A stretch of 64,000 bases of DNA from Alphaproteobacteria bacterium (GTDB taxonomy: Bacteria > Pseudomonadota > Alphaproteobacteria > ATCC43930 > CGMCC-115725): contig JASHOB010000257.1 of the NCBI GenBank assembly GCA_030041335.1, forward strand, positions 1-64,000. Direction: 5' to 3'. How positions within the stretch are numbered: the stretch's first letter is position 1; the number at the start of each line of letters is the position of its first letter. The position numbers and the translations under genes were made by a program. Of this stretch, positions 1 through 64,000 are shown one piece after another. The notes under the pieces were generated by a model. The model saw nothing but the letters and a program-made list of their open reading frames with translations, searched no databases and was not told the DNA's origin.

Positions 1-834
1 TGGGCGGCACGTGTCGTTGCCGCGAACTCGGTTCTTGATCGTGGTTTCGCCCGCCCAAAAGAACATCTGCAGGTCGACCACGGGAAAGGATCACCTCGAT
101 TTCGATCGTTATCGAGCATGCCGGACAGCCAGAGCCCTCACGTGAGACTCCTTAAGGTCGTGCGCTGAAGCAGCGTCGCGATGATATTAAGGCGCCCGAA
201 TCGCCCAGGCAACACTGGCTGACCGTCCAGTCGAATGACCGCAATTGGCATCGGCGGCCATTCGAAGTAGATGCTCTAAAGGCGGCTATGGGTCGAAACC
301 GGTTGTGTGCAGAAACATCGCCTCGCCACGCAGGCCGCCCAGCGCTCGTCATCCAACCGGTCAAAACCATGGTGCAGAGCTACTAGTGGAACGCGCTCAT
401 ATCCAACCCAAGCACTTTGACGTGAACGCCATCGTGACTCGTGATGGTCTGCGGTTGCTCGTTTGCCGTCGCGCGCGCGGCAACGTCGCGATTCACGGGC
501 CACTCGTTGACGGATAATGCCGGCAACGCGAGTAGCCGTGATCCTGCCCCACCTGGAAACGCCGGTAGCGGGATCGCTGAAAATGGCGATTGAACTCGCA
601 AGACCCCAGCGGCGGTTACCATCGTCATGGCGCCAAGAAAGTTTTGTTGTTCCGCTACAAACATCGCCGTCATCTCCCTTTCGAAGCGACGGCTTGCGGA
701 ATGCAATGGATGCCAAGCCGCAGCGCCCGCCCGGAGCGCTGCTGCTGGCGTGTTAGGCTGTTTCAAATCAGCAACATTGTAGGCAGGTCGTCATCATTGT
801 CGCAGCCGCCGGTTCGCCTTTGTCCGCATGCCGG
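1..834. other. No gene supported
   Basis: Several short frames overlap here on both strands. None has a recognisable domain, and none combines a good ribosome binding site with a credible protein composition. A minus-strand frame ending at 383 has a GGGAG upstream of an internal ATG near 690, but the protein is not recognisable. The stretch may be intergenic or decayed sequence. Confidence 0.4.
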
Positions 835-1158
835 TCAAGGCGACTTCTGAAGTTGCCCGCCACTGTCGCGCTCAACGCCCGGCGCAAAGAAAGTCGGGGC
901 GCCATTGGCTGTGTCTCCATTCGGCACCTGCGCGGTTTGCGGCGTGGTCGCCGTCTGAGTCGTCTGCGAATTGCTTGGTCCGCCAAAAATCGGGACCTGT
1001 GCCACCTGCGGCCACTCCCGGACGACCGGCGGCAATTGTATCTCGACGCCAGAGCCCGCTCCCCAGCTTCCCCAGGCCATGGCTGGCGATGGGGCGATCA
1101 GCGGGGCCCCAACCAAGGCCGCCAGGCCCACGGCTGTCAAAATTCGATGTAGGTGCAT
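835..1158 (-). CDS. Small secreted or periplasmic protein of unknown function
   Basis: The protein has 107 residues. The N-terminus is a clear Sec signal peptide: basic start, hydrophobic core at about residues 7-20, and an AMA-type cleavage site near residue 28 (PSPAMAW). The mature part is short, rich in Pro, Gln, Thr and Gly, and probably unstructured, with a low-complexity Thr-Gln stretch around residues 63-75. The start is supported by a strong ribosome binding site (GAAGGAG, 7 bases before the ATG). I do not recognise a family. It stands alone, with no operon partner on its strand within 1 kb. It is probably a real exported protein, but its function is open. Confidence 0.7.
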   Translation of the reverse strand: MHLHRILTAVGLAALVGAPLIAPSPAMAWGSWGAGSGVEIQLPPVVREWPQVAQVPIFGGPSNSQTTQTATTPQTAQVPNGDTANGAPTFFAPGVERDSGGQLQKSP

Positions 1159-2158
1159 GGTAAATCTCCTTCACCTTCGCGATCCTGCAAGAACTCAAGC
1201 ACGTGATTCGAAGGCCTTGGGAGATGTAAGGCGGAAGACCAAAATAAAAATAGAACAAAACAATACGTCTCGTATTCGTTATCTGCACGCCTCATTTGTC
1301 ACATTGCACCTATATGGGCGCGAAACGGAGAGTTTCGATTATATCGTGTCGGGCCAACTATCTTCTATGGCGGGGGGCAATGCTAACGCTCCGTACGGGT
1401 GTAAGTCATTTGAGTCGAGAGCCGGCGCCTTAAGGTAGTCCGACGACGCCTATCGCGGTGCGGTCAACGCGTGCCGGTCCGGTGCGATCGGAACTTCGGT
1501 GCGCGCGCTGAGTTTGCCTCGCGTAAGCGAGGCCCGAACGTTTGGTGCGAAGCACGAGCGATCGGGAGCGATGCGGCAAGGCGTCATGCTCGTCGTTTGA
1601 AGCTCCATACGGTGGAGCGAGGCGAACTAGGCAGCGTCCAACTCGCTCCACCCGTAAGGTAAGGGCCGGCGCGCCCCATTTCGTAGCAGGCAATTCGACC
1701 CTTGAACGCCTAGCCTCGTCAGTGCGAGCGCGAAGCGCCTCGGGGGGTGTAGCCAAGCCCGGTCAATTCGCATCTGGTTCAGGCGATCGCAGGATGCACC
1801 AAGCCGCTGTTAAACCATGCGGTCCAGCGTGACGCCAACAACTCGTTCACGAATATTGTTCACTAAGTAACTCTGCGACACCGTGTTACACGGGCTTATG
1901 ATATTGAGTACCGGAGGCGCTGATACAGGTCAAAATGCGTGACAGAGAAGCAAGACGAGGCTTCAAGGCAACCCTTGGTCTCGGCCAAGGGAAATTGAAT
2001 CGATATGGTAAGGCCTTCGGCGCCGAGCCTTGTGGGTCGTGATCACGCTGCTCACTCGGTGTTGCATAGCTATAAGGCAAGTCGCACCGTCTCGAATTGC
2101 CGTCGGGATCGCAAAGCCAGCGATTTGCATCCCGTCGGCATGGTCGCCGCGACCGCCA
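1159..2158. other. Intergenic region with small perfect hairpins
   Basis: No convincing gene. Frames across 1430-1830 have a biased Arg/Ser/Ala composition typical of non-coding GC-rich DNA. Two compact hairpins are visible. Positions 1516-1533 have a 7-bp stem closed by a GTAA tetraloop. Positions 1602-1618 have a 6-bp stem with a 5-base loop. Neither is followed by a T-run, so they are more like REP-type or structured elements than intrinsic terminators. Confidence 0.4.
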
Positions 2159-2497
2159 TTACCAATAGACCTGAGAGGAGCGCACCTCGATCGCGCCACC
2201 CAGCCGAGCAGCAGGAATTCGTGCAGCTAGCTGGATCGCTTCTTCCCTAGTCTCGGCCTCAAACTCGAAATAACCACCGAGCGGCTCTCCCAGATGCGGT
2301 CCAGGTGTCGTCACGATCTCGCCATCGCGTACGCGAACCGTCACAGCGTCTCGAGCAAATCCGAGCGGGAGCCCGGGCCTTATGTTGGGTGTCGCAGACA
2401 GCGCTGCGTATTGGTCGGTGACCGCCTTGTATTCGCCTTTGCTCAGCGCCTTTGGGTTGAAGTCCTTCGGTTGATAGATAAGCAAGACAAATTTCAT
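2159..2497 (-). CDS. YCII-related (DGPF) domain protein
   Basis: The protein has 112 residues and fits the YCII-related/DGPF family: small dimeric ferredoxin-like alpha-beta proteins often annotated as YciI-like or DGPFAETKE proteins. It begins MKFVLLIYQ, has the conserved central stretch TTPGPHLGEPLGGYF (about residues 64-78), and ends with the family's helix and strand. Members often sit beside ECF sigma factors. None is visible here, and the neighbour is an SRPBCC protein on the same strand. The start has a GGAGG ribosome binding site 8 bases upstream. The biochemical role of the family is poorly defined, so only the fold is claimed. Confidence 0.85.
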   Translation of the reverse strand: MKFVLLIYQPKDFNPKALSKGEYKAVTDQYAALSATPNIRPGLPLGFARDAVTVRVRDGEIVTTPGPHLGEPLGGYFEFEAETREEAIQLAARIPAARLGGAIEVRSSQVYW

Positions 2498-2734
2498 GAA
2501 ACGAACCTCCAGGGGGTTTCATTTGACTTGACGATTCGAATCTTCATTTTGTGACGCCCTTCGCCGAATCCGGCAGAAGACGCCCCGCCCTGTGCCAAGC
2601 GCCCGCGCCGGCCTCCACGACAACCGTGACGCTGAGACGCAGGCGAATTCGACTGGGCCGCAAAGACGGTCGCGTGTTCGGCAAGCGCTGCTCGATCTCC
2701 GCCTCGTGGTGGTTTTGGCCCGGCGACAGGGGCG

Positions 2735-3193
2735 CTATGTCTGGCCGCGTCCGACGCCGGGATCAACACCGGGATCGAGGCCAGCGGCCGCCATGGCGAG
2801 CCGGCCCAGGTAGTGTGCCCAACCCCTATTGTGGTTCGAACACTGTGCTGCGCTCGGAAGACCGCTATGGGTCAGCCGCAGCAAAGTGCCACCGTCCCGG
2901 TCGACAAGATCTATCTCAATTAGGCTCGATCCGGGCGGAACCTCTTCGTCTCCCTCCCACCCGAAGCTATAAGTGAGGCGGCGGATCGGCACGACCTCCC
3001 GAAACGCGCCACGCGCAACGCGGGCGCTACCGCCGACACCTTTGAGGAGATAGAGCCCGCCCGGGTGAGCCTCAGCCGTCACCTCGGCACCCATCCAGCT
3101 CAGGATCTTCTCCGGATCGGTCAGGAAAGCAAAGACCGTGGCAGGAGCGGCTGCGATCTGGATCTCGCGTTGGACCAAGAGAGGTTCAGTCAT
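2735..3193 (-). CDS. SRPBCC (AHSA1/START-like) domain protein
   Basis: The chosen start is the ATG at 3193, preceded by GGGAG, which gives 152 residues. The open frame continues upstream to 3598, but that part has no domain character. The protein shows the AHSA1 pattern: an N-terminal strand (VQREIQIAAAPATVFAFLTD), a bend with DPEKILSWMG, the central sheet, and the C-terminal helix motif HNRGWAHYLGRLA. The fold makes a hydrophobic cavity for small ligands; Aha1 homologues bind Hsp90, while bacterial forms are mostly unassigned. The last ~15 residues repeat the pattern DPGVDPGV, a small duplication. The gene lies on the same strand as the YCII-like gene 237 bases downstream, and the pair may be co-transcribed. 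It is divergent from the cyclase gene at 3290. Confidence 0.8.
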   Translation of the reverse strand: MTEPLLVQREIQIAAAPATVFAFLTDPEKILSWMGAEVTAEAHPGGLYLLKGVGGSARVARGAFREVVPIRRLTYSFGWEGDEEVPPGSSLIEIDLVDRDGGTLLRLTHSGLPSAAQCSNHNRGWAHYLGRLAMAAAGLDPGVDPGVGRGQT

Positions 3194-3289
3194 CACTGGC
3201 TCCCAAGCTGAGGGCGGATGTCGACGCCAGGGCCTGTTATCGCAAGATAGTTGGTGATAAGAGTGGCGTGTCAACCCCGTGATCGCTCC

Positions 3290-4384
3290 ATGCAGCTTTC
3301 GTCGACGCTCTCCTGGCTGGTCGATGCGGCCAGCGACATGCCGGGTGCCGACCGGTTGTTGGCGGAACTTGGCGCGCATCTGATTGCGGATGGCCTGCCG
3401 CTCGCAGGAGGCGCCCTTACGCTCGCCGTCCCGCACCCCCTCATCGCCCGGCGCACCTGGCTGTGGCGCGCCGTTAGCGGTGAAGTCATCGAGGCTTTGG
3501 GGTTCGCGCCAGGAATACCCTCGACAGCGCGGGAAACAAGCTCCGCCAACGATACCGGTTCGCGCTGGCTTGCCGGAATCGCGGCCGGCCTCGTGCACGC
3601 GGACATTGTCGGGCCTCGGTCGGATGGTCCTTTGCTCAGCTGGATCGGCCCACGTCAGTTCACGGCTGATGAGACCGATGAACTGAGACAGGCCGCACGC
3701 TTCGCGGCCTCACCGCTTGCGGTTCTCGCTTCGCGCGCCACGTTGATAGCAACTCTGGAAGCGTATCTGGGCCGACGCACCGCGGCCCGTGTAGTGGGAG
3801 CGCCCCTGCGACGCGATGTCGGCGAGACCATCCTGGCGGCGCTACTCTATGCCGATCTCCGCGGGTTCACGGCACTCTCCGAAAACAATCCACCATCGCT
3901 AGTCATCGCGGCTCTCGACGGCTGGTTCGATCGTATCGCCAGCGCGGTTCACGCCTTCGGTGGCGAGGTGCTGAAATTTATTGGCGATGGCGTGTTAGCG
4001 ATCTTTCCGGTCATTGACGAGGCGCCGCGCCGCGCTTGCAATGCGGCGCTGCGTGCGGTATCCGCCGCCCGCGCGGGGATGACGCTTCTTGATGAAGAAC
4101 GACAACGGCAGGGACTGCCAGCGCTGCCTTTTGGCGCAGCCCTGCATCTCGGCGAGATTCTGTGGGGCAATATCGGCGCCGCTGACCGCCTTGATTTCAC
4201 CGCGATCGGTCCCGCGGTCAATCTTGTAAGTCGGTTGGAGGGGCTCTGCCGGCCGCTGCGAAAGACCGTGCTCGTGTCAGGCGCGCTCGCCGGGGAGACG
4301 GAAACTCCCCTGATTGCGCTCGGCAGCCATGTGCTTCGCGGCATCGCTTCCCCCTGCACCGTTTTCACCTTGCCGGAAAATTGA
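3290..4384 (+). CDS. Class III adenylate/guanylate cyclase
   Basis: Using the ATG at 3290, the protein has 364 residues. In-frame TTG (3251) and GTG (3254) starts would add about 13 residues. Residues 1-170 form a soluble N-terminal module without recognised domain or membrane helix. Residues ~180-364 are a class III cyclase catalytic domain. Both metal-binding aspartates are present (YADLRGFT, D189; FIGDG, D233), together with the purine-binding Lys of EVLKF (K229) and the late Asn and Arg of FTAIGPAVNLVSRLE. The enzyme should therefore be active, making cAMP from ATP (cGMP cannot be excluded). It is divergent from the SRPBCC gene and monocistronic. The N-terminal half presumably senses a signal, which is unknown. 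Confidence 0.9.
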   Translation: MQLSSTLSWLVDAASDMPGADRLLAELGAHLIADGLPLAGGALTLAVPHPLIARRTWLWRAVSGEVIEALGFAPGIPSTARETSSANDTGSRWLAGIAAGLVHADIVGPRSDGPLLSWIGPRQFTADETDELRQAARFAASPLAVLASRATLIATLEAYLGRRTAARVVGAPLRRDVGETILAALLYADLRGFTALSENNPPSLVIAALDGWFDRIASAVHAFGGEVLKFIGDGVLAIFPVIDEAPRRACNAALRAVSAARAGMTLLDEERQRQGLPALPFGAALHLGEILWGNIGAADRLDFTAIGPAVNLVSRLEGLCRPLRKTVLVSGALAGETETPLIALGSHVLRGIASPCTVFTLPEN

Positions 4385-5069
4385 GCCGGAATGAAGCGGA
4401 CGAAATGGCGGTGTTAAGCGCGATATCGCGATCACAGCGCGTCCGCTGGTGAGGACCGGCCGATATGGAGGCTTCGACCAGACCTGCAGCGCACCCGTCA
4501 AGCGCGACGATGGCCGCCGATCTTACCTCGGACCGCTCCCGCTCCAGCCGTCTTGGCTCGAACGCGGCCTCGCCCAACTGCAATTGATGGCGAACTTCAC
4601 GCGAGGAGACAAACGCGCAGCGGCAGCAGCCGCGGTCAAGCTTGGCTTTTCCGACTATATGGGCGCCGCGGGGCCGCCGCCATGCTGATCGCCTCGCGAA
4701 TGACTGCCGATGCAGTCACCGCGCACGTACCCGGGATTAGCGATCTTGCCAACCCTCACTGGTCCGCAAATTAGCCAGGCAGCTCGCTGATCATGGGCGC
4801 GCTGAATTCGCGACGAATGCGACAATCTATCGTCCTGCATCCTTGCGGATCAATTCGCCCCTACCCTAGTCGCCCGGAGCGATGTCGCGATGAGGCGTCA
4901 ACCGCTGCAGGACAGCGCGACCACTGCATGTCCGCAGCGCGATTTGGCAGATCGACGCTCCTTTCCGAAGAAATGAATTTGATCGGCTGTAGCCATTGTG
5001 CAGCTCGCAATAATCGCTCTCTCGTGTCGTTGATCCGGGCGTAGATGAGGGGCCGCCGGACGCGTCCAA
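4385..5069. other. Intergenic region, nothing supported
   Basis: This stretch lies between the convergent ends of the cyclase gene and the KdpE-like gene. Short frames occur, but none shows domain character or a good start. I looked for a remnant of the missing sensor kinase kdpD and saw none. Confidence 0.4.
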
Positions 5070-5765
5070 CTAGGTAACGGGACGTTGCAACCGATAGCCA
5101 ATGCCCGGTTCGGTGATGATGTAAGCTGGACGAAGCGGATCCGGTTCGATTCGGCGCCGGAGCTTCGCGATCGCAACCCTGAGATACTGGGTACGATGTT
5201 GCCGTGACGCGCCCCAGACCCTTCGGACAATCTCCCTGTGTGTCAGCGTTCTTCCCCGCGCTTCCGCGAGGAGCCGCAAGACTTCAAATGTCTTGGCGGA
5301 TAAGTGTATGTCGCGACCGCCGAAACTGACGCGGCGATGCAGAAGATCGACGTTGAGGTCGCCGATCAAAAATTGCGCAGGTTTGCCGCGTTCTCTCGCT
5401 CTGCGGCGCAGCACATTTTCTACCCGAGCGACGGTTTCTCGAACATTGAATGGCATCCGGATGAAGTCGTCGGCACCTCCGGTGAGCGCCTCGATCACGG
5501 TGTCCTCGTCGTCACGGTTTGACAGCGCAATGATTGGAATCGGCGATCCATCACGCACGATCCTGACGCCTGCGATACCCTGACTCTCGGCCGAATCGAT
5601 TCCCAAGATCACAAGATCGAGATTGTGCTCGGTTGCCTTGTGCAAGGCGCCGCGGCTGGCCGGTGCTTCATCGACACGATAGCCGGCCTCGGTCAGTGTG
5701 CGGCGCAACAACGTTCGGACCGCGTGATCGCCATCGATAACAAGAACACGTGGGCTTCGCATCAT
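5070..5765 (-). CDS. kdpE: KdpE-like OmpR-family regulator with degenerate receiver
   Basis: The protein has 231 residues. Residues 1-120 form a receiver-like domain and residues ~130-231 an OmpR-type winged helix. The C-terminus (TQYLRVAIAKLRR, then TEPGIGYRLQ) closely resembles KdpE. The receiver has lost its chemistry. The phospho-acceptor Asp is Gly55 in DLVILGIDS, the second residue of the acidic pair is Gly12 (VIDGD), and the conserved Lys before Pro-Phe is Met104 (IRMPF). It should therefore bind DNA without aspartyl phosphorylation. The gene is the last of the kdp operon, 78 bases after kdpC, and no kdpD lies between them as it normally would. Inference: a constitutive or protein-controlled regulator of kdp. 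Confidence 0.85.
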   Translation of the reverse strand: MMRSPRVLVIDGDHAVRTLLRRTLTEAGYRVDEAPASRGALHKATEHNLDLVILGIDSAESQGIAGVRIVRDGSPIPIIALSNRDDEDTVIEALTGGADDFIRMPFNVRETVARVENVLRRRARERGKPAQFLIGDLNVDLLHRRVSFGGRDIHLSAKTFEVLRLLAEARGRTLTHREIVRRVWGASRQHRTQYLRVAIAKLRRRIEPDPLRPAYIITEPGIGYRLQRPVT

Positions 5766-5843
5766 CGCAGGCCGCTTCGACGCCCTCCTTCGACGCTCCC
5801 GCTATGTAGTTCGCCTTGCGACACGACCTCCGGACGCATCCGG

Positions 5844-6857
5844 TCAGGTCGGCGAGCCGTACCGATTGCGCAGCTCGAGATTAAGCTGCAACACATTGAC
5901 AATCGGCTCGCCGAACAGACCTCCACCCGGGCTGAAGGCATCGGACTGGATCATCGCTTCGATCTCTTGTCTGACCTTTTCGGGATTCCGCTTCAAGTCT
6001 TGCGCCCACTTGCCCGCTACGCGATCGAGCTGGAACTCCGCGTTCTCGACCGTGATATGGGGGTCAAGACCGGAGCCCGAGGTCGTCACCATATCGCCGG
6101 GCACGTCGTTCAACGCGACGCTCGGGTGGTCCTGACGCCACATATCAAAGAAGATCGACTGGATGTCGGAGCCAGTCTTCACTGGGGCTATTTCCGTGAC
6201 GTCCTTGCCCGCTTTGTCCTTATGCGTAACGGGTCCGGGGAACGTACCCGGATGGTCTTTTGAATAGTGCTCGAAGAACACCACGGCGAGATCACTGGCG
6301 GCCGGCTTCGGCGTCGCGGGATTGTCCTTCACGAACTGCGCGACGATGTCCGGATGCGCTTTCGACCATGCATCTACATAGACTCCATGCGTCGCGTCGG
6401 CGGTCACCCAACCCTGCGCCAGCGAATTATGCGCATCCGCCCATTGGGCAACGATACCTGGCTTACCGCCGAATTTGTCGGCCTGAAACCAGGCCTCGAC
6501 GTCAGGCGCGACCGGCTTACTCTTATTCGGGCCCGCGGCGTAGGTGGCAATCGGTCCGATCGCCCGCGCCACGCGATCGCGCAGAGCGTAGTTCGAAACC
6601 GCCAACGCCGACGAGCTCGAAGCAGTGCCATCGTAGGACGCGGCAGATGGGCGCGGCTGGAAATATTCGTCCTTGGTAAAGGGCTGTGCAACCAGCAGTG
6701 AACCAACGGGCTTGCCGTCAGGACCATTGACGATGCTGCCGTTGGCTTGGAAAGGCCAAAGGGTTTGGCCGATGACCCACAGGACCCCGGGATAGATTCC
6801 GCAAACCAGGATCACGGCAAAGAGCAACAGCCACAGGCTTTTAGCAACGGAGCGCAT
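5844..6857 (-). CDS. kdpC: Potassium-transporting ATPase KdpC with large internal insertion
   Basis: KdpC is the single-span subunit that stabilises the KdpFABC high-affinity K+ pump. Residues 1-100 match ordinary KdpC: a membrane helix at about 8-30, WPFQANGS, the YFQPRPSA stretch and LAVSNYALRDRVA. Residues ~252-337 match its C-terminus (SGSGLDPHIT, GEPIVNVLQLNLEL). Between them lie about 145 extra residues, making 337 against the usual ~190. The insert is hydrophilic and holds degenerate repeats with an aromatic residue shortly before His-Pro (AWSKAHPD, HYSKDHPG, MWRQDHPS). It would sit outside the membrane, on the periplasmic side. The gene follows kdpB by 23 bases. Confidence 0.93.
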   Translation of the reverse strand: MRSVAKSLWLLLFAVILVCGIYPGVLWVIGQTLWPFQANGSIVNGPDGKPVGSLLVAQPFTKDEYFQPRPSAASYDGTASSSSALAVSNYALRDRVARAIGPIATYAAGPNKSKPVAPDVEAWFQADKFGGKPGIVAQWADAHNSLAQGWVTADATHGVYVDAWSKAHPDIVAQFVKDNPATPKPAASDLAVVFFEHYSKDHPGTFPGPVTHKDKAGKDVTEIAPVKTGSDIQSIFFDMWRQDHPSVALNDVPGDMVTTSGSGLDPHITVENAEFQLDRVAGKWAQDLKRNPEKVRQEIEAMIQSDAFSPGGGLFGEPIVNVLQLNLELRNRYGSPT

Positions 6858-6880
6858 CGCGCATCTCCTCTAATTGGCGC

Positions 6881-9007
6881 TCAGGCCACCAAATGCAGCG
6901 TCACCATGATCATGTCGATCAGCTTGATGCCGACAAAGGGGACGATCACACCGCCGAGCCCCCACACGAGCAGGTTTCGGCGTAGTAGCGCATCGGCGCC
7001 CATGGGCCGATAACGAACGCCCTTTAGGGCGACCGGAATGAGCAGCGGAATGATGATCGCGTTGAAGATCACCGCCGACAGAATGGCGGAGGTCGGCGAA
7101 TGCAGATGCATGACATCGATCGCCTTGAGCCACGGCAGGGTTCCGGCGAACAACGCTGGGATTATGGCGAAATATTTCGCTACGTCGTTGGCGATGGAGA
7201 ACGTCGTCAAGGCCCCGCGTGTCATCAGCAATTCCTTGCCGATCGCCACCACTTCGATGAGCTTAGTCGGATCGCTGTCGAGATCGACCATGTTACCGGC
7301 TTCCTTGGCCGCCTGCGTTCCGGCGTTCATCGCCAGTCCGACATCGGCCTGAGCTAAGGCCGGCGCATCGTTCGTGCCGTCGCCCATCATCGCCACCAGC
7401 TTGCCGTCGGTCTGCTCTTGGCGCAGAAACGCCAATTTCGCCTCGGGGGTAGCTTCGGGCAGGAAATCGTCGACTCCGGCGCGCCTGGCGATGGTCGCCG
7501 CGGTGAGACGGTTGTCCCCGGTGATCATCACCGTGCGCAGGCCCATCCGGCGCATTTGCGCAATTCGTGTTTCGATGTTGGGCTTCAGCGTGTCTTTGAG
7601 GACCACGACGCCCAATGCGCGGGTCCCATCGGCGACGACAAGCGGGGTGGCACCTTCCGCCGCCGCCTTCGCGATCAGATTATCGACATCCGTCGGCGTT
7701 GGTGTTCCCAGGGCATGCAAGTAGGCAGCGACCGCATCCGGCGCACCTTTCCGAATTCGCCGCCCGTCAGCAAAATCGATGCCGCTCATTCGTGTCTGCG
7801 CCGAGAATTCGATGAATTTTGCGTGCTCCGGCGCCGTCTTCACCGCGTCCGGAACCCCAGAACGCAGAGCGATGGCGACGATGCTTTGCCCTTCGGGCGT
7901 TCGATCCGCCACCGACGCCAGCGCCGCCGCCGTCATCAAGTCGCGCACATGGACGCCCTGAAGCGGCAGGAATTCGGACGCCAGACGCGCGCCTAGCGTT
8001 ATCGTTCCCGTCTTGTCGAGTAGCACCGTATCGACGTCGCCGGCGGTTTCGACCGCCTGACCGCTTTTGGCGATGATGTTCGCCCGAAGCGCCCGATCCA
8101 TGCCGGCGATGCCAATTGCAGCGAGCAAAGCCCCGATCGTTGTCGGGATAAGGCAGACCAAGAGAGCGACCAGCGTCGGCACGTCAGTGCCGAGGCTCGT
8201 CAGCGGCGCGCTCAAACCGAGATAGGACGTCATGTACTGCTCGGCGTTGAACGCCATCGGCCAGAGCGGGATGACGACAATGAGGAAAATGAGGCTGAAC
8301 GCCGTAAGCACCAGGGTCAGAGCGATCTCGTTCGGTGTCCTTTGCCGCACTGCGCCTTCGACCAGAGCGATCATGCGATCCAGGAACGACTCGCCATAGC
8401 CGGCTACGACGCGGATGACGATTTGGTCCGACATCACCATTGTGCCGCCGGTCACGCCGGATCGGTCGCCACCCGCTTCGCGGATGACCGGTGCGGACTC
8501 GCCCGTTATCGCCGACTCGTCGACCGAGGCGACGCCGTCAATCACTTCGCCGTCACCGGGAATGACCTCTCCCGCGGCAACCACCACCCGATCGCCGGGT
8601 CTGAGTTGGACCGAGCTGACTTCCTCTTTCGTGCCGTCGGCGCGCAAGCGGCAGGCCGGGGTCGAAACCCGGGTACGGCGCAGGAACGCCGCTTGCGCGC
8701 GGCCGCGCTCCTCCGCAAATGCGGTCGCGAAATTCGCAAACAGCACGGTGAGCCACAGCCAGACATCGAGCGCGACGAAATAGCCCAGAGAAAATGACGC
8801 ACCGGCACCGCCCAAGGCGGCGCGGACGATAAAGGCGAGCGTCAGGACGGCGCCTACTTCGACCACGAACATCACCGGGTTCTGCCACTGAATGTCGGGC
8901 CGCAGCATCACGAACGACTGCTTCAACGATCCCAATGCCAAGCTCGTGCTGAACAGCTGGTGCGTTTTTGCAACATTGGTGCGAAGCGGGAGCTCGACGG
9001 CGGTCAT
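6881..9007 (-). CDS. kdpB: Potassium-transporting ATPase KdpB, catalytic P-type subunit
   Basis: KdpB hydrolyses ATP to drive K+ uptake through KdpA. The protein has 708 residues, slightly longer than the usual ~680-700. Diagnostic motifs are all present: the actuator TGES loop ([12 protein letters not shown]), the phosphorylation site LLDKTGTIT, the hinge motif [18 protein letters not shown], and the membrane segment with [18 protein letters not shown] typical of KdpB. The start at 9007 has GGAG about 8 bases upstream, lying just outside the group II intron remnant. Translation can therefore initiate independently of kdpA. In most bacteria kdpA and kdpB are nearly adjacent, whereas here 812 bases separate them. 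Confidence 0.97.
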
Positions 9008-9020
9008 GGCATGGCTCCAA

Positions 9021-9795
9021 GTGTGCCGGTCAAAACCGGCAAGGTGTTGTGAATGAAAGAGTCACACGGTGAAGGACTAGCGACCCACGCCGGCTCCGAG
9101 TCATGCGCAACCGGCCGCGAGGACGGCGCCGAAGCGTTGACAGGGGTACGTGCGGGCCGGGTATTGAGCCCCGAAAGTAGATCACTCCGGAACGCCGACG
9201 CAGTGAAGGGACGCGGAAGGCGAAACTGGCATCGTCGGTATCGCGAGACGCTGCTGGGCTCGGCGCTGTCAGAGACCCGGAGCACGTACCGAAACACCAT
9301 GTTCGCGAACCGGCAAATCCTGTGGCTGCCCACGGCGCATGGCGCCATGGGCCGCGTCGGGACGTCCAAGGACGCAGGCCGACGCTGAACGACCACAGGA
9401 AGTCGGACAGGCCAGAAGTACCGGGGAAGTCTCCGAACAACGCCGAGCTCCGACGACGCATGCGCGATCCCATTCCAGAGCAGGGCCGACGGTTGCACTT
9501 GGTCGTGGGTGGGCACATCCGATATTACGGTGTGCCCACGAACAGCCCCGCGCAGTTTCGGTTCCAGGTCGGCCATCTCTGGCATCGCGGCTGGTCGCGC
9601 CGCAGCCAGAATGGCCGGGCCCTGCGAGACCGGATGCAACGGCTCATCGACCGGTGGCTGCCTCCCGCACGCGTCTGTCATCCCTACCCGCTGCGCCGTC
9701 TTGGCGTAATCACCTGAGGCAGGAGCCGCATGCCGGAAAGCCGCTCGTCCGGATCTGTGCAGGGGGCTATGCGCAATCATGGTTCCTAGTGCGAC
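9021..9795 (+). mobile_element. Truncated group II intron (maturase remnant) between kdpA and kdpB
   Basis: The element reads on the plus strand, opposite to kdp. It begins GTGTG at 9021, matching the GUGYG 5' end of group II introns. It continues with the 5' conserved stretch that can be read as GEGLATHAGSESC and GAEALTGVRAGRVLS (9068-9170), typical of the leader before bacterial intron ORFs. It then jumps directly to the C-terminal end of an intron-encoded maturase (9430-9717: HIRYYGVP, WHRGWSRRSQ, RWLPPARVCHPYPLRRLGV). The reverse-transcriptase domains are deleted, so the element is about 0.8 kb instead of about 2 kb or more. A domain V follows. The 3' end is approximate. Because it is antisense to the operon it cannot splice from kdp mRNA. 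Confidence 0.85.
9723..9757 (+). ncRNA. Group II intron domain V
   Basis: The segment begins GAGCCG, has a GGAAAG cap region and returns through CGTCCGGATC. This gives the short bulged hairpin with a GAAA-type tetraloop that defines catalytic domain V. It lies six bases after the maturase stop codon, the normal spacing. A possible domain VI hairpin follows at about 9759-9788. Confidence 0.75.
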
Positions 9796-9819
9796 TGAAT
9801 TTTCCTGGCCGGTGGGTGG

Positions 9820-11646
9820 TTAGCCGCCGAACGGAATCGGTCCGAGATGTTCGGCCAACGGCCCCAGCGCGGCGACCGGCAAGAACAACAGCGCGCCGAT
9901 GATCACGATCGTACCCAGCAACAAGAAACCGAACGTTGCCGTGTCGTCGCGCATGGTTCCCAGCGATACCGGCGCCATCTTCTTGCGGCCGAGATAGAAC
10001 GCCATCGCGATCGGGGCGATGATCGGCAGATAGCGCGAGAACAGCATCACCAGGCCGGTGCCGATATCCAACGGCACCGCTTCCGGCGACGGGCTCGGGT
10101 TGTTGTTAAAGCCATAGGTGACGCCCAGTCCGTCGAAGGCGGAACCGTTATTCGCGGATGCCGACGAATACTGGTAGACGATTTGCGAAAATCCGTGGGC
10201 TCCGGGATTGCTTTCGGCCTTGACGCCCCAATCGGTAGCGGCATAAAGCCCCGCCGGCCCGAGGATCATGATCGGGTGGACCAGGAGCGCGATCATCGCA
10301 AGTTTCATCTCGCGCGCACCGACCTTGCGACCAAGATATTCCGGGCTGCGGCCGACCATCTGGCCGGCCAGAAACACGCCGACGATCAGGAATAGCAGCA
10401 GATTGATCATGCCGACGCCCTTGCCGCCGAACACACAGTTCAACCACATGCCTATGAACGGCGAGATGCTTGCAATGGGATTGAGACTGTCGTGCTCGGC
10501 ATTGACCGCACCGCACGTGACGTCGGTTGTAATGGCGGCGAAGACGGCACCGGCGGAGGTGCCGAAACGTAGCTCTTTTCCTTCAAGATTGCCCAAATGC
10601 TGGTCGACGGGGAGGCTGCCAACGGCCGGGACGGCGATGGCGTGCTTGCCGCCCGGACTTGAAGCGTCTCCTATCTGATAATCGCGTGCCTGTGCGGTGC
10701 CGGTGAAGGCGGGATTCGGACTTAGCGTGTCCCAATAGACCGCCCAGGCGATCAGTCCGACCATCATCGTGAGCATGACCGTATAGATCACCACCGAGTG
10801 ACGAACTCGCTGCAGCATTCGCCCATACATCAGAACCAGCGTGAACGGAAAGATCATCATCGCAAACGTGGTGACGAAGTTCGACACCGCCGTTGGATTT
10901 TCGAGCGGATGGGCGGAGTTCATGCCGTAGAAACCGCCGCCGTTGGTCCCGAGCATCTTGATCGGGATCACCGCGGCGACCGGACCGACGATGATGTTTT
11001 GCGGCTTCGCTTGACCGTGATCGTCGGTGCCCATCGAGCCGGGCTCCAGCGTGGTCACCGTCTGTTGGGTGTCGTACGTCATCGGCATGCCTTCATGCAT
11101 GAAGATGACGCCGATGATCAGGGCCGCGGGAAGATAGATGTAGACGGCGACCCGCCACATATCGACGAAGTAGTTGCCGATAAGGCGCTCACCGCGGAAC
11201 AGCCGGATGATTGCGGTCAGTGCACAAAAGCCGACCGACGCCGACAGGAACATGTTCGGCAAGATGAAGAATATCTGGCTGAAATTAGAGAGGTGCTGAT
11301 CGCCTGAATAATGTTGCAGGTTGGTATTCGTCATAAACGAAATGACGGTATTGAAGATCGTCGATGGCGCCAGAATGCCGCGACCGAGTGGGTTGAGCGG
11401 TGCAATCGGCTGCAGGCACAGTACGATAAAGCCGAAGATAAACAGCATCGCGTTGAAGATCAGAAGGGAAACAGTATACTGCTTCCAATCTTGTGGGCCG
11501 CTATCGAGGCGCCTTTCAAACCAACGCAGGAAGCCGGGGACCTTGAGGCTTCCCTCCATCACAATTGCAAAATACCGGCTCAGCGGGATCGACAAAAGAA
11601 TCGTCACCACCAGCAACAGAATTGGCAGCGTCCACATGATTTTCAC
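9820..11646 (-). CDS. kdpA: Potassium-transporting ATPase KdpA, channel-like subunit
   Basis: KdpA is the ion-conducting subunit of KdpFABC, related to the SKT/Trk/Ktr/HKT channel-like superfamily. The protein has 608 residues with about ten membrane spans. Filter-associated stretches are visible (TNTNLQHYSGDQHLS near residue 115; MLGTNGGGFYGMNSAHPLEN near residue 235), close to the textbook KdpA sequences. It starts MKIMWTLPILLLV and lies 42 bases after kdpF. Residue ~350 carries a stretch similar to that seen in other long KdpA proteins (FGTSAGAVFAAITTDVTCG). The stop codon lies about 25 bases beyond the end of the antisense intron remnant. Confidence 0.97.
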   Translation of the reverse strand: MKIMWTLPILLLVVTILLSIPLSRYFAIVMEGSLKVPGFLRWFERRLDSGPQDWKQYTVSLLIFNAMLFIFGFIVLCLQPIAPLNPLGRGILAPSTIFNTVISFMTNTNLQHYSGDQHLSNFSQIFFILPNMFLSASVGFCALTAIIRLFRGERLIGNYFVDMWRVAVYIYLPAALIIGVIFMHEGMPMTYDTQQTVTTLEPGSMGTDDHGQAKPQNIIVGPVAAVIPIKMLGTNGGGFYGMNSAHPLENPTAVSNFVTTFAMMIFPFTLVLMYGRMLQRVRHSVVIYTVMLTMMVGLIAWAVYWDTLSPNPAFTGTAQARDYQIGDASSPGGKHAIAVPAVGSLPVDQHLGNLEGKELRFGTSAGAVFAAITTDVTCGAVNAEHDSLNPIASISPFIGMWLNCVFGGKGVGMINLLLFLIVGVFLAGQMVGRSPEYLGRKVGAREMKLAMIALLVHPIMILGPAGLYAATDWGVKAESNPGAHGFSQIVYQYSSASANNGSAFDGLGVTYGFNNNPSPSPEAVPLDIGTGLVMLFSRYLPIIAPIAMAFYLGRKKMAPVSLGTMRDDTATFGFLLLGTIVIIGALLFLPVAALGPLAEHLGPIPFGG

Positions 11647-11688
11647 CAGCTCTTCATGCGTTGGTCAGCGGATTTCCCACGGCACCGG

Positions 11689-11769
11689 TCAGAACCATTC
11701 CGGTCTGACGAGAGCAACTCCCAGGTAAACGAACAGCAACCCAGCAATAGCGGCGGTTATGTAAATCAT
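11689..11769 (-). CDS. kdpF: KdpF, small stabilising subunit of the K+ pump
   Basis: A 26-residue single-span peptide reads MIYITAAIAGLLFVYLGVAL and then VRPEWF. The closing motif, ending Arg-Pro-Glu-Trp/Lys-Phe, is characteristic of KdpF, which binds and stabilises the KdpABC complex in the membrane. It lies immediately before kdpA, its expected place. It is too short for most automated gene calls. Confidence 0.93.
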   Translation of the reverse strand: MIYITAAIAGLLFVYLGVALVRPEWF

Positions 11770-11779
11770 GTCTGTCCCC

Positions 11780-11875
11780 TCAGATTCGCGCGCAGCCTTC
11801 CGCGAAAGCGAGACAAAGCGCCATGCTGACCAGACCAAGCAGAAACGTTGCCGGCAACCAGATCGAAAGATCCAT
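11780..11875 (-). CDS. 31-residue membrane peptide at the head of the kdp operon
   Basis: The frame encodes MDLSIWLPATFLLGLVSMAL followed by CLAFAEGCARI. It has one hydrophobic span (about residues 5-24) and a short tail with two more cysteines or charged positions. A ribosome binding site (AGGAG) lies about 7 bases before the ATG, and only 10 bases separate its stop from the kdpF start. From memory, short peptides of similar sequence precede kdpF in other rhizobia. It may be an additional small subunit or a leader peptide. Confidence 0.75.
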   Translation of the reverse strand: MDLSIWLPATFLLGLVSMALCLAFAEGCARI

Positions 11876-12367
11876 TGCGACCACTCCTTGGCGTTTCGGC
11901 ATTTCTCACTGAAAAATGCGAATAGGGGTTAAACGTAGGTTGGCGCCTTATAAAAAATCCATGCGATTTCGGCCGCATTCTTGTTAGGAAAAACGGATGA
12001 CTTCATAAGAATCTGATGCTGATAAATCGTGCCGTTCATAAAAAAAGGATAAAGGAAATCGCCAGTGCGACACGCTCGAAACGGCGGCGGTAATACCCGC
12101 TTTATAAGAAGCGCTCTGTTTCCCCATCGAAATTTTATGCGCCGCAACTCTATCTCTTCCGCCATCAGAAACGAGTTGTCGGTGCACCATGTTATTTTAC
12201 CAACGAGATAAGTTCGCGGCGCCCGCGGTCCGGCGCCTTGTCGCAAATCCTTCATGCGGACCGGACTTAGCCAATCGATCGCCCGTCATCGGTCGCCAGC
12301 GTCTCGGCCGCCTAACGACGATCACCTTCGCCGGCGAGCCAACGGCGAATCGCTGGGGTGCCGCGCT
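11876..12367. other. Upstream region of the kdp operon
   Basis: This divergent intergenic region separates the kdp operon from the small plus-strand genes. It should contain the kdp promoter and any KdpE site. Positions 11990-12060 are more A/T-rich than the surroundings. I could not pick out a confident -35/-10 pair or operator by eye. A 108-codon minus-strand frame lies here, but it has no domain character. Confidence 0.4.
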
Positions 12368-12592
12368 ATGAGCAACCCCATCCATTTCACGCCGGTAATC
12401 GACCGTCACCGCACCTTCGAAGTCGCTGAGAACGAGCATGGCCTGTGGATCGTCCATGAACGCCACGGCCTCACGGAAGGTGTGTTCCGCACCAGGCGCG
12501 ACGCGGTGCGCTTCGCCCTGTTCGAGACGGGCAATCCCGATTCCGTCGTCGTCATCTCCGGCGGTGATCCAGGGCGACGCTTCGTTCACTAA
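12368..12592 (+). CDS. Small conserved-looking protein of unknown function
   Basis: The protein has 74 residues and begins MSNPIHFTPVIDRHRTFEV. The pattern WIVHERHGLTEGVFRTRRDAVRFALFE looks like a compact alpha-beta unit of the kind found in short rhizobial proteins that read in parameters from the sequence context, but I do not recognise the family. It is followed after 15 bases by a membrane protein gene on the same strand, and the group runs into secF. The ribosome binding site is weak. Confidence 0.55.
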   Translation: MSNPIHFTPVIDRHRTFEVAENEHGLWIVHERHGLTEGVFRTRRDAVRFALFETGNPDSVVVISGGDPGRRFVH

Positions 12593-12607
12593 GGAGCCGC
12601 GGCACAA

Positions 12608-12886
12608 ATGCGACTGGCCAGGACGCTTGCCACCAGTATCGATCCACAATCGCGTCAGGTTTTGCGGCGCCTCGGCTGGCTGGTCCTGATTTTCGCTCTG
12701 TGGAGCGTGGCATTTGGATTCCGCCGGCCGTTGGTCCTGTTTTCATTCATGACGCTCGCCGCGGCCTCCGTCGAAGGCGCAATCGCCGCATTCCGTCATG
12801 AAAGACTTGCTGCGGACCGGCTGGGCCAGTGGGATTTAGCCGCCGCGTTACTCGGCCTGCATTGCCTCTCGGTCGGCCTGGCGTAG
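12608..12886 (+). CDS. Small two-span membrane protein
   Basis: The protein has 92 residues. Hydrophobic segments at about residues 24-40 (GWLVLIFALWSVAFGF) and 44-66 suggest two membrane helices, with a weaker third near the C-terminus. AAGGAG lies about 11 bases before the ATG. It is probably in one transcription unit with the genes on either side and with secF. No family is recognised. Confidence 0.6.
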   Translation: MRLARTLATSIDPQSRQVLRRLGWLVLIFALWSVAFGFRRPLVLFSFMTLAAASVEGAIAAFRHERLAADRLGQWDLAAALLGLHCLSVGLA

Positions 12887-12892
12887 TCCGCC

Positions 12893-13243
12893 ATGCATTG
12901 TCTCTACCGCAGCGATTACGGACCGCCCGACCCCGCCTTCCATCCGGACGCCAACGGCGGCGTGCTTGTGCGCGGCTTCGAGAGCGATCGCGCAAATCTG
13001 ATGCGCGCGCAAAATCTTGGTCAACTTAACGCCATGAAGCGCCAGCTGGAACGCGGCGAGCACATCCAGTGGTGCGATCAAGGCTATGGCTGGACTTATC
13101 AGCCGCGTGTCGACGCGTTATTTGACGCCATTCTGATCCTCGTCGTCGCGCCGTGGTTTGTCTGGCGCGTGGCGCGTCCGGCGCTGCGCTGGGCACGCCG
13201 GCGCAGCCGTGACCGCGCAGCCGTCGTGAGAGCGATGACATGA
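12893..13243 (+). CDS. Membrane-anchored small protein upstream of secF
   Basis: The protein has 116 residues. The first 75 are soluble and contain HPDANGGVLVRGF and a Cys-Trp-rich patch (QWCDQGYGWTYQPR). A single hydrophobic helix follows (about residues 80-93, DAILILVVAPWFVW), then a strongly basic tail. Its stop overlaps the secF start by four bases (ATGA), so the two are translationally coupled. The family is not recognised. The coupling suggests a role connected with the SecF-like protein. Confidence 0.65.
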   Translation: MHCLYRSDYGPPDPAFHPDANGGVLVRGFESDRANLMRAQNLGQLNAMKRQLERGEHIQWCDQGYGWTYQPRVDALFDAILILVVAPWFVWRVARPALRWARRRSRDRAAVVRAMT

Positions 13244-14178
13244 AGCCGATCCGACTCGTTCCCGACAACACCCATATCCGTTTCATGCGCGGCCGCTTCG
13301 CCGGGCTGATCGTGTCGGCGGTACTAAGCGCCACCTCGCTGGTGCTGTTCTTCTATCCGGGGCTCAATTACAGCGTCGATTTCGCCGGTGGCGTGGTCGT
13401 CGAGCTGCGCCTACCGCAACACGTCGATATCGGCACGGTCCGCAGCGATTTCGATTCGCTCGGTTTTGGCGCGGCGCGCGTCCAGGAATTCGGGGCCTCG
13501 CACGACGTGCTGATCAGGCTTGATCGGCGCGCGGAAGCGGCGCGCAGCGCCATCGAGACGATGCTCGCGGCCAAGCTTCCCGGCGGCAACATCCGCCGCT
13601 TTGAAGTGGTCGGGGCACGGGTCAGCGCGGAACTGTTCCATAATGGCCTGCTCGCGGTCGGCCTCGCCTTCGTCGGCGTGCTGATCTATATCTGGTTCCG
13701 CTTCGACTGGCAGTTCGGCGTCGGGGTGGTCGGCACGTTGCTGCTCGATATCACCAAGACCGTCGGCTTTTTTGCCGTTACCCAGATTCCATTCGATCTC
13801 AACTCCGTGGCGGCGATCATGCTGCTGATCGGTTACTCCGTAACCGATAAGATCGTGGTTTACGACCGCATCCGCGAGAATCTGCGGAAGTTCAAAACCA
13901 TGCCGCTGCGCGAATTGATCGATTTGAGCATCAATCAGACGCTGAGTCGCACCGTCGCCACCTCGATGACGGTGCTGCTCTCGATCACGCCCTTCGCCTT
14001 GATCGGCGGCGAAGCAATCAGCGGCTTCGGCTGGGCCGTGATGTTCGGCATCGTCGTCGGCACATCATCGTCCATCTTCATTGCCTCTCCGATCCTGCTG
14101 TTCCTCGGCGAGAAACGGCTGCGGCCAGCATTGGCCGAGCGGCCAACAAAGACCGCGATTGCCGCAAAGGCGGGCTAG
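13240..14178 (+). CDS. secF: Protein translocase subunit SecF (orphan)
   Basis: SecF pairs with SecD to power the late steps of protein export with the proton gradient. The protein has 312 residues with six predicted membrane helices. Family hallmarks include FYPGLNYSVDFAGG near the first periplasmic domain, IYIWFRFDWQFG, and SVTDKIVVYDRIRENLRK in the fourth-fifth helix region. SecF genes normally follow secD. Here secD is absent and three short genes precede it, so it may be a second, accessory SecF copy. It is coupled by a 4-base overlap to the gene before it. Confidence 0.93.
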   Translation: MKPIRLVPDNTHIRFMRGRFAGLIVSAVLSATSLVLFFYPGLNYSVDFAGGVVVELRLPQHVDIGTVRSDFDSLGFGAARVQEFGASHDVLIRLDRRAEAARSAIETMLAAKLPGGNIRRFEVVGARVSAELFHNGLLAVGLAFVGVLIYIWFRFDWQFGVGVVGTLLLDITKTVGFFAVTQIPFDLNSVAAIMLLIGYSVTDKIVVYDRIRENLRKFKTMPLRELIDLSINQTLSRTVATSMTVLLSITPFALIGGEAISGFGWAVMFGIVVGTSSSIFIASPILLFLGEKRLRPALAERPTKTAIAAKAG

Positions 14179-14407
14179 GCACAATTTCCCCCGCCGGCAC
14201 TCCTGCTGTTTTTTCCGAACATCGCGTCCAGCCGAAGCGAAGCTTGCCGAGGCTCCCCTCTAAAGTGCGCGTACGGATCGTCCCCTTGAATCCGAGTGGA
14301 TGATCACCTCCCGCGCTAACCGATCAATCTATACTGATGCACCGGCCGTGTCGCACCAGCAGAACGGCAATCCAGCAAGCAATTGGCTTAGACGCCGATC
14401 ATCGATC

Positions 14408-15061
14408 TCAAGGGCGGCTAAGGGCGCTGTAGCCATTCCAGACGATCTGAATGCCGATGCAAAGCATGATGAATGCGGACAGCCGAATGAACACGTTGGT
14501 GCCGCTGGCCCCCAGCGCCGAAACAATTCGATCGGCAAACCGATAGCAAAAGTAGATCGTGGTCGCGATCGCAATGAGGCCCGCGACGGCGCCCGCCCCG
14601 ACGAGCGCGAGATTCAATACGTCGCCCGATACCTCCGGCCGCTGGCTGCCCAGTGTGATCGCAGTCGAGATTGATCCCGGACCAATCGTCAGCGGCATGG
14701 TCAACGGATAGAATGAGTCGATCGGCTCAGAAGCTTGTCCGTCACCCTCGGGGTGATGCTCAGTTAAAGCCCCTGGTTCGTTGAGAAGCTTCCAGCCGAA
14801 CGCCACCACCACGAAACCTCCTCCGATTCGAACCACCGGGATCGTGATGCCGAAGAACTCCAAGAGATAGGATCCCACGAACAGCGAACCCAAAAGCAAG
14901 AGAAAGCCATTGATCGCGACCCGAGCTGCGAGCCCGTGACGCTCCGCCCCCGTCGATTGCTGCGTCAGCCCAAGAAATATCGGCGCACTTCCCACCGGGT
15001 TTACGATCGGAAACAGCCCGGCGTAAATCAAAAAGAACGCGTTAATTATAAGATTGCTCAT
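14408..15061 (-). CDS. MarC/UPF0056 family integral membrane protein
   Basis: The protein has 217 residues with about six membrane spans. The N-terminal signature FPIVNPVGSAPIFL and the central stretch FYPLTMPLTIGPGSIS are diagnostic of the MarC family. The family was once linked to multiple antibiotic resistance, a role since disputed, and its transport substrate is unknown. A hydrophilic loop around residues 97-116 (EHHPEGDGQ) separates the two three-helix halves. It is transcribed convergently with secF, with 229 bases between them. Confidence 0.92.
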   Translation of the reverse strand: MSNLIINAFFLIYAGLFPIVNPVGSAPIFLGLTQQSTGAERHGLAARVAINGFLLLLGSLFVGSYLLEFFGITIPVVRIGGGFVVVAFGWKLLNEPGALTEHHPEGDGQASEPIDSFYPLTMPLTIGPGSISTAITLGSQRPEVSGDVLNLALVGAGAVAGLIAIATTIYFCYRFADRIVSALGASGTNVFIRLSAFIMLCIGIQIVWNGYSALSRP

Positions 15062-15372
15062 CGCGCAAATTTCCTCGCGGTTAGTAATTTCGTCTCAAAT
15101 TCGACTGGCTACTTGGTCAGATCCGGAGCTGTCGTCCACGAGCGGTGCCGGAACGCAAAGCAGCGAGAAGCCGGCCGGTAATGTCGCATGGTGATATCCC
15201 TCCCGCGCGACGATACCTAGGGTGCACCGCATGCCGGACCGGCGACTGGAAGTTTGCCGTCCGCCCCTTCCCCCGCGCTGCGAAGCGCTTGCTGTAGCGT
15301 TCGCCCGAGCGCTCAGATCGGGAACCCCCGGGACCCAGTTCGGCGGTCGAGCGCGGACCAACCTTTGATGCT
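15062..15372. other. Intergenic region, nothing supported
   Basis: No frame here has a convincing start or domain. It should hold the marC promoter. Confidence 0.4.
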
Positions 15373-16497
15373 TCAGTTTGTCATATCGTTGCTGCGGTCT
15401 TGCCGGGTGCCGTACCCGAAAATACCGGCTATGCCCCAACGCCCCTTCCGATAGGTGATCACATCTACTTCCAAGCTGTCGTTGATAAACGCCCCCGCGG
15501 TCGTGAAGCGCGCGGCGCCCTGAAATACGTGCGCCTTGTCGACCGATGCGTGGATGACTCTTGCAGGCGACGCACCCCCGATGACCCAGCCCCAGTGACC
15601 GACACCGGTCTTCGGCCAGACCGCACGGTACGCGTTGAAGTCGATTCGGCCTTGCGCCAGGGTCTCCGGCGTCACATGGCTGACGGACAATCGCGACGTC
15701 ACGCCCTCGGTTCGGAAGAATTCCATGGCCCTACCATCGGGCGCCTCCCGCCACAACACTCCGCCGCCGGAAAAATTCGCCGAATCTCTCGCGGAGCCCC
15801 GCGCGGGGCGCGGATTGGGTGCGGCGCCAGCGCCGATGTTGATGCCATATTGCCTGATCGGGCCCCACACGGCCGCCTCGTCATTGACCATGTAGGCCAA
15901 GCAATGGTCGAAGCGGAGCCGGCGCGCTTTGTCGATCGTATCTCTATATTCGATGCCAAGGGCGAGCGCTGGCGTGAAGATGGTCGACATCGCTTGAATA
16001 GCCCAACGCCGGTTGTTGTTGGTAACGCAGTAGACGCCATCACAACGCAGAAGATGATGACCGGTCCGGTCATATCTATTGTAGGAAAGCGAAAGGTTCA
16101 CGCAGATTGCGCTCGCGTTCAGAATCTCAACTCCTTCGAAGGTGTCATAGCAACCCGGTTCCAGGTAACCATCGTGATCGCTGAAACGCTCTGGGCGCTC
16201 GGATAGGTTGATCGATGGCGGCGCACCCTTCAGCAAGTCCTGGCGTCGCTTAACGACGACCGGCTCGGTTCGTTCAAAACTCGCGAAAGGGAAATGCAAT
16301 GAATCCGCCACGCCGGTCGGATCACGTCGGCACAAAGAGGCGAAATAATGCATCAGCACGCGTGTCGCTTCCGGGATAGCGGCTTCGAAATTCATCGCGA
16401 ACCGCGCGTCGGGAATGGCATGCGGGCGCAATTGCGCGGGTGCTGAGGGATTGCGTTGTCTCTCTGCCTTCCCTGCCTCAGCCGTCTTCTTTTTCAT
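15373..16497 (-). CDS. Tandem NTF2/SnoaL-like protein of unknown function
   Basis: The start is set at the ATG at 16497, which has GAGGAGG upstream. The open frame extends to 16764 but that part is not protein-like. The product has 374 residues with a basic N-terminal tail (MKKKTAEAGKAERQR). Two similar halves are visible. Residues ~40-170 and ~235-360 each end in a beta-strand pair with a tryptophan (NNRRWAIQAMSTIF; RKGRWGIAGIFGYG), the usual ending of NTF2/SnoaL-fold domains. The first half carries the HYFASLCRRD helix. No signal peptide or membrane span is present. The fold assignment is by pattern only. The gene lies alone on the minus strand, after the amidohydrolase operon. Confidence 0.6.
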   Translation of the reverse strand: MKKKTAEAGKAERQRNPSAPAQLRPHAIPDARFAMNFEAAIPEATRVLMHYFASLCRRDPTGVADSLHFPFASFERTEPVVVKRRQDLLKGAPPSINLSERPERFSDHDGYLEPGCYDTFEGVEILNASAICVNLSLSYNRYDRTGHHLLRCDGVYCVTNNNRRWAIQAMSTIFTPALALGIEYRDTIDKARRLRFDHCLAYMVNDEAAVWGPIRQYGINIGAGAAPNPRPARGSARDSANFSGGGVLWREAPDGRAMEFFRTEGVTSRLSVSHVTPETLAQGRIDFNAYRAVWPKTGVGHWGWVIGGASPARVIHASVDKAHVFQGAARFTTAGAFINDSLEVDVITYRKGRWGIAGIFGYGTRQDRSNDMTN

Positions 16498-16875
16498 AGC
16501 CACAAGACCTCCTCCTCGATTTAGGAACCCGCTTCGATCAGCGGCCACTATTTGCCTTGCTTCGCCTCTTCTGGTCGCGGGTCGGCCTCGCCAAAATTCT
16601 GTATCCCGGCTGGCATCTTCTATGTCCCTCGTTAATTTTGCTCCACCGGCTGCCTTCCCGTGCTCAACGACACTTTGCCGAGTGTCGCTGTCGTGCCTTC
16701 GCCGCTCGTCCGTGTCCAGCAATTTGGATGGCCCTGAACCGCGACGCAAAACGGCAGGAGCCAACTCAACCTGCGATATTGCTCGAAGGTCGGCAACGCC
16801 CCCTTGTGATGGGCGGCGATTTTCCAGAAGCCCGTCTCGGGACGTCCAGCCTAGCCTATATCGGCCCGATCCCGC
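16498..16875. other. Gap after the amidohydrolase operon
   Basis: No gene is supported. The frames that cross this stretch are extensions of flanking frames without domain character. Confidence 0.4.
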
Positions 16876-17757
16876 TTAGAACGCGGCGTTACCGACCCCA
16901 TCCGCGAAATTAGCGATCTCTCCCGGCGTCGTCAGCCACAGGGAGTCGCGTGCGGCGCTGATCTGGGCAAGGGCACGCCGCAAGTGGCGCAGGCGATGCG
17001 CCTGCCCGACGATGTAGGGATGGAGCGCTATGCCCATTACGAGTGGCTGGTGCCGCGATTGACAGCGCATTTCCTCGAACTGATCGATGATCATCGCGGC
17101 GAATTCGGGGGCGGTCATCTGGCGGGCGACAACCGCGGGGATGTCGTTGATCTCTTGTGGATAGGGCACCGACAGAATTCTTCCCCGCCGGGTGCGAAAC
17201 CAGACCGGCTGATCATCATGGCACCAATCGAGCAGATAGACGTATCCCGCCTCCTGCAGCAGGTCCGGCGTTATTCGGCTTTCGGAAATCCAAGGGCCGA
17301 GCCAGCCTTTCGGTCGTACGCCGGTGTGGCGCTTCAGCGTTTTCGTGGTTTCGGCGATGAGTTCCGCCTCGGTGTTCTCGTCGAGCTCGCCCTGACGCTC
17401 GCTATTGGTTCGGCCGTGCGCAACGATCTCGTCACCGCGCTTAAAGAATGCGGCCGGCAATTCCGGACAATAGTCGAAGATCGCGGCATTCGTGACCGCG
17501 CACGATGGAAGCTGCAACTCGTCGAGCATCTCCAGCATGCGCCAGGCGCCCACGCGGTTGCCGTAATCGCGCCACGCAAAATTGAGCACGTCAGGCTGCG
17601 ATCCGCCCGCTACCAGCGTTGCGCCCAGCCCTTTCCCGAACGTGAAATGCTCGAGATTGACTGCTATGTAGACGGCGAGGCGCGCATCGCCAGGCCAACG
17701 GAAGTCGGCGCGTCTATTGATCGGCACGTAGTCATACCGACCGTGCGTCGCCGACAT
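16876..17757 (-). CDS. Polysaccharide deacetylase-like hydrolase (PuuE-type)
   Basis: The protein has 293 residues in the NodB/CE4 superfamily, nearest in layout to the PuuE (metal-independent allantoinase) branch rather than true chitin deacetylases. The first motif position that holds a metal-binding Asp-Asp in CE4 is Asn-Leu-Glu (YIAVNLEHF), and only one His is kept in the second motif (EIVAHGRTNSE). The third-motif region RPKGWLGPWISESRIT and a late His (GIALHPYIVGQ) remain. Amide or ureide hydrolysis is therefore more likely than sugar deacetylation. The gene is the last of the operon and abuts the racemase gene with no gap. Confidence 0.85.
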   Translation of the reverse strand: MSATHGRYDYVPINRRADFRWPGDARLAVYIAVNLEHFTFGKGLGATLVAGGSQPDVLNFAWRDYGNRVGAWRMLEMLDELQLPSCAVTNAAIFDYCPELPAAFFKRGDEIVAHGRTNSERQGELDENTEAELIAETTKTLKRHTGVRPKGWLGPWISESRITPDLLQEAGYVYLLDWCHDDQPVWFRTRRGRILSVPYPQEINDIPAVVARQMTAPEFAAMIIDQFEEMRCQSRHQPLVMGIALHPYIVGQAHRLRHLRRALAQISAARDSLWLTTPGEIANFADGVGNAAF

Positions 17758-18495
17758 TCAGTGCAACCTTGGGGCGAAATCTGCCATCGCGCCGAGATAT
17801 TTCTTCGGCAACGGTGGCGCATAGCCGCCGATCTTGCTTGTGCGCAGGCCAATCCCGCACAGAGCCTCGATCATCTTCACCGCCGCGGCGACGCCGTCGA
17901 CAACCGGCACGTCGAACCTACGCGCCAAGTCGGCGGCCAGGTCGGTCATGCCGGCGCAGCCAAGAATGATCGCCTCGGCGCGGTCCTCACGCAGCGCTAA
18001 TGCAATTTCACGCTCGATCTTGGCGAGCGCGCCAGATGCGCCATCCTCAAGCGCCAACACCGGCACATCGGCGGCGCGCACGCGGCAGCGACGCGAGACA
18101 CCGTAACGCTCGATCAACATCTCCAAAGGCGGGATGGAGCGCGAGAGCGTCGTAACGATGGCAAAGCGATGCGCGAGCGGCGACACCAAATGGGTCGCCG
18201 CCTCGCAAATGCCGACGACGGGGATGGCGACAGCACTGCGCGCAGCGTCTAAGCCGGTGTCGTCGAAGCAGGCGATGATGGCGCCGTCAACGCCAGCCGT
18301 CGCGCCCGCCACAATAGCCTTCACGACACCGGGAACCGCGAACGCCTCGTCATAGTGACCCTCGATGCTTTCGGGGCCCATCGGGGCGGTTACGGCATCA
18401 ATGATCGTGCCCGGTCCCGCGGCCGACCGGGCCGCCGTCGCGATCTTGGCGGTCATTGTCTCCGTAGTATTCGGGTTGACGACCAGAAGGCGCAT
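17758..18495 (-). CDS. Asp/Glu/hydantoin racemase family protein
   Basis: The protein has 245 residues. It begins MRLLVVNPNTTETMT, the signature start of hydantoin/allantoin racemases (HyuE-like), and keeps both catalytic cysteines (GAIIACFDDTGLDAAR and AIILGCAGMTDL). Such enzymes racemise hydantoins or allantoin, or in the broader superfamily act on Asp, Glu or maleate. It is four bases from the upstream permease gene and directly abuts the deacetylase gene, so it belongs to the operon. The operon context favours a cyclic ureide or imide substrate. The exact one cannot be read from sequence. Confidence 0.9.
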   Translation of the reverse strand: MRLLVVNPNTTETMTAKIATAARSAAGPGTIIDAVTAPMGPESIEGHYDEAFAVPGVVKAIVAGATAGVDGAIIACFDDTGLDAARSAVAIPVVGICEAATHLVSPLAHRFAIVTTLSRSIPPLEMLIERYGVSRRCRVRAADVPVLALEDGASGALAKIEREIALALREDRAEAIILGCAGMTDLAADLARRFDVPVVDGVAAAVKMIEALCGIGLRTSKIGGYAPPLPKKYLGAMADFAPRLH

Positions 18496-18499
18496 CGTG

Positions 18500-19324
18500 C
18501 TAGGCGGCGCGTTTGGCGCGGCGGCGTTGAATGATCGCGATGGCCGCGATGCAACTGCCGATCACGACAAAGGAGAACGTCGTGGTCAGCGTACCGAGCG
18601 CATAAAGCACTGGCGTCGTGATGTTGGTCGTCATCGCGAAAATTTCGAGCGGTAACGTGTTGTCCTCGCCGGCCGTCAATAGTGTGCGCGCAAATTCATC
18701 ATAGGAGAGGGTGAAGCCGAATAAGGCAACGCCCAACAGGCTCGGCGCGATGATCGGCAGCACCACGTGCCGGAGCGTCTGCCAGGATGACGCGCCGAGA
18801 TCCCGTGCCGCCTCCTCGTAAGACGGGTTAAAGCGACTGAACACCGCGAACATGATCAACAGGCCGAACGGCAACGTCCAGGTGAGTTGCGCGCCAAAGG
18901 CGGAGCCATACCACGCCGTATCGAGGCCGCATTGGCTGAACATCAAACCCACCCCGAGACTGACCAGGATCGACGGCACCACCAGGCTCGCGACCGTCAG
19001 GTAGAATAGTGGCGTGTCGCCCTTGAAGCGCTTGCGGTAGGCGAGACCGGCCGACAGCGACACCACAACCGTTGTGACCATCACCATGGCGCCGAGCAGG
19101 AGCGAACGTTCCAGCGATCCGCCGAAGTCGCCCACCAATTGCGGCTCGAAGAGATTGGCGAACCAATGCAGCGAATGACCGTTCATTGGAAAGGTCAGGC
19201 CGCCATTAGGCCCTTGGAATGACAACACCGCGATGGTGATCGTCGGTCCGTAGAGGAACAGGACATAGAGACCGAAAAAGCCGGCCAAAAGATAGAAACC
19301 GAGCGTGCGCTTGCGCTCATTCAT
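18500..19324 (-). CDS. ABC transporter permease, PotC-like
   Basis: The protein has 274 residues with six membrane spans and the EAA loop of binding-protein-dependent permeases (YEEAARDLGASSWQTLRHVVLPIIAP without the C-terminal part). It resembles PotC/YdcV-type permeases of spermidine/putrescine-class importers. The start overlaps the end of the other permease gene by 8 bases, so the two are coupled. The product forms the second half of the membrane channel. Confidence 0.92.
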   Translation of the reverse strand: MNERKRTLGFYLLAGFFGLYVLFLYGPTITIAVLSFQGPNGGLTFPMNGHSLHWFANLFEPQLVGDFGGSLERSLLLGAMVMVTTVVVSLSAGLAYRKRFKGDTPLFYLTVASLVVPSILVSLGVGLMFSQCGLDTAWYGSAFGAQLTWTLPFGLLIMFAVFSRFNPSYEEAARDLGASSWQTLRHVVLPIIAPSLLGVALFGFTLSYDEFARTLLTAGEDNTLPLEIFAMTTNITTPVLYALGTLTTTFSFVVIGSCIAAIAIIQRRRAKRAA

Positions 19325-20270
19325 CGGCAGCTCGCGCGCGGGCGATCGACCCGGTCAACTCGCCACGAATATCCACGCTGCGCACGATGCCCGCAATCAG
19401 GCCAAGCACGAGGAACAGCAGCAGGATAGCGTTTGCCGCCGCCGCCGGGTATTGGAGCAGGCTGATCGAATTTGCCATCATCAGCCCGACCGACGCGCTC
19501 TGGCCGCCACTCATCAGCCGAACGGTGACGAAGTCGCCCATCACTAACGCGATGACGAAGATCGAGCCAACGGCGATACCGGTCTTCGACAAGGGAATGA
19601 CGACGTTCCACAGGATCTGCGGCGCCCGCGCGCCGGCATCGCGCGCCGCCTCGATCAACGAGCGGTCAATCTTCATCATCGAATTGAAGATCGGGATCAT
19701 CATAAAAAATGTATTGAGATGCACGAGGGCAAGCACCACCGCGAAATCCGAGAACAGCAGGAATTCGAGCGGCTGATGAATGATGCCGAGACGCAGCAGC
19801 GCCATGTTGAGCAGTCCGTTGCGACCCAGAAAGGGAATCCACGAAATCATGCGAATGATGTTCGACGTCCAGAAGGGAACGGTGCAGACGAGAGACAATC
19901 CGATCCGCATCAGGGTCGAGTGGACATGGAAGGCGAGAAAGTAGGAGAGAGTGAACCCTATAAGCAGCGTCACCGCCCAGGTCATGGCGGCAAAGCGGAA
20001 GGTGTTAAGGTACGTCTCCCAGGTGACCTTGGACAACAACAGCTCGCGATAATTTTCGAGCGTGAAGCGCGGTATGATTTGCACCGAATCGTAATCGAAA
20101 AAACTGACCACCACGATTGCGACGATCGGAAACACCAGAAAGCACAGAAACACCATCGCCATTGGCGCTGCCTGGAAATGCGCGGCTGCCCTGGCGACAT
20201 TGAGGCGCCCTCGCGCCCCGGGCGCGGCAGCCAACGCTGCGCGTTCGGCCGCGACCGGTACCGTGCTCAT
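19317..20270 (-). CDS. ABC transporter permease, PotB-like
   Basis: The start is placed at the ATG at 20270, overlapping the binding-protein stop by the sequence ATGA. The open frame extends further upstream within that gene. The product has 317 residues with a cytoplasmic N-terminus (~45 residues), six membrane spans and the EAA motif (IEAARDAGARAPQILWNVV). It is the first half of the membrane channel of a PotABCD-class importer. Confidence 0.92.
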   Translation of the reverse strand: MSTVPVAAERAALAAAPGARGRLNVARAAAHFQAAPMAMVFLCFLVFPIVAIVVVSFFDYDSVQIIPRFTLENYRELLLSKVTWETYLNTFRFAAMTWAVTLLIGFTLSYFLAFHVHSTLMRIGLSLVCTVPFWTSNIIRMISWIPFLGRNGLLNMALLRLGIIHQPLEFLLFSDFAVVLALVHLNTFFMMIPIFNSMMKIDRSLIEAARDAGARAPQILWNVVIPLSKTGIAVGSIFVIALVMGDFVTVRLMSGGQSASVGLMMANSISLLQYPAAAANAILLLFLVLGLIAGIVRSVDIRGELTGSIARARAADE

Positions 20271-21562
20271 GCTGCGATAAATTCGTTCCATTTCTGGACC
20301 ATGTAGCGGTCCTCGTCCATTACCGAGTTCCAGCATTCGACATGGCCCATGCGCTCATAGAACGAGCCGCCATCGCGCACGGCGCCGGCCTTTTCCATGA
20401 CCTGACCGGTGGGGCTTACAATGTCCGCGGTGGCGGCCTTGCCATCCATCCAATAGCCCCATTCGTTGGCCGTCATGTACTTCTTCGCGGTTTCGAGCAC
20501 CGCTGTGTAGTAGCCCTGCCGGTTCAGGTAGGCGCCCACCCAACCGGACAGATACCAATTGATATATTCATAAGCCGCGTCGAGCACCGGGCCTTTGACA
20601 TGGGCGGCAATGCCAAGCCCGCCAGCCCAGGAGCGATAGCCCTCCTCGAGCGGCTGATACTTGCAGGGAATACCCTTGGCACGCACCGCCGCGACCGCGG
20701 GCGACCACATCGACTGGATGACCACTTCGCCTGAAGCCATAAGGTTGACGCTTTCGTCGAAGCTCTTCCAGAAGGCGCGGAACTGGCCTGCTTTCTTCGT
20801 GTCGATCAGGAACGCGATCGTCTTGTCGATCTCGTCCCGCGTCATGTTGCCCTTGTCCTTGTATTTGATCTTGCCGAGCGACTCCATGACCATGGCCGCG
20901 TCCATGATGCCGATGCCGGGAATGTTGAGAATTGAGGTCTTGCCCTTGAAAGCGGGGTCGACCAAATCGCGCCAATTCTTGATCGGACGGCCGACCAGAT
21001 CGGGACGGATGCCGAGCGTGTCGGCGTTGTAGATCGTCGGGATCATTGTCGCCCACTCGGTGGGGTGCTTGGCGAACTTGCGGGATTTTGGGCCTTCGAC
21101 GAATTCGACCGTGTGCGGCGCCGTACCTTGCGCCACCTTTGAGGACGGTGTCAGCTTGCCGGTGATAAAGATCGGTACGATCTTGTCAAAGTACTTGATG
21201 CGCTTGACGCTCATCGGCTGCAGCACCCCGGTGGGGAATACCTTCTTGCAGCTGAAATACTCGATATCGGCGATTTCGTAGGAGCGCGGCTGCGTGACGG
21301 CGCGCTGCACCGCGGCATCGGTGTCGGTCGCCGTCATCTCCAGGGCGATGCCGGTATCCTTCTTGCACTGCTCGGCGATGGCGTTCTGGTTAGAGGTTCC
21401 GGTGCCAAACTGACGCAGGGTAATGTTGTCGTATTTTTTTGCCCACACCAACGGAAAGCCGGTGATCGCGCCTGAACCGAGCCCCGCGCCGGCGAGCGCA
21501 GCGCCGGATTTGAGAAAGCGCCGCCGCGAGAATCCGGTTCGTGATATGCCTGCCTTTCTCAT
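20267..21562 (-). CDS. ABC transporter substrate-binding protein, PotD-like, Tat signal
   Basis: The protein has 431 residues. The N-terminus carries a twin-arginine signal (SRRRFLKSGAALAGAGLG), followed by a mature extracellular solute-binding domain of the type 1/PotD class beginning about residue 38. It binds the transported compound in the periplasm. PotD-class proteins take polyamines, but relatives import many other cationic or polar organic compounds. The gene neighbours suggest a nitrogen heterocycle or its ring-opened product. It is translationally coupled to the permease gene downstream. Confidence 0.9.
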   Translation of the reverse strand: MRKAGISRTGFSRRRFLKSGAALAGAGLGSGAITGFPLVWAKKYDNITLRQFGTGTSNQNAIAEQCKKDTGIALEMTATDTDAAVQRAVTQPRSYEIADIEYFSCKKVFPTGVLQPMSVKRIKYFDKIVPIFITGKLTPSSKVAQGTAPHTVEFVEGPKSRKFAKHPTEWATMIPTIYNADTLGIRPDLVGRPIKNWRDLVDPAFKGKTSILNIPGIGIMDAAMVMESLGKIKYKDKGNMTRDEIDKTIAFLIDTKKAGQFRAFWKSFDESVNLMASGEVVIQSMWSPAVAAVRAKGIPCKYQPLEEGYRSWAGGLGIAAHVKGPVLDAAYEYINWYLSGWVGAYLNRQGYYTAVLETAKKYMTANEWGYWMDGKAATADIVSPTGQVMEKAGAVRDGGSFYERMGHVECWNSVMDEDRYMVQKWNEFIAA

Positions 21563-21571
21563 TGGTTGCTC

Positions 21572-22570
21572 CTAGTTTGCAATGACTGGATGAGCGTCGG
21601 ATCGGGACCAGCTCAGCCGTGCCCGATCGCCGATCTGAAAGGGATGGCCGTAAAACACTTCGTCCGGCAGATGCGAGACGAGGCGGATGCCGAGATCGGT
21701 ATCGAGTGTTACCTGGACTCGCGTGCCCTGATATTCGATCGCGCTGACGGCTCCGGGCAGGCTCGGTTGAACCACGTCGTCGATAGCGAAGAGACGGCAG
21801 CGATCGGTGCGCACCGCGAGCTCGGTGGCGTCGTCGCGCGGCATGAGATTGTGGCCACCGAGGAAACGCGCAACGAATGCCGTCTTCGGCTGATCGAAAA
21901 CGTAGCGCGGCGCGTCGGCTTGCTGGATCCGGCCGCCCTCCATCACCACGACCAGATCGGCCAGTGCCATCGCTTCTTCTTGGGAATGGGTTACATGAAT
22001 AAAGGTGATCCCGAGCTCGTTTTGCAGCCGTTTCAACTCCTCGCGCATGCGGCCGCGCAAGAACGGGTCAAGCGCCGACAGCGGCTCGTCAAGCAGCAGA
22101 ATCTTCGGCTTCGTCACCAACGCGCGCGCCAGCGCGATTCGCTGCTGTTGCCCGCCCGACAATTGCGACGGCAGCCGTTCGGCGTAGGCGGTCATCTGCG
22201 TCAGTTCGAGGAATTCGCGCGCCTGAGCGTAGCGCGCCGCCTTGCGCACACCGCGCATCTTCAGGCCAAAAGCGACGTTATCGATGCAGTTCAAGTGTGG
22301 GAACAATGCGTAATTCTGAAACATCATCGCCGTGCCGCGCTGCGCCGGCGGAGAATTGGTAATATTTTGATCAGTGATTAAAATATCGCCACTTGTCACG
22401 GTCTCATGGCCGGCGATTACCCGGAGCGTCGTGGTCTTGCCGCAGCCGCTTGGGCCAAGCAGGCAGCAATAGCTTCGTTGGGGAATACGCAGGTCGATAT
22501 CGTCCACCGCGACGGTGGCGCCATAACGTTTCGTCACCGCGATTAGCTCGACGTCATAGCGTGCACTCAT
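21572..22570 (-). CDS. ABC transporter ATP-binding protein, PotA-like
   Basis: The start is chosen at the ATG at 22570 (MSARYDVELIAVTKRYG). The open frame runs 210 bases further but would overlap the amidohydrolase gene. The product has 332 residues. It has a Walker A (GPSGCGKTT), signature (QLSGGQQQRIALARAL), Walker B (ILLLDEPLSALD) and switch His (IHVTHSQEEA). A C-terminal TOBE-type domain covers residues ~240-332. It energises the importer encoded downstream, nine bases away. Confidence 0.93.
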   Translation of the reverse strand: MSARYDVELIAVTKRYGATVAVDDIDLRIPQRSYCCLLGPSGCGKTTTLRVIAGHETVTSGDILITDQNITNSPPAQRGTAMMFQNYALFPHLNCIDNVAFGLKMRGVRKAARYAQAREFLELTQMTAYAERLPSQLSGGQQQRIALARALVTKPKILLLDEPLSALDPFLRGRMREELKRLQNELGITFIHVTHSQEEAMALADLVVVMEGGRIQQADAPRYVFDQPKTAFVARFLGGHNLMPRDDATELAVRTDRCRLFAIDDVVQPSLPGAVSAIEYQGTRVQVTLDTDLGIRLVSHLPDEVFYGHPFQIGDRARLSWSRSDAHPVIAN

Positions 22571-22622
22571 GACGATGACCGGGCTGCAACTTGCATGCCA
22601 TCGAACGGCGGCGAACCGTCTT

Positions 22623-23735
22623 TCATACCACTGCTCCAATAGCGGCGACCGGACCGCCGCCGTCCGGCCCTTGATGTTCGGCGCCGCCGGAAATGAACAG
22701 ATCCGTAAAGCCGACCAAACCCGCGGCGGCACCACCAACGAAGGCGCGCGCATGACGCGTCGCGAGAATGTCGCTGTCATCGAGCATGACGTGGCGAGCG
22801 CCGCGAATCACGCCGTTGGATGACGGCTCCGCCTTGAGCAGCAGCGCCCGCAAGCGCGCGCGCTGGTCATCGGTGAGTTGCCGCGACGCTTCGAGTCCGG
22901 CGGCGGCCAGCGCTTGATAGATCGCGGGTAGATCGATGGCGTCGCGCATCACGGCATGGCCGATGACCAGATCGCCTCCCCAGCGCCCGCTGTTGCCAAG
23001 CACAATGATTTCACTGTGCATCAACTCGATTCCGGCGGAGGCGCTGGCGCGGCCCGACCACAGGCCGAATTGCCGGCACACGATCTCGTCGGACAACGCC
23101 CGGCCATCGACTTCCCCAAGCGCAAGCGCTACGCCCAATGCCGACGCGCCACGCGACAAACCCATCGACGCATAAGTGTCGTGGGTGGCGGGCCGCGCAC
23201 CCCGAGCCACGGCCTCGGCATGACGCCGTGCCGTCAGCAGCGGACACTTGATCTGAACCAAATGCACATCGTCATCGGACGAAATGCCCGCCGCGACAAT
23301 GGCTTGACGCACCGCCGCCGCCGTTTCGCGGACTTGTCCCAGGCGCCCAATATCCTCCGGCAAAAAGGTGCGTGTGGTGGCGGTACCGATCGCCAGCCGC
23401 TTGCCTGGTCCTGTCACGGCCGCGTCACGGGCCGCGAACACTAAGAAATGCGGTGACAGCCCGCCTTCGGTACCTCCGGACATTACCATGTTGATGCGAC
23501 CAGCAACCTCAGCGCGGCTACAGCCGAGACGAGGTGCCAACGCCGATTTCAGGGCTTCGATCGCATAGGGACGGGTATAGTCGTTGACGCAGCCATTGCC
23601 TTCCGTCTTGCCGAAGATCGCAACGATTTCATCGGCGCCGAGTGCGCGCTCATCGAACAGTGCCTCGATGGCCGAGGTATCGCCGGGATTGGCCATCGCC
23701 ACCCTGAACACCAGACATTGCTTGGTCGCCGCCAC
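22623..23735 (-). CDS. Ring-opening amidohydrolase (cyanuric acid amidohydrolase/barbiturase family)
   Basis: The protein has 370 residues, the family's usual size, built of three similar domains. It carries the family fingerprints: MVMSGGTEGGLSPH (domain A), ASMGLSRGASALGVALALGE (domain B) and SGGAEHQGPDGGGPVAAIG (domain C). These give the Ser-Lys active-site layout known from AtzD and barbiturase. The enzymes open cyanuric acid to carboxybiuret or barbiturate to ureidomalonate; other members are uncharacterised. It is the first gene of the operon and divergent from the lysR gene. No biuret hydrolase or allophanate hydrolase is visible nearby, so the classical cyanurate route is not proven. 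Confidence 0.93.
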   Translation of the reverse strand: MAATKQCLVFRVAMANPGDTSAIEALFDERALGADEIVAIFGKTEGNGCVNDYTRPYAIEALKSALAPRLGCSRAEVAGRINMVMSGGTEGGLSPHFLVFAARDAAVTGPGKRLAIGTATTRTFLPEDIGRLGQVRETAAAVRQAIVAAGISSDDDVHLVQIKCPLLTARRHAEAVARGARPATHDTYASMGLSRGASALGVALALGEVDGRALSDEIVCRQFGLWSGRASASAGIELMHSEIIVLGNSGRWGGDLVIGHAVMRDAIDLPAIYQALAAAGLEASRQLTDDQRARLRALLLKAEPSSNGVIRGARHVMLDDSDILATRHARAFVGGAAAGLVGFTDLFISGGAEHQGPDGGGPVAAIGAVV

Positions 23736-23774
23736 GCGTCACTCTTCCAAGGTCACGCTAGGACCGGGCACGAC

Positions 23775-23791
23775 CTTGCAGTAGCGGCAAG
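23775..23791. promoter_or_regulatory. Candidate LysR-type binding site
   Basis: A perfect interrupted palindrome, CTTGC-N7-GCAAG, lies in the 144-base interval between the amidohydrolase and LysR gene starts. It contains the T-N11-A core expected for LysR-type regulators. It probably serves both divergent promoters. Confidence 0.6.
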
Positions 23792-23879
23792 AATCGCGCC
23801 CACCGCGCGAATTTTTCGCTCACTTGGCCCGATCTTCGCATGGCATTACCCCGGAGTGTTCGGCAAGGGAAAGAAAGCC

Positions 23880-24797
23880 GTGGCGGTATCGCAATTGGTG
23901 CAACCGCGTGCGTTTCGCTATTTCGAGGCAGTGGCGCGACGCGGCTCAATCCGCCGCGCTGCCGAATCCCTCAACATCGCGTCCTCCGCCGTGAACCGCA
24001 TGATCCTCGAGCTTGAACGGGCGCTCGGTGCACAATTATTCGAGCGCTTGCCACGCGGTGTGCGGCTTACCTCGGCAGGCGAGTTTCTGCTGTTGCATAT
24101 TCGGCGAAGCAACAGCGCGTTTGAAACCGTGCACGAGCAAATCGACGCGCTCAAAGGGGTGCAGCGCGGCCATGTCGCGATCGCCGCCGTCGAGGCGGCG
24201 ATCGAGCCGTTCCTTGCGCGGACGGTGGCGCAGTTTCACCTCGCTCACCGCCGCGTCACCTACCAGGTGCGGATCGCAGGCTCGGTCGAGGTCGCGAACG
24301 CGGTTGCGCAGGAACAGGCCGATCTTGGCATCACGATCAACACGCCGAACTCTGCCCGCTTGCTCGCACTCGCGACCGCGGCCTACTACCTCCATGCCTT
24401 TGTCGGCCGCAGCCACCCACTCGCGCGATACCCGGCCCTGCGCCTGACCGATTGCACCGGTTTTCCGGTTGCCACAGGCGATGAGACGCTGGGCGGTCGG
24501 CAGCGTCTCGAACATGCGTTCGAGCAGACGTCGCTCGATTTCCGTCCTGTCCTGGCCTCGAACTCGATTGCCCTGATGCTGCAATCGGCGAAATATTCTG
24601 ACGCGATTTGCTTTCAAGCACTTCCCTTGATGCGGCGGCGCGCCATCGGCGCGTTGATTGCAATTCCGCTCGCCGACCGCGACATCGCCGAAGTCGAGAT
24701 GGCCTTGATCACCAATAAGCGCCGCACCTTGACGACAGCCGCCGCGACCTTCGCGGCGCAATTGGCACAGGCAATGCGTCGAGGCAGGCCCGGGTGA
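23880..24797 (+). CDS. LysR-family transcriptional regulator
   Basis: The chosen start is the GTG at 23880 (VAVSQLVQPRAFRYFEAV), giving 305 residues, normal for the family. The open frame goes back to 23718 but would overlap the divergent amidohydrolase gene. Residues ~8-67 are the winged helix-turn-helix (GSIRRAAESLNIASSAVNRM). Residues ~95-300 are a periplasmic-binding-like effector domain. By position it is the likely regulator of the amidohydrolase-transporter operon, responding to its substrate or a breakdown product. Confidence 0.92.
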   Translation: MAVSQLVQPRAFRYFEAVARRGSIRRAAESLNIASSAVNRMILELERALGAQLFERLPRGVRLTSAGEFLLLHIRRSNSAFETVHEQIDALKGVQRGHVAIAAVEAAIEPFLARTVAQFHLAHRRVTYQVRIAGSVEVANAVAQEQADLGITINTPNSARLLALATAAYYLHAFVGRSHPLARYPALRLTDCTGFPVATGDETLGGRQRLEHAFEQTSLDFRPVLASNSIALMLQSAKYSDAICFQALPLMRRRAIGALIAIPLADRDIAEVEMALITNKRRTLTTAAATFAAQLAQAMRRGRPG

Positions 24798-24800
24798 TCC

Positions 24801-24841
24801 TCGAGGGCGGCGCGACCTACTCGGCCCTCGAACCCATTTAT
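24801..24841 (+). terminator. Candidate terminator after the lysR gene
   Basis: An 8-base inverted repeat (TCGAGGGC ... GCCCTCGA) with a 25-base loop begins 3 bases after the stop codon. It is followed by an A/T-rich tract. There is no clean T-run directly after the stem, so it is only a candidate. Confidence 0.4.
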
Positions 24842-24901
24842 AGAGAATATTAAGATTTAATATCAGTTACTTCGTATTGTTATTTTATATATAACATCAA
24901 G
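24842..24901. other. Very A/T-rich tract
   Basis: About 60 bases between two convergent genes are overwhelmingly A and T, including TTATTTTATATATAAC, in an otherwise GC-rich region. This may aid transcription termination or be a nucleoid-protein binding site. No gene lies here. Confidence 0.6.
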
Positions 24902-24997
24902 AGAAATCCGAGCACCCATGGTGGCCTGACAGCATAACTGCAGTGGCCCTACCCCGCTTGAACTGGGCTGCCGAAAAGGAATCGCGTCGCTTCGGCG

Positions 24998-26416
24998 CTA
25001 CGATATTTGGTACAACGTCAACTCGTTTGCCACTCCGCGGAGGGCATGACGTTGTGCCATAGGCCTGATACCGACCTCTTTCAGCAAGGTCGCCGTTGCG
25101 GTCTTTTCGACGACCGCTCCCGTCGCAAGAATGGCATCGGAATCTGCCAGACCCTGAACCCGTGCTGCGATGTTGACCGTCTGACCGAAGTAATCCTGCC
25201 GGTCGTTTAGCATCACGGCGAGGCATGGGCCTTCATGGATACCAATTTTGAGAAGCAAATCGCCGACTTGCCCATGGTCGTTGTCCACTGCGCCGACTTG
25301 GCTGATTTCCTTGCGCATCTTTAACGCGGCCCTGACAGCGTGATCCGACGTCTCAAATGTCGCCATCACGGCGTCGCCAATGGTTTTAACCACGGCCCCG
25401 GCCTCCATCGCGACGATCTTGTTTAACAAATCGAAATGCTCTCGCACGATATCATATGCCTTGAGATCGCCGACGCGGTCATACAAAGCCGTAGAGCCTT
25501 TCAGGTCCGTAAACAGAAACGTTAAGCTCGTAATCTTAAGCCGTTGATCGGAATTCAGCGCATCAGTGCGGTAGAGATCGCGAAACGTCTGGTTCGTCAG
25601 CAGGCGCTTCCCGGTAAGGAACGGTTTGCGTTTGGCAAGAAGCTCATGAAGGTCATCGCCAACGACCCAGATTCCCGGCAGCAGCCGGCGGTCGGTCTTG
25701 TTCTCCATCGCCAGGCGAAAAGGACCGGGCTGCATCTCAAGCATCTCATGCGACAGCTTGAGGCTGGTGAAGATTAGCTCCAGATTGCGCCGTTCTTTCG
25801 TTGGTTCGCCATTCACGTCAATGAATTGTGCCGTATGGCTTACCGGTTCGAATACGATAAGAAAGCGCGGAGGAAGCTGCAGCGACAGGTTCGCCTTTTG
25901 ACCCGGGAGCAATTCGATGTGATCAAGCATGATCCGATCGAGTGCGCCGCCCATATCATCGGGCAGATCCGCCCAAGAGCCCCAGAATAGTTGTTTGTAG
26001 TAATCGTTCGGCGACAAAGTGTCGGGATCGTGCGCGGCGATGCGGCGCACGCGCGGATCGACCGTGAAAGTCACTTCGACCATTTCGTCGAGGCTCGGCT
26101 CATAACCTGTGGCGCACAGTTCGCAGTGATACTCGTTCGATTGAACGGTCTTCAACGTGGTATTGGAATCGAGCACGCCACCACAACCCGGGCAGAGCAC
26201 GTTCCACTGCATATCAAAAATGCCTAGCCGCGCCGCATGGAGAAAGGCAGCGATGGCCTGATCGTCGGTCACGCCGACCCGTTTAGCGAACTCCATCACG
26301 TTAACGCGGCAGAGCGATGCATCGCTGCCGTCGCTGATCATGGCTTCGATGGCGGCTGCAGCGGCTGGCTCAGCGGTTCCACGCAATAGCGCAAGCAGTG
26401 ACTCGGATTCGCTCAT
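24998..26416 (-). CDS. Class III adenylate cyclase with zinc ribbon and DUF5939-like region
   Basis: The protein has 472 residues. Residues ~35-70 look like a small helical domain. Four cysteines at 75, 78, 98 and 101 (CPGCG, CELC) form a zinc ribbon. Residues ~105-290 resemble the uncharacterised region that precedes cyclase domains in DUF5939 proteins. Residues ~297-472 form the catalytic domain with both metal-binding aspartates (FTDLKGST, D304; IGDAV, D348), the purine-site Lys (VVKTIGD, K344), and the Asn and Arg (QTVNIAARV). It should therefore be an active cytosolic nucleotide cyclase whose zinc ribbon may sense redox or a partner. The gene stands alone. Confidence 0.92.
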   Translation of the reverse strand: MSESESLLALLRGTAEPAAAAAIEAMISDGSDASLCRVNVMEFAKRVGVTDDQAIAAFLHAARLGIFDMQWNVLCPGCGGVLDSNTTLKTVQSNEYHCELCATGYEPSLDEMVEVTFTVDPRVRRIAAHDPDTLSPNDYYKQLFWGSWADLPDDMGGALDRIMLDHIELLPGQKANLSLQLPPRFLIVFEPVSHTAQFIDVNGEPTKERRNLELIFTSLKLSHEMLEMQPGPFRLAMENKTDRRLLPGIWVVGDDLHELLAKRKPFLTGKRLLTNQTFRDLYRTDALNSDQRLKITSLTFLFTDLKGSTALYDRVGDLKAYDIVREHFDLLNKIVAMEAGAVVKTIGDAVMATFETSDHAVRAALKMRKEISQVGAVDNDHGQVGDLLLKIGIHEGPCLAVMLNDRQDYFGQTVNIAARVQGLADSDAILATGAVVEKTATATLLKEVGIRPMAQRHALRGVANELTLYQIS

Positions 26417-26575
26417 AGCGCAAACATGGCCCTTCTATTCGATCCGTACAATAAGCATCTGATCCAGTAACTAGTGACGTTGATGCCGCTACTTAGATTG
26501 GGTTCCGGCCCCTCCACCGACAAGTCGTGGCGCCGCGCCGGCAACCCTTTGCGGCAATTGAGGTCCCACATTCGT

Positions 26576-26937
26576 TCAGGCCTTTGGCTTTTGCAGCACC
26601 GCGAACCAATTGCCGTTGAAGGTCCCCTCGTCAGCGATCGTGAAGCCGGCATCCGCAGCCCGCCGGCGCCATGAGCGTTTCGATATCCGCAAGAGCGAGA
26701 GCACATTGGCGACGGCAAACATTGTCCAGCCTGGCGCCCACGCGAACGATGAGGAATCGCCCACCCGGCTTCAAAACACGGGCCATCTCACATAGCCCTG
26801 CCCGGATTTGGGAACCGAGGTGGTCGATGGCGTGCGCGCTGGCAGCGGCGTCGAAGGTCCCACCATCAAAGGGGAGCGCAGTCAGATCACCGCGCTTGAC
26901 CTCCACACGCTCGACGATATCGGCCAGACGGTGCTAC
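26576..26937 (-). pseudogene. Remnant of a class I SAM-dependent methyltransferase
   Basis: Two frames together make the second half of a methyltransferase. The upstream frame reads LADIVERVEVKRGDLTALPF then GGTFDAAASAHAIDHLG and ARVLKPGGRFLIV. Near 26740 the reading continues in the other frame (PGWTMFAVANVLSL, RRAADAGFTIADEGTFNGNW). The SAM-binding first half is missing: a stop codon lies just before the preserved part, at about 26937. This is an N-terminal truncation plus a frameshift, so the locus is dead. Confidence 0.75.
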
Positions 26938-26938
26938 C

Positions 26939-27217
26939 ATTCTGATTGCACCTATTCGCGCACTACTGACCGAGCTGGTCCGCCGAGAGTTGTTCCAAGT
27001 CGCCTCTGCGCTAGCCGAGCCGGAAATTCCGCGCAGTGCGCCTATTCAATTCGTGGTCGGGTCCCTGATGTCGATTCTGACGTGGTGGCTTGAATTCAAG
27101 CCATCGCTGGCCGCACCGGAGGTTGACGTCAGCTTTCGACAACTGACGATCCCGGCGATCGAGGCGGCTCTCGGGCCAGTTGCCGCCAAAACCCTCCCTA
27201 GAGGAGGTCGAGGTTAA
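26939..27217 (+). pseudogene. Remnant of a TetR-family regulator (C-terminal part)
   Basis: The plus-strand frame from about 26939 reads IAPIRALLTELVRRELFQVA, continues through FVVGSLMSILTWWLEFKPSL, and ends near IPAIEAALGPV. This is the typical end of a TetR ligand-binding domain. No DNA-binding domain precedes it. The fragment begins where the methyltransferase fragment begins on the other strand, which suggests a rearrangement joined two truncated genes head to head. Confidence 0.6.
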
Positions 27218-27623
27218 AGCCGAAAGTGGCACCGCGATTTGGAGCCGCGCCGAGGGGGAACGCGGGCGCTCCGGACCGAAAAGGCGCGCCGGCGCGCAGC
27301 GAACCCGAAGCACGGTCGACGCACCGTTAGACATGATTTTGTCCCGACTTCATCGCTTTGCCCGGTTCCTTCCCGGGCAAAACATGCCAGCCAACTCGCG
27401 CGGAGCGCTGACGGCCGACGCGGGAAGCGGTTCGAGGGTTCGAGCCCGCTCGCGGAATCGGAGGCGGCAAGCGGCCGGCTCGAACGGCGAAGGCCGTCCA
27501 TGATCCGCAACAGGTCGTCGTCGCCCGCGCGCAGAAGAATCGTAACCGTCGCATGCTGACACCATGGTGGCAACAGTCCGGGCGTAGGATGCCATCGCTG
27601 AAACGTTCGACGGAGCACGAGCG
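27218..27623. other. Gap with one hairpin, no gene supported
   Basis: No frame is convincing. A perfect 7-bp stem with a 7-base loop lies at 27359-27379 (TGCCCGG/CCGGGCA). It may be a structural relic or part of the decayed regulator locus. Confidence 0.4.
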
Positions 27624-28028
27624 ATGTTGAGGACCTATCACGGGAGCTGCCATTGTGGGGCCGTACAGTACGAAGCCGATATCGATCTTGCTGCGGGCAC
27701 GGCCAAGTGCAACTGCTCGATTTGCGCCAAAACGCGGAATTGGGGCGTGATCATAAAGCCCGGCGCCTTTCGACTGCTCGCGGGCGAAGACTTGCTTGTC
27801 GATTATCAGTTCGGAACCAACAGCGTCCATCATCTATTCTGCAACCGCTGCGGCGTCCGACCGTTCGGGCGTGGCCATGTCCCGCAAGTCGGCGGCGATT
27901 ACGTGTCTGTGAGCTTGGCGACGCTTGACGACGCGACGCCGGCCGAGCTCGTCGGCGCACCGGTCAGATACGCCAATGGCAGGGAGAATGCCTGGCAAAG
28001 CGAGCCCGCGGAAATACGCCACCTCTGA
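27624..28028 (+). CDS. GFA (glutathione-dependent formaldehyde-activating)/CENP-V fold protein
   Basis: The protein has 134 residues. The zinc-binding cysteine pattern of the family is visible: [11 protein letters not shown] near the N-terminus, [12 protein letters not shown] at about residues 31-42, and [10 protein letters not shown] at about 72-81. Most bacterial members are of unknown role; the original Gfa joins formaldehyde to glutathione. It is monocistronic, 136 bases before the large cyclase gene. Confidence 0.9.
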
Positions 28029-28164
28029 CATCGAGTATCTTGGCGCGTAGAGTCGGGGGCAGCGGCCAGAAGCGAGCCGCTCCGCGGCCGGTTGCGTGCG
28101 CCGAACCGTCCAGGCTGGACACTCGTCGCCATGTTGACCATCATGCGCTTCGAACGGAGCGACC

Positions 28165-31100
28165 ATGGACCTCGAAGGTTGGCTGCGGAGCCTGGGCCTC
28201 GAATGTTATGAGGCGTTGTTCCGCAAGCACGCGATCGACGACACGGTCCTGCTAAGTTTGACCGCGGAGGACCTGAGGGACCTTGGCATCGGCATTGTTG
28301 GGCATCGCAGGAAGTTGCTCAATGCGATTGCCGCCCTCAGCGCCGAAGCGGGCACCCCTTCTCTCCATAAGCACGCAAACTTTGACACCTACGGCGCCCA
28401 TACGGCAGAGCGCCGTCAATTGACCCTCATGTTTTGCGATATGGTCGACTCGACCGCGCTTTCGGCTCGACTCGATCCGGAAGACCTGAGCGCGGTGATC
28501 CGCACGTTCCACGGGATCATCACCGAAGTCGCAGAACGCTTTGACGGCTACATCGCGAAAATCATCGGCGACGGCGTCAGGCTGTATTTTGGCTACCCAC
28601 GGGCGCAAGAGGATGATGCCGAGCGGGCGGTACGCGCAGGTCTCGCCATCGTCGACGCCGTCCGCGATACGCAGCGCCGTCAGGACCCGGCGTTTGAGGT
28701 ACGCGTGGGGATCGCCACTGGCCTGGTGGTCGTTGGTGAATTGATTGGCGAGATCCGGGCCCATGAGCACGGGGTCGTCGGCGAGACCCCGAACCTGGCG
28801 GCGCGCCTGCAGGGTCTCGGCCAGCCCGGCGACGTCGTTATTGCGACATCGACGAAGCGTCTCTTGGGGCGGATGTTTGACCTGAAGCCACTGCGACCGC
28901 AATTGGCAAAAGGCTTCGCGGCGCCGGTGCAGGGCTGGTCTGTGATCCGCGCGCGCCAGAACGTCACCCGCTTCGAGGCGTCCCGGCTTGGCGCGATGAC
29001 GCCGTTCGTCGGCCGCGAACATGAATTGGCGCTTCTGCTCGACCGTTGGCGAAAATCCACCGAGAACGAGGGTCAGCTGGTGTTGGTTTCCGGCGAGGCT
29101 GGGATCGGCAAGTCGCGAATCACTGTTGCGATGCGCGATCGCATCGATCGCGAGGAATATGTCGGCGTGCGTTATCAATGTTCGCCGCATCATGTCAATG
29201 ACGCGTTCTATCCCATCATGGGCCAGATCTGGCGGGCGGCGCGGTTTGTCGTCGGTGAGCCGACGGAACGGCGATTGCAGAAGCTCGAGGCATCGGTAAA
29301 GCAGTTGGGTCTCGACCTTGGACAGACCGTGCCCTACCTGGCCTCGCTGATGTCCATCCCATTCGGCGATCGGTACCCGCCGCTCGAGATGGCACCTAGT
29401 GACCTCAAAGAGCGGATCATCGCCGCGCTGATCGCGTCCTTCGCGGCAATGACGCACGACAGGCCCGTGTTGGCAGTCATGGAGGACGCTCATTGGATCG
29501 ACCCGTCAACCCTCGATCTGTTGACGCGCACCATCGACCAGATACCGGCTCACCGCGCCATGATGGTGGTCACGTTCCGGCATGACTTTGTCGCTCCATG
29601 GGTCGGACGTGCCAACGTGACGTCGCTTGTCCTCAGCCGTTTCGGCAGGCGCGATACGGCCGCCATGATTGACAGGGTGGTGGCCGGCAAGCACTTGCCG
29701 CAGGTGGTTCTGGACGAGATCGCGGCGAAGGCCGACGGGGTGCCGCTTTTCGTCGAAGAGCTGACGAAAACCGTGCTCGAGTCCGGTTTGTTGCGCGAGC
29801 AGGATTCGGCATACGTCCTCGCGGCACCGCTAACACCGTTGGCGATCCCTGCGACCCTGCAGGATTCGCTGATGGCTCGGTTGGACCGGCTGGGGCCGGT
29901 AAAGGAAATCGCGCAGATCGGTGCGGTAATTGGGCGCGAATTCTCTTACCGTTTGTTGGCGGCAGTTGCGCCGCTGACGGAGCCCGAGTTGCAACACGCG
30001 CTCCGTCAGCTCGTCGCATCTGAATTGATCAATGGACGAGGCGACCCTCCGGGAGCCGTCTACCGGTTCAAGCACGCCCTGGTGCAGGACACGGCGTACG
30101 CATCGTTGACGCGTCATCGGCGAAAGCAGATCCATGCGGACATTGCAGCGATGCTCGCGGCCGAGCGCGCCGAACCGCTCGAAATCGCCCCCGCAGTGAT
30201 CGCGCAGCACTACACCGAGGCGGGATTGCCGGAGGCTGCAGTACGTTACTGGGTGTTGGCGGCGGAACAGTCATTGTCGCGGTCTGCGCCCGCAGAGGCG
30301 GATCGCTATGCACATGCGGGGCTCGCGCTGATCCCGCTCATGACCAAGGGACCAGACCAACAGGCCTTCGAATTGGCGCTGCATCTCGCTTGGGCCAACG
30401 CCATGCTGCCAATGAAGGGGTACGCAGCACAAGAAACTGTCACCGCATTGACCGAAGCCAAGCGGCTAATTGACTCGGGGGCAGGTACGAACATGCAGCG
30501 CTTTGCTGTGCTCTACAGTATTTGTACCTCCCACATGACCGCAGCTCGATATGAAGCGGCGCTTACCCAGGCGCGTCACATCGTCGAGATAGCCGAGCGG
30601 CAGGACGACGCAACCCATCGACTCGTCGGCTATCGGCTTTTGGGCGTATCACTGCTGTTCGAGGGTCACCTGCGCGGCGCACTCGAGAGCTTGGAGCGCG
30701 CCGAACAGTATCGCGATGCGGTTCGCCAAAAGCCGCTGAGCTATCGTTTTGGCAACGATCCTGGCCGAGCAGCCTCCAGCTATAAGACATGGGTGTTGTG
30801 GCTCCTGGGCTTTCCCGACCGCGCGGAAAATCTAGCCAAGCAGGTCCTGAGTGAACTTCCCGAACCGGGATTTGCCAACACGGTCGCTTTTGCCACTTAC
30901 TTGGCCGGGGTCCAATTGTCCCTGTTCGCCGACGACATGGCGGCTGCGGAGCAGCGCAGCGCGGAACTGATCGCCTACTGTACTGATAATAGGGTGGAGC
31001 AATTTCGGCTAATTTCATCGCTGGTCTATACGTGTGCGCACGCGACGCGGGTGCCGACCGACGCAAACGTTTCGGCAATCCGCACCGCCTTCGCGGCCGA

Positions 31101-31533
31101 ACGGCGCTCCGGCGGACGCATCTCGGAGTCCGTTTTCATTTCCCAATTTGTCAAGGCGCTGCTGAACGCCGGCGCCGCGGTGGATGCCGAAATCGAACTT
31201 CACCAAGCATTCGCGTTCGTCGAGCATTCTGGCGAGCGTTTCTGGCTGCCCGAGCTGCATCGCCTCAGCGGCGCGATCGCGCTCAAACAGCCGCAACCGA
31301 ACACCACGCAAGCGGAGATTTGCTTCGAGCGAGCGATCGAGATCGCGCGCGAGCAGCAGTCCCCCATGCTGGCGTTGCGGGCCACGACAGATCTCGTGCG
31401 GTTGCGGCACGAGCGGGCTGCAAAAGGCAACGATGTGCGCAGGCTGTTGGAGCCCGCCCTTGCGGCGATCGAGGGTGGCGGCTCGACACCCGACGTCCGC
31501 AACGCTCGGCTGCTTATCGCGTCGGTCTCATGA
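28165..31533 (+). CDS. Multidomain signalling protein: SAM domain, class III cyclase, AAA-type ATPase, TPR-like repeats
   Basis: The protein has 1122 residues. Residues 1-60 form a SAM domain (LEGWLRSLGLECYEALFRKH). Residues ~85-235 form a class III cyclase domain with metal Asp 92 (FCDMVDST) and 136 (AKIIGDGV), and NLAARLQ near 232. Residues ~285-560 are an AAA_16-type ATPase with Walker A (VSGEAGIGKS) and Walker B (LAVMEDAHWID). The rest is a long helical, TPR-like tail. The layout is common in rhizobia, where genomes carry many such cyclases. Catalytic residues look intact. It is cytosolic, with no membrane span. The input is unknown. The ferritin-like gene follows after 84 bases and could be co-transcribed. 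Confidence 0.93.
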   Translation: MDLEGWLRSLGLECYEALFRKHAIDDTVLLSLTAEDLRDLGIGIVGHRRKLLNAIAALSAEAGTPSLHKHANFDTYGAHTAERRQLTLMFCDMVDSTALSARLDPEDLSAVIRTFHGIITEVAERFDGYIAKIIGDGVRLYFGYPRAQEDDAERAVRAGLAIVDAVRDTQRRQDPAFEVRVGIATGLVVVGELIGEIRAHEHGVVGETPNLAARLQGLGQPGDVVIATSTKRLLGRMFDLKPLRPQLAKGFAAPVQGWSVIRARQNVTRFEASRLGAMTPFVGREHELALLLDRWRKSTENEGQLVLVSGEAGIGKSRITVAMRDRIDREEYVGVRYQCSPHHVNDAFYPIMGQIWRAARFVVGEPTERRLQKLEASVKQLGLDLGQTVPYLASLMSIPFGDRYPPLEMAPSDLKERIIAALIASFAAMTHDRPVLAVMEDAHWIDPSTLDLLTRTIDQIPAHRAMMVVTFRHDFVAPWVGRANVTSLVLSRFGRRDTAAMIDRVVAGKHLPQVVLDEIAAKADGVPLFVEELTKTVLESGLLREQDSAYVLAAPLTPLAIPATLQDSLMARLDRLGPVKEIAQIGAVIGREFSYRLLAAVAPLTEPELQHALRQLVASELINGRGDPPGAVYRFKHALVQDTAYASLTRHRRKQIHADIAAMLAAERAEPLEIAPAVIAQHYTEAGLPEAAVRYWVLAAEQSLSRSAPAEADRYAHAGLALIPLMTKGPDQQAFELALHLAWANAMLPMKGYAAQETVTALTEAKRLIDSGAGTNMQRFAVLYSICTSHMTAARYEAALTQARHIVEIAERQDDATHRLVGYRLLGVSLLFEGHLRGALESLERAEQYRDAVRQKPLSYRFGNDPGRAASSYKTWVLWLLGFPDRAENLAKQVLSELPEPGFANTVAFATYLAGVQLSLFADDMAAAEQRSAELIAYCTDNRVEQFRLISSLVYTCAHATRVPTDANVSAIRTAFAAERRSGGRISESVFISQFVKALLNAGAAVDAEIELHQAFAFVEHSGERFWLPELHRLSGAIALKQPQPNTTQAEICFERAIEIAREQQSPMLALRATTDLVRLRHERAAKGNDVRRLLEPALAAIEGGGSTPDVRNARLLIASVS

Positions 31534-31617
31534 AGGACTAAGTATCGCACCGGTCGCTCGATCAGCACCACCTCCGCGAACGACTCAGGCGGCTCATGTC
31601 TTGTCGCCGAACGGCGA

Positions 31618-32514
31618 ATGACGCACAATCGTACGCCAAAATCACCACTGGGGGGCCACAATTTTCAGTCGGCTAACTCGATGAGCGCCGTCGCGCGCGA
31701 AGCAGGCAATGCCGATTTGGTGATTGGCAGCGATGCGCATTTGGCGTTGTTCTGCCGCATGTTGCTCGATACTCACATTCCCTACAAACCTGCGCATCAA
31801 GTTTGGCCCAAGATAGCTGATGATGCGAGTGCAAGGCTCTTGAAGTTGCAAATCTGGGACAGAGCGATACAGACCGAGACTCGGGCGAGCGTGCTCATCT
31901 ATTCCTTTGCCGCATGTGTTAAAGATTCACTGCTAAAACGTGCCGTCGAAATGAACGCATTCGAGGAGGTAAGGCATAGAGAACTGCTTACGAATCTAGC
32001 TGCGTTCTATGGCATAACGCTGCCGCGTGAGCCCGCCTATCCACGACCGGTTGACTCCGAACGGGGCTTCATGAAGGTCGGTTACAGTGAATGTATCGAC
32101 AGTTTTTTTGCCTTCGGGCTATACAGTCTGGCCGAGCGTTCGGGCTTTTTCCCGTCCGAACTGGTGAAGATTTTCGAGCCGGTGATGCAAGAGGAATGCC
32201 GCCACATCCTGTTCTTTTATAACTGGATGTTGTGGCATCGCGCGCAGCTGCGGTGGTGGCGCAGGATCATTTTCGATGGGCGACGCGCGAGCGTTTTCCT
32301 CGGTTTGATCCGTGAGCGCCTGATGATTTCGTTTCGTATCGGCGGAGAGGCTATCAGAGCCGGTCGCGGCAACCTAATGAACGACGCAAGTCCCGGCGCG
32401 GTGTTAGCGGCATGCCTCGCGGAGAATAATCGACGTATGGCCGCCTACGACCCGCGGCTTCCGCGTCCAACCTTCGTGCCCACGCTCGCATGGCTAGCGC
32501 GTCATTTCGTCTGA
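31618..32514 (+). CDS. Ferritin-like (putative di-iron) protein
   Basis: The protein has 298 residues. Two Glu-x-x-His motifs (EEVRH around residues 116-120 and EECRH around 192-196) plus further Glu residues near 87 (QTETRAS) and 158 (YSECID) fit a four-helix di-iron site of the ferritin-like superfamily. The spacing is closer to ferritin-like membrane-associated or desaturase-like proteins than to storage ferritins. The C-terminal third is basic and may contact lipid. The function is unknown. An alternative start is the ATG at 31681. The preceding gene is the large cyclase. Confidence 0.7.
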   Translation: MTHNRTPKSPLGGHNFQSANSMSAVAREAGNADLVIGSDAHLALFCRMLLDTHIPYKPAHQVWPKIADDASARLLKLQIWDRAIQTETRASVLIYSFAACVKDSLLKRAVEMNAFEEVRHRELLTNLAAFYGITLPREPAYPRPVDSERGFMKVGYSECIDSFFAFGLYSLAERSGFFPSELVKIFEPVMQEECRHILFFYNWMLWHRAQLRWWRRIIFDGRRASVFLGLIRERLMISFRIGGEAIRAGRGNLMNDASPGAVLAACLAENNRRMAAYDPRLPRPTFVPTLAWLARHFV

Positions 32515-32823
32515 TCGAAATCGCCAATGTTCTTGCACGTGAATCGCGTGACCGCCGCGCTGCGTCAAACCGCTGATCGATCAGCCCGGGCAAATTAGGC
32601 GATACGGATGAGCGGAGCCTCGAACGTCCAGAACCTCGCGGTGCAAGGAATGGCCACCCCCACGCGGAGCTGGCTCGTTTTTAGCGATCGTTTCCAAGGT
32701 TTTCGCGCATCATGCGAACTTGGGTCAAAAAGACATGTCAACGAGTGTATGGCGGCACCAGCCCGACGCTATGCCACCGGGGCAACCAGATCGAGTGCAT
32801 AGTGGCATAAGAGCGGTGTCAGG
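32515..32823. other. Gap between convergent genes
   Basis: No gene is supported. A 64-codon plus-strand frame begins at 32608 but has no recognisable features. No clear terminator hairpin was seen. Confidence 0.4.
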
Positions 32824-33597
32824 TTAACGCCCGAGAATCAGTCGACGTTTCGAGCGGATACGTTCCTCGAGGGTGGCATGGCTCTGACCGCCGAGGTAAG
32901 CGTCTTGAACCGCTGGGCTTGCCAGCAGTTCCGAGGCCGGCCCTGTCATCGCGATACCGCCGTTTTCGAGAACGTATCCGCGACCCGCGATGCCGAGCGC
33001 AGCGCGCGCATTCTGTTCGACCAGAAGAATCGTTTTGCCAGCCCCCCGCAACGCCACGATTTGATCCATGATGCGCTCGACGAACATCGGCGCGAGACCG
33101 AGCGACGGCTCGTCCAAGAGCAACAGCTGCGGGCGAGCCATCATCGCGCGGGCAATCGCCACCATCTGCTGCTCGCCGCCCGAAAGGGTGCTGGTCGGCT
33201 GTCGCCGGCGCTCGCGCAGGATCGGAAAGCGGGCAAATTGTTCTTCCAACTCGGCCGTGATCGCTCTGCGATCGGCGACAGTGTAGGCCCCCATGCGTAG
33301 ATTTTCCTCCACGCTCATGTCGCCGAACAACTGCCGCCGTTCTGGCACCTGGCCCAGCCCGGAGCGCACGATGGCGGGTGTGGGCAACCCCGCGATTGAG
33401 CGCCGGTTGAACCGGATGTCGCCTCCGGTGACTGGAAGCAATCCCATGATAGTATTGAGCAACGTGCTCTTGCCGGCGCCGTTAGGACCAATCAGCGCCA
33501 CAATTTCGCCGACTGCGACGGTCAGCGACACTCCGCGCAGCACAGTCGTGCGGCCGTAGCCGCTCGCAACTTCCTCAATTTCAAGCAGCGTCGTCAT
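32824..33597 (-). CDS. livF: Branched-chain amino acid-type ABC transporter ATP-binding protein LivF
   Basis: The start is the ATG at 33597 ([15 protein letters not shown]), 17 bases inside the preceding gene. The product has 257 residues with Walker A (GPNGAGKSTLL), signature (TLSGGEQQMVAIARAM) and Walker B (LLLLDEPSLGLAP). It is one of the two ATPase subunits of a HAAT-family importer. A short C-terminal extension (ERIRSKRRLILGR) goes beyond the usual ~235 residues. Confidence 0.93.
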   Translation of the reverse strand: MTTLLEIEEVASGYGRTTVLRGVSLTVAVGEIVALIGPNGAGKSTLLNTIMGLLPVTGGDIRFNRRSIAGLPTPAIVRSGLGQVPERRQLFGDMSVEENLRMGAYTVADRRAITAELEEQFARFPILRERRRQPTSTLSGGEQQMVAIARAMMARPQLLLLDEPSLGLAPMFVERIMDQIVALRGAGKTILLVEQNARAALGIAGRGYVLENGGIAMTGPASELLASPAVQDAYLGGQSHATLEERIRSKRRLILGR

Positions 33598-35389
33598 GCG
33601 GACGGCCCAGATAGGCTTCGATGACGCGCGGGTCGGCACGCACGCGTTCGCTCGGTCCTTCTGCCATCTTCTCGCCGTGATCCAACACCACGACATGATC
33701 GGCGAGGCCCATGACGAGGCGCATGTCGTGTTCGACCAGTAGCACTGTGATACCGTGCGCCGCGACGCGCAGGATCAGCTCTGCCAATTGCTCGGTTTCG
33801 GTGTCGTTTAGACCGGAAGCGGGTTCATCCATCAGCAAAAGACGCGGCCGCAAGGCCAGCGAGCGCGCGATCTCGACCATGCGCTGGTGCCCAAAGGACA
33901 AGGCAGAGGGCGGGACACTGTCGGCGTTGCGCAGCCCAACAAAACCGAGAGCAGCTACCGCCTGGCGCCGCGTCTCCCGCTCTTCGGCGCGCGCCTGAGG
34001 CAACCGCAGGCAGATCGGTACGATTCCAGTCTTAAGCTCGCGATGCCGACCGCACATGACGTTCTCGAGCACGGTCATATTCTCGAACAATTGCATGTTC
34101 TGAAAGGTCCGGCCGACACCGAGAATGGCGATGTCCTTCGGCAACAGCCCACCGATCTCGCGGTTCTCGAAACGGATCGATCCGGCGTCGAGTGGCTGGT
34201 AGCCCCCGATCAGATTGAACATTGTCGTCTTGCCAGCACCGTTCGGTCCGATCAGCGCCGTAATCGACCGTGCCGCGACATCGAAGCTGACGGCGTTGAC
34301 CGCGCGCAGATTGCCGAATGAACGGGCGGCGCCAGAGACCGTCAAAATGTTGGCGTCACCCCTCCCCTCTTCGGCGGAGAATGGTACCAGGGCGATCGTG
34401 CCCGGGGCGGTGACGGAGAGGCGTCCGCCGCTGACGCCGCCAAAGATCCGATCGAACAGATCCCCGATGGCGCCCGCAATGCCGCCTGGAAGCGCTATCA
34501 GAATGACGATAGTAAGAGCACCCATGATCATCGCTTCCCACAGCGGCAGCGACAACCCGCGCAACAATTCGCGCAGGCCGATGATGACAACCGCGCCTAA
34601 GGCGCCGCCCCAGATCGACGTGAGTCCCCCGACAATCGTGCCGGTCACCAGGTTGAGGCTGAAGCCGAAACCGAACACGGTCGGATCGATAGCGCGCAAA
34701 TAGTGCACGATCAGGCTGCCGGAAACGCTTGCCATGCCGGCCCCGATCACGAACATCTGCACCTTATATCGGTTGATGTCGATCGCGACCGAAGCGGCGG
34801 CGGCCTCGCTGGCGGCGATGGCGCGCAGGGCACGGCCGATCGCTGAATGGTCAATGTTTATCCCGATTGCGATGGCGATCGCGGCGATGACCCATACCGC
34901 GTAGAAGTAAGACGTCTCGCCGTCAAAATGGATCACGCCAAAAATTGCAAATTTTGGAACCGCCGTGATGCCGATGGGCCCGCCGGTGATCGGCAATTGA
35001 TAGGCGACGACGATGAGCATCAGATGGAGCGCGAGTGTCGCCATTACCAGGACGAAGCCGCGCAACTTCAACAGCGGCGTGGCGATGGCATAGGCAAGTG
35101 ACATCGTCAGCACTGCCCCCACGATCATCGCGACGAACGGGTCCCACTGATAATTGACACACAGAATGCCAGTTGTGTAACCGCCAATAATACTGAACGC
35201 GGCCTGGCCGATGGCCAGCTGATGGGCAAGACCTAGCAACAACACCACGCCGACGGTGCTGATAGCGAGCGCACCGGCAGTGATGCCAACGCCGAGATGG
35301 TAATCGTCGCGAAAGAGCAGTGGGTAGGCAACGACAGCAAGAGCGCCGAGCACTGCCGCCAGCGCGGTCTTATGCTGCGCGAGCGCCAT
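33581..35389 (-). CDS. LivM-LivG fusion: permease joined to ATPase
   Basis: The protein has 602 residues. Residues 1-315 form a LivM-type permease with about nine spans ([34 protein letters not shown]). Residues ~345-595 form a LivG-type ATPase with Walker A ([11 protein letters not shown]), signature ([16 protein letters not shown]), Walker B ([13 protein letters not shown]) and the LivG-specific C-terminal segment. The two normally separate subunits are joined through a linker of about 25 residues. Such fusions are known in actinobacterial and rhizobial HAAT systems. It is coupled to livF by overlap and follows livH by 3 bases. Confidence 0.93.
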
Positions 35390-35392
35390 GCG

Positions 35393-36286
35393 TCAGCGCA
35401 GCGGACTGGCGAGGGCGGCGGCAAACGCGGCGCGCCCAGCGCGAAACACGCCGCCACGGATCAGCAGGTAAGCGAGGAGCACTCCGTAGACAATGAAATC
35501 CTTCCAGCCCGATGAAATGTAGCCGGCGGCAAACGCCTCGACAATGCCAATGCCGATGCCGCCAGCGACCGCGAGAAGAGGCGACCGGAAGCCGCCGATA
35601 ATGGCGCCAACAAAGCCCTTGATGCCATAACTGATGCCGGCGTCCCACGTCGACAGGACTATCGGCGTCACCACCGCGCCCGCCAACGCGGCAACCGCGC
35701 CACTGACCGCAAACACGATGACGCGCAGCCGCTCGGCATCGACACCCATCAGGAGCGCCGCTTGTAGATTGATCGAGCAGGCACGGACCGCCCTCCCGAT
35801 ATCGGTATGGCGCAGCACGCCAAAAGTCCCCGCCAGTAGCGCTGCCGTCGTACCCCACACCCACAACGACTGAACCGGCAATACCGCACCGCCGACGAAA
35901 AACACGCCATCCCCGCTGAAGCCGGGCAGGCTTAACGGATCAGTGCCGAACAGCACCAAGGCAAAACCGCGCACTACAATCGCGACGCCGACCGTCGTGG
36001 TGACCTGGATGAAGGGCGGTGCGCGCCGCACCGGCGCCAGGGTAAACTTTTCTTGTGCCCCGCCCAGCGCCGCGCCGACGAGCATGGCGATTGCAATAGC
36101 GAACGGCAGCGGCCAGCTCGCCGCTGCCAGCCACGACGCCACCATGCCTCCGATCATGACGAATTCACCTTGCGCCAGATTTACGACGCCGGACACGTTG
36201 GCACATATCACAAACCCGACGGCCACTAGCGCATAGACGCAACCGGTTGTCAGGCCCGGCAGCAACAGCTGCAAAAAAAGCGTCAC
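35393..36286 (-). CDS. livH: Branched-chain amino acid-type ABC permease LivH
   Basis: The start is a GTG at 36286, after the end of livK. An alternative in-frame start at 36325 would overlap livK by 26 bases. The product has 297 residues with eight spans and the typical VNLAQGEFVMIGGM and GLKALVAG-like region (YGIKGFVGAIIGGF). It forms the channel with the LivM half of the fusion protein. Confidence 0.92.
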   Translation of the reverse strand: MTLFLQLLLPGLTTGCVYALVAVGFVICANVSGVVNLAQGEFVMIGGMVASWLAAASWPLPFAIAIAMLVGAALGGAQEKFTLAPVRRAPPFIQVTTTVGVAIVVRGFALVLFGTDPLSLPGFSGDGVFFVGGAVLPVQSLWVWGTTAALLAGTFGVLRHTDIGRAVRACSINLQAALLMGVDAERLRVIVFAVSGAVAALAGAVVTPIVLSTWDAGISYGIKGFVGAIIGGFRSPLLAVAGGIGIGIVEAFAAGYISSGWKDFIVYGVLLAYLLIRGGVFRAGRAAFAAALASPLR

Positions 36287-36299
36287 TTGCAAGTCACCA

Positions 36300-37421
36300 C
36301 TACTCCACCGGCACCATGACCCCATTCTTCAGCACGCCCATCGCCACCGCGCGATAATCGTTGCCGGTGTGGTTCTGCGGTGTGTAGGTAACGGGACCAT
36401 TGATGCACGGAAGATCCTTGAGCTTTTCCAACGCGTCTCGCAGACCTTGCCGCGAACCGTCGGAGTTTTTGACGGCAGCCTCCATGATCAGGCCAATATC
36501 GTAGCCGAACACGTTGAAATAGACTGGCGTGTGGCCGAGCGCCCGCTGCAGCGTCGCGTAGTATTCGGCTGCAGGACCAGTGGTAACGGCAAACGTGCCA
36601 CGCTGAGTCGGCGACAGCAGCCCGTCGGCATTCCTGGCACCCCCGATCGCCTGGAAGAACGCCGCGCCGACCCCGGCCGCCGTGACTGCGAGCGGCGCCG
36701 TGACGCCGAGCTGCTTATAAGTCTTAAATGATAGGATCGCAGCACGACCCGAGGCGCTCGAATAGATGATATCGGGATCAGCCGCTTTAATGCGCGCCCA
36801 CTGCGCGGTGAAATTGGTGTCATCGATCGAGAAGCTCTCCTCAGCCGCCATGTCGTACCCATACTTCTGGGCATAGCCGTCGAGCACCTTATGATCGTTC
36901 TGGCCGTACGCATCGGTGCCGTAGATATGCGCCACGCGTTTGAAGCCCTTCTTTTTAATGTATTCGGCCAGCACCCGTAGGCTGTCGGCGGCGCTCGGCG
37001 CCACTTTGAACATCCACGGATTGGCGGGAATACCCAAGGCGTCGATCCCGCCCCCGGTGATGATCGGTACTTTGTATTCTGAGGCAAACGACTTAGCCGC
37101 CAGCGCCGAGGTGCTGTTTGTGTTCATGACGATGAGCTGGATCGCGGGTTCGCTTGCGAGCTTGCGGAAAGCGTTGGCTGAATTGACCGGATTGGTCTCA
37201 TCGTCGAGGATCTCGAGTACGAGTTTTTTGCCCGGGAGGCCGCGCGTCTTTTCCCAGGCGTAGAAGCCGTCGAAGGTGTCTTTCGTTGGAGACGCAAAGG
37301 GGCCCGTCACGGAGGCGACGACGCCTACATGAAACTCTTGTTGGGCGGCGCTATGAAATGCGGCGGTGACTGTCAGCGCCATTGCAACGAGTGCTTGTTC
37401 TATTAGGTTCCGAACTTTCAT
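36300..37421 (-). CDS. ABC transporter substrate-binding protein, LivK/HAAT class
   Basis: The protein has 373 residues. A Sec signal (about residues 1-27, ending AAFHSAAQ) leads into a type I periplasmic binding protein with GVVASVTGPFASPTKDT. Relatives bind branched-chain amino acids, amides, urea or aromatic acids; the ligand here is not predictable. The hydantoinase genes upstream suggest a ligand related to hydantoins or their ring-opened forms. Confidence 0.92.
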   Translation of the reverse strand: MKVRNLIEQALVAMALTVTAAFHSAAQQEFHVGVVASVTGPFASPTKDTFDGFYAWEKTRGLPGKKLVLEILDDETNPVNSANAFRKLASEPAIQLIVMNTNSTSALAAKSFASEYKVPIITGGGIDALGIPANPWMFKVAPSAADSLRVLAEYIKKKGFKRVAHIYGTDAYGQNDHKVLDGYAQKYGYDMAAEESFSIDDTNFTAQWARIKAADPDIIYSSASGRAAILSFKTYKQLGVTAPLAVTAAGVGAAFFQAIGGARNADGLLSPTQRGTFAVTTGPAAEYYATLQRALGHTPVYFNVFGYDIGLIMEAAVKNSDGSRQGLRDALEKLKDLPCINGPVTYTPQNHTGNDYRAVAMGVLKNGVMVPVE

Positions 37422-37759
37422 CTTGTTCAGCCTCCACGTTTTTGCCGCTCCGTAACCCGATTAGACGCGGCGTTGCCGACGCCACGATACCTGATCGACC
37501 TCCCCGCATTGATTCCAAATGGTTATCTGTACACGAGACCGACCTGACAAGAATGGAAAGAAGAGATGGTGACATCGCCGAAGCTCTCGTCGGCCATCGG
37601 TAAAACCGGTTTTGACCGTGGTGGGGGTCCAGGAAAGGCAAGTTGTTGCCGTAATCGGGATCGCACCCCAACTTCGTCGTCGCCCTGAACCATTCAGAAA
37701 AAAGTGGTCCACCGCCGTCGTTCGGGGTTGCCATATGATCCACGCAGCGACTGACGGGC
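37422..37759. other. Gap between hyuB and the transporter genes
   Basis: No gene is supported. The 338 bases may hold a second promoter for the transporter genes. Confidence 0.4.
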
Positions 37760-39532
37760 TCAAGCGGTTGACCGACGCGGCGTCGCGCCGATGCGCCGCA
37801 TCTTGCGCAAGCGCTCTGTCGCGGCGTAATCAACCCCGCCTTCGTTGTCGAGGACGACCCCGTAAAGCTTGTACGCCGCTTCAGGGCTTACATAACCTTG
37901 CGCGACGTCGTCCCTGACACACTCGGGCTCCCGCTCGATCGGCGAGCCGAATCCGCCGCCCCCGCCAGAAAACACAGTCCACGCGTCGTGGGGCTTGAGC
38001 CGCCGCGTCAGCACCTTCGCATTGGGAAGATCGTCGATCTCGGTGCCGTCGAGGCGGAGGGTCACCTTATTGCCGGCGCCGGCGTCGCCGCCTGCGAGGC
38101 CCCAAGGCGGGCAATGGACGCGATCGATCTGCATATTGATGGTCATCGGCACCAGGGCCTGAATTGTCTTTTCGATGCCGAGTCCGCCACGACGACGGCC
38201 GGCGCCGCCCGAGTCCTGCCGCAGCGCATGCCGCTCGACCAGTACCGGGAATTTCGCTTCGCCCTGCTCGACCGGGCTGTTATGGGTATCGCCATCATTG
38301 AGACAAACCGTCGCGCTCACTCCGTCCTCGGTCAGCTTGGCGCCCCAGCCGCCCCCGGTCGGCCCGAAGCCACCGAGGAAAAATCGCCCGTCACTGGGCG
38401 ATATGCCATGGAACATGGCAACCACAAGATCGGCATGATGTCCGGCAATGGCGCGTTCCGGCACTGCCGGTTCAAGCGCCTTGAAAATCGTGTCGATGAT
38501 CGTCATTGGAAATGCCATCCACCAGCGCATTGCCGCAGGCTTCACCGCGCTGACGATGGTGCCGGGAGCCAGCACTACCTTGAGGGTGCGAAAACTGCCC
38601 TCGTTTATCGGGTAATCGGTCGGCGAAGTGATGCACTTATAGGCTACCTGTGCACAGGCATAACCGGTCGTGACCCCGGCGTTAAAGAATCCCCTTACCT
38701 GCCGGCTAACCTGCGATAAATCGATGGTCATTTGATCGCCTTCGACGATCACCTTGACACGGATTGGCACCGGCTTTCCGATCTCGACGCCGTCGTCGTC
38801 CATGAAAGATTCTGCCTGATAGACGCCATCCGGGATGCTCTGTGTATGGGCACGTGCCATGGCTTCTGACTGATCCATGATGGTTTGGATCGCGTCTAAG
38901 ACCGGCATGCGACCGTAGCGGTCGAGCAATTCGAGGAAGCGGCGCTCCCCGGTTTTTACCGCCGTGACCTGCGCCCGCAGATCCCCCATCGCGCGTTCCG
39001 GAATGCGCACATTCATGCGGATTATTTCGACCAAATCCTCATTCACCACGCCGGCGCGCTGGTATTTGACGATAGGCAGCTGCAGCCCTTCGGAAAAAAT
39101 ATCGGTGGTGATGCCATCAAGTGTGCCACCGACGTCGGTCCAATGCGCCATGCAGCAAGTGAAAGCGCTCAGCACACCGCGGTGGAACACCGGCATCGCG
39201 AAGGTGAAATGGTTGAGGTGGCTGCCCGTGAGATAAGCATCATTGGTAACAAGGATGTCGCCGGGTGCGATGCCGTTGGGTCCGAAGTGCTTCAGCATCG
39301 CCTTCACGGTCTCCGCCATGCCGCGAATGAAGGTCGGAAGGCCGAGACCAATCGATACGGTCTCGCCGCGAGCGGTGAAAAGACCCACGGTGAAGTCGAG
39401 CGCCTCGTAGATCACCATATTGTAAGCGGTGCGCATCAGATTGGTCTTCATCTCTTCGGTCACTGCGAGAACACCGTTGCGAATAATCGCAGTGAGGACC
39501 GCGTCGGCGCGGCGGGACGGCTTCTGCTTCAT
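37760..39532 (-). CDS. hyuB: HyuB-like subunit (N-methylhydantoinase B/acetophenone carboxylase family)
   Basis: The protein has 590 residues and belongs to the hydantoinase B/oxoprolinase family. HyuB pairs with HyuA to hydrolyse cyclic amides with ATP, or to carboxylate substrates such as acetophenone or acetone. Family stretches include the start AVLTAIIRNGVLAVTEEM, DILVTNDAYLTGSHLNHFTF and TGGGWGAKLTEDGVSATVCL. Its start overlaps the HyuA stop by 4 bases, so the subunits are made together. Whether the reaction is hydrolysis or carboxylation cannot be told. Confidence 0.92.
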   Translation of the reverse strand: MKQKPSRRADAVLTAIIRNGVLAVTEEMKTNLMRTAYNMVIYEALDFTVGLFTARGETVSIGLGLPTFIRGMAETVKAMLKHFGPNGIAPGDILVTNDAYLTGSHLNHFTFAMPVFHRGVLSAFTCCMAHWTDVGGTLDGITTDIFSEGLQLPIVKYQRAGVVNEDLVEIIRMNVRIPERAMGDLRAQVTAVKTGERRFLELLDRYGRMPVLDAIQTIMDQSEAMARAHTQSIPDGVYQAESFMDDDGVEIGKPVPIRVKVIVEGDQMTIDLSQVSRQVRGFFNAGVTTGYACAQVAYKCITSPTDYPINEGSFRTLKVVLAPGTIVSAVKPAAMRWWMAFPMTIIDTIFKALEPAVPERAIAGHHADLVVAMFHGISPSDGRFFLGGFGPTGGGWGAKLTEDGVSATVCLNDGDTHNSPVEQGEAKFPVLVERHALRQDSGGAGRRRGGLGIEKTIQALVPMTINMQIDRVHCPPWGLAGGDAGAGNKVTLRLDGTEIDDLPNAKVLTRRLKPHDAWTVFSGGGGGFGSPIEREPECVRDDVAQGYVSPEAAYKLYGVVLDNEGGVDYAATERLRKMRRIGATPRRSTA

Positions 39533-41634
39533 CGGGATCTTCCACCAATTTCAATGACGAGGTTGCCGAGCGCGTCGACTTCGACTCTGTCGCCCGGCGG
39601 TACCAGAGTTGTTGATGCATGCTCCTCGATCAGCGCCGGCCCGGGGATGCGGTTGCCCGACTTCAGAGCGGCGCGCGCATAGATCGGCGTTCTTTCAGCA
39701 CGACGATGTTCCGAAAAAAAGACTGGACGCGTACCGCGCCGCGCGTCGGAAACCGGCGCCCGACCGCCTGTCGCAACCTTTTCCGGTGTCGGCTTTTTCA
39801 ACACACCAGTCACCGTGGCGCGAAGGCTCACGATTTCGGCAGGTTCATTGGGGGCGTGCGTGCCGTACCGCAACTGATGGACGTCGTCGAACCGCGCCTT
39901 GATGCCGTCGCGATCCCGCCGCCGAAATAATTCCGGGGGGAGTTCTATCGTGACCGCGTGCTCTTGGCCCACATAACGCATGTCGGCCGCGCGCTCGACG
40001 CTAATCCGAGACGGCTTGATTTTGCTTTGGGCTAGTGCTGCCCGTCCCGCCTTGAACATGCCAGCATAGATGCGCTCGATTTCCGCGAACTCCGCGTCGG
40101 CAAGCCGCATCGGCCAAGTGCGAACAAAGTCATAGCGCAAGTCGGAAAACAACATGCCGAAGGCGCAAAAGTGGCCTGGAGCCCGGGGCACGATTACTCG
40201 CTCCATGCCGATCTCGTGCGCGATCGCCGCGGCGTGAAGCGGACCAGCGCCGCCATAGGCGATCATCGCGAACGCGGCTGCATCCAGCCCACGTTGTGTC
40301 GACACCGACTTCACTGCGTAAGACATCGACGTCGTCGCGATGCGCAGGATGCCGTCGGCCGCCGCACGCAGAGGCATGCCGAGCGGTTCGGCGATTTGGC
40401 GCACAATCGCGCGTTCCGCAGCGTCGACGTCGAGTGTCATCTCGCCGCCGAGGAAATTACCGGGATCAAGCCGCCCGAGCACAAGATTGGCATCGGTCAC
40501 GGTGGGTTGCTCGCCGCCACGGCCATAACAGGCTGGTCCGGGCTCGGCGCCAGCGCTTTTTGGACCGACCGAGAGTGCGCCGTTTTCAGCGAGCGACGCA
40601 ATGCTGCCGCCTCCCATACCAACCTCGAAGACATCGATCATCGGGATCTGGACGGGGAGTGCCTGGTTATAACCCCCGATCAAGGCCGTGCTGGTCGTGA
40701 GCACCTCGTTGCGATGAATCACGCCCGCCTTTGCCGTGGTCCCACCCATGTCAAACGCGATCGTGTCGTTGAGGCCCAACTCGCGGCACAGGGCTCGGGC
40801 CCCGACAACGCCCGCCGCCGGTCCCGATTCGAGCATCCGGACGCACTGGCTCTGCGCCTGTTGCGCTTCGTAAAGACCACCGGTTGACTGCACGATGAAG
40901 AATGAGCCGGCAAAACCTGACCGCTCCAGATGCCGATTAAGGCCTGCGACATAATCACGAACCGTCGGGCCAATGAAGGCGTTGGCCACGACAGTTGAGC
41001 AACGCTCGAATTCACGATACTCCTGGGACAGTTCATGAGATGCAGTCACGAATATGCCAGGCAGCCGGTCCGCGACAATTTCTTTGACCCGCCTTTCATG
41101 CACAATATTTCGATAGGAATGTAGCAGCAGAATTGCGACGGCTTCGACACCCATTGCCCGCAATTTATCGCAGATAGCCGCCACCCCCGTTTCATCAAGG
41201 GGCGTCCGGACGTCGCCGGATGCGGTTATGCGCTCGCGGACTTCAAAAATCATCGCGCGCGGAAGCAGCGGCACATGCTTCTTAAAATAAAGGTTGTACG
41301 AATCCGGTCGGTTTACCCGGCCGATCTCATAAATGTCGCGAAAACCCTGCGTAACGAGGAGGGCTGCCTTGGCGCCATTGCGCTCGAGAATCGCGTTGAT
41401 GGCGATTGTGGAGCCGTGGAGGAAGGTCTTAGCATACTGATAACGGGTACCCGCCTTGCCGACACCGTGCGCGACACCGTCGACGAGGTGTGACGGGGTC
41501 GACAGAGCCTTACCTAGCAGCATGCGTCCGGATTGCTCTTCAAAAGCGACAATGTCGGTAAAGGTGCCCCCGATATCGGCTGCGAGCCGTGTTCGGGGGT
41601 GATGCGGTCTTACCCGATTCTTTGACTGAGACAT
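39529..41634 (-). CDS. hyuA: HyuA-like subunit (N-methylhydantoinase A family)
   Basis: The protein has 701 residues. It has the ASKHA-type N-terminal signature RLAADIGGTFTDIVAF, the second phosphate-binding stretch IAFDMGGTTAKAGV (near residue 295) and the family's VTDANLVLGRLDPGNFLGGE. It is the ATP-using subunit of a hydantoinase/oxoprolinase-type complex. It is the first gene of a minus-strand run with hyuB and then a HAAT importer, so the run is a candidate uptake-and-conversion unit. Confidence 0.93.
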   Translation of the reverse strand: MSQSKNRVRPHHPRTRLAADIGGTFTDIVAFEEQSGRMLLGKALSTPSHLVDGVAHGVGKAGTRYQYAKTFLHGSTIAINAILERNGAKAALLVTQGFRDIYEIGRVNRPDSYNLYFKKHVPLLPRAMIFEVRERITASGDVRTPLDETGVAAICDKLRAMGVEAVAILLLHSYRNIVHERRVKEIVADRLPGIFVTASHELSQEYREFERCSTVVANAFIGPTVRDYVAGLNRHLERSGFAGSFFIVQSTGGLYEAQQAQSQCVRMLESGPAAGVVGARALCRELGLNDTIAFDMGGTTAKAGVIHRNEVLTTSTALIGGYNQALPVQIPMIDVFEVGMGGGSIASLAENGALSVGPKSAGAEPGPACYGRGGEQPTVTDANLVLGRLDPGNFLGGEMTLDVDAAERAIVRQIAEPLGMPLRAAADGILRIATTSMSYAVKSVSTQRGLDAAAFAMIAYGGAGPLHAAAIAHEIGMERVIVPRAPGHFCAFGMLFSDLRYDFVRTWPMRLADAEFAEIERIYAGMFKAGRAALAQSKIKPSRISVERAADMRYVGQEHAVTIELPPELFRRRDRDGIKARFDDVHQLRYGTHAPNEPAEIVSLRATVTGVLKKPTPEKVATGGRAPVSDARRGTRPVFFSEHRRAERTPIYARAALKSGNRIPGPALIEEHASTTLVPPGDRVEVDALGNLVIEIGGRSR

Positions 41635-41729
41635 TAAATCGGTCGCCTTTTTAGCAGCGGCTTCCCGTGAGAACGCGCCTCAGACAAGCATGTATCAAGG
41701 TGCGCAACGCTGATAACATCATCTGTGCC

Positions 41730-42095
41730 ATGGCAAATAGGTCGGGCAAACGAACTGGCCGCAATCGTCAGACGCTCGATCCGCGGCGGATCCTGAGCCA
41801 ATGGACGGTCCTGTCCCGCGCCCATATCCCGATCCACGGCGGTTGCTCGTGCGGTGGGGGCACCGGACACATTCACATCGGAGACTTTGAACACGACATC
41901 CTCGACTATCTTCAGAAGAAATATGACGGCGTGAGAGATGATGAAGCAATTGCGTTGTTGCGCGGTGCCCAGGGCCGCGTCGAGATGCTGCTCGAACGGA
42001 TCAGCGAACACCCTTCCTCACCGATAGCGCAATTGGTGCTCGCGGACATTGCGAAACTGGTCGAGTCCATTACGCGCGTTTACCCCCGGCTTTAA
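41730..42095 (+). CDS. Small Cys/His-containing protein of unknown function
   Basis: The ATG at 41730 gives 121 residues (MANRSGKRTGRNRQTLDPRR). The open frame begins 63 bases upstream. A basic N-terminal tail is followed by HIPIHGGCSCGGGTGHIHIG, a compact Gly/Cys/His cluster with possible metal or cofactor binding. A helical C-terminal half follows. The protein family is not recognised. It is transcribed opposite to hyuA and overlaps the end of the MFS gene by 4 bases. Confidence 0.55.
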   Translation: MANRSGKRTGRNRQTLDPRRILSQWTVLSRAHIPIHGGCSCGGGTGHIHIGDFEHDILDYLQKKYDGVRDDEAIALLRGAQGRVEMLLERISEHPSSPIAQLVLADIAKLVESITRVYPRL

Positions 42096-43444
42096 GGTGA
42101 AAGCTTCTCCAGAACCTGGCCTTTTGTTTCGACGCCGAAGAAGAGGTTCACCAACCCGCCGATCAACGCCACCAGCGCGAACATGGCAAAGACCCAACCG
42201 ATCGAGCCATGGGCTAGCACGAGGCCAACCAAAATCGGCCCGATGGCGGACGCGGCACGGAGCCACGCGCTCCCAACACTTACGCCCAGGGCACGAATCC
42301 GGGTCGGATACAGTTCCGCCGCGTAGACCAGGATGCTGATGTTGATAGTGCCAATAAAGACGAAGCTGGCGGTCGCAAGCCAAACCACCTGCATGGCGGA
42401 GCTTGCGCCCAAGGCCCACAAAATAATCAGAGGCACAGCCCCTCCGAAAAAAGCAAGATTATACCAGAACCGACGTCCGACCTTATCGATCAACATGGCG
42501 CAGGCGATTGTCCCACCCATCGCGACGATGCTGGTTATCAGGCCATAGCCGAGCGCGGTCGAGAGCGGCAGCGCGAAGACCGTGCGGTAAAGCGTCGGCA
42601 GCCAAGTGGTAAGACCGTAGCCAATTAGATAGGAACAAGACCAGTAGGTCCAAACCAGGAGCGAGCGCTTCAGATAGATGCCGCTGACCAATTCACCCCA
42701 CCGGCCGCCGCTTGACCGTGGAGCCAATTTCAAGCCTGTTTCCGGTTCAGGCAAGACAAGACCTTGCAGTATCGCGTCGCGCTCGATTGTTGCGATGATC
42801 TTGTCTGCTTCTGCAGTGCGGCCATGCTCAACCAACCACCGCGGCGATTCTGGCAACAGTCGACGAAGGAAAATAACCGGCACCGCCGGAATACCACCGA
42901 TAAAGAACAGTGCCCGCCAGCCGATCGCTGGCACTAAAAAATAGCCAAGGATCGCGACCAGCAATAAGCCGAGGGAGAATGACAGTTCATATAAGATGAA
43001 AAAACGGCCCCGGCGCTCGGCCTTGGCAAATTCGTTGATATAGGCAGCAGCGATGGGGACTTCACCACCGAGGCCAATGCCTTGCAGGAACCGGAAAATC
43101 GCCAGAGATGGCGCGTCCCAGGCGAGTGCACACCCGAACCCCATCACGCCGTAAATAGCAATCGTTAGGGTTGCGATGCGAAGTCTGCCGTACCGCTCGG
43201 CCAGCCAGCCAAAGACAAGGGCTCCAATTAGCTGGCCGGCAAAGCTCGCTGAAATCATCGGCCCGATTGCAAGGGGCGTCATGTGAAACACGCGAATAAG
43301 GACCGGCAGGGTATAAGCGATCGCCAGTACATTATAGCCGTCGAAGAACGTCGCCGTTCCCATGATTAGCCGAGCACGCACATGCCAACGAGTTATCGGC
43401 AGGCGTTCCAGACGCGCGACGACAGAATTGGCTTTTGATGTCAT
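42092..43444 (-). CDS. MFS transporter, aromatic-acid/sugar-type
   Basis: The protein has 450 residues with twelve membrane spans. The loop motif GWLAERYGRLR lies between helices 2 and 3, RFLQGIGLGGEVPIAAAY in helix 4, and a second loop motif-like stretch (LPESPRWLVEHGRTAEA) precedes the central loop. The pattern is of the AAHS/sugar porter type that takes up carboxylated aromatic or other organic acids with protons. It may belong to the hydantoinase locus, but the intervening plus-strand gene means it has its own promoter. Confidence 0.88.
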   Translation of the reverse strand: MTSKANSVVARLERLPITRWHVRARLIMGTATFFDGYNVLAIAYTLPVLIRVFHMTPLAIGPMISASFAGQLIGALVFGWLAERYGRLRIATLTIAIYGVMGFGCALAWDAPSLAIFRFLQGIGLGGEVPIAAAYINEFAKAERRGRFFILYELSFSLGLLLVAILGYFLVPAIGWRALFFIGGIPAVPVIFLRRLLPESPRWLVEHGRTAEADKIIATIERDAILQGLVLPEPETGLKLAPRSSGGRWGELVSGIYLKRSLLVWTYWSCSYLIGYGLTTWLPTLYRTVFALPLSTALGYGLITSIVAMGGTIACAMLIDKVGRRFWYNLAFFGGAVPLIILWALGASSAMQVVWLATASFVFIGTINISILVYAAELYPTRIRALGVSVGSAWLRAASAIGPILVGLVLAHGSIGWVFAMFALVALIGGLVNLFFGVETKGQVLEKLSP

Positions 43445-44031
43445 TAACCCCCTCCCGAGTACGCGTCGGCCGCCAAGCCGTATCAGCCCAGGCCATTTTT
43501 TGCCGCTGCTGATGCCGGCGAAAGCGCCGATCTTGTCGTGGCACGCTTACCAGTGCGGAAAGACCTTCCCCGCAGAGCTTCTCGACGCCGCCTTGCTGTT
43601 ATGGCTGCGCGTCCCGACGATGTCGATAGGTCAGCCGGCCGTTTCGCAGAGGTCGAGCCCGGCCCAATCTTCACAACAACGATCGCCGGCCATAATTGAT
43701 CGCGTTTCCAACGCCATCGAAGCCGGCCCAGTGAGTCCCGCTATTTGCGCCTAACGACGCTGTCGCGGATTGAGGGTAAGGAAATCGATGGAAGTCGATG
43801 GTGCTTCGAGCGTCCACAACGATGCTCGGTCTGCAGTGGCTGCGGGAACGAGATTAGTGTGCTAGTTCTGATCCGCGGTCCGCTCGGCCATTTCCCAAGC
43901 CGCACGTTCCGGGTCCCGAAGGATGATCCACTTCATTAATTGAGCAAACTGCAGCTCCAGATAGCATCAGCATGACGGCGACAACCCTGTCATCAAAGCC
44001 CCCGGGACTAAAGAAGAAGGGGAAAACAACG
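43445..44031. other. Intergenic region
   Basis: Divergent region between the MFS gene and the DUF1801 gene. No frame is supported, apart from an in-frame ATG at 43972 that could extend the DUF1801 protein by 20 residues. Confidence 0.4.
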
Positions 44032-44442
44032 ATGAAGAAGAGCGAGGCGCCGAAAAGCAAGTCTCCTTCGCAGCTTATTGACGAGAAAATTAAGGAGCTA
44101 GGCGACTGGCGGGGCAAGACGCTCAGCCGCCTCCGTACCTTGGTCAAGGAAGCCGACCCCGAGATCGTCGAGGAGTCGAAGTGGGGAGGAGTTCCGGTGT
44201 GGTCGCACGACGGATTGATCTGCACGGGTGAGACCTACAAGAACGTCGTCAAGATCACCTTCGCCAAGGGGGCGGCTCTCAAGGATCCCTCGCGGCTTTT
44301 CAACTCCAGTCTTGACGGGAACACGAGGCGTGCCATTGACCTCCGCAAGGGCGAGCCGATAGACGAGGAGGCATTGAAGACGCTGATTCGCGCCGCGGTG
44401 ACCCTGAACGGTCGAAAACGCAAAGCTAATCCAGGAGATTAG
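44032..44442 (+). CDS. DUF1801 domain protein
   Basis: The ATG at 44032 gives 136 residues and best matches the family's length; an ATG at 43972 would add 20. The protein has the DUF1801 features: LIDEKIKELGDWRGKTLSRL, VEESKWGGVPVWSHDGLICT and LFNSSLDGNTRRAID near the end. Members are small cytosolic proteins, some reported as iron or DNA-associated, most without known role. It is monocistronic and lies about 220 bases before the aldolase gene. Confidence 0.85.
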   Translation: MKKSEAPKSKSPSQLIDEKIKELGDWRGKTLSRLRTLVKEADPEIVEESKWGGVPVWSHDGLICTGETYKNVVKITFAKGAALKDPSRLFNSSLDGNTRRAIDLRKGEPIDEEALKTLIRAAVTLNGRKRKANPGD

Positions 44443-44662
44443 ACATTTTCGCTAGGGTGGTACAGGCGGTCAGGGTCTTCGTTGGCGCCGAGACAATGAA
44501 CTTTAGAGGTGAACCCGCCTGCGACCGGCCAAGGAGCCTTCTTTAAATCTCCGATGAAGAGTATGAGCCGGTATTATATTATTCGGGTACAAGGCCGCCG
44601 ACGCGAGGCGCAGCAAATTGACGCCGACTTCTGCCTCATCATGCTAAGTGGGGACGACAACC

Positions 44663-45559
44663 ATGGTTAACGACACGATGGCCGCACAGGTTTCCGGTAA
44701 GGATGGTTTTATCGCAGCGCTTGACCAAAGCGGTGGCTCGACACCCGGCGCGTTGCGTCGTTATGGGATCCCAGACAGCGCATACAGCTCCGAAACGGAA
44801 ATGTTCGCGCTGATGCACGCGATGCGCAGCCGTATTATGACGGCTCCAGCTTTCACCGGGACCAGAATAATCGCCACTATTTTGTTCGAACAGACGATGG
44901 ATCGAGAGGTTCAGGGGAAGTCTGTGCCAGCATTCCTTTGGGAAGATCGTAAAGTGGTTCCCTTCGTAAAGGTCGATAAAGGGCTCGAGACGGAGCGCGA
45001 AGGCGTCCGGCTAATGGCACCGATCCCTTCGCTTGATACCCTGCTCGATCGAGCCGTCCGGTTGGGGGTATTCGGCACCAAGATGCGATCGGTAATCAAT
45101 CTGCCCTCAAAGGAGGGAATTGCCGCCATCGTGACGCAACAGTTCGAATTGGCAGCACGGATAGCACGCCACGGTCTGATGCCGATCGTCGAGCCAGAAG
45201 TTCTCGTGAATAGTCCCGACAAGAAAGGCGCCGAAACTATTCTATTGGCGGAGCTGAAACGCCAGCTCGACGAGTTACCTGTCGGTCAACAGGTTATGCT
45301 GAAGCTCACGATACCCGATGTGCCCGATTATTATTTGGAGCTTATCAATCATCCTCACGCTGCAAGGGTCGTTGCCCTATCCGGAGGTTACACGCGAGCT
45401 GACGCCTGCAACCGCCTCGCCCTCAATCACGGCATGATCGCCAGCTTCTCGCGGGCATTGATTGAGGACCTTACCCACTCGATGAGCGATGCGCAGTTCA
45501 ACACGACTCTTGCCGAATCAATCGAGCAAATCTATCGGGCTTCGACGGTGAAGGTTTGA
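44663..45559 (+). CDS. Fructose-bisphosphate aldolase, class I
   Basis: The ATG at 44663 gives 298 residues; an in-frame GTG at 44648 adds five. GGGGA lies 8 bases upstream of the ATG. Motifs include the N-terminal AALDQSGGSTPGALRRYG, the acid-base region FLWEDRKVVPFVKVDKGL and a Schiff-base Lys region (VMLKLTIPDVPDYY). It cleaves fructose 1,6-bisphosphate to the two triose phosphates. It is transcribed toward pgi, whose gene ends 13 bases away on the opposite strand. Confidence 0.93.
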   Translation: MVNDTMAAQVSGKDGFIAALDQSGGSTPGALRRYGIPDSAYSSETEMFALMHAMRSRIMTAPAFTGTRIIATILFEQTMDREVQGKSVPAFLWEDRKVVPFVKVDKGLETEREGVRLMAPIPSLDTLLDRAVRLGVFGTKMRSVINLPSKEGIAAIVTQQFELAARIARHGLMPIVEPEVLVNSPDKKGAETILLAELKRQLDELPVGQQVMLKLTIPDVPDYYLELINHPHAARVVALSGGYTRADACNRLALNHGMIASFSRALIEDLTHSMSDAQFNTTLAESIEQIYRASTVKV

Positions 45560-45571
45560 TAACCGGGGTAA

Positions 45572-47194
45572 TTACCCGCGTCTTTGGCGAAACCGGCGAA
45601 TGAGGGCGTTGGTCGAGCTGTCGTGAGAGAGTTCCGGTCGCGCCGAAGTACTAAGCTCGGGGATGATCTTCTGTGCCAGGATCTTGCCCAACTCGACGCC
45701 CCATTGGTCATAGGAATCGATGTTCCATATCACGCCCTGAGTGAAAACGCTGTGTTCATAGAGCGCGATCAGAGCGCCGAGGCTGAACGGGCTCAGCGCG
45801 TCCGCCAGGATTGTGTTGCTTGGCCGATTGCCCTCTGTCACGCGAAATGGGGTCTGGAACGCGGGCGAACCCTCGGCCGACAGTTCTTCTGCCGTCTTTC
45901 CAAACGCCAGCGCCTCGGCCTGCGCGAACAGGTTGGCCATTAACAGGTCGTGCTGCCCAGCCAGCGGGCTGAGCGGCCGACAGAAGCCGACAAAGTCGCA
46001 GGGTACCAGTTTCGTGCCCTGATGGAGCAACTGGTAAAACGAGTGCTGTCCGTCGGTGCCCGGCTCACCCCAGATGATCGGGCCCGTCTGCAGGCTCACC
46101 GGATGACCCTCCAGATCGACATGCTTGCCGTTACTTTCCATCTGCAATTGCTGCAGGTAGGCCGGGAAACGGCGCATATGCGAAGAATACGGCATTATGC
46201 CGAGCGTCTGCGCCCCGAAGAAGTTGTTGTACCAGACGGTCAATAACCCCATCAGCAATGGCAAATTGCGCTCGGACGGTGCGGTGCGGAAGTGTTCGTC
46301 CATTGCGCGAAAGCCTGCGAGCATGTCGCGGAAACCGTCCGGGCCTACGGCGATCATCGTCGACAAACCGATAGCCGAATCCATCGAGTAGCGGCCGCCG
46401 ACCCAATCCCAAAACCCAAACATGTTGGCTGTGTCGATACCAAATTTCCGCACCGCCTCGGTATTCGTTGACAGTGCGACAAAATGCTTCGCAACCGCCG
46501 CATCCGATCCTAGCGCGTCGACCAACCATTTGCGTGCGGTTGCGGCGTTGGTCATGGTCTCGAGCGTCGTAAACGTCTTCGACGCTACCACGAACAGCGT
46601 CTCACCGGGATCGAGACCCAACGTCGCTTCGGTGAAGTCCGCACCATCCACGTTCGACACGAAGCGGAAGGTCATCGATCGGTTGCTGAACGGCCGCAAC
46701 GCCAAATACGCCATCTCCGGTCCGAGATAGGAACCGCCAATGCCGATATTGATGATATTGCGAATCCGCTTGCCGGTGTGGCCGAGCCATGTGCCGGCGC
46801 GGACATCGGTTGCAAAGGCGGACATGGCATCGAGAACCTCGTGCACATCCGGCACGACGTCGTGCCCGTCTACAAGAATATGTGCTGTACGCGGCGCGCG
46901 CAGCGCAACGTGCAGTACTGCGCGCCGTTCGGTCGTATTGATCTTCACGCCGCTGAACATTGCGTCGCGGCGTTCAGCGACGCCTCGTTCCTGGGCGAGC
47001 CGAAGCAGTAGGGGCACGGTTTCGTCGGTGATGCGGTTCTTCGAGTAGTCAAGGAAGAGTCCAGCACCCTCTGCGACCAAGCGTTCGCCGCGGCGCGGAT
47101 CTTGCGCGAAGAGCTGGCGCAAATGTAGATCCTTAATCTGCTGGTAGTGCCCGGCCAGAGCCAGCCACGCGGGCGTTTCGGTTCCGTGTTGCAT
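45572..47194 (-). CDS. pgi: Glucose-6-phosphate isomerase
   Basis: The protein has 540 residues, the normal length for the long-form enzyme. It has the phosphosugar-binding SIS stretches ([32 protein letters not shown]), the catalytic Glu region ([12 protein letters not shown]) and the C-terminal GVELGKILA motif. It interconverts glucose 6-phosphate and fructose 6-phosphate and is the last gene of the carbon block. The start is 404 bases after transaldolase. Confidence 0.97.
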
Positions 47195-47598
47195 ATCCGA
47201 AGCCTCCTTCTGTCTCTGTGCCGCGTGGCCGTGCTCTCGGGCTAAGGTAGCTTAGCCGGACCGTGTCGATCGGTGGCCGACTCGCGTTGTGCGGGTGTTG
47301 GGTCTCCACAAATCTCTTCCAGAACGTCGGTTCGTCAGCGCGACGTGCTTGCACCTCGTGCAATGGTCCCCGGCCAGTCAAGGCTGCTTTCGTCGCCGAA
47401 GGACACATTGCGGCGAGCATATGAGCGTGGCCTTAAACATCACGGAGATGCTCGCAACGGTGGATGCAGGTCGATCACCCTGCGTCTGCGATCGCTCGGT
47501 AGTGCGTGTCAACACTGCGCCGAGACCTCCGGTCCTGGCGAAGTCGGTTGCCTCGTTGGTGACCAACTGACCCTTCCGTTTCTCGAGCGCAATATCGA
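47195..47598. other. Gap between tal and pgi
   Basis: No gene is supported. The 404 bases may carry a separate pgi promoter. Confidence 0.4.
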
Positions 47599-48675
47599 TT
47601 ATGCCAAGGCCATGCTCTTGGTCTCGATCGAGCGCAGCAAATCTTTCCACGAGTCGACGAAGGCTTTGGCCCCTTCAACCTGTAATTGCCCAGCCAGCGC
47701 CGGGACGTCGATGCCAGCCCGGATGAAGGCGGCCAAGACCTCCTCGGAGTCGCCGCCATCTCGCGGTATCGCGCGACCCGCAGCGCCGTGTTCGGCGAAC
47801 GCCAGCAACGTCTCCTCCGGCATTGTGTTTATCGTGTTTGGCGCACCCAAAGCGCCGATATAAAGCACATCCGATGCCTTGGGATCCTTTGTGCTGGTGC
47901 TGGCGAACAGTAGTCTTTGCGGCCGCGCCCCCCACCCCTCAAGTCGCTGCCAACGATCGGAGTCCAAGAGGTCGCGGTAAGCCTTGTAGCTTTGCGCCGA
48001 TACTGCGATTCCAAGCCGATCTCGAAGTTCGGTAGGGGCCTTCTCCAGTATGGCCTTGTCCCAGCGACTAACGAATATTGAAGCGACAGAGCGCACATCG
48101 GGACTCAATCCGGCAGCAATACGACGTTCGAGCCCCCGCATATAGGCGTCGGCGGCCCGCACATAATCGTCGCGTGAGAACAACAGGGTAACATTGATTG
48201 GCACGCCGGAGACGATTGCTTCCTCGATGGCCGGCAGGCCCTCTAGTGTTCCGGGGATTTTGATGAACAAGTTTGGGCGTTTGGCCCTGGCATGCAGCGC
48301 GCGCGCCTCCGCCACCGTCTTGGCGGTATCGTGTGCGAGCAGGGGCGAGACCTCCAGCGAGACCCAGCCATCGATGCCTGCCGTTCGCTGGTGGATCGGT
48401 GCAAACATGTCGGCCGCCTTCGTCAGGTCCTGGATCGCCAGCTCAAAAAACAGTGCTTCATCTTTTTTGCCGGCGGCTACCTGGCGCCTGATTTCCTCGT
48501 CGTACGAGTCGCTGTGGGCGATGGCGTGATCGAATATCGTTGGGTTCGACGTAAGGCCGGTTACTGACAATTCATCGATATATCGCCGAAGCGTGCCGTT
48601 GACTACCAAGTCGCGATTGATGTTGTCCAGCCACAGGCTTTGGCCCAGACGATGTAGTTCCTCGGTCGCCTTCAT
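47599..48675 (-). CDS. tal: Transaldolase
   Basis: The start at 48675 (MKATEELHRLGQSLWLDNIN) has GGAG upstream. The open frame begins 60 bases earlier. The product has 358 residues, so it is the longer class of transaldolase (TalB-like-2 or actinobacterial-like type). Motifs include VTGLTSNPTIFDHAI and the Schiff-base Lys in LFIKIPGT. It exchanges a dihydroxyacetone unit in the non-oxidative pentose phosphate pathway. Confidence 0.94.
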   Translation of the reverse strand: MKATEELHRLGQSLWLDNINRDLVVNGTLRRYIDELSVTGLTSNPTIFDHAIAHSDSYDEEIRRQVAAGKKDEALFFELAIQDLTKAADMFAPIHQRTAGIDGWVSLEVSPLLAHDTAKTVAEARALHARAKRPNLFIKIPGTLEGLPAIEEAIVSGVPINVTLLFSRDDYVRAADAYMRGLERRIAAGLSPDVRSVASIFVSRWDKAILEKAPTELRDRLGIAVSAQSYKAYRDLLDSDRWQRLEGWGARPQRLLFASTSTKDPKASDVLYIGALGAPNTINTMPEETLLAFAEHGAAGRAIPRDGGDSEEVLAAFIRAGIDVPALAGQLQVEGAKAFVDSWKDLLRSIETKSMALA

Positions 48676-48688
48676 AGCAAATCTCCTA

Positions 48689-49357
48689 TCACTGCCTCGC
48701 CTTTTCCGAGAATTGGTGCTCGACAAGATCCGCAATGTGGTTCAGCTGGATCTCCCCGTGCGGATATTTGGCCAGGACTTCGGCATCCGTCGCATAGTGT
48801 CCTTGGCGCGCAAATACCGTGGTAACGTGCGATCCCCAGATCTTCTTAATCGCATCTAGAATGCGCAGCTTGTCGTCGATCACGACATAGTGATTAGCCG
48901 GGTAGCGCCGCGCGACATCGTCCAGCGCTTCCTCCTTGTGGACGTAAATCAGCACATGTCCATCAAAAGCGCGCCACAAGCCTGACCGTTCAACCTTGCG
49001 CGGCTGAAACACGGCGTCGCCATCGGACAGGATGACGACCGGACCCCAGCGTCGAACGTGGTTCACCGCATCGAGCGCGCCGGGATAGAGCCGCTCCGAG
49101 AAGGGATAATCGACAAGCCAGTTCGACGTCCGCAGCACTCTCGGGTCGCACATCGCTTCGAGCCGATAACGTTCCAGCGCCCCTATATAGTCCGCGTATC
49201 CCAGCTCGTTGCGAAGCGTCTCAAAGATCTCCCAATACCGATCGCGCGCCGCGGCGCCGTGTTCCTCGCGAAAATACACGTCTAGATCGGCCTGCACGCG
49301 ATCGTTGTCGAGCAGCGTGTTGTCGACATCGAAAAGAAAAACCAGCTCATGCATCAT
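48689..49357 (-). CDS. HAD-superfamily hydrolase
   Basis: The first ATG at 49357 shares one base with the zwf stop (TGATG). The product has 222 residues. The HAD motif I is FLFDVDNTLLDND, motif II is VVILSDGDAVF with a Ser-Asp, and motif III/IV includes the late pair in YVVIDDKLRILDAI. It is a small phosphatase for a sugar phosphate or similar, made in step with G6PDH and transaldolase. Its substrate is unknown. Confidence 0.9.
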   Translation of the reverse strand: MMHELVFLFDVDNTLLDNDRVQADLDVYFREEHGAAARDRYWEIFETLRNELGYADYIGALERYRLEAMCDPRVLRTSNWLVDYPFSERLYPGALDAVNHVRRWGPVVILSDGDAVFQPRKVERSGLWRAFDGHVLIYVHKEEALDDVARRYPANHYVVIDDKLRILDAIKKIWGSHVTTVFARQGHYATDAEVLAKYPHGEIQLNHIADLVEHQFSEKARQ

Positions 49358-50754
49358 CAAGAAGCTCCGGTGACATTGTTCGGGTTTCGCCACGGGCCAT
49401 CGCCGCCAATCAGCGCTTCTGCCTCGCTCGGACCCCACGTTCCCGGCGCATACGGATAGACCGGCGTAACGTTGCCGAGAATCGCTTCGACGATACGCCA
49501 TTGCGCATCGACGATATCGTCGCGGCCGAACAATTCGCTGACCCCGCGCATCGCGTCGCCAAGCAGCCGCTGATAGGGGGGTCGCAGGTTCGGCGCATAC
49601 TCGGTCAGAATCATCTCGACGTCCTCTCCCACCATACGCTCGCCCGGAAGCTTCACGCGCACGCCCATGGCGATGCTGACATCGGGGCTAATGCGCATAC
49701 GCATATGTCCCGAACTCGCCGGCACTAGCTCTTCGAATGTCTCGCGCGGTGGTCGTCTGAAATGCACCATGACCTCCGTTGCCGTGACGGGCAGCATTTT
49801 GCCGACGCGGATGTATATCGGCACGTGGGCCCAGCGCCAGGAGTCGATGTACAGCTTCAATGCGACGAAGGTCTCTATGTTCGACCCGGCACGTACGCCG
49901 GGCACCGACTGGTATCCGACGTATTGCCCACGGACCACGTGCGAACTGTCCAGCGGGCGGACCGCCTTCAGCAGCGCCGATTTCTGATCTCGTACCGCCT
50001 CGGATTCCTCGCCAGTCGGCGGATCCATCGTCAGCTGGGCCAGGACCTGCAGCATGTGGTTCTGCACCACGTCGCGAATAGCGCCCGTTTCATCATAAAA
50101 GGCCCCGCGATCTTGAACGCCGAAATCCTCTGCCATGGTGATCTGGATGCTACTGATATATTCACGGTTCCACAGGGGCTCGAACATCGAATTCGCGAAG
50201 CGCGTATAGACGATGTTCTGGACCGGCTCCTTGCCGAGGTAATGATCGATGCGGAAGATGTTCTCTTCGGGGAAATACTGCGACAACAGGCGGCCGAGCG
50301 CGCGTGCTGTCGCCCGGTCGTGCCCGAACGGTTTCTCGATCACCAGGCGTCCGCCCGCGGCGGAACCCGAATTCGCCAGCCCTTTAGCGACCGTCCCGAA
50401 CAGGCTCGGCGGGACCGCGAGATAGTGTAACGGGCGCTGCGCCGGCCCGAGCCTTGCGCGTAGTTCGACAAACGTGCTCTCGTCGCCGTAGTCGCCATCC
50501 ACGTAGCGGAGCAGGTCCAACATCCGTTGCAGGACTTCGGGCTTGGTATCTTTGCCCCCATGCTGCTCCACGCTGTCGCGCGCGCGTGCCTTCAATTGGT
50601 CGAGGGTCCATCCCGCTTTGGCAACGCCAATGATCGGGACATTGAGGCCTTCATCACGCACTAATCCCAGCAACGCCGGAAAGATCTGCTTGTGAGCCAG
50701 ATCACCTGTCGCACCAAAGAAGACGATCGCATCGGAGGGACTTGTCACGGTCAT
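49357..50754 (-). CDS. zwf: Glucose-6-phosphate 1-dehydrogenase
   Basis: The protein has 465 residues. It has the dinucleotide-binding GATGDLAHKQIFPAL, the substrate-binding signature RIDHYLGKEPVQN with the catalytic His pair region, and GYQSVPGV further on. It oxidises glucose 6-phosphate to the lactone, making NADPH. Neither 6-phosphogluconolactonase nor 6-phosphogluconate dehydrogenase is in this cluster. It is in the run between transketolase and the HAD gene, overlapping the latter by one base. Confidence 0.96.
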   Translation of the reverse strand: MTVTSPSDAIVFFGATGDLAHKQIFPALLGLVRDEGLNVPIIGVAKAGWTLDQLKARARDSVEQHGGKDTKPEVLQRMLDLLRYVDGDYGDESTFVELRARLGPAQRPLHYLAVPPSLFGTVAKGLANSGSAAGGRLVIEKPFGHDRATARALGRLLSQYFPEENIFRIDHYLGKEPVQNIVYTRFANSMFEPLWNREYISSIQITMAEDFGVQDRGAFYDETGAIRDVVQNHMLQVLAQLTMDPPTGEESEAVRDQKSALLKAVRPLDSSHVVRGQYVGYQSVPGVRAGSNIETFVALKLYIDSWRWAHVPIYIRVGKMLPVTATEVMVHFRRPPRETFEELVPASSGHMRMRISPDVSIAMGVRVKLPGERMVGEDVEMILTEYAPNLRPPYQRLLGDAMRGVSELFGRDDIVDAQWRIVEAILGNVTPVYPYAPGTWGPSEAEALIGGDGPWRNPNNVTGAS

Positions 50755-50939
50755 GGTTTCCTGCGGCTTATTCTCGAGATAGCCTCCGACGCAGCGGATT
50801 GCCGGCCGGACCCCGGGTCGTGATCGGCGTCACCGCGCGACTCGAACGTTGAATGGAGCGCGGCGCTCATGACTCGGTGCCGGCTCACCTTCAGGCGATT
50901 TCCAACGAAAGAACGCAAGGTGGATATTCCTCCTTGGAA

Positions 50940-53027
50940 TCAGTGAGGCGCGCCGATAGCCTTTCTGGCGGCCGCGGTGACACTATCGACGGTGAAGCCA
51001 AAATGCTCGGCGACAACTTTCATCGGCGCCGACATACCGAACGAGTGCATGCAAAGAACTACGCCCGTCGTACCAGCATAACGCGCCCAACCCAGTGGCG
51101 AGCCTTCCTCGACTGCGACACGCGCCAGCACCCCTGGGGGCAAGACGCTGGCGCGATACCCGGGGTCCTGCTCCTCGAACAGTTCCCATGAGGGCATGCT
51201 GACGACACGTGCCTTGATACCATCGACCGTGAGCCTGTCACGTGCCGCCAGGCACAGCGCTACCTCGCTGCCACTGGCGATGAGGAGCACATCCGGCGTC
51301 CCGTTCGTGTCAGCGAGAATGTAAGCGCCCCTGGCGACCCCAGAGGCCGCCGCCAAGTTGCCACGATCGAAGATCGGTAAGGCCTGCCGCGAACAGATCA
51401 GCGCGACCGGTCGGCTCGTCATTTTCAGTGCGCAGCGATAGGCCTCGGACATTTCGTTGGCATCGGCAGGGCGGATCACGACCATGCCTGGGATCGCACG
51501 CAACGAAACAATCTGCTCGATCGGTTCATGTGTCGGTCCATCTTCTCCAACGCTGATCGAATCATGCGTCCAGATGTGGATCACCGGCAGATCCATCACC
51601 GAGGCAAGCCGGATCGCGCCACGCGCGTAATCGGTAAAGATGAGAAACCCCGAGCCGAACGCCCGAAGGCCGCACAACGTCATGCCGTTTACTGCGGCGC
51701 ACATGGCGTGTTCGCGAACTCCGAAGTGCATGTTGCGGCCGTGATAGTCGCCGATGGGACCCGTGGCCTGAAAATCGCCGGCCGTTGTAAAGGTCAGGCG
51801 CGTCTTCGTGCTGGGCGCCAGATCTGCTGCCCCGCCGATGATCCAGGGAATGCGTTGCGCAACCGCATTCAGAACTCTGCCAGACGCATCTCGTGTCGAG
51901 AGTCCGGCGGCGCTTTGCGGAAATACCGGTAATGCTGCTTCCCAGCCCGCCGGCAGTTCACGCTTGCTTATGCAGTTGACTTCCTCGGCCAGGTCCGGAT
52001 ATTCCGCCCGGTAACGCTGAAACATCGACTGCCATGCCGCAGACAGCGCCGCGCCACGTTTGCCGAGATGCGCCGCAAAATGGTCGCGTACCCCGTCTGG
52101 TATCACGAAGCTCTGCACGGGATCAAAGCCAAAGAATTGCTTGACGAGGCGTACCTCCTCTTCGCCGAGCGGCTCGCCATGCGCTTCAGGCGAATCATGC
52201 TTGTGCGGCGAGCCATAGCCGATATGGCTTTGCACGATGATCAGCGTGGGCCGATCGGAAGTGCGCAAAAAGCCCTGGTAGGCCTGCTCGAGCCGGTCCA
52301 TCTCATTGGCATCGCCGACCTGGAGAATGTTCCAACCATACGCCAGGAAACGACCGGCCACGTCTTCGGTGAAGGCGATGTTGGTGTGGCCTTCAATAGT
52401 GACGCGGTTGCTGTCGTAGATCCAGCATAGGTTGGACAACCGCAGATGTGCCGCGGTTGAAGCGGCCTCGCTGGCGATACCCTCCATCATATCGCCGTCA
52501 CCGCACAGAGCGTAGACGTTGAAGTTGAACAGGTCAAAACCCGGGCGATTATAGGTGGCGCCAAGCCACCGGCCAGCGATCGCCATACCAACGCTCGTCG
52601 CGACCCCCTGGCCAAGCGGGCCAGTGGTTGTCTCAACGCCGGATGTCCAACCATGCTCTGGATGACCCGGACAACGGCTTCCGGCCTGGCGGAAGGTCTT
52701 GATGTCATCAAGCGTGACGGCTTCGCGTGCGGCCCCCTCATAGCTCGGACTGCTCGCCTTCACCCCGGCGAGATGGATCAGGCTGTAAAGCAGCATGGAA
52801 GCATGGCCGCTCGACAATACGAACCGGTCGCGATTGATCCAATCAGGGTTTTTGGGATCGAAGCGCAGGATGCGCTGCCACAAGGTATAGGCTGTCGGCG
52901 CCGCGTCCATCGGCGTGCCGGGATGGCCGGACTTTGCCTTTTGCACGGCGTCCACGACCAGGATTCGAATCGTGTTGATCGCCAACTGATCGATCCGAGC
53001 CTGGCTGCTGACTTCCTCGCCTGCCAT
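50940..53027 (-). CDS. tkt: Transketolase
   Basis: The protein has 695 residues. It has the thiamine-diphosphate site GHPGTPMDAAPTAYTLW and SSGHASMLLYSLIHLAG, the metal-binding LCGDGDMMEGIASEAA, and the central and C-terminal domains. It transfers two-carbon units in the pentose phosphate pathway. Its start is 3 bases after the glucoamylase stop codon. A gap of 185 bases separates it from zwf. Confidence 0.97.
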   Translation of the reverse strand: MAGEEVSSQARIDQLAINTIRILVVDAVQKAKSGHPGTPMDAAPTAYTLWQRILRFDPKNPDWINRDRFVLSSGHASMLLYSLIHLAGVKASSPSYEGAAREAVTLDDIKTFRQAGSRCPGHPEHGWTSGVETTTGPLGQGVATSVGMAIAGRWLGATYNRPGFDLFNFNVYALCGDGDMMEGIASEAASTAAHLRLSNLCWIYDSNRVTIEGHTNIAFTEDVAGRFLAYGWNILQVGDANEMDRLEQAYQGFLRTSDRPTLIIVQSHIGYGSPHKHDSPEAHGEPLGEEEVRLVKQFFGFDPVQSFVIPDGVRDHFAAHLGKRGAALSAAWQSMFQRYRAEYPDLAEEVNCISKRELPAGWEAALPVFPQSAAGLSTRDASGRVLNAVAQRIPWIIGGAADLAPSTKTRLTFTTAGDFQATGPIGDYHGRNMHFGVREHAMCAAVNGMTLCGLRAFGSGFLIFTDYARGAIRLASVMDLPVIHIWTHDSISVGEDGPTHEPIEQIVSLRAIPGMVVIRPADANEMSEAYRCALKMTSRPVALICSRQALPIFDRGNLAAASGVARGAYILADTNGTPDVLLIASGSEVALCLAARDRLTVDGIKARVVSMPSWELFEEQDPGYRASVLPPGVLARVAVEEGSPLGWARYAGTTGVVLCMHSFGMSAPMKVVAEHFGFTVDSVTAAARKAIGAPH

Positions 53028-53029
53028 GG

Positions 53030-55387
53030 TCAGAACTCCCCATTCGTTATGATCGCAACCACACGGTCATGCTCGATCCAGTTGTCCGGCGCCTGCTCCA
53101 TAACCGAGAAGATGATCTGCCGTCCGGCTTTAAGCTGACCGGTCGCGATATCTGCCACGTGCAGCCCGAGCAGTCCCTCGACCGTCGCGACGTCGCGTAC
53201 GGCTTGCCAATTATCGACCCCCCAGTGCACCACACATGCTCGTTCGAAGACCAGACGCAATCCTTGTCCCTCCGTTATCCAGCCGATCGGCATGCGCCTG
53301 CTCCAGTGCGCACGGCTTGAGCGAGGCTTGACGCCGCCATAGCGCAACCACACGGCTTCCGGCCGGTCGAACGGTCGGCCGAGACGCAGGCTCACAATAA
53401 GCTTCATGAACTCGGCGTGCGCCCAGACCAGTGGCATGGCGGAACCTGACGGGCGGCCGGGGAAAAGTCCAGTGGCGGAAACGGGCTCTCTATCCCACAC
53501 CTGCTCCGGAATAAGGCCGGAGGGACTGCTCATACTCATCATCGCGCGAAGCAGATTGCGGACCTCCGGCTCGCGCCCTGCGACAAGCTCGTAGTGGCCG
53601 CGTTCGCCTGTAAGCAGTGGCCAGGCACGACCCTGACCCGTGCCATTGTATGGGCCGCCATCGGCGTGTTCGCCGTAGCCATCATCGTTGTAGCGATACC
53701 AGCTCGGCCCGGATGGCGTCTCGACTCGGAGCATGCCGTCAACGAGCCCCAGCGTTGCGGTTACCACCGGGTCATCGGGCTGCCGCAATCCGTATCGTAC
53801 CAGCTGGAGAAAATCGGTGCTGATGAGCATGTCGGCAGGAACCAGGTGTCCACCAACATGGTTCTGCACGTTAACCGGCTTTTGGATGGCGCTAGGATCG
53901 GCGAGCACCTCCGCAGGCGCCGCACGAACATAGTAGTGGCCAACATCATATCGTGACATGAGCCCCGGATTGGCCCCGGTACACCAGGCCTCGATCCGAG
54001 AATTCCAGTCATCAGCGAGCAGGAGGATGTCATGCTTGTCCTCGCCGCCAAGAACATCGGCGCCGCACACGAGAGCGGCGATCATGGCTGCGAGCGTGAA
54101 CGTGTTGATCCCGGCCAGTTCTTCCCAGCGGTCCTGATCAGTCGACGGACCGTGAAGCGCGATGAAGGAGAGCGCCCTGCGTATCATGTCGGCGACGGCG
54201 ATGTCGCTCAAAGCGTCCGCCTGAGCGAGAGCACAGGCAAGGAGAACCGGAAATGCAACCTCGTCAAGCTGAATACCCTGCCAGTGCGGTCGACCTCCAA
54301 GCCATTGGTTCTGCGACCAGCGCCCGTCCGACAACTGAGTCGCCACAAGGTAGCCAAGTATATTGCGAGCGTCGTCCGCCGCACCCAGGGCAAGCAATGC
54401 TCCGGCACTCTCCACCAGATCACGCGGCCATACGAGGTGGTATCCGCCTCTGTCATTTGTGCTGTTACCCCACGGGATGCTCAGACTCGCGACCATCGCG
54501 CCGCGGAACGTCTTGTCCTGATGGGTGCGAAGCACCATGGCCGAAACATGGAGCGCGTCGCGAAACTGGCCAGGATACTGTTTCGTGTCGACATTGTCGG
54601 TGTGCCAAACTTCCCAGCCCCGGACATGACGGTGCCAAACAGATGCAAAAGGCTGCAGAAGAGCGGAGATGGCGAGAGTGGCCGCGGACTCCTTGTCGCC
54701 CGCGAAACCAAGGGCGAATACCGCCGAGCGGCAGTTCACCTCGCCCAGCAGTGCGACATTACCGGGGCCGGCGTGACTGTACGTCCAGGTCATGGCCCCG
54801 TCGATTGCGAAGTTCTGCCATCCGTCGCTCACGCCGACAAACCCGGCACTAGCTCGACTCCAAGCGTCGCGGTGTGACGCCACATTCGCAGCCGCGAGCG
54901 CGAGCGCGAACGGTGCTCTCTCGGCACAGAGCACCTTGCGATCACGATTCACGAAAACTTCCGCAACGTTGTCGTCACCCGCGCCGAGGTGTGGTGCAAG
55001 CAGAACGTAGAGTGCGAGGTCCGGATCGCCGGTGAGCAACGCCTCAATCAACAGCACATCACGGTCAAGATCCGCCGCCACCCTCAATGTAAGCTCGTAA
55101 CGGGCATGGCGGTGCAAAATCTGCACCGCAGGTATGCCGGCGCCGGCGGTGGTGAGTGTGTAGTTCGCCTCCCGCTTGACCTCGACCCAGAAACCATGAC
55201 CGTCTGACACGATAAACCCAAGGTCACGGATCTGCGGACTGTCGATGTGGGGCCAGTACACCTCATTGACGATACCGTAACCCATCGTGAACCACAGCCG
55301 AGACGGGCCGAGCGCGGTCCCAACCATGTCCTTGGCGCTGCTGGTCCATGTTGGTCGTATCCCTGGACTTCCGGGTGCGTCCATCAT
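53030..55387 (-). CDS. Glucan 1,4-alpha-glucosidase (GH15 glucoamylase)
   Basis: The protein has 785 residues with no obvious signal peptide, so it is probably cytosolic. An N-terminal beta-sandwich covers about residues 1-265. The GH15 (alpha/alpha)6 barrel is at about 290-690, with HLVWPRDLVESAGALLALG, a Glu in EELAGINTFTLAAMIA and the catalytic base Glu in GLIPEQVWDRE. A short C-terminal domain follows. It releases glucose from alpha-glucans such as glycogen or oligosaccharides, feeding the genes downstream. The stop is 3 bases before transketolase, indicating co-transcription. Confidence 0.92.
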   Translation of the reverse strand: MMDAPGSPGIRPTWTSSAKDMVGTALGPSRLWFTMGYGIVNEVYWPHIDSPQIRDLGFIVSDGHGFWVEVKREANYTLTTAGAGIPAVQILHRHARYELTLRVAADLDRDVLLIEALLTGDPDLALYVLLAPHLGAGDDNVAEVFVNRDRKVLCAERAPFALALAAANVASHRDAWSRASAGFVGVSDGWQNFAIDGAMTWTYSHAGPGNVALLGEVNCRSAVFALGFAGDKESAATLAISALLQPFASVWHRHVRGWEVWHTDNVDTKQYPGQFRDALHVSAMVLRTHQDKTFRGAMVASLSIPWGNSTNDRGGYHLVWPRDLVESAGALLALGAADDARNILGYLVATQLSDGRWSQNQWLGGRPHWQGIQLDEVAFPVLLACALAQADALSDIAVADMIRRALSFIALHGPSTDQDRWEELAGINTFTLAAMIAALVCGADVLGGEDKHDILLLADDWNSRIEAWCTGANPGLMSRYDVGHYYVRAAPAEVLADPSAIQKPVNVQNHVGGHLVPADMLISTDFLQLVRYGLRQPDDPVVTATLGLVDGMLRVETPSGPSWYRYNDDGYGEHADGGPYNGTGQGRAWPLLTGERGHYELVAGREPEVRNLLRAMMSMSSPSGLIPEQVWDREPVSATGLFPGRPSGSAMPLVWAHAEFMKLIVSLRLGRPFDRPEAVWLRYGGVKPRSSRAHWSRRMPIGWITEGQGLRLVFERACVVHWGVDNWQAVRDVATVEGLLGLHVADIATGQLKAGRQIIFSVMEQAPDNWIEHDRVVAIITNGEF

Positions 55388-56004
55388 GGACAGTACTTTC
55401 GTTCCGCTCTTAAATTCTCAGCGCCACTCAACGGAAGCACCCAGGTGATCTGCCTCGCAGTGCCATTTCTGACCCCCTCACTTCAACGGCGAAAGCTCGT
55501 TCTCAACGACATCGCGAACCATCAGGTGCTGCCAACGAAGCATGAATTGCAGCCCCTTCTTTACTGCACGCTCCCCGAGCCACGTCGCAAGCGCACTCGG
55601 CGAATATGCGACTCCATCTACGTACCGATGGTGCCGCCAATCGGCCCCTCGCGGCGACGACGTGCAAGCGCGACTCCGTCCGCCGTCAGGGATCTAACTT
55701 TCATGCGATCGACGGCCGCATAGTAGCAAAGACCGGCCCCCCTGCGCATAGTACTAAAGCATAAGAGAAGGGAAGGGTCTCGGCGCGGAGGCATTGGCTT
55801 GATCTTCCGCCCGCCCGGTTTCGGGGACGATCGCCATCGATCGGCCGGTTTTCGACATGAGGCTGACGCCTTTAGCGGCAAAAAAATGCCGGCAGTGCCG
55901 TCTTAAATCCAGCCGCAAATAGCTACCGTACCGACGTTAGAGCCGCTCTTAGGCGCAAATCAATCAGTCTACGACCCGCATCGCGGCCACGGGGCGCGGC
56001 CGCG
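55388..56004. other. Upstream region of the glucoamylase operon
   Basis: No gene is supported in these 617 bases. It should contain the promoter of the glucoamylase-transketolase-zwf run. Confidence 0.4.
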
Positions 56005-56274
56005 TCACCGGCTAGCGAGCAGCCTTAGCCAAGGTCCCAGGTGGAAGGCGCTCATTAGCAAGTACATCGGAACCATGCCGGTCAGCAGCGATCCTTCTCG
56101 CGTGGCCGAACAGACCATATCCGGCACGCTACCGCCATGGACGGCCGTAAGCAGTGCCATGATCGCGAAGATCGGCATAGCCGCGAGGGATAACAAACAC
56201 GCGGCGCGCGCTTTAGTCCGCTGCCAGCCTCGTTCGACGTCGGTTTCGGCTAAGTCGATCATGTCGGAGATCAT
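56005..56274 (-). CDS. Small two-span membrane protein
   Basis: The protein has 89 residues. A soluble, charged N-terminus (~20 residues) precedes hydrophobic segments at about residues 25-45 (CLLSLAAMPIFAIMALLTAV) and 64-84 (LTGMVPMYLLMSAFHLGPWL). No family is recognised. It lies downstream of the DUF899 pair on the same strand, 94 bases away, and could share its transcript. Confidence 0.5.
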   Translation of the reverse strand: MISDMIDLAETDVERGWQRTKARAACLLSLAAMPIFAIMALLTAVHGGSVPDMVCSATREGSLLTGMVPMYLLMSAFHLGPWLRLLASR

Positions 56275-56367
56275 CGGGGCGTATCTCCACTGTCCGTTGC
56301 TTCAATACTGATCGTACCGGCGAACTCAATTCATCCGGATAGCGTCGCGGTGGTGGGCGCACCGAAG

Positions 56368-57111
56368 TCACCCACCGGTTCCGAGTTCGTCGGAGTGCCC
56401 AGCCTTCAGGCGAGACCATTGGGCCGTGGGACGTCCATCGGTACGGCTAACTTGCTTCCCTTTGAGCTGTTGTGGCCAGCCGGCCGGTGACTCCTCCCAA
56501 GCCTCCTGCCGCCCATAGGCGGTCAAGTCGAGCAGCCGGTAACTGTTGTCCATGGCCTCGACGCCGCGCCTCGTTGTCCAGTAAGTCTCAAAGACATTGG
56601 ATCCGCGTCGCAGGTAGCACACGATGTGCATCATGCCCACGCGCCGTCCAACCAAGAGTGCATCGAGCGAGTGCATGGCCGAATACCAAGGCATCTCCCA
56701 GCCCATGAAGTCGCGGTACCGGGCGCTCTCTTCGTACGGGCCTTGGCAAAACACGGCGTAGGTGACGTCGCGGGAATGAATGTAGGACAGCTCGCGGACC
56801 TGCGATGTAACCCAGGTGCACCCCTCGCACTGCTCTGGCGCTGGGCGGCCGGCATGCCACATGAAGTAATAGGCGATGAGCATCCGGCGTCCCTCAAAAA
56901 CATCCAATAGTGTCGTCGCCCCATGTTTGCCAATGAGCGGGGTGGCACCATCCACCTCGACCATGGGGAGCCGTCGGCGGGCCGCCGCAATGGCGTCGCC
57001 TTCCTTCGTGTGGGTCTTCTCGCGGACCCTCAACACCTCCAGCGCCGCCTGGAAGATGCCGCGATCGACTATTTTGGGCGTTCCGGGTTCATCGCGCTTG
57101 ATGTCGTTCAT
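56368..57111 (-). CDS. DUF899 (thioredoxin-like) protein, second copy
   Basis: The protein has 247 residues. It has the DUF899 layout: a helical start (ALEVLRVREKTHTKEGDA), an MVEVDG strand, LLDVFEGRRMLIAYYF, a CxxC in EQCEGCTWVTSQV, and a C-terminal LLDLTAYGRQEAWEESP. The fold is thioredoxin-like with a redox-type CxxC, so reduction of a peroxide or disulphide is plausible. It overlaps the upstream DUF899 gene by 4 bases. The two are paralogues (same motifs in order), most likely from tandem duplication. Confidence 0.9.
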   Translation of the reverse strand: MNDIKRDEPGTPKIVDRGIFQAALEVLRVREKTHTKEGDAIAAARRRLPMVEVDGATPLIGKHGATTLLDVFEGRRMLIAYYFMWHAGRPAPEQCEGCTWVTSQVRELSYIHSRDVTYAVFCQGPYEESARYRDFMGWEMPWYSAMHSLDALLVGRRVGMMHIVCYLRRGSNVFETYWTTRRGVEAMDNSYRLLDLTAYGRQEAWEESPAGWPQQLKGKQVSRTDGRPTAQWSRLKAGHSDELGTGG

Positions 57112-57932
57112 CGTTCTCTCGCTTGCTGCACTGGCTTTGAGTCCCCTGCATCGCGCTTGCGGAGGGCGGCCTCACCAGCGTCCGACACCTGGACCCACTC
57201 CGGGTCGGGGGAGAATTCCTCGCCGTAGTTGTCGTGCCAGTTCCACCACTTGTACGGCGGGGCTTGGGGGTACCCTTCCGGCGAGTCCTCCCAAACCTCC
57301 TGGCGACCGAGCGGGCTGATATCCAGGTAGCTCCAGGTGTTCCCCATCGCCTCATCGCCGCGGTTATTGATGAAATAGGTGCGGTACACGCGCTCGCCAT
57401 CGCGGAAGAACACGTTATGGCCGTGCCACTCATCGACACCGAAGTCCGCGTCAAAGCTGTCAGTGATTGTGTACCACGGCATCTTCCAGCCCATCCGCGC
57501 CTTCAGTCGCGCGATGTCCGCCTGTGGCGCGCGCGAGACATACGCGAGGGTGGTGTCGCGGGCGTTCAGATGGGCGAGGTGGGCGACCTGATCGGCGCCC
57601 AGGGAACAACCGCGGCAGGCGTGCTCGGGCCAGCCAAAGACCCCGGGTTCGAAGAAGGCGCGATAGACGATCAACTGCCGGCGGCCTTCGAACAGGTCGA
57701 GCAGGCCAACTTTGCCCCGGGGCGCCTCGAATTCGTAAGCCTTCTCGACGGCCATCCACGGCATCCGGCGGCGTTCAGCGGCCAGGGCGTCGCGGGCCCG
57801 CGTCAGGGCCTTTTCCTTGACGAGCATTTGCTGGCGCGCCGCCTCCCACGCCTCCGGCGACACAATCGGAGGCGTGTTCATTCCGAGCGGCCCTTTGCGC
57901 TGCTGCAAGTCTTTCGCTTTGTCGTTGTCCAC
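57108..57932 (-). CDS. DUF899 (thioredoxin-like) protein, first copy
   Basis: The protein has 274 residues. It has the same order of motifs as its neighbour: ARQQMLVKEKALTRARDALA, GLLDLFEGRRQLIVYRAFF, a CxxC in HACRGCSLGADQVAHLAH, and YLDISPLGRQEVWEDSPEGY. The upstream interval to ohrR holds two matching palindromes, so it is probably repressed by OhrR and induced by organic peroxides. The product is cytosolic. The role of DUF899 in peroxide defence is an inference from position. Confidence 0.9.
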   Translation of the reverse strand: MDNDKAKDLQQRKGPLGMNTPPIVSPEAWEAARQQMLVKEKALTRARDALAAERRRMPWMAVEKAYEFEAPRGKVGLLDLFEGRRQLIVYRAFFEPGVFGWPEHACRGCSLGADQVAHLAHLNARDTTLAYVSRAPQADIARLKARMGWKMPWYTITDSFDADFGVDEWHGHNVFFRDGERVYRTYFINNRGDEAMGNTWSYLDISPLGRQEVWEDSPEGYPQAPPYKWWNWHDNYGEEFSPDPEWVQVSDAGEAALRKRDAGDSKPVQQARER

Positions 57933-58088
57933 GTGTCTCTCCTGTTCCCTGCTCTACCTTGGTCTGCCGTTAGTATTGGTGGCGACATCGATCGTTGGAA
58001 GTAACAAGTGTGGCGGGATTCCTTGATCCGGCTGGCTCCCGACGCACCGAGAGATCCCAACTCCGATCCGGCCGCCACAATATCGCTA

Positions 58089-58138
58089 GCGATTTAATCG
58101 CACACGATATACATGTCAAGCGCTTGCGATTTGATCGC
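58089..58138. promoter_or_regulatory. Two OhrR-like operator palindromes
   Basis: GCGATTTAATCGC at 58089-58101 is a perfect odd-length palindrome, and GCGATTTGATCGC at 58126-58138 is its near copy. Their starts are 37 bases apart. They lie between the divergent DUF899 and ohrR genes, and match the style of OhrR operators in alphaproteobacteria (A/T-rich core flanked by GCGA/TCGC). They probably let OhrR repress both directions. Confidence 0.7.
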
Positions 58139-58168
58139 TGGCGATCTATCTATCCGACGAGGTCGCTC

Positions 58169-58636
58169 ATGAAAAACCGCCGACGCGATCCCTCGACCCC
58201 CACCCCGTTGAACCTTGGGGAGTTCTTGTGCTTTGCCGTCTACTCGGCGAATCACGCTTTCAATCGCGTCTACCAGCCGCTGCTCCGGGATCTCGGCCTG
58301 ACCTATCCCCAGTTCATCGCCTTGGTTCTTCTGTGGGCGCAGGACAACCAAACCGTTGGCGAGCTTGGCCAAAAGCTATTTCTGCAATCGAATACCCTGA
58401 CCCCAATGCTGAAGCGCCTCGAAACACTTGGCTATGTCAGGCGAACTCGGGATTCGGCCGACGAGCGTCAAGTCCGCATCAGCCTGACCGAAGACGGACA
58501 AAAGCTTCAGCTCCTGGCATCGGACATCGTGCGACGCGTCCGTCATGCTACCGGTCTACAAAACAACCAAGTCGAGCAGCTGCTAGACGAGATCAGCGCA
58601 CTACGAAAAGCCCTTGAAAGCCACATTGCGCGCTGA
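58169..58636 (+). CDS. ohrR: OhrR, MarR-family organic peroxide sensor
   Basis: The ATG at 58169 gives 155 residues (MKNRRRDPSTPTPLNLGEFL). The open frame extends to 57995 but would run over the operators. The peroxide-sensing Cys is Cys21 in LCFAVYSANHAF, with Tyr25 and Tyr35 nearby, the residues known to hold the reduced form. The winged helix is at about residues 60-105 (VGELGQKLFLQSNTLTPMLK, then RRTRDSADERQVRI). Oxidation of the Cys by organic peroxides releases DNA. The ohr gene lies 373 bases downstream on the same strand. Confidence 0.95.
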   Translation: MKNRRRDPSTPTPLNLGEFLCFAVYSANHAFNRVYQPLLRDLGLTYPQFIALVLLWAQDNQTVGELGQKLFLQSNTLTPMLKRLETLGYVRRTRDSADERQVRISLTEDGQKLQLLASDIVRRVRHATGLQNNQVEQLLDEISALRKALESHIAR

Positions 58637-59009
58637 CGCGCGTTCGCCACCCTCGGCGGGAGTGGTGTGGTGCCAGGACGATCGACTACTAATGCTGCGA
58701 CGGCAGCGCCTCTTATTTGCCGCTCAATCTATTTTTTCTCCGCACCGCGGCTCGCGTTTGCACTCTATTGTTTGACTAACTGTTTTGCGCAATCTTAACG
58801 CGGCGCCTTCACAAGGGACCGCGATTCCGTGCGGGCTTCGGCACCTTGTTCGCGACTCCCGCCTGGGAAGGAGCCAACAGCGGCAATCGGATGCTCCTTG
58901 ACCTGTCGCAGCGTCCAATACGCGATTATTGACGCCTGCGCCTTGGCTCAGGCTTCCCGAGTGCTGACTTTTTCAACGGCCCGCACCGCACCGCAGAGGA
59001 GATGCATTC
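58637..59009. other. Gap between ohrR and ohr
   Basis: No gene is supported and no copy of the GCGATT-AATCGC palindrome was seen here. The ohr gene could use its own promoter in this interval. Confidence 0.4.
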
Positions 59010-59447
59010 ATGGACAAGATCAAACCTCTTTTCACCGCGACCGCGACCGCAATCGGAGGCCGGAACGGACACACCGAGTCAAGCGATGGCCTCATCAAGG
59101 CGGACCTGTCGGTGCCCAAGGAAATGGGAGGACCTGGCAAGCCCGGTACGGCGACCCCCGAGCACTTGTTCGCCGCCGGCTACGCGGCCTGCTTCGGCGG
59201 CGCGCTCGATTATGTCGCCAAGCAGAAGAAGAAAGATGCTTCCAAGGCCAAAATCACCTGCGCGGTGTCGATCGGGCCGCGAGAAGGCGGCGGTTTCGGC
59301 ATCGCCGTCAAGATGCATGTCGAGGACACGTCGCTCGTGCAACCGGAACTCAGCGGCTTCGTGCATGAAGCGCACGAGAAGATTTGTCCTTATTCGCACG
59401 CTACGCGGGGCAATGTGGACGTCACCTTCGAAGTCGTCGGTGGTTAG
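59010..59447 (+). CDS. ohr: Ohr, organic hydroperoxide resistance protein
   Basis: The protein has 145 residues in the OsmC/Ohr family. Both active-site cysteines are present (Cys61 in AGYAACFGGAL, Cys126 in EKICPYSHATRG), together with the Glu in TPEHLFAAGY that positions the peroxide. It reduces fatty-acid and other organic hydroperoxides with lipoyl or other dithiol donors. The ATG follows an AGAGGAGATGC ribosome-binding stretch. It is the usual target of OhrR, encoded upstream. Confidence 0.97.
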   Translation: MDKIKPLFTATATAIGGRNGHTESSDGLIKADLSVPKEMGGPGKPGTATPEHLFAAGYAACFGGALDYVAKQKKKDASKAKITCAVSIGPREGGGFGIAVKMHVEDTSLVQPELSGFVHEAHEKICPYSHATRGNVDVTFEVVGG

Positions 59448-60298
59448 AGCGAGTCCGACCCTGCCGTTCTGACCGGAGGAAGGCCACCGGAGGAGTGGCG
59501 CTTATTCCAGGTCTCAAAGGAGCCTCGAAACTAGGGTCGAAAATTACCGAGGTCAGGGCGGTTTCTCCTGCGCGGGCAGCGCGGCCCAGGTGGCCGTCAG
59601 CGGGGGGACCGTGCGCTTGTCGAGCGGTTCGTCGACGCGCTTGATGCGCAGGGCGCACGCCCGCCTCTTTTTGTGAATTTGCCCAATTCCATCGGCGCCC
59701 AGGCGAGCGCAACATCAACCGGGTCGGACGCGCGGTGGATCGCGCCGATCCAGGTTCAATAGCCGCGTCGTCGGCTCGAAGCGTCATGAACCTGGTCCCG
59801 GCGAAGCCCTCCCAGGCTTGCAACAGGAGGCGAGACGGAGGTCAACAGCGGAAGATGAACGTCGAATGAGCCATGAACGCGCCCCAAAGCCCCTTGCCTG
59901 CCGCTTCAAGTCTGCCGAACTTGCTGAGCACCACCAAGTGACATCCGGCGCGGATATCCTGGCGCTCAACCTCAGCGGCCGCCGCCATACCATCTTGGTC
60001 GAGATGGCATGCCATCGAACCAGGCCCAAATTCTTAGCACTCATGAAGCAGCACGGTAAGTGGCAAGGGTTCTTCGAAGGTTGCCAAAGGCTGTCGCGCT
60101 CCCAACTGCGGAAGGAGGCGTTATGCGCGCATCCAAATCTTCTCGCGGGCGGCGCAGGGCTACCGTTGCCGAACGCACGGCTGACGGAATGGCGCTCTGA
60201 GGGGTGCTTTAGATCGTTACTTAAGGCTAAGATCTAACGCCGAGTTCGATCGGATAGAACCTGCTAATTATACCAACAATACCAAGGAGGGAACCAGA
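59448..60298. other. Region without supported genes
   Basis: Several overlapping frames on both strands cross here, the longest being 59818-60237 on the plus strand. It has no recognisable domain and a composition like non-coding DNA. I looked for fragments of a DNA repair gene and could not identify any. Confidence 0.35.
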
Positions 60299-60544
60299 AT
60301 GACTAGGCTCACAGTCGCAGCCGTCTGCTCCGCGGTGCTGTTCTCGGTCGCGACACCGGGGTCGCCGGCGCAGGCGCAGGCACAGGGCCAATTCGCTTAT
60401 TGCAAGGCCGATATGGCACGGCTTTGCCGAGGCGTTCAGCCGGGCGGCGGTCGGATGCTGGGCTGCCTAAAGGCTCACGAGAACGATCTCACTGTCGGTT
60501 GTGCGAAAGAGCTAAAAAACCTAAAGGCCCGCACGGGGAAATGA
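60299..60544 (+). CDS. Secreted cysteine-rich repeat protein
   Basis: The protein has 81 residues. A Sec signal peptide (about residues 1-28, ending SPAQAQA) precedes a short mature part with four cysteines (YCKADMARLCRGVQPGGG, MLGCLKAHENDLTVGCAKEL), the pattern of the bacterial cysteine-rich (GLG1-like) repeat. Such proteins are periplasmic, with two likely disulphides. AAGGAGGG lies upstream of the ATG. The function is unknown. The stop codon falls inside a strong hairpin (60527-60560). Confidence 0.85.
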   Translation: MTRLTVAAVCSAVLFSVATPGSPAQAQAQGQFAYCKADMARLCRGVQPGGGRMLGCLKAHENDLTVGCAKELKNLKARTGK

Positions 60545-60560
60545 TTACTGCCGTGCGGGC
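60527..60560 (+). terminator. Strong hairpin over the stop codon of the Cys-rich gene
   Basis: A perfect 10-bp inverted repeat (GCCCGCACGG ... CCGTGCGGGC) encloses a 14-base loop that contains the TGA stop. There is no T-run after it, so it may be a factor-dependent terminator or an mRNA 3'-end stabiliser rather than an intrinsic terminator. Confidence 0.55.
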
Positions 60561-60759
60561 GCAAATCTTGATCCGATCGACATCGGATCCTGGCATCGGC
60601 CTCCGGCGTCAATCGTGCGATGCACAGTTTCACTCGAAGCGCCAACCGCTCGCGATATCGCGGCAGCCGAGAGTGACCGATCCGGCCCCTGTCCCCGGGG
60701 TCGCCATCGCAGTTCATAATCACGGCATGCAGCCGATCATGTCACCAGCGCAACGTAGT

Positions 60760-61005
60760 TCAATCGTGCATCATCAGAGCTTCCGCGGCTTTGCGGATCA
60801 TCGAAACCGTTTCTACTTCCGCTAGATGGGCACGAAAATGCCAATTCGAAATGCACTCCGCTCGCTCAAACTCGCGCTTTGCTATCTCCAGGGCCTCGGC
60901 CTGGTCCGCAGCCTCTGGGATAATAAGAGACCGTTGCAGGCATTTGAATTCCCGCCCATTGGAATTGATTAGATTGTTGAAGAACTTGACGCGGTAGCTG
61001 GTCAT
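60760..61005 (-). CDS. Small conserved rhizobial protein of unknown function
   Basis: The start at 61005 has GAGGTG a few bases upstream. The product has 81 residues (MTSYRVKFFNNLINSNGREF), with the ending FRAHLAEVETVSMI. Proteins like this recur in Bradyrhizobium-type genomes, from memory, but no role is assigned. It looks like a small alpha-beta fold with one cysteine pair (CLQRSL, RAECIS). It lies 103 bases from the Fnr-type gene on the same strand. Confidence 0.75.
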   Translation of the reverse strand: MTSYRVKFFNNLINSNGREFKCLQRSLIIPEAADQAEALEIAKREFERAECISNWHFRAHLAEVETVSMIRKAAEALMMHD

Positions 61006-61108
61006 TAGAATCACCTCAATTCGCTGCAAGTGCATTGGCCGAACTCGACAAGCCATGATTCTTCGCGATCGATCGGCATCCCATTGCGAGTGCCCCGAGG
61101 CTCGTCAC

Positions 61109-61855
61109 TCAGTTGGCGATTTCGGCGATGGCCTGCAGGCGGGCACGATCCAGGACGCGGACCAATGTCGTACCATTGAGATCGATGATGCCATCGGCGC
61201 GAAGAGTGGTAAAAGTGCGGCTCACGGTTTCCGTCGTCAGGCCGACATAGTCGGCGATATCGTTGCGCGTCATGGTAAGGCGAATGGCCTTGCCGTCGCG
61301 ACCGAGACGTTCCTGCCGGCGAATGAGGCCGAGCAGGAATGAGGTGACGCGCTCTTGCGCGGTTTTGCGACCAAGCAAGACCATCTGATCCTGTGCCGCT
61401 GCTAATTCGTTGGATACCATCATCAGCAATCGACGCTCGATCGCTGGATGATTTTCGACAAACCTATCGAATTGCCGGCGGGCAAAACGGCACACGGTCG
61501 TGTCGGTCAGCGCCTCCGCGCTGTAGGTGTAGTTATCATTGAAGCTAAGGCCCAAAAAATCGCCTTGGAACAGGAAGCCGGTTACTTGCCGGCGGCCATC
61601 GGGGAGGAGCTTGTAGATTTTTATCGACCCCGATGTGATGGTGTAAAAATGCGTCGCCTCATCGCCCTCTTCGATCAGCGCGTCACCGGCCATGAGCTGC
61701 TGCGACGCCGCCAACCCGGCAAGGCGGTCGAGCGCCTCGGAAGTGGCGGCGGCGCATACCGTTCTGTTTCGAGCCGGGCAAGCGCGGCAGTTCTGTGTCT
61801 TACCCTGAAACGGCACAAAGGTGGGGCGGGGTTCATAGGTTTCTGCTGCCAACAT
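61109..61855 (-). CDS. Crp/Fnr-family regulator with Fe-S cysteines (FnrN/AadR type)
   Basis: The start at 61855 (MLAAETYEPRPTFVPFQGKT) has AGGAG 7 bases upstream; the open frame runs on to 61900. The product has 248 residues. N-terminal cysteines 23, 26 and 34 (NCRACPARNRTVC) plus Cys122 (TTVCRFARRQF) could hold an oxygen-sensitive [4Fe-4S] cluster, as in Fnr. Residues ~55-150 form the cyclic-nucleotide-like beta-barrel and ~165-230 the helix-turn-helix, with recognition helix TTETVSRTFTTLR (Glu, Ser and Arg as in Fnr). It most likely controls genes for low-oxygen growth. Confidence 0.93.
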   Translation of the reverse strand: MLAAETYEPRPTFVPFQGKTQNCRACPARNRTVCAAATSEALDRLAGLAASQQLMAGDALIEEGDEATHFYTITSGSIKIYKLLPDGRRQVTGFLFQGDFLGLSFNDNYTYSAEALTDTTVCRFARRQFDRFVENHPAIERRLLMMVSNELAAAQDQMVLLGRKTAQERVTSFLLGLIRRQERLGRDGKAIRLTMTRNDIADYVGLTTETVSRTFTTLRADGIIDLNGTTLVRVLDRARLQAIAEIAN

Positions 61856-61916
61856 CGCCTTTCTCCTTTGGCTCACCGAACGTCGTGACAGTGTGACCAT
61901 CGGACGAAAAGCCGGT

Positions 61917-61930
61917 TGCGAATATTCGCA
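61917..61930. promoter_or_regulatory. Palindrome upstream of the Fnr-type gene
   Basis: TGCGAATATTCGCA is a perfect 14-base palindrome 62 bases before the start codon. It resembles but does not match the Fnr/FixK box (TTGAT-N4-ATCAA). It could be an operator for autoregulation or for another regulator. Confidence 0.35.
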
Positions 61931-62251
61931 TTTGTACCTACGGGTTTCTACTTATGGATCGCGATAGCATGACCTTTCTCGCATTTAGATCGAGACGGGA
62001 CACTTCTTGACTGACGACCACACGGGTCTCACGCCAGTCTACCAAGTGTCTACCGAGCAAATCGTGACGAAGATTTGCTAGCAGCTCGATCGATTCAACA
62101 GCGCTGCTGTGTTCCGATGACTTCCGCCGGCACCTCGTTACAAATTGCCACCACACCACATCGATGCCGGCTCCGAGGAACAGGATCTCTTGCGCGAACG
62201 ACACGAAATGGATCTAAGGCAACACTTCCATCACGCGCGCGCTCCGCCGCC

Positions 62252-63044
62252 TCACCGATCCTGTCTTGCGCCGCCGCAAGGATAAGCGCAACGCGCGCGG
62301 CCGAGCGCGTCGAGTTCATCTATGAAAATGACAGCCGGCGCCTGCGCTCGCGCTTGATCGAACAGGTCTCGACGAATTCCGACCCGCTGATCGAAAAAAC
62401 GGCACGCCCGCTTGGCCAGTCCACGGCGCGCGCCGACAGAGTCTCCCGGTGCCGGGCGGCCCGACCAGCAGGACGCCCTCGCGGATGCGGGCGCCCAGCC
62501 GACCGTACGCTGCGGGGGTTCCCGAGAAAGGCGACAATCTCGCAAAGCTCGCCTATAGCTTCATCGACGCCGGCCACGTCGTTAAAGGTCACCTTCGTGT
62601 CCGATGCGACGTAGATCTCGGCATTGCTCCGGCCCGACATCAGGCCGCCGGTTCCGCCCACGCCAATGCGGCGCAACAAGAAGACCCAAAATCCGAAAAA
62701 GAACAGAACCGGTACGATCCAGGACAGTAGGTCGGCAAGAAATCGGCTTTGATGAACCCCGGAAAGGTGACGCCGGAATTCGCGAGTTCGTCGACCAGCG
62801 CCGGATCGACCCGGGCCACCACGATTCAAGGTTTGCCGTCTGCCTCCGGTCGTTTGAGGTGGGCACAGACATACTGGTCCGAGACCGACACCTCGGCGAT
62901 CTTGCCTTGGTACAGATCGTTGAGGAGCGTTCTGTATGGGACTGCCTCCGCCATTTCGGCGTCGGTCCAGAAAAACTGCATGGCCACGATCGGCAGGACG
63001 GCAGCGATAGCAGACCAGGCGTGAAAGGCGGTTTCGCGTTTCAT
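62252..63044 (-). pseudogene. ftsH: Decayed ftsH (AAA+ membrane protease) fragment
   Basis: Pieces of FtsH appear in order but in different frames. The N-terminal membrane helix and LLNDLYQGKIAEVSVSDQY (63044-62826) come first, then ARVDPALVDELANSG. Next is a second helix (LLSWIVPVLFFFGFWVFLLRR) with [20 protein letters not shown], then [12 protein letters not shown] with the Walker A Lys changed to Arg, and lastly [20 protein letters not shown]. At least four shifts or stops occur, and the protease half is gone. It lies next to a second decayed gene on the same strand, suggesting a lost operon. Confidence 0.85.
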
Positions 63045-63069
63045 GACGCCCGGTTCCTGTGCCTGGGTA

Positions 63070-63520
63070 TCACTTTATGCGGCAGGAGATGCGTACCGTA
63101 TCGCCATCCTTCTCGTCATGCTCGTACAGGCGGCCGCCGAATACTTTTTTTTTTGAGCGCGCGGGCGATTCGGTGCGGCAGGTGAAAATCGGTGGTCGCG
63201 ATCACTATAGGGTCACCCGAATGCTCGATCGAAATGACGCGGTTGAGTGGGTGATTCCGCCATTTGCATTTCTCTTTATGGCGTACGGCAGCCTCGATTT
63301 GAGCGGTTTGCGCCGGTGAAAAAATTCCCGTCAAGGCTAGGATACCCGCAGGGAATCCGTCATGAATCCGCTGGCAGGCCTTGCATCACGTTGGTTAGGC
63401 TTCTTCTGGAACTCCGTCCCATTGCCAGCGGCCACGATGAGACACAGTACCGCAATCGCTGCACACGGTCGGCTCCCGTATCTTGTGTTTGGTTATTCGG
63501 ATCTCCAATTGTGTTGAACT
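63070..63520 (-). pseudogene. Decayed BCAM0308-like zinc-ribbon protein
   Basis: The minus-strand frame carries EPTVCSDCGTVSHRGRWQW, then in-frame TAA (63395-63397) and TGA (63386-63388), then continues in the same frame CKACQRIHDGFPAG and GDPIVIATTDFHLPHRIARA. At a run of ten A (63145-63154) the frame shifts, and VFGGRLYEHDEKDGDTVRIS ends at 63070. The order fits the BCAM0308-like family (two CxxC pairs, then a ferredoxin-like end). The start is not clear. Two stops plus a shift make it a pseudogene, although the homopolymer shift alone could be a sequencing artefact. Confidence 0.75.
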
Positions 63521-63655
63521 TAAGAGATCGTCGTCGTCGTCGACCTTGATCCAGATCAGCCCTGTGGGACGACACCGTTGCCTCACGAGGCGATCGCCCC
63601 GATTATTCGGGCCGATTGGTAGGTACCTACGGACGATACGGACACGGGGAGTGGA

Positions 63656-64000
63656 ATGGCTGACAGGCCAGTCGAAACGCCAGTCGAAACGCCACCTAAT
63701 CATCGACACCCATCGCCTCCGCACTCGCACGAACGGAAGCGGCCGCTGCCTTGGCACAAACCTAAAGGGGCCGAAGACGATGCCTGCGCCCCCGCCGCAC
63801 TGGAGGCGATCCTCAGCAACCCGAACTATCGCGAAGCCGACGATGATATCGTGTTTCTGCAATCCGATACGACGCGCGGTGTACGTCTGCAACTCGATTA
63901 CCTGAAAACGGAGAGCGTATTGCAGGCGCATCAGGTCGCACACACGATTGTCGTCTTCGGCGGGACCCGCATCGTTGAGCCCCAAGCAGCGCGGCGTGAA
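63656..64000 (+). CDS. TIGR00730/LOG-family Rossmann-fold protein, 5' part
   Basis: The frame opens at an ATG with GGGGAG upstream and runs off the window, so only 115 residues are visible. A Pro/His-rich N-terminus (~45 residues) is followed by LEAILSNPNYREADDDIVFL, GVRLQLDYLKTESVLQAH and TIVVFGGTRIVEPQAARRE. The last resembles the start of the LOG/TIGR00730 nucleotide-binding fold, whose members include cytokinin-riboside 5'-monophosphate phosphoribohydrolases. The family is inferred from the visible part only. Confidence 0.75.
   Translation, partial: MADRPVETPVETPPNHRHPSPPHSHERKRPLPWHKPKGAEDDACAPAALEAILSNPNYREADDDIVFLQSDTTRGVRLQLDYLKTESVLQAHQVAHTIVVFGGTRIVEPQAARRE

Follow-up and report, generated by a model that had tools for sequence, protein, structure and literature searches.

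How does a response regulator work once the residue that should carry its phosphate has gone? The question is raised by kdpE', a gene (5070..5765, minus strand) in a 64,000-nucleotide stretch of alphaproteobacterial DNA, hereafter the window. An initial annotation, made from the sequence alone, described a KdpE-like regulator in which all receiver phosphorylation residues are replaced and which has no KdpD, and proposed that kinase and target had been lost together, leaving a rewired, perhaps constitutive, regulator. About 4-6% of receivers are pseudo-receivers, and how the bacterial ones are switched on and off is an open question (PMC12632262).

A second kdp operon and its regulator

The gene comes last in a leftward operon with the order two small peptides-kdpA-kdpB-kdpC-kdpE', all on the minus strand. 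The operon starts with a small membrane peptide of 31 aa (11780..11875) and a KdpF-like peptide of 26 aa (11689..11769), a layout that recalls the region upstream of canonical kdpA, since canonical operons also have a second small ORF ahead of kdpF. These are followed by kdpA (9820..11646, 608 aa), kdpB (6881..9007, 708 aa, TIGR01497 above cut-off) and a long form of kdpC (5844..6857, 337 aa), from which kdpE' is separated by 78 nt. The canonical operon of the same genome encodes a KdpC of 201 aa. Long KdpC has an insert of more than 100 aa in the middle of the protein and is rare in our class and phylum samples. An 810-bp insertion (9010-9819) separates kdpA and kdpB in the window; it contains the 3' part of a group II intron (9058-9278, plus strand, antisense to the operon), and no intact reverse transcriptase was seen in it. 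A 360-bp stretch of this insertion has an 86% copy on contig C85 beside another regulator (L012), and the two related operons described below are free of the insertion.

The product of kdpE', 231 aa long, was assigned from its ORF, Pfam domains, alignment and tree. Response_reg and Trans_reg_C both score over the Pfam cut-off. In fact, the receiver (residues 5-122, 5400..5753) reaches 65.3 bits against PF00072 (cut-off 30.2), and is thus recognised by Pfam despite the missing acceptor Asp; a winged-helix DNA-binding domain follows (residues 131-231, 5073..5375). The best family and structure match is KdpE of the KdpDE system (E. coli 4KNY, NCBIfam PRK10529). The protein falls below the NCBIfam KdpE cut-off, and so does the genome's canonical KdpE. 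In the tree, kdpE' joins the regulator of a congeneric genome (G002; support 99), then that of a more distant relative (G008; support 99), and the three are nested in KdpE of the same bacterial family and class. In all three genomes the gene lies directly 3' of kdpC. By domains and tree position, then, kdpE' is a genuine KdpE-lineage regulator of the OmpR type, and its place directly downstream of kdpC is that of a kdpE, as first annotated.

No kdpD lies between kdpC and kdpE', and a profile search of the window found none. The rest of the genome tells another story, and here the initial annotation went too far: the search across 5.17 Mb returned one match to the KdpD family, a full-length protein of 909 aa on contig C176, which excludes a loss of kdpD from the genome. 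This contig carries a complete canonical kdpFABCDE, in the order kdpABC-kdpD-kdpE and with an ordinary KdpE. The only kdpD of the genome thus adjoins its own kdpE, and kdpE' has no cognate kinase gene beside it. Nor did we find a short, non-kinase KdpD in the genome, in which the N-terminal KdpD domain was matched only once. KdpA was matched three times, on C176, on C60 and in the window. The C60 copy is a lone intact kdpA (L014 9097-10803), with no kdpB, kdpC or kdpD recognised within 16 kb around it; a G008 gene 76% identical to it sits right beside the long-KdpC operon of that genome. From its gene content, the locus in the window is a divergent kdp operon, the second of this genome. In S. 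aureus, SCCmec II likewise adds a spare kdp operon to that of the core (PMC4686210), but that spare has its own kdpD, whereas the window operon has none.

A receiver that cannot be phosphorylated at the usual site

We aligned the receiver with E. coli KdpE (a reference sequence identical to PDB 6lgq) and with the genome's canonical KdpE. At the five catalytic positions kdpE' has Asp11, Gly12, Gly55, Ser82 and Met104; three of the usual residues are lost, with Gly12, Gly55 and Met104 standing for Asp, Asp and Lys. The alignment has no gaps around the active site and places Gly55 (codon 5601..5603) at E. coli Asp52, Ser82 at Ser79 and Met104 at Lys101. kdpE' therefore departs at these three residues from the set found in phosphorylatable KdpE receivers (DD, D, T/S, K). 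The acceptor Asp is present in 77 of the 81 homologues aligned, and the Lys in 76. An alignment with an Asp at the acceptor position of kdpE' is excluded: Asp57 is no displaced acceptor, as the G008 homologue has both Asp55 and Asp57 (LDID against LGID in kdpE'). Sequencing or assembly error, or chance, is excluded as well, because the congener also has Gly55 and Met104. As aligned, phosphorylation of kdpE' at the usual Asp is impossible. Only the word "all" in the initial description was too strong, since Asp11, Ser82 and the aromatic Phe101 are retained.

Ser82 and Phe101 are the switch pair of the receiver. In CheY, Phe at the K+2 position biases the protein to its inactive state (PMC12632262); this residue is still Phe in kdpE', so constitutive activity is not assured. 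Gly occupies the acceptor position in 11% of aspartate-less receivers, and no receiver with this Gly had a solved structure as of 2015 (PMC4395418). Like ChxR, HP1043, CosR and RitR (PMC4395418, PMC12632262, PMC3960148), kdpE' is an orphan that has lost the acceptor Asp and kept the receiver fold and, largely, the dimer face; unlike them, it comes from the KdpE lineage, lies within a kdp operon and has Gly as acceptor and Met for Lys. By these features it adds a member to the known class of pseudo-receivers, at an unusual, kdp-linked position. We also came across OmpR-type proteins from Chloroflexi (L051, L052 and L053) whose receivers are strongly degenerate and lack the acceptor Asp; we dropped them as parallel kdp-linked cases, kdpA, B, C or D being unmatched in the flanking sequence retrieved.

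Constraint, fold and dimer face

Is kdpE' simply a decaying relic, an orphan regulator whose constraint fades in a spare operon? It does change faster than its neighbours (67% identity between window and congener, compared with 89% for KdpC and 98.6% over part of KdpB), what is left of a group II intron separates the window's kdpA from its kdpB, and a Caballeronia plasmid has a broken relative of the operon. But the reading frame is intact in two species. Between them, dN/dS is 0.18 for the receiver (bootstrap 95% 0.07-0.32), 0.14 for the DNA-binding domain (0.06-0.28) and 0.06 for KdpC, ratios that are rough because dS exceeds 1, and the differences concentrate at third codon positions in both domains of kdpE'. 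With 0.32 as the upper bound for the receiver, and with KdpB and KdpC strongly constrained, decay appears improbable to us: as read from these substitutions, the receiver is under purifying selection.

An AlphaFold2 model of kdpE' (mean pLDDT 88) keeps the (beta-alpha)5 topology of a receiver intact; its domain placement is unsure (pTM 0.56, large whole-chain rmsd against DNA-bound KdpE). The best structure matches of the model are KdpE 4kfc and 4kny, the latter being also the best sequence match. The entry 4kfc is a Glu216Ala KdpE titled hyperactive mutant; the G008 homologue with the intact site (L092 3606-4280) has Val at E. coli Glu216.

Set against the interface residues listed for KdpE in PMC4773095, the equivalents retained in kdpE' include Asp97-Arg111, Asp96-Arg118, Glu107, Ile88, Leu91 and Ala110. 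Altered in this lineage are Val114 and the Asp92-Arg113 pair, which has become Thr (window) or Ala (congener), and Glu. Thus, residue by residue, most of the alpha4-beta5-alpha5 dimer face is retained, and it is compatible with a kdpE' homodimer and, as we infer, suits pairing with canonical KdpE less well.

DNA recognition and the kdpA promoter

In E. coli, KdpE requires Arg193, Arg200 and Thr215 and has the site TTTATA-N5-TTTACA (PMC3264566). All three contact residues are found in kdpE', as Arg196, Arg203 and Thr218, and its recognition helix is 73% identical to that of the genome's canonical KdpE. The view that the DNA-binding half is intact and KdpE-like is thus borne out. Boxes resembling CTTTATG-N4-CTTTATA stand at several canonical kdp promoters of this bacterial family, and the window kdpA promoter has a candidate KdpE-type box of its own, CTTTATCCTTTTTTTATG (TTTAT-N6-TTTAT; 12037..12054, minus strand), found by pattern and matrix search. 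The pattern CTTTATNNNNNYTTTAYR has exactly two matches in the 5.17 Mb, one upstream of the canonical and one upstream of the window kdp operon (its reversed control matched once in the genome). With the window site left out of its training set, a matrix scored the window box at 19.0, above all background positions tested, the best of which reached 14.6. Like E. coli KdpE, then, kdpE' is linked to kdpABC, has the same DNA-contact residues and goes with a candidate operator of TTTA-type half-sites 11 bp apart; unlike it, kdpE' lacks a phosphorylatable acceptor, an adjoining kdpD and the Asp92-Arg113 pair.

The shared box suggests that the window promoter remains responsive to the intact KdpDE system. 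The same box, together with the likeness of the two recognition helices, would also suit a competitor, that is, a kdpE' that sits on KdpE boxes but fails to activate, or pairs with KdpE in inactive heterodimers, and thereby damps or insulates kdp expression through negative feedback. In fact, the DNA-binding domain of E. coli KdpE alone binds and cannot activate transcription (PMC3264566). Against this, the change of Asp92-Arg113 to Thr or Ala and Glu should disfavour heterodimers with canonical KdpE, and the homodimer residues are mostly retained, so that we hold this competition to be a possible but rather unlikely role.

The full KdpE box is absent at the long-KdpC operons of the congener and of G008, and KdpDE control of this operon may therefore not be conserved. 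What the window and congener kdpA promoters have in common, and they alone, is another motif, CGCATGGATTTTTTAT in the window (11950..11965, minus strand), which may be an operator or terminator-like. Its form CGCATRGRWTTTYTAT has one exact copy in the window promoter and two in that of the congener, spaced 33 bp apart, with no further exact copies among the fetched loci. Could kdpE' be autonomous, with a ligand, ion or partner gating its remodelled pocket and with an operator of its own, perhaps this CGCAT..TTTYTAT motif, independent of KdpDE? The distribution of the motif, the missing full boxes in the congener and the retained switch residues Ser82 and Phe101 point that way. Yet the motif was derived from these very sites, with a shuffle p of only about 0.01, its window copy overlaps a terminator-like hairpin, one-mismatch matches elsewhere reveal no clear common target, and no ligand is evident; autonomy is accordingly doubtful in our eyes.

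The order of loss

The long-KdpC operon is found in three of 39 family genomes (the window's own, the congener and G008), and wider sampling of the class (385 genomes) and of the phylum (398 genomes) showed it in the window's own genome alone. Broken remnants of a long-type kdpB-kdpC pair lie on a Caballeronia megaplasmid (L114 8275-9876). The congener's regulator is 67% identical to kdpE' and has Asp11, His12, Gly55, Ser82 and Met104. That of G008, at 51% identity, has canonical residues at all phosphorylation positions, in an operon of the same type as the window's and likewise without an adjoining kdpD. Upstream of kdpA of that operon lies a pair of divergent KdpE and KdpD-like kinase genes (L092 9953-12258), in which the kinase matched KdpD residues 382-905 only, the N-terminal KdpD domain being unrecognised.

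The proposed joint loss of kinase and target is not supported, given the kdpFABCDE that the genome retains and the relative that lacks an adjoining kdpD with its site intact. Because of this relative the loss reads as stepwise: probably, as the simplest order, the kinase linkage was lost first and the phosphorylation site later, along the lineage leading to the genus of the window, an order for which G008, the one intact outgroup, is the sole basis.

A phosphate-free KdpE within a switchable operon?

With the acceptor gone, the DNA-binding half intact and the protein retained by selection, phosphorylation-independent action is the natural reading. Going by sequence, kdpE' is probably a DNA-binding protein that is armed at all times and works through its amount, not through phosphorylation. 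Rewiring to a constitutive regulator is nevertheless probably too simple a description, as the shared box suggests control by KdpDE. We thus envision kdpE' as a pseudo-receiver paralogue of KdpE that needs no phosphate to act and exerts feedback on a kdp operon still open to being turned on by canonical KdpDE, a reading to which we give a probability of about 0.5. Low K+ would activate canonical KdpD and KdpE from C176; phosphorylated KdpE would bind the box upstream of the window kdpA and drive transcription of kdpABC together with kdpE'; kdpE' would then dimerise, bind KdpE-type sites without phosphate and feed back on the operon with a strength set by its amount. The feedback could have either sign, and we favour a positive one, which would sustain expression.

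A parallel exists in CmrRST of Clostridioides difficile, a two-component system proposed to act via the level of an active pseudo-receiver (PMC12632262). There the pseudo-receiver regulator CmrT is proposed to be under level control by an ordinary two-component system, as we propose for kdpE', but the gene for CmrT lies with those of its kinase and regulator, whereas for kdpE' the intact pair lies at another locus. Much more speculative, and one to which we give very little credence, is the idea that the remodelled pocket (Asp11, Gly12, Gly55, Ser82, Met104) directly senses a cytoplasmic ion or nucleotide, making kdpE' a one-component K+ regulator derived from a two-component ancestor. Were this true, the intact relatives would represent the surviving ancestral state.

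In the open-access literature, the scope of our survey, we found no paper on a KdpE pseudo-receiver, and within that literature a kdp-linked pseudo-receiver seems to be undescribed. These genomes offer a natural series within a single pathway that is well understood, from a canonical KdpE with its kinase, through the G008 protein, a KdpE that has no linked kinase and keeps its site, to two species in which the site is gone. Because the operator, the structure and the signal of KdpE are known, the effect of losing phosphorylation would be directly testable here.
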